From an uncultured Lachnospiraceae bacterium (lineage in GTDB: Bacteria > Bacillota > Clostridia > Lachnospirales > Lachnospiraceae), in the NCBI GenBank assembly GCA_934376945.1, contig CAKRPI010000077.1, positions 1 through 10,872 of the forward strand: 10,872 nucleotides of DNA. Reading direction: 5' to 3'. Under the pieces are notes generated by a model. The model was not told the origin of the DNA. It did not search any database and was given only the letters and a program-made list of their open reading frames with translations. The stretch's first letter is position 1. Every line of letters starts with the position of its first letter. Positions 1 to 10,872 of this stretch are shown here, piece by piece. Both the position numbers and the translations under genes were made by a program.

Positions 1-1
1 C

Positions 2-76
2 AGATATAATGTGGAAGGGGCTGCAGTCGGCAGTGCCCGCTATTTTTCAGAGCAGTTTATTTTACGGCTGTCGTGA
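2..76 (+). CDS. possible C-terminal end of an upstream gene (partial)
   Basis: An open frame enters from the left edge and ends at TGA 74-76, giving 24 residues that end in ARYFSEQFILRLS. Its composition (EGAAVGSARYF) looks like a real protein end, and a terminator follows about 70 nt later. I do not recognise the family. A competing frame (from position 3, stop TAG 114-116) is also open and would end closer to the terminator, but its residue make-up looks less natural. Sequence to the left of the window would settle the frame. Confidence 0.35.
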   Translation, partial: RYNVEGAAVGSARYFSEQFILRLS

Positions 77-143
77 AAGCAGAGCATCATTTTATCACAG
101 GACTTTTGATGTGTAGCTAACTGCATGAACAGCAAAAGGAAGT

Positions 144-184
144 GGTCGTTCACGGGACAAAAGGGTGAACGGCCTTTCTTTATT
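144..184 (+). terminator. intrinsic terminator of the upstream gene
   Basis: A 10-bp stem, GGTCGTTCAC (144-153) with GTGAACGGCC (165-174), has one U-G wobble and an 11-nt loop. It is followed by a T-rich tract (TTTCTTTATT, 175-184). It should end transcription from the gene entering on the left and separate it from ftsH. Confidence 0.8.
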
Positions 185-262
185 CTCGTGATCAATGAAC
201 AGACAGCTATCAAATCCAATCATATCTTCACAGAAATTTTAGAAACATTTCTATTTCCGGTA

Positions 263-291
263 TTGATTTATAGAATCTGTATATTTATAAT
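263..291 (+). promoter_or_regulatory. sigma-A-type promoter upstream of ftsH
   Basis: A -35 TTGATT (263-268), a 17-bp spacer and a perfect -10 TATAAT (286-291) predict a start near 298 and a leader of about 120 nt before ftsH. The leader contains a small hairpin, AAGGAA (320-325) / TTCCTT (330-335). I see no CIRCE-like or CtsR-like repeat, so heat-shock control is not evident. A second TATAAT at 337-342 has no good -35. Confidence 0.65.
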
Positions 292-419
292 AGTATGGAC
301 TGCAATCTGACAGAAAAAGAAGGAAGTGTTTCCTTATATAATGTAAAGAGACGCTGCTTGCGTGGAAGAGTTTCAAAAGGCCAGGCCTGCAGAGTGCAGA
401 GCAAATGAGGAGGGTGAGC

Positions 420-2615
420 ATGGATAATAATCAGCAAAAAGATAACCGTCCCGGTGGCGGGAGAGGACCAGGTGGAAACAAAGTGCCATTTATGGCAGTT
501 CTGGCAATTGCGCTGGTCGTAATTCTTGGAATTACGATGTTTTCCGGTATGTTCCGCAATTCATCTTCGACGGAAATTTCATATGATAAGTTTCTGGAAT
601 GGCTGGATGCGGGATATATTAAAAGTGTAACGATTGGAAACTCCAAGATTGAGATCGAATTGAAAGGAGATGAACTCCGGACGCTGTCAGGACAGGGCTC
701 TATGACGTATTATACGGGAAATCCAGGGGATTTATTCCTGGTAGAGCGCCTGAATAAAGCAGGAGTAACGTTCAAGGAAAAAATTGATACAGGCACAACA
801 AGCCTGATTCTTGATCTTGTCATTTACTTTGTAGTACCGCTTGTCGGAATCTGGATTCTGATGGGCTTTGTGATGAAGCGCATGGGCGGCGGAAGCGGCG
901 GCGGAATTATGGGTGTCGGAAAAAGTCGGGCAAAGGTCTATATTCAGAAGGAAACCGGGATTACATTTAAGGATGTAGCCGGTCAGGATGAGGCGAAGGA
1001 ATCCTTGCAGGAGGTTGTTGATTTTCTGGAGAATCCGGGAAAATATACAACGATTGGTGCCAAGCTGCCAAAGGGTGCATTGCTGGTAGGCCCTCCAGGT
1101 ACCGGAAAGACATTACTTGCAAAGGCAGTTGCCGGTGAAGCGAAATGTCCGTTCTTTTCCATTTCCGGTTCGGATTTCGTAGAAATGTTTGTTGGTGTCG
1201 GTGCATCACGTGTTCGTGATCTGTTTGAGGAAGCAAAGAAAAATGCACCATGTATTATTTTTATCGATGAGATCGATGCAATTGGAAAGAGCCGCGACAG
1301 TCGGTACGGCGGAGGCAATGATGAACGTGAGCAGACCTTGAATCAGCTGCTTGCGGAGATGGACGGATTTGATACGTCAGGCGGACTTCTTGTACTGGCA
1401 GCGACAAACCGGCCGGAGGTGCTCGATCAGGCGCTGCTTCGTCCGGGACGTTTTGACCGCCGGGTGATCGTGGACAAGCCGGATCTCAAGGGACGTATAG
1501 ATGTCCTTAAAGTTCATTCGAAAAATGTCAATATGGATGAAACGGTTGATCTCGATGCAATCGCACTGGCAACGTCAGGAGCAGTCGGATCGGATCTCGC
1601 CAATATGATTAACGAGGCAGCAATTCTTGCAGTAAAGAACGGAAGAAAAGCAGTGTCTCAGTCAGATCTGTTTGAGGCAGTGGAGATCGTACTGGTTGGT
1701 AAGGAAAAGAAGGATCGCATTTTAAGTAAGGAAGAGCGGAAGATTGTTTCTTACCATGAGGTTGGTCATGCACTGGTGAGTGCATTGCAGAAGGATTCGG
1801 AACCGGTGCAGAAAATTACGATTGTGCCGCGTACGATGGGAGCGCTTGGATACGTTATGAATGTTCCGGAAGAGGAAAAATTCCTTAATACGGAAAAGGA
1901 GCTCCGGGCGATGCTGGTAGAATTTCTTGGCGGCCGTGCAGCAGAGGAAATCGTTTTTGATACGGTGACAACCGGCGCATCGAATGATATCGAAAAGGCT
2001 ACGAATATTGCGCGTGCGATGGTGACGCAGTATGGTATGTCAAAGAAATTCGGATTGATCGGCCTTGAGTCACAGGCAAGTCAGTATCTGGATAATGGAT
2101 CAGTTATGAATTGTTCTGATGTGACGGAAGCTGAGGTGGATCAGGAAATTATGAAGATCCTGAAGGCTTCCTACGAAGAAGCAAAACGTCTTCTGACGGA
2201 ACATCGCCAGACACTTGATAAGATTGCAGCCTTCCTGATTGAAAAAGAGACGATTACAGGAAAAGAGTTCATGAAGATCTTTCATGAGGTGGAGGGTGTT
2301 GGCGGGCAGCCAAAGGAAACATCCGGAAGAATCAATGAACGTGTATCGGAAAATGCACAGAGTATGGCATCGGACAATGAAAATGTCGGGATGGCTGCTG
2401 CAGAAGAGGTATCGACGGTGATTTCGCTTGGAGGACCGGTCGTGGAAGCAGAGGCTGTTTCCAAAGGACAGGAGGAAGCTGTGCGGACGGAGAGCCAGAG
2501 TGCGCAGGGCGCATCAGAGCAGGAGACGGCGGATCAGAACACAGCAGATCAGGAAGTACCGGATCAGAATGAGGCAGATCAGGACGTGACAGATTCAGAA
2601 GAAACAAATGTATAA
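420..2615 (+). CDS. ftsH: ATP-dependent zinc metalloprotease FtsH
   Basis: FtsH is a membrane-anchored AAA+ protease that extracts and degrades misfolded membrane proteins and some regulators. I start it at ATG 420 because AGGAGGG (408-414) lies 5 nt upstream; the ATG at 405 has no ribosome site and itself overlaps this one. That gives 731 aa. In order: a Gly-rich N-terminus, TM1 about 22-44, an extracytoplasmic segment, TM2 about 129-152, then the AAA+ domain with Walker A GPPGTGKT (224-231), the pore motif FVGVGAS, Walker B IIFIDEID and the second-region arginines RPGRFDRR. The M41 protease domain has HEVGH (446-450) and a third zinc ligand Asp in ASNDI (D523). The usual form is HEAGH, so Ala to Val is a variant that keeps both His and the Glu. 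After about residue 626 comes a roughly 105-residue Glu/Gln/Asp-rich tail ending in degenerate pentapeptide repeats. The gene is monocistronic, with a promoter before it and a terminator after it. Confidence 0.97.
2529..2603 (+). repeat. 15-bp degenerate tandem repeat in the ftsH tail
   Basis: Five in-frame 15-bp units start at 2529, 2544, 2559, 2574 and 2589. Each encodes a pentapeptide of the form (A/P/T)D(Q/S)xx, beginning ADQNT and ADQEV. The core nucleotides GATCAG recur in four of the five units. The repeats lie in the last third of the acidic, probably disordered C-terminal tail. Confidence 0.85.
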
Positions 2616-2634
2616 GCAGGTCCAAACGCCTTAC

Positions 2635-2670
2635 AAAAAGGGATTGCAGAAGCACTGCATTCCCTTTTTT
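2635..2670 (+). terminator. intrinsic terminator after ftsH
   Basis: AAAAAGGGATTGCAG (2635-2649) pairs with CTGCATTCCCTTTTT (2655-2669) around a 5-nt loop with a single internal mismatch, and the 3' arm ends in a run of six T. It lies 20 nt after the ftsH stop. Confidence 0.88.
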
Positions 2671-2702
2671 AGAATAAAAACCTTAAGCTTTTTGAAATAA
2701 AG

Positions 2703-2731
2703 TTGAACTATCAGGCACTATGTGGTATGGT
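2703..2731 (+). promoter_or_regulatory. promoter of the dlt operon
   Basis: A -35 TTGAAC (2703-2708), 17 bp, and a -10 TATGGT (2726-2731) preceded by the extended -10 TG at 2723-2724. It sits between the ftsH terminator and the dltA start, with a predicted leader of about 30 nt. I see no clear operator beside it. Confidence 0.6.
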
Positions 2732-2769
2732 AGTTAGCGGAAAAACGGGGGAAAGGAACAGGTGAAAAA

Positions 2770-4329
2770 TTGAATATTTTACAGAAAATAGGTGAATATG
2801 CCAAAGAGGTGCCGGATCGTGTTGCGGTTGCATGCGGATCGGAAACACTGACCTACCGGGAACTCTGGGATTATTCGGATACACTTGCAGGGTGGCTGAA
2901 AGAGAATGCAGGGAATGAGAAAGAGCCGATTGCAGTATATGGCCATAAAAATCCGTGGATGCTGGTGTGCTTCCTGGCCTGTGTGAAATCAGGACATGGA
3001 TACTGTCCGATTGATATTTCTGTGCCGGATGCGAGAACAGCGATGATTCTGCAGGCACTTCCGGATGGACCGGTGCTGACGACAGAAGAAATGCAGGTGG
3101 ATGCCGGAACAAAGCGTGTCCTGCTGCAGGACGAGATCCGAAAACTGGCAAAGGCAAAGAAAGCTGAGTTCGAAACAGAAAAAACAGTTCCGGAAGACTG
3201 GGTAAGCGGAAATGATACCTGGTATATTATTTTTACATCCGGCAGCACCGGTACACCGAAGGGAGTGCAGATTTCGGCAAACTGTCTTGAACATTACCTG
3301 GATTGGTCGGTGGGTCTTGGAAATACGCCGAAGGAAAAGGAAGGGGCTGTATTTTTAAATCAGGCACCGTTTTCGTTCGATCTTTCCGTGATGGATCTGT
3401 ATACTTCGCTGGTAAGTGGCGGTACTTTGTTCTGTCTTGAAAAGTCGGTGCAGTCTGATTATAAAAAGCTGATGGAGGCACTGGAAGAATCGCAGACGTG
3501 TGTATGGGTTTCAACGCCATCGTTTGCGGAGGTGTGTCTGTCGGAAAAAGCATTTGGAGAAAAAATGCTGCCGCAGCTGCGGGCATTTCTGTTTTGTGGC
3601 GAGACGCTGGGAAATCGTACGGCTCTTAAGCTGATGGAGCGTTTTCCGAAGGCTGTTGTGATTAATACCTACGGTCCGACAGAGTCTACGGTTGCCGTTA
3701 CGGACGTGACTGTGACAAGAGAACTGGCAGAAACGGTAAATCCACTTCCGGTCGGTGTGGCTAAACCGGGAACGGTGATCGAAATCCGGGATGAAAACGG
3801 AACAAGACTGGAGGATGGAGAAAAGGGCGAGATTATTATTCTGGGAGATACGGTAAGTACCGGTTACTTCTGTCAGGAAGAGCTGACAAGAAAAGCCTTT
3901 TTCACGGAAAACGGAATTAGAGGCTATCATACCGGAGATAAGGGATATCTGCAGGACGGAATGCTGTTTTACTGCGGACGTATTGACCTGCAGATCAAGC
4001 TTCATGGTTACCGTATTGAGCTGGAAGACATTGAAAACAATATCCGGCGTCTGAGTGGAATTGAACATGTGGTGGTACTTCCGAATGAACGCGACGGAAA
4101 AGTAAAAAGTCTGACCGCTTATGTGGTGGAGGAAGTACTTCCGGAGAATGAACGTGAGGAGGCTGCGCGGCTGAAACGTGAGCTTCTGGCTTATGTACCG
4201 GAATATATGGTTCCGAAAAAATTTGCGTTCCTGGAACAGATGCCGATGACGAATAATGGAAAGGCGGATCGGAAACGGCTGAAAACGGAACTGGAAGAAA
4301 AAGCGGTCGGAGCAGGAGGCAGAAGATGA
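2770..4329 (+). CDS. dltA: D-alanine--D-alanyl carrier protein ligase DltA
   Basis: DltA is a cytoplasmic adenylation enzyme that makes D-alanyl-AMP from D-alanine and ATP and transfers the D-alanyl group to the phosphopantetheine thiol of DltC. It is 519 aa, close to the family's usual length of about 500. Motifs in order: ATP loop TSGSTGTPKG (156-165), FCGE with C276, the position of the D-Ala-pocket cysteine of Bacillus DltA, NTYGPTE (299-305), YHTGD (386-390), GYRIELEDIE (from G413) and the C-terminal catalytic lysine in NGKADRK (K498). The start is TTG at 2770: the N-terminus NILQKIGEYAKEVPDR matches the family, and the next in-frame ATG would remove about 60 residues. AGGTGA (2760-2765) and AAAGGA (2752-2757) are the possible ribosome sites. 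First gene of the operon; its stop overlaps the dltB start by 4 nt (ATGA). Confidence 0.97.
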   Translation: MNILQKIGEYAKEVPDRVAVACGSETLTYRELWDYSDTLAGWLKENAGNEKEPIAVYGHKNPWMLVCFLACVKSGHGYCPIDISVPDARTAMILQALPDGPVLTTEEMQVDAGTKRVLLQDEIRKLAKAKKAEFETEKTVPEDWVSGNDTWYIIFTSGSTGTPKGVQISANCLEHYLDWSVGLGNTPKEKEGAVFLNQAPFSFDLSVMDLYTSLVSGGTLFCLEKSVQSDYKKLMEALEESQTCVWVSTPSFAEVCLSEKAFGEKMLPQLRAFLFCGETLGNRTALKLMERFPKAVVINTYGPTESTVAVTDVTVTRELAETVNPLPVGVAKPGTVIEIRDENGTRLEDGEKGEIIILGDTVSTGYFCQEELTRKAFFTENGIRGYHTGDKGYLQDGMLFYCGRIDLQIKLHGYRIELEDIENNIRRLSGIEHVVVLPNERDGKVKSLTAYVVEEVLPENEREEAARLKRELLAYVPEYMVPKKFAFLEQMPMTNNGKADRKRLKTELEEKAVGAGGRR

Positions 4330-5477
4330 GTTACTACGAGGGACTTTCGTTTTTTACCTGCCTGATAGTGGTGCTGCTGATTGCAATGGTAATCGGAATA
4401 CTGGAAAGACCACTGAAATGGTACAGCCTTCTGGTATCGCTTCTGTTTGTGGTATTTGTGTTTGCTGGCAATCCGTCTGGAATTTTGTATTTGCTTCTGT
4501 TTTACGGATGGTCATGCCTGCTGATCCTTGGATATTTTAGAATTCGCGCGAAAAACGGGCGAAAGGCCGGGATTTATCATGCGGCGGTATTGCTTTCTCT
4601 TGTTCCGCTCGTACTGTGTAAGGTGACGCCACTGTTTCAACTGAGTATTTTCGGTTTTGTCGGAATTTCCTATCTGACATTCCGGGTCGTACAGATGATT
4701 GTGGAAATCTATGATGGTGTCATCAAAGAGGTATCGTTTGTAGAGATTACGGCGTTTCTGGCATTTTTTCCGAGCTTTAGTTCCGGGCCGATTGACCGAA
4801 GCCGCAGATTTCTTTCTGATTGGAATCGCGTACTGCCAAGATCAGAGTATATGGAGCTGTGCGGGAAGGGAATCTGGAAGCTGCTGCTTGGCGCAGTCTA
4901 CAAAATGGTGATTGCAGCCGGTGCTTATAAGATTATGGGTTATCTGGAAACCGGAACCGTCTGGTATCACTGGATTGGATACGCTTATGCGTATGGAATG
5001 TACCTGTTTTTTGATTTTGCAGGTTATTCACTGATGGCGGTCGGAAGCTCCTACGTGCTCGGAATTGAGACACCGGACAATTTTAATAAGCCGTTTATCA
5101 GTCGTGATATTCGTGAATTCTGGGATCGCTGGCACATTACACTGTCGCACTGGTTCCGTGATTTTATTTTTACACGTTTTGTCATGTACAGTTCAAAAAA
5201 GAAATGGTTCTCAAGCCGCCTGCAAAGGGCATGTGCGGGATTTTTTGTGGATATGGGAATTATGGGGCTGTGGCATGGAATCACACCGTCGTATATTCTG
5301 TATGGCTTGTATCACGGCGCGTTGCTGGCAGCAACAGAAACGTATCAGAAAAAATCATCTTTTTACAAGAAGAATAGAAATAAAACGTGGTATCAGATTC
5401 TGTCCTGGGCAATTACAATGCAGCTTGTTATGTTTGGGTTCTTCCTGTTTTCAGGGAAGCTGATGGCATTGATCTGA
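4326..5477 (+). CDS. dltB: D-alanyl transfer protein DltB (MBOAT family)
   Basis: DltB is a polytopic membrane O-acyltransferase that accepts D-alanine from DltC and moves it to the outer face for teichoic acid esterification. It is 383 aa and highly hydrophobic. MBOAT signatures are visible: FFPSFSSGPIDRSRRF (from F147), FWDRWHITLSHWFRDF with H270, and MGLWHGITPSYILYGLYHG with the invariant His H317. The 47-residue spacing of these two histidines equals that of H289/H336 in Streptococcus thermophilus DltB. The ATG at 4326 overlaps the dltA stop, indicating translational coupling. The stop codon lies in a small hairpin, and a 118-nt gene-free, A-rich spacer follows, unusual in an otherwise tightly packed operon. 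Confidence 0.97.
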   Translation: MSYYEGLSFFTCLIVVLLIAMVIGILERPLKWYSLLVSLLFVVFVFAGNPSGILYLLLFYGWSCLLILGYFRIRAKNGRKAGIYHAAVLLSLVPLVLCKVTPLFQLSIFGFVGISYLTFRVVQMIVEIYDGVIKEVSFVEITAFLAFFPSFSSGPIDRSRRFLSDWNRVLPRSEYMELCGKGIWKLLLGAVYKMVIAAGAYKIMGYLETGTVWYHWIGYAYAYGMYLFFDFAGYSLMAVGSSYVLGIETPDNFNKPFISRDIREFWDRWHITLSHWFRDFIFTRFVMYSSKKKWFSSRLQRACAGFFVDMGIMGLWHGITPSYILYGLYHGALLAATETYQKKSSFYKKNRNKTWYQILSWAITMQLVMFGFFLFSGKLMALI

Positions 5478-5491
5478 CATCTGCGGATCAA
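5469..5491 (+). other. hairpin across the dltB stop codon
   Basis: TTGATC (5469-5474) and GATCAA (5486-5491) form an inverted repeat that extends inward by a T-G wobble and a G-C pair, leaving a 7-nt loop. The dltB TGA (5475-5477) is in it. No T-tract follows, so it is not a typical terminator; it could protect the 3' end of a processed dltAB message. That role is inference. Confidence 0.45.
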
Positions 5492-5590
5492 TAATAGAAA
5501 AGAATCGATAATAGAAAGAAACAATAAGAACACAATCAAAAATAATCAAAAACAATTAAAATAATCAAAAACAATTAAAACAATCAGAAA
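5491..5590 (+). repeat. A-rich short tandem repeats between dltB and dltC
   Basis: The spacer is almost free of C and G and built from degenerate units of 9-10 nt of the type (C/T)AAT(C/T)AAAAA. Its core is a perfect 19-bp tandem duplication, ATAATCAAAAACAATTAAA at 5542-5560 and 5561-5579, with partial copies on either side. Further left, ATAATAGAAA occurs twice. It carries no convincing promoter or ORF and would be a largely unstructured RNA segment ahead of the dltC ribosome site. Confidence 0.8.
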
Positions 5591-5616
5591 GAAGATTGCG
5601 AAAGGAGTACATGATT

Positions 5617-5847
5617 ATGGAAAATGAAGTACTGGATTTACTGGCGGAGATTTGTGAGGATGATGTAGTAAAGGATGATCTGCAGACGGAGTTGTTTGAA
5701 TCAGGCCTGATGGATTCTCTTGGATTTGCAGAGTTTCTGGTAGAGCTGGAAGACCAGTGCGGTGTTGTGATCTCTCCGTCGGAAGTGGAAAGAGAAGATA
5801 TTAATACACCGGAAAAGATCCTGGCGCTGGTAGAAGCAAGGAGATAA
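5617..5847 (+). CDS. dltC: D-alanyl carrier protein DltC
   Basis: DltC is the small acyl-carrier protein that holds D-alanine as a thioester on 4'-phosphopantetheine and delivers it from DltA to DltB. I start it at ATG 5617, because AAAGGAG (5601-5607) is 9 nt upstream; ATG 5611 (3 nt away) and TTG 5596 lie too close to or upstream of that site. This gives 76 aa, near the usual 78. The attachment serine is S34 in LMDSLGF, followed by the typical helix AEFLVELEDQCGVVISPSEVEREDINTPEKI. It is acidic, as expected for a carrier protein. A strong ribosome site of its own, after the A-rich spacer, suggests independent high translation; dltD follows 4 nt after the stop. Confidence 0.95.
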   Translation: MENEVLDLLAEICEDDVVKDDLQTELFESGLMDSLGFAEFLVELEDQCGVVISPSEVEREDINTPEKILALVEARR

Positions 5848-5851
5848 GACT

Positions 5852-7030
5852 GTGAAACGAATGAGAGCTTTTTTTCTGGCGCTTCTGCTGTTTGTGATAA
5901 CTGTCGTGGGCTGTCATTTTTATATTTCACGGCAGGTAGAGCTGGACAGTGCGGCGCTTGGAACTTTGCCAAGTGAGGAAAAAGGAAAACTTCGTACGGC
6001 ACTTGTTAATAATATCGATGAAAATGGATATCCGATATTTGGATCATCCGAGTTTATGCATGGGTCTGATACATCGTATCATCCGGCTCAGGTTTTTTCG
6101 GACAGTGATTTTCATCCTATGCTGATCGGAGCCGGTTATTATCAAAGCCTCAGCCATGCGATAACACTGGCATCTATCGCAGAGGGAATGACAGTAAAGA
6201 AAGCGGCACTGATTGTTTCGCCGCAGTGGTTCCGTAAGACGGGCGTTGTTGATCAGGCGTATGCATCCCGTTTTTCAGAAACGCATTATGCAGCGGCGAT
6301 GGCAAACGAAAACCTGAGTGATGAGGTGAAGCAATATATTTCAGATCGTACACAAACGCTTCTTAATGTGGATGAAAAGACGCAGAAACGGGTAACGATG
6401 TATGACGCTGTCCTGTGGAAAAAAGATGCAGATCTGATGGAAACGCTTCGCGAGGAGACATGGTCGGCATTTCTGAATGAAAAAGAATTGTTTGAGACAA
6501 TGCTGCTTGGCAGATCGAAAAAGCTGCAGGAGGCAGAACAAAAAGAGACAGATGCTTTGGAACAGGGTGAAGAACCGGATTGGACTGCGCTGCTGCAGGA
6601 AGCGGAAATGGCTGGTGAAAGCGAGAATCAGAATCAGTTTTATATCGATGAAGATGCGTATAAACGGCTGGAACCACATCTTGCAAAGAAAAAAGGAATG
6701 AACAGCGATGCTCAAAAAGGGTATCAGAGCGGGCCGGAGTTCGATGACCTTCGATGCTTTTTGCAGACGTGTAAGGATCTGGGGATAGAGCCGATGCTGG
6801 TGATCGTTCCGGTAAATGGTTATTATTACGATTATACCGGTTTCCCTAAGGAGGCACGGGAAAAGTATTATGAGAAGATCCGTGGAATTGCAGAAGAATA
6901 CGGTGCAAAAACAGCCGACTTCTCCGATCAGGAGTATACAAAGTACTTCTTTGAAGACCGCGTGCATCTTGGCAAGAAAGGATGGGTAATGGTAGATGAA
7001 AGTCTTTATGAATTTTATAAAGAAGCTTGA
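5852..7030 (+). CDS. dltD: D-alanyl-lipoteichoic acid transfer protein DltD
   Basis: DltD is a membrane-anchored extracytoplasmic enzyme of the SGNH/GDSL fold needed to place D-alanine on teichoic acid. It is 392 aa, the usual length. The N-terminus has one hydrophobic anchor (about residues 5-20), with the rest outside. The catalytic serine motif is FGSSEF (probably S66, by alignment with GDSL), and the Asp-His pair is in FEDRVHLG (D369 and H372), three residues apart as in other SGNH enzymes. The start is GTG 5852, 8 nt after AAGGAG (5838-5843); the ATG at 5861 is too far from that site. A charged, Glu/Lys-rich stretch at about 205-285 separates the two catalytic halves. Its 3' end overlaps the following small gene. 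Confidence 0.96.
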   Translation: MKRMRAFFLALLLFVITVVGCHFYISRQVELDSAALGTLPSEEKGKLRTALVNNIDENGYPIFGSSEFMHGSDTSYHPAQVFSDSDFHPMLIGAGYYQSLSHAITLASIAEGMTVKKAALIVSPQWFRKTGVVDQAYASRFSETHYAAAMANENLSDEVKQYISDRTQTLLNVDEKTQKRVTMYDAVLWKKDADLMETLREETWSAFLNEKELFETMLLGRSKKLQEAEQKETDALEQGEEPDWTALLQEAEMAGESENQNQFYIDEDAYKRLEPHLAKKKGMNSDAQKGYQSGPEFDDLRCFLQTCKDLGIEPMLVIVPVNGYYYDYTGFPKEAREKYYEKIRGIAEEYGAKTADFSDQEYTKYFFEDRVHLGKKGWVMVDESLYEFYKEA

Positions 7031-7157
7031 CAGTCATCCGAAGCTTCAGTTTGCATTGCAGACACTGGGCTTTTATGTATTGATGATGATCCTGTTTCTT
7101 TACTTTATGACAGCCAATCTCTCAACTGCACCCAAATTTGTATATTCACAGTTTTGA
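6996..7157 (+). CDS. dltX: DltX-like small membrane protein at the end of the dlt operon
   Basis: This 53-residue frame is shorter than common ORF cut-offs. It runs from ATG 6996, directly after an in-frame TAG (6993-6995), to TGA 7155-7157, overlapping dltD by 35 nt. It has a short basic N-terminus, SHPKLQFALQTLGFY, one membrane segment (about 20-39, rich in L, M, F and Y) and the C-terminal FVYSQF with Y50. This is the layout of DltX: about 50 residues, one helix, and a terminal F-x-Y-x-x-F motif whose tyrosine is reported to carry D-alanine between DltB and DltD. The ribosome site is weak (AAAGGA 6977-6982, 13 nt away), so coupling to dltD is likely. ATG 7008 is an alternative start (49 aa). 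In Bacillus and Streptococcus dltX precedes dltA; here it is last. Confidence 0.78.
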   Translation: MKVFMNFIKKLDSHPKLQFALQTLGFYVLMMILFLYFMTANLSTAPKFVYSQF

Positions 7158-7202
7158 ACGAGGATTGCACGGCAATGCGTGTAATAAAAGCGAACAGTGA
7201 GA

Positions 7203-7246
7203 AACAAAACGGCCACCGCTCAGGCATGATCGGTGGCCGTTTTGTT
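7203..7246. terminator. bidirectional terminator between the dlt operon and the convergent gene
   Basis: A perfect 16-bp stem: AACAAAACGGCCACCG (7203-7218) and CGGTGGCCGTTTTGTT (7231-7246) around a 12-nt loop. The A-run on the left arm and T-run on the right arm give a U-tract on either strand, so it can end both the dlt operon and the minus-strand methyltransferase gene. Confidence 0.9.
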
Positions 7247-7299
7247 GTCGGGGCAAAGCCCTGTTTTCTATTTGGATATTTTAGCGGATATTTTATTTT

Positions 7300-8157
7300 T
7301 TATGCTTCCCACCGTCCGGATGCTCCGCATGGCAGGATCAGTCCGCTTTTTGTTACCGGAAGGCCGATTTCCTGTGATTCCACATGACCGCCGAACCGTT
7401 TCAGCTCAGTGGCGATCATATAGGTAAGAACTGCAGGCGCCAGTCCGGTCGTATAGGAATTGACAAGGAAAAAGAGCGGTTCATCACTTAAAAGTCCGGA
7501 GCAAAGTTTGATGAACGGGTGAATGGACTCTTCAATTTTCCAGATCTCGCCCTTTGGCCCGCGACCATAAGATGGAGGATCCATAATAATTGCATCGTAA
7601 CGGTTACCGCGTCGTATTTCACGCTCTACGAATTTTGTGCAGTCGTCAACCAGCCACCGGATTGGTGCATCGGAAAGTCCGGAAGCGGCCGCATTCTCCT
7701 TTGCCCAGCCTACCATACCTTTGGAAGCGTCTACGTGGGTGACCTTTGCACCTGCTGCAGCAGCGGCAAGTGTCGCGCCGCCTGTATAGGCAAAGAGATT
7801 CAGCACACGGATCGGTCTGCCTGCTGATTTGATTTTTTCTGAAAACCAGTCCCAGTTCGTTGCCTGTTCCGGAAAAAGACCGGTGTGCTTGAAGCTGAAC
7901 GGTTTTAAATGAAAGGTAAGTTCACGGTAATGAATGCTCCACTGCTCAGGCAGATCAAAGAATTCCCATTCTCCGCCGCCCTTTTTGCTGCGATGGTAAT
8001 GTCCGTTTGGGTGCTTCCAGCCACGCTCTGTTTTTGGGGTATCCCAGATTACCTGAGGATCCGGCCGTACGAGAAGATAATCTCCCCAACGTTCCAGCTT
8101 TTCGCCGCAGGAGGTATCAATCACTTCATAATCTTTCCATTTATCTGCTATCCACAT
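7300..8157 (-). CDS. class I SAM-dependent methyltransferase, RlmI/COG1092-like
   Basis: A 285-residue Rossmann-fold methyltransferase using S-adenosylmethionine. Motif I is VLNLFAYTGG (118-127), the ribose-binding acidic residue is in HVDAS (D143), and motif IV is DPPSYGRGP (193-201). The family resembles rRNA cytosine-C5 methyltransferases of the RlmI type (PF10672-like), but the N-terminal PUA RNA-binding domain is absent; the first ~85 residues are instead Trp/His-rich. Near the end, LPCGASGRW holds C277, which might be a catalytic cysteine, though I cannot confirm this. The substrate is unknown: rRNA is a guess from the family. The start is ATG 8155-8157; an in-frame stop 12 nt upstream excludes a longer form, and an AAGAAAGG site lies about 13 nt away. 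It is convergent with dlt and divergent from the alpha-galactosidase gene. Confidence 0.88.
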   Translation of the reverse strand: MWIADKWKDYEVIDTSCGEKLERWGDYLLVRPDPQVIWDTPKTERGWKHPNGHYHRSKKGGGEWEFFDLPEQWSIHYRELTFHLKPFSFKHTGLFPEQATNWDWFSEKIKSAGRPIRVLNLFAYTGGATLAAAAAGAKVTHVDASKGMVGWAKENAAASGLSDAPIRWLVDDCTKFVEREIRRGNRYDAIIMDPPSYGRGPKGEIWKIEESIHPFIKLCSGLLSDEPLFFLVNSYTTGLAPAVLTYMIATELKRFGGHVESQEIGLPVTKSGLILPCGASGRWEA

Positions 8158-8419
8158 ACTGTATAATCAACCTTTCTTCCTTATATAAAACACATAAAAA
8201 CAACATCAGTATACGCGATAACTACATGAGAATCAAGCAAGAAAATCGATTTTGGTATTGTAATCAGGGAGAAGATACGGTATGTTAATATAGAAAGCAG
8301 GGCCAATGCAAATAGATTCTGTTTTATTTCGGTCGAGAATACTCCTGCTTTTAGAAGTGGTGAGTGAATTACAAACTCATTTCAGATGAGAAAAGAAAGA
8401 AACGTTGGAGGTTTAATTT
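8158..8419. promoter_or_regulatory. divergent intergenic region with the likely promoter of the alpha-galactosidase gene
   Basis: In this 262-nt region, a plus-strand candidate promoter has -35 TTGTAA (8258-8263), a 17-bp spacer and -10 TATGTT (8281-8286), each matching consensus at 4 of 6. The resulting leader of about 130 nt contains nested inverted repeats: AAAGCAGG (8294-8301) with CCTGCTTT (8344-8351), and inside it ATTCT (8316-8320) with AGAAT (8336-8340). A strong ribosome site, GGAGG (8407-8411), lies 8 nt before ATG 8420. I see no clear catabolite-repression site. Confidence 0.45.
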
Positions 8420-10615
8420 ATGGCGATTCAAATCAGTTCCGATCAGCGTACCTTTACGCTGCAAACGAAATCAAGTACGTACCAGATGGCAGTGGATGTA
8501 TACGGTGTGCTGCTGCATCTGTATTATGGAAAAAAGATTGAAGCAGAAAATCTGGAATATCTGATTTATAAAAGTGATGTCGGCTTTTCGGGAAATCCGT
8601 TTGAAGCGGGGAAGGATCGGACGTATTCCCTGGACTGTCTGCCACAGGAGCTTCCTTCCAGCGGGGTTGGCGATTTCAGAGAAGAAATGATCCGTCTGTA
8701 TCATGAAGATGGAAGCTGTGCGGCAGATTTCCGCTATGAAGGATATGAAATCAAAGACGGATCCTTCCAGATTCCGGGCCTTCCGGCTGTCTATGATACG
8801 GATCAGGAAAAAGGCGAAACATTGATCATTACAATGCGCGAAGTAAGCTCTGATATTAAGGTAAGGCTGTATTACGGAGTGATGGAGCAGGAGAACGTGA
8901 TCACGCGAAGCGTCAGTGTTTCCAATTGTGGAACGAAGAAGGTTGTTCTTGATCAGCTTTTGTCCTGTAATCTGGACTTTATGTTTGGAAAATATGATAT
9001 GATTTATTTTTACGGACGTCATGCGATGGAACGGAATCTGGAGCGTGTACCGGTAAAGGGCGCGAAGGTGGAGATCGGAAGCCGGAGAGGCACATCGAGC
9101 CATCAGTACAATCCGTCTGTGATTATCTGTCCTCCTGAGACAACAGAAACAAGCGGAGACTGCTACGGACTGTGTCTTGCATACAGTGGAAATTTCACGG
9201 CAAGAGCGCAGCGTGACCAGAGAAACCAGACACGAGTACAGATGGGTATCCAGCCGGATCAGTTCCGTTTTGTATTAGATGGCGGCGAAACATTTTTTGC
9301 ACCGCAGGTTATCATGAGTTTCTCTGCAGATGGCTTTACTACGTTGTCACATCAGTACCACGATCTGATTCGCGAGCATATCTGCCGTGGACCGTGGAAG
9401 CATGCAAAACGTCCGGCACTGATCAATAACTGGGAAGCAACCTACTTTGATTTTAATAAGGAAAAGATTCTGAAGATTGCGCGCCAGGCACACGAGCTTG
9501 GAATTGAAATGCTGGTACTGGATGATGGCTGGTTTGGAAAACGGGATGATGATTACAGCGGACTGGGCGACTGGTTTGTGAATGAGAAGAAGCTGGAGGG
9601 TACACTGGCAGAGCTCAGCAGTGAAATCCATGCAATGGGTATGAAGTTTGGTCTTTGGTTTGAGCCGGAAATGATCTCGGAGGATAGTGATCTGTACCGG
9701 GCACATCCGGACTGGGCACTTCAGATACCGGGGCGTGAACCGAACCGTGCAAGATATCAGCTGGTACTGGATATGAGCCGGAAGGATGTGGTGGATTATC
9801 TGTATGAGCAGATCAGCGATGTCCTGGAGAAAGCATCTGTAGATTATGTGAAATGGGATATGAACCGCAGTGTCTGCGATTTTTACAGCAGCAAGCTTCC
9901 GGCAGAGCGAATGGGTGAGATTCCGCATCGTTTTGTACTTGGTGTTTATGATCTGGCAGAGCGTTTGCTGAATCGTTTCCCACAGCTGTTACTGGAAGGA
10001 TGCAGCGGCGGAGGCGGACGGTTTGATGCAGGCATGCTGTACTATGCACCGCAGATTTGGTGCAGCGATAATACCGATGCAATTAATCGCCTTGATATTC
10101 AATACGGTACTTCGTTCTTTTACCCGACCAGTACAATGGGAGCACACGTATCTGCAGTACCGAATCATCAGACGGGCCGTGTGACACCGTTTGCTACAAG
10201 AGGCACAGTGGCAATGGCGGGTACGTTTGGCTATGAACTGGATCTGAATCTTGTGACGGATGAGGAGAAAGCGATGGTAAAAGAGCAGCTGGCACAGTTT
10301 GACCGTTGTTATGACCTGACACATGAAGGAGATTATTACCGCCTGACAGCTCCGGGAGAAGGCGAACTGATGGTGTGGGAATTCGTTGCGAAGGATCAAA
10401 GCAGAGCAGTGAGCGGCGTTGTAAAGACAGATGCGCAGGGAAATCCGCTGCCGCTGCATGTGCCGGTAGCAGGACTTGCTCCGGAAAAACGATATCGCTG
10501 TTCTTATAACGGAAACGTTCACGCGGGAAGCGTTTGGAATAACTGCGGACTGACGTTGATGGAGATCCCGAAAGAGTACGAAAGCCTTTTAATCGAGTGG
10601 GAAGAAGAAAAATAA
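8420..10615 (+). CDS. alpha-galactosidase, glycoside hydrolase family 36
   Basis: A retaining alpha-galactosidase that removes terminal alpha-1,6-galactose from melibiose, raffinose, stachyose and similar plant oligosaccharides. It is 731 aa, almost the length of Geobacillus AgaA/AgaB. The N-terminal beta-sandwich covers about the first 330 residues; the TIM barrel follows, with LDDGWFGKRDD (D368, D369), GLWFEPEM (411-418), the nucleophile in VKWDMNR (D480), LEGCSGGGGRFD (C528) and the acid/base in WCSDNTDA (D550). The D480/D550 spacing equals D478/D548 reported for AgaA/AgaB. A C-terminal beta domain ends the protein. There is no signal peptide, so it acts in the cytoplasm on imported sugar. 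It stands alone here: no transporter, kinase or regulator neighbours it. Confidence 0.96.
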   Translation: MAIQISSDQRTFTLQTKSSTYQMAVDVYGVLLHLYYGKKIEAENLEYLIYKSDVGFSGNPFEAGKDRTYSLDCLPQELPSSGVGDFREEMIRLYHEDGSCAADFRYEGYEIKDGSFQIPGLPAVYDTDQEKGETLIITMREVSSDIKVRLYYGVMEQENVITRSVSVSNCGTKKVVLDQLLSCNLDFMFGKYDMIYFYGRHAMERNLERVPVKGAKVEIGSRRGTSSHQYNPSVIICPPETTETSGDCYGLCLAYSGNFTARAQRDQRNQTRVQMGIQPDQFRFVLDGGETFFAPQVIMSFSADGFTTLSHQYHDLIREHICRGPWKHAKRPALINNWEATYFDFNKEKILKIARQAHELGIEMLVLDDGWFGKRDDDYSGLGDWFVNEKKLEGTLAELSSEIHAMGMKFGLWFEPEMISEDSDLYRAHPDWALQIPGREPNRARYQLVLDMSRKDVVDYLYEQISDVLEKASVDYVKWDMNRSVCDFYSSKLPAERMGEIPHRFVLGVYDLAERLLNRFPQLLLEGCSGGGGRFDAGMLYYAPQIWCSDNTDAINRLDIQYGTSFFYPTSTMGAHVSAVPNHQTGRVTPFATRGTVAMAGTFGYELDLNLVTDEEKAMVKEQLAQFDRCYDLTHEGDYYRLTAPGEGELMVWEFVAKDQSRAVSGVVKTDAQGNPLPLHVPVAGLAPEKRYRCSYNGNVHAGSVWNNCGLTLMEIPKEYESLLIEWEEEK

Positions 10616-10617
10616 AA

Positions 10618-10637
10618 TTGTACTTAAAAAAGTACAA
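10618..10637. repeat. 8-bp inverted repeat after the alpha-galactosidase gene
   Basis: TTGTACTT (10618-10625) and AAGTACAA (10630-10637) are separated by AAAA, two bases after the stop codon. No T-tract follows on the plus strand. On the minus strand the arm runs into a T-rich stretch, so it could be a weak minus-strand terminator or a protein-binding palindrome. Confidence 0.5.
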
Positions 10638-10647
10638 AAAACAATTG

Positions 10648-10677
10648 GAAAAGCTCTTGCAATCGCAGGAGCTTTTC
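10648..10677 (+). terminator. terminator hairpin of the alpha-galactosidase gene
   Basis: GAAAAGCTCTTGC (10648-10660) pairs with GCAGGAGCTTTTC (10665-10677) over a 4-nt AATC loop, 13 bp with one G-T wobble. The U-run is within the 3' arm (CTTTTC) rather than after it, so it may be leaky. Confidence 0.65.
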
Positions 10678-10685
10678 GGTATAAT
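10657..10685 (+). promoter_or_regulatory. strong promoter overlapping the terminator hairpin
   Basis: A -35 TTGCAA (10657-10662), an exact 17-bp spacer and a perfect -10 TATAAT (10680-10685). The -35 lies in the left arm and loop of the hairpin, and the -10 starts 3 nt after the right arm. It predicts a transcript starting near 10692 and running off the right end of the window. Confidence 0.75.
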
Positions 10686-10691
10686 GCAAAC

Positions 10692-10872
10692 GTTGTGACA
10701 TGATAGCGTAGAAGCGTGAGGTTGCTGCAGATCCTGCAGGTTTTCCGTGGAGCGAATGTCAAGTTATGAAACTGGCGACAAGTCACTGTACCGATAACAG
10801 AAAACTTCCATCACAGATGGAAAACCGTGTGAGTGTCAGAAGACACGCACGGAAGTGTGTACAGTCACCGCT
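10692..10872 (+). ncRNA. structured RNA or long 5' leader of a gene beyond the window
   Basis: There is no credible coding frame, but several consecutive stems are visible: CTGCAG/CTGCAG (10725-10730, 10734-10739); TGTC-AGTT with AACT-GACA (10757-10780) over an ATGA loop; TTCCATC/GATGGAA (10806-10812, 10816-10822); CCGTG-GTGTC with GACAC-CACGG (10825-10852) over AGAA. The last two are enclosed by ACTGTAC (10785-10791) with GTACAGT (10859-10865), a three-way junction. AGCG (10751-10754) could further pair with CGCT at the edge. It follows a strong promoter. One possibility is the leader of a ribosomal protein operon such as S10, from memory only; the downstream gene is not visible. It could also be a free-standing small RNA. 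Confidence 0.5.

Follow-up and report, generated by a model that had tools for sequence, protein, structure and literature searches.

A small dltX-like gene begins inside dltD in a Lachnospiraceae dlt operon, an arrangement common in the non-Bacilli groups sampled

Results and discussion

The window (the whole 10,872-nt stretch analysed, from contig CAKRPI010000077.1 of an uncultured Lachnospiraceae bacterium) contains, at the end of dltD, a 53-codon frame that is a real gene and, judging from sequence comparison, almost certainly dltX. The full reading, which we consider very probable, is that it encodes a one-helix D-alanine shuttle of a dltD-tied branch of the family, with start signals made from dltD codons. 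A first-pass annotation had singled out the frame for its 53 residues, single membrane helix, FVYSQF end and 35-nt overlap with dltD; translation (MKVFMNFIKKLDSHPKLQFALQTLGFYVLMMILFLYFMTANLSTAPKFVYSQF) and Kyte–Doolittle analysis confirmed the first three features, and the dltD stop and relative frame the fourth (Table 1).

Table 1 Features of the dlt operon in the window.
Feature	Position	Strand	Description
dltA	2770..4329	+	D-alanine--carrier ligase; TTG start; TIGR01734, 602 bits
dltB	4326..5477	+	MBOAT; without C-terminal FxYxxF; TIGR04091, 493 bits
dltC	5596..5847	+	D-alanyl carrier protein; TIGR01688, NF003464
dltD	5852..7030	+	GTG start; SGNH D-alanyl transferase; TIGR04092, 334 bits
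Shine–Dalgarno-like AAAGGATGG	6977..6985	+	dltD codons Lys-Gly-Trp; 10–13 nt ahead of dltX ATG
dltX/dltD overlap	6996..7030	+	35 nt; dltX in frame +1 relative to the end of dltD (dltD stop 7030)
dltX	6996..7157	+	53-residue single-pass membrane protein; C-terminal FVYSQF; predicted D-alanyl acyl shuttle, Tyr50
terminator-like hairpin	7203..7246	.	16-pair outer stem; 45 nt past dltX stop; next is a convergent methyltransferase gene

The window DltA, DltB, DltC and DltD all scored above the cut-offs of NCBIfam equivalog models, giving the order A-B-C-D-X (X standing for dltX or its product). The small protein has the DltX layout of about 50 residues, a basic N-terminus, a single helix and a short outer tail: its one hydrophobic stretch spans residues 19–37 (best 19-residue Kyte–Doolittle mean 1.96), and four lysines or arginines ahead of this helix against one behind it fit an N-in/C-out orientation. 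It is positioned after dltD and not directly upstream of dltA, the latter being a usual, not strictly defining, trait of DltX, and no motif-bearing frame of at least 25 residues was found upstream of the window dltA, back to the preceding gene. A strong terminator-like hairpin follows (−33.4 kcal/mol for the fold of 7196–7256, z −5.9), which apparently makes dltX the final cistron of the operon. GSSEF and DRVHLGKKGW blocks, whose catalytic roles we presume from the family, are both found in the window DltD. A gap of 118 nt separates dltB and dltC (5478–5595) and is longer in some relatives (e.g. L001, L004).

Selection on the overlapping frame

Codon-level selection was assessed on five loci (the window and four close ones; 10 pairs pooled), using the 41 codons outside the overlap. 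These codons are under strong purifying selection (pS 0.67, pN 0.08, dN/dS ~0.05), compared with dN/dS values of 1.9 and 3.1 for the other two frames across dltX. Within the overlap, synonymous change is suppressed (pS 0.25 vs 0.67 in the non-overlapping codons), the pattern expected of bases that code for two constrained proteins. Loss of the frame in relatives, which the first-pass annotation had named as a sign against the gene, was looked for and not found, the frame being conserved both by this ratio and in the motif-blind survey described below. The shortness of the frame and its Pfam score below the cut-off would suit a chance open frame overlapping dltD, but that explanation is already refuted by the codon-level selection; the terminator-like hairpin 3' of the frame and the conservation of such frames at non-Bacilli but not Bacilli-type dltD ends also argue against it, and we regard it as vanishingly improbable.

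Relationship to characterised DltX

The first-pass annotation had proposed a comparison with the DltX family profile. The window protein aligned over nearly the full length of Pfam DltX (PF12459; profile positions 2–43 of 43, E 0.0087), and its 16.0 bits fall below the curated cut-off of 25 bits, because of which a dltX of this kind is easily missed. An alignment of 47 members (A1), whose rows were picked by motif, so that its invariant tyrosine is partly a matter of construction, gave 18 members matching Pfam DltX at E ≤1, with a best E of 8.2e-5. All of 14 Bacilli DltX used as a control matched Pfam DltX, the set itself having been collected with that model. NCBIfam returned no DltX match for the window protein or any of the 47 A1 members; since none of the 14 Bacilli DltX was matched as DltX there either, this silence is uninformative in both directions, and the absent match was dropped as a mark of a hidden gene.

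Profile–profile comparison supports the DltX identity made in the first-pass annotation. With hhalign, A1 against the Bacilli DltX gave 96.5%, and 93.2% once the last six columns carrying the motif had been removed, compared with 1.6–17.8% for control helices from DltD and DltB, which indicates homology to the characterised DltX branch beyond the terminal motif. The tails of MBOAT proteins with a fused shuttle also compared well with A1 (89%, profile–profile). A search of a protein database with the A1 profile recovered 162 relatives; among the best 120 of these, none carried a Pfam domain or the name DltX, and the few that are named are hypothetical proteins. A sequence search of the PDB yielded nothing useful for the window protein or for the A2 profile.

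The window protein thus resembles the DltX of Bacillus, Staphylococcus and Streptococcus dltXABCD operons (PF12459, formerly DUF3687) in its one helix, its terminal FxYxxF and its place in a dlt operon. It differs from Bacilli DltX in following and overlapping dltD, whereas the Bacilli gene precedes dltA, and in its tail, which reads APKFVYSQF where Bacilli tails are mostly FIYN[ED]F.

Small membrane proteins at dltD ends

A survey blind to the motif was made of dltD genes with 400 nt of downstream sequence, in which a membrane ORF was sought that starts between −65 and +5 of the dltD stop. Such an ORF was found at 112 of 135 non-Bacilli dltD and, by the same scan, at none of 29 Bacilli-type dltD. 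Tails of the form [FY]xYxx[FY] end 111 of these ORFs and PxYxxF the remaining one, the tyrosine being kept in 112/112. The 23 non-Bacilli genes without a match comprise nine whose X starts elsewhere or lies outside the start or hydropathy limits, seven of the Coriobacteriia PxYxx[FY] type, three lone extra dltD copies, two with X before D and two dltD apart from the operon. A DltX at the end of dltD is the common arrangement in the non-Bacilli groups sampled and not a local oddity.

Family and class samples were chosen independently of DltB, some of them sharing genomes. In the family of the Lachnospiraceae MAG G001, 11 of 250 genomes carry 12 dltD, and X follows D in all 12; the A-B-C-D-X order given in the first-pass annotation stands, and it is not an unusual one. 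X likewise follows D in 10/10 cases in the class of Blautia parvula (G004; dltD in 10/245 genomes). The family of Clostridium oryzae (G006; 22/146 genomes, 28 dltD) has 23 cases of X after D, two of X before D and three lone dltD copies; in three genomes of this family (L209, L219, L198), a lone second dltD, without X, lies near a dltD on the opposite strand. In the family of G012, 18 of 80 genomes carry 19 dltD, with X after D in 14, one at a contig end and four of Bacilli type; the last four, on contigs of 3–24 kb and with X before A visible in two, are probably contamination. The class of Anaerovibrio (G017) has dltD in one genome of 120, the seed itself.

The class of an Atopobiaceae genome (G016; 18/119 genomes, 22 dltD) is more varied: X follows D in 14 cases, one second dltD is followed by a PxYxxF-type ORF, and seven dltD, in five genomes, have a PxYxx[FY] ORF between dltC and dltD in the dlt locus. 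In these five genomes (L257–L261), the intervening ORF has one helix, with the first F of the motif replaced by P and the tyrosine kept. The A2 profile did not match the five Coriobacteriia PxYxx[FY] ORFs or the X that precedes dltD in G547; the X of L060 reached only 17 bits. All of these were assigned by position, helix and tail alone. The X profile also missed the X of L144 and L147, both recovered by motif, and a regular-expression match after dltD in L135 was rejected as a false positive.

The statement in the first-pass annotation that X comes first in the Bacillus and Streptococcus operons agrees with the Bacilli sample (class of G010; dltD in 31/200 genomes), where X lies immediately upstream of dltA in 28 of the 31 dltD-bearing genomes. 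These 28 include G113 (L152), with its carrier gene at the front in the order C-X-A-B-D, and G142, which has two sets. In the other three, X follows D (Gemella bergeri) or only fragments of dltD are present (two genomes).

A scan for DltB identified 73 Dlt-type loci among 80, of which 65 have dltD to its stop followed by X; three lack dltD on the locus, in three the contig breaks off within dltD, and two (L019 and L057) have no X visible, their sequences ending 153 and 105 nt past dltD. Exactly one strong X, after dltD, was found in each of the 17 dlt-bearing genomes behind related loci (17/17), a test of second copies and not of presence, as the X sequences in these genomes are rows of the query alignment. 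In the D-first operons of other Clostridia (D-X-A-B-C), X still lies behind D. The orders ABCDX, DXABC, BCDXA and XABCD are circular permutations of one another; the proposal that all orders are permutations of A-B-C-D-X fails, as A-B-C-X-D, X-D-A-B-C and C-X-A-B-D also occur. In L018 and L060, an A-B-C-X operon is accompanied by a single dltD found on another contig (L215/L220 and L216/L221); these are metagenome assemblies, in which chimeras are possible.

Predicted start signals within dltD

The putative ribosome-binding site, AAAGGATGG, lies within the dltD codons CTT GGC AAG AAA GGA TGG, after the histidine of the catalytic block (codon 6965–6967), and its spacing to the dltX ATG is long. 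The start codon and ribosome-binding site of dltX would thus be built from dltD codons past this histidine. Among 100 dltD genes followed by X (D-X), 73 have the start codon that opens X exactly 10 nt past the Gly-Trp codons (61 ATG, 12 GTG), compared with 2 of 26 X-first (Bacilli) dltD with a start codon at this +10 position. The glycine codon is GGA in 60/100 D-X genes (background 34%) against 4/26 X-first genes (background 30%). Neither the start-codon nor the GGA counts are independent, because the sequences are related and the X-first arrangement arose about once in the set.

The Gly-Trp codons are SD-like in themselves, and strong selection for the embedded site was only weakly borne out, the shift under synonymous shuffling being small. 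Across 90 loci, mean duplex energy was −7.3 kcal/mol vs −6.9 in shuffled sequences (z −0.47; 20% at p ≤0.1), with a downstream ATG wrongly taken as the start in a few loci (e.g. L021, L029, L030). For the 73 loci with a +10 start, the values were −8.0 and −7.5 kcal/mol (z −0.64), 54 of them being stronger than their own shuffle mean and 21 reaching p ≤0.1. The embedded site is therefore well placed, and the shuffles are weak evidence of selection beyond the protein sequence.

The linkage of D and X and the start signals inside dltD fit a coupling of dltX translation to that of dltD, as suggested in the first-pass annotation. As these signals are made of dltD codons, X would be expected where dltD has just been translated. 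Alternatively, the gene may be DltX with its translation not tied to dltD, the overlap reflecting gene packing and the SD-like site arising incidentally from the conserved Gly-Trp codons. The weak effect of synonymous shuffling is in line with this second explanation, as is the likely X start in Coriobacteriia, which often lies 1–3 nt past the dltD stop and not within dltD. It is harder to reconcile with the GGA enrichment of D-X dltD, missing from X-first dltD, with an X start fixed relative to the Gly-Trp codons, with a D-X linkage that persists when D moves to the front, and with accessory modules that contain B, D and X only (see below). We consider independent translation possible but doubtful, and favour coupling.

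Proposed role in D-alanine transfer

According to a published study, DltB transfers D-alanine from DltC to the tyrosine of DltX, from which it passes to the serine of DltD (PMC12148441). By analogy with this mechanism in other species, the tyrosine of the window FVYSQF would receive D-alanine from DltC via DltB and pass it on to the DltD catalytic serine. No shuttle tail was found in 155 DltB frames, nor the motif in 133 distinct DltB tails, whereas all 8 distant MBOAT frames (7 loci) end in [FY]xYxxF, 7 of them in FxYxxF. DltB, without a shuttle tail of its own, therefore needs X. In fused proteins such as PatA, a C-terminal helix likewise ends in [FY]xYxxF; unlike these, the window shuttle is a separate gene, and its donor is a carrier protein where that of PatA-type proteins is acyl-CoA (PMC12148441).

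Alternatively, the gene product could be a regulatory or stabilising component of the DltB–DltD complex, a small membrane protein that does not itself carry D-alanine. The possibility that the helices of DltD and DltX have a regulatory function is raised in PMC11035591, and no biochemistry was found for the dltD-linked branch of X. A regulator of this kind is nevertheless very unlikely, given the tyrosine kept in every motif-blind ORF and in the five divergent Coriobacteriia ORFs with P for the first F, the same tail fused to distant MBOATs, and the acylation of the PatA tyrosine described in PMC12148441. The predicted role thus remains that of a shuttle, and the window gene would be a member of a DltX branch that is common outside Bacilli and tied to the dltD 3' end.

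Implications for annotated dlt operons

In earlier publications, X is mostly immediately upstream of dltA (Kamar 2017; PMC5541007) or upstream of dltA with two exceptions (Reichmann 2013; PMC3783018). The C. difficile operon is described as dltDABC, with dltX absent from the main text (PMC10642750); the D-first operons found in other Clostridia have X between D and A. A dltD-linked DltX appeared in no title or passage matched by a literature search, which covered little of the subscription literature, where an earlier mention is possible. If our reading is correct, four-gene operons reported outside Bacilli (e.g. dltDABC) would be five-gene operons. Since DltX is the step that takes D-alanine across the membrane, an operon whose annotation omits it can be neither understood nor tested properly. 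Annotators gain a place to look, the dltD end, together with a profile, and the arrangement would offer a clear case of start signals provided to a partner gene by the end of the gene before it.

Accessory sets and evolution

Four genomes carry, beside a full operon, an additional set (B-D-X or X-D-B) that has neither A nor C on the stretch read (L217 in G632, L211 in G518, L150 in G142 and L207 in G644). The make-up of these sets suggests an association of X with membrane transfer; they may rely on borrowed loaded DltC or on a different donor. On balance, we lean towards a wider picture of a separate, largely unannotated DltX branch outside Bacilli, bound to dltD and with its start signals built from catalytic-block codons of DltD, with X in nearly every dlt operon and a B-D-X module able to travel without A and C.

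In a DltD tree, 32 rows labelled X-first (including G113, and L157 and L158, which were labelled by kinship as X is not on the contig) are separated from the rest by a branch with an SH-aLRT value of 100. A DltB tree rooted on the fused MBOATs places X-first and X-after-D as sisters. In both trees, Gemella and Atopobacter nest among the X-after-D sequences, a placement suggestive of transfer. In L150 (G142:C9:22000-38000), positions 4722–12023 hold a Gemella-like B-D-X set in tandem with, and directly followed by, a typical X-A-B-C-D operon.
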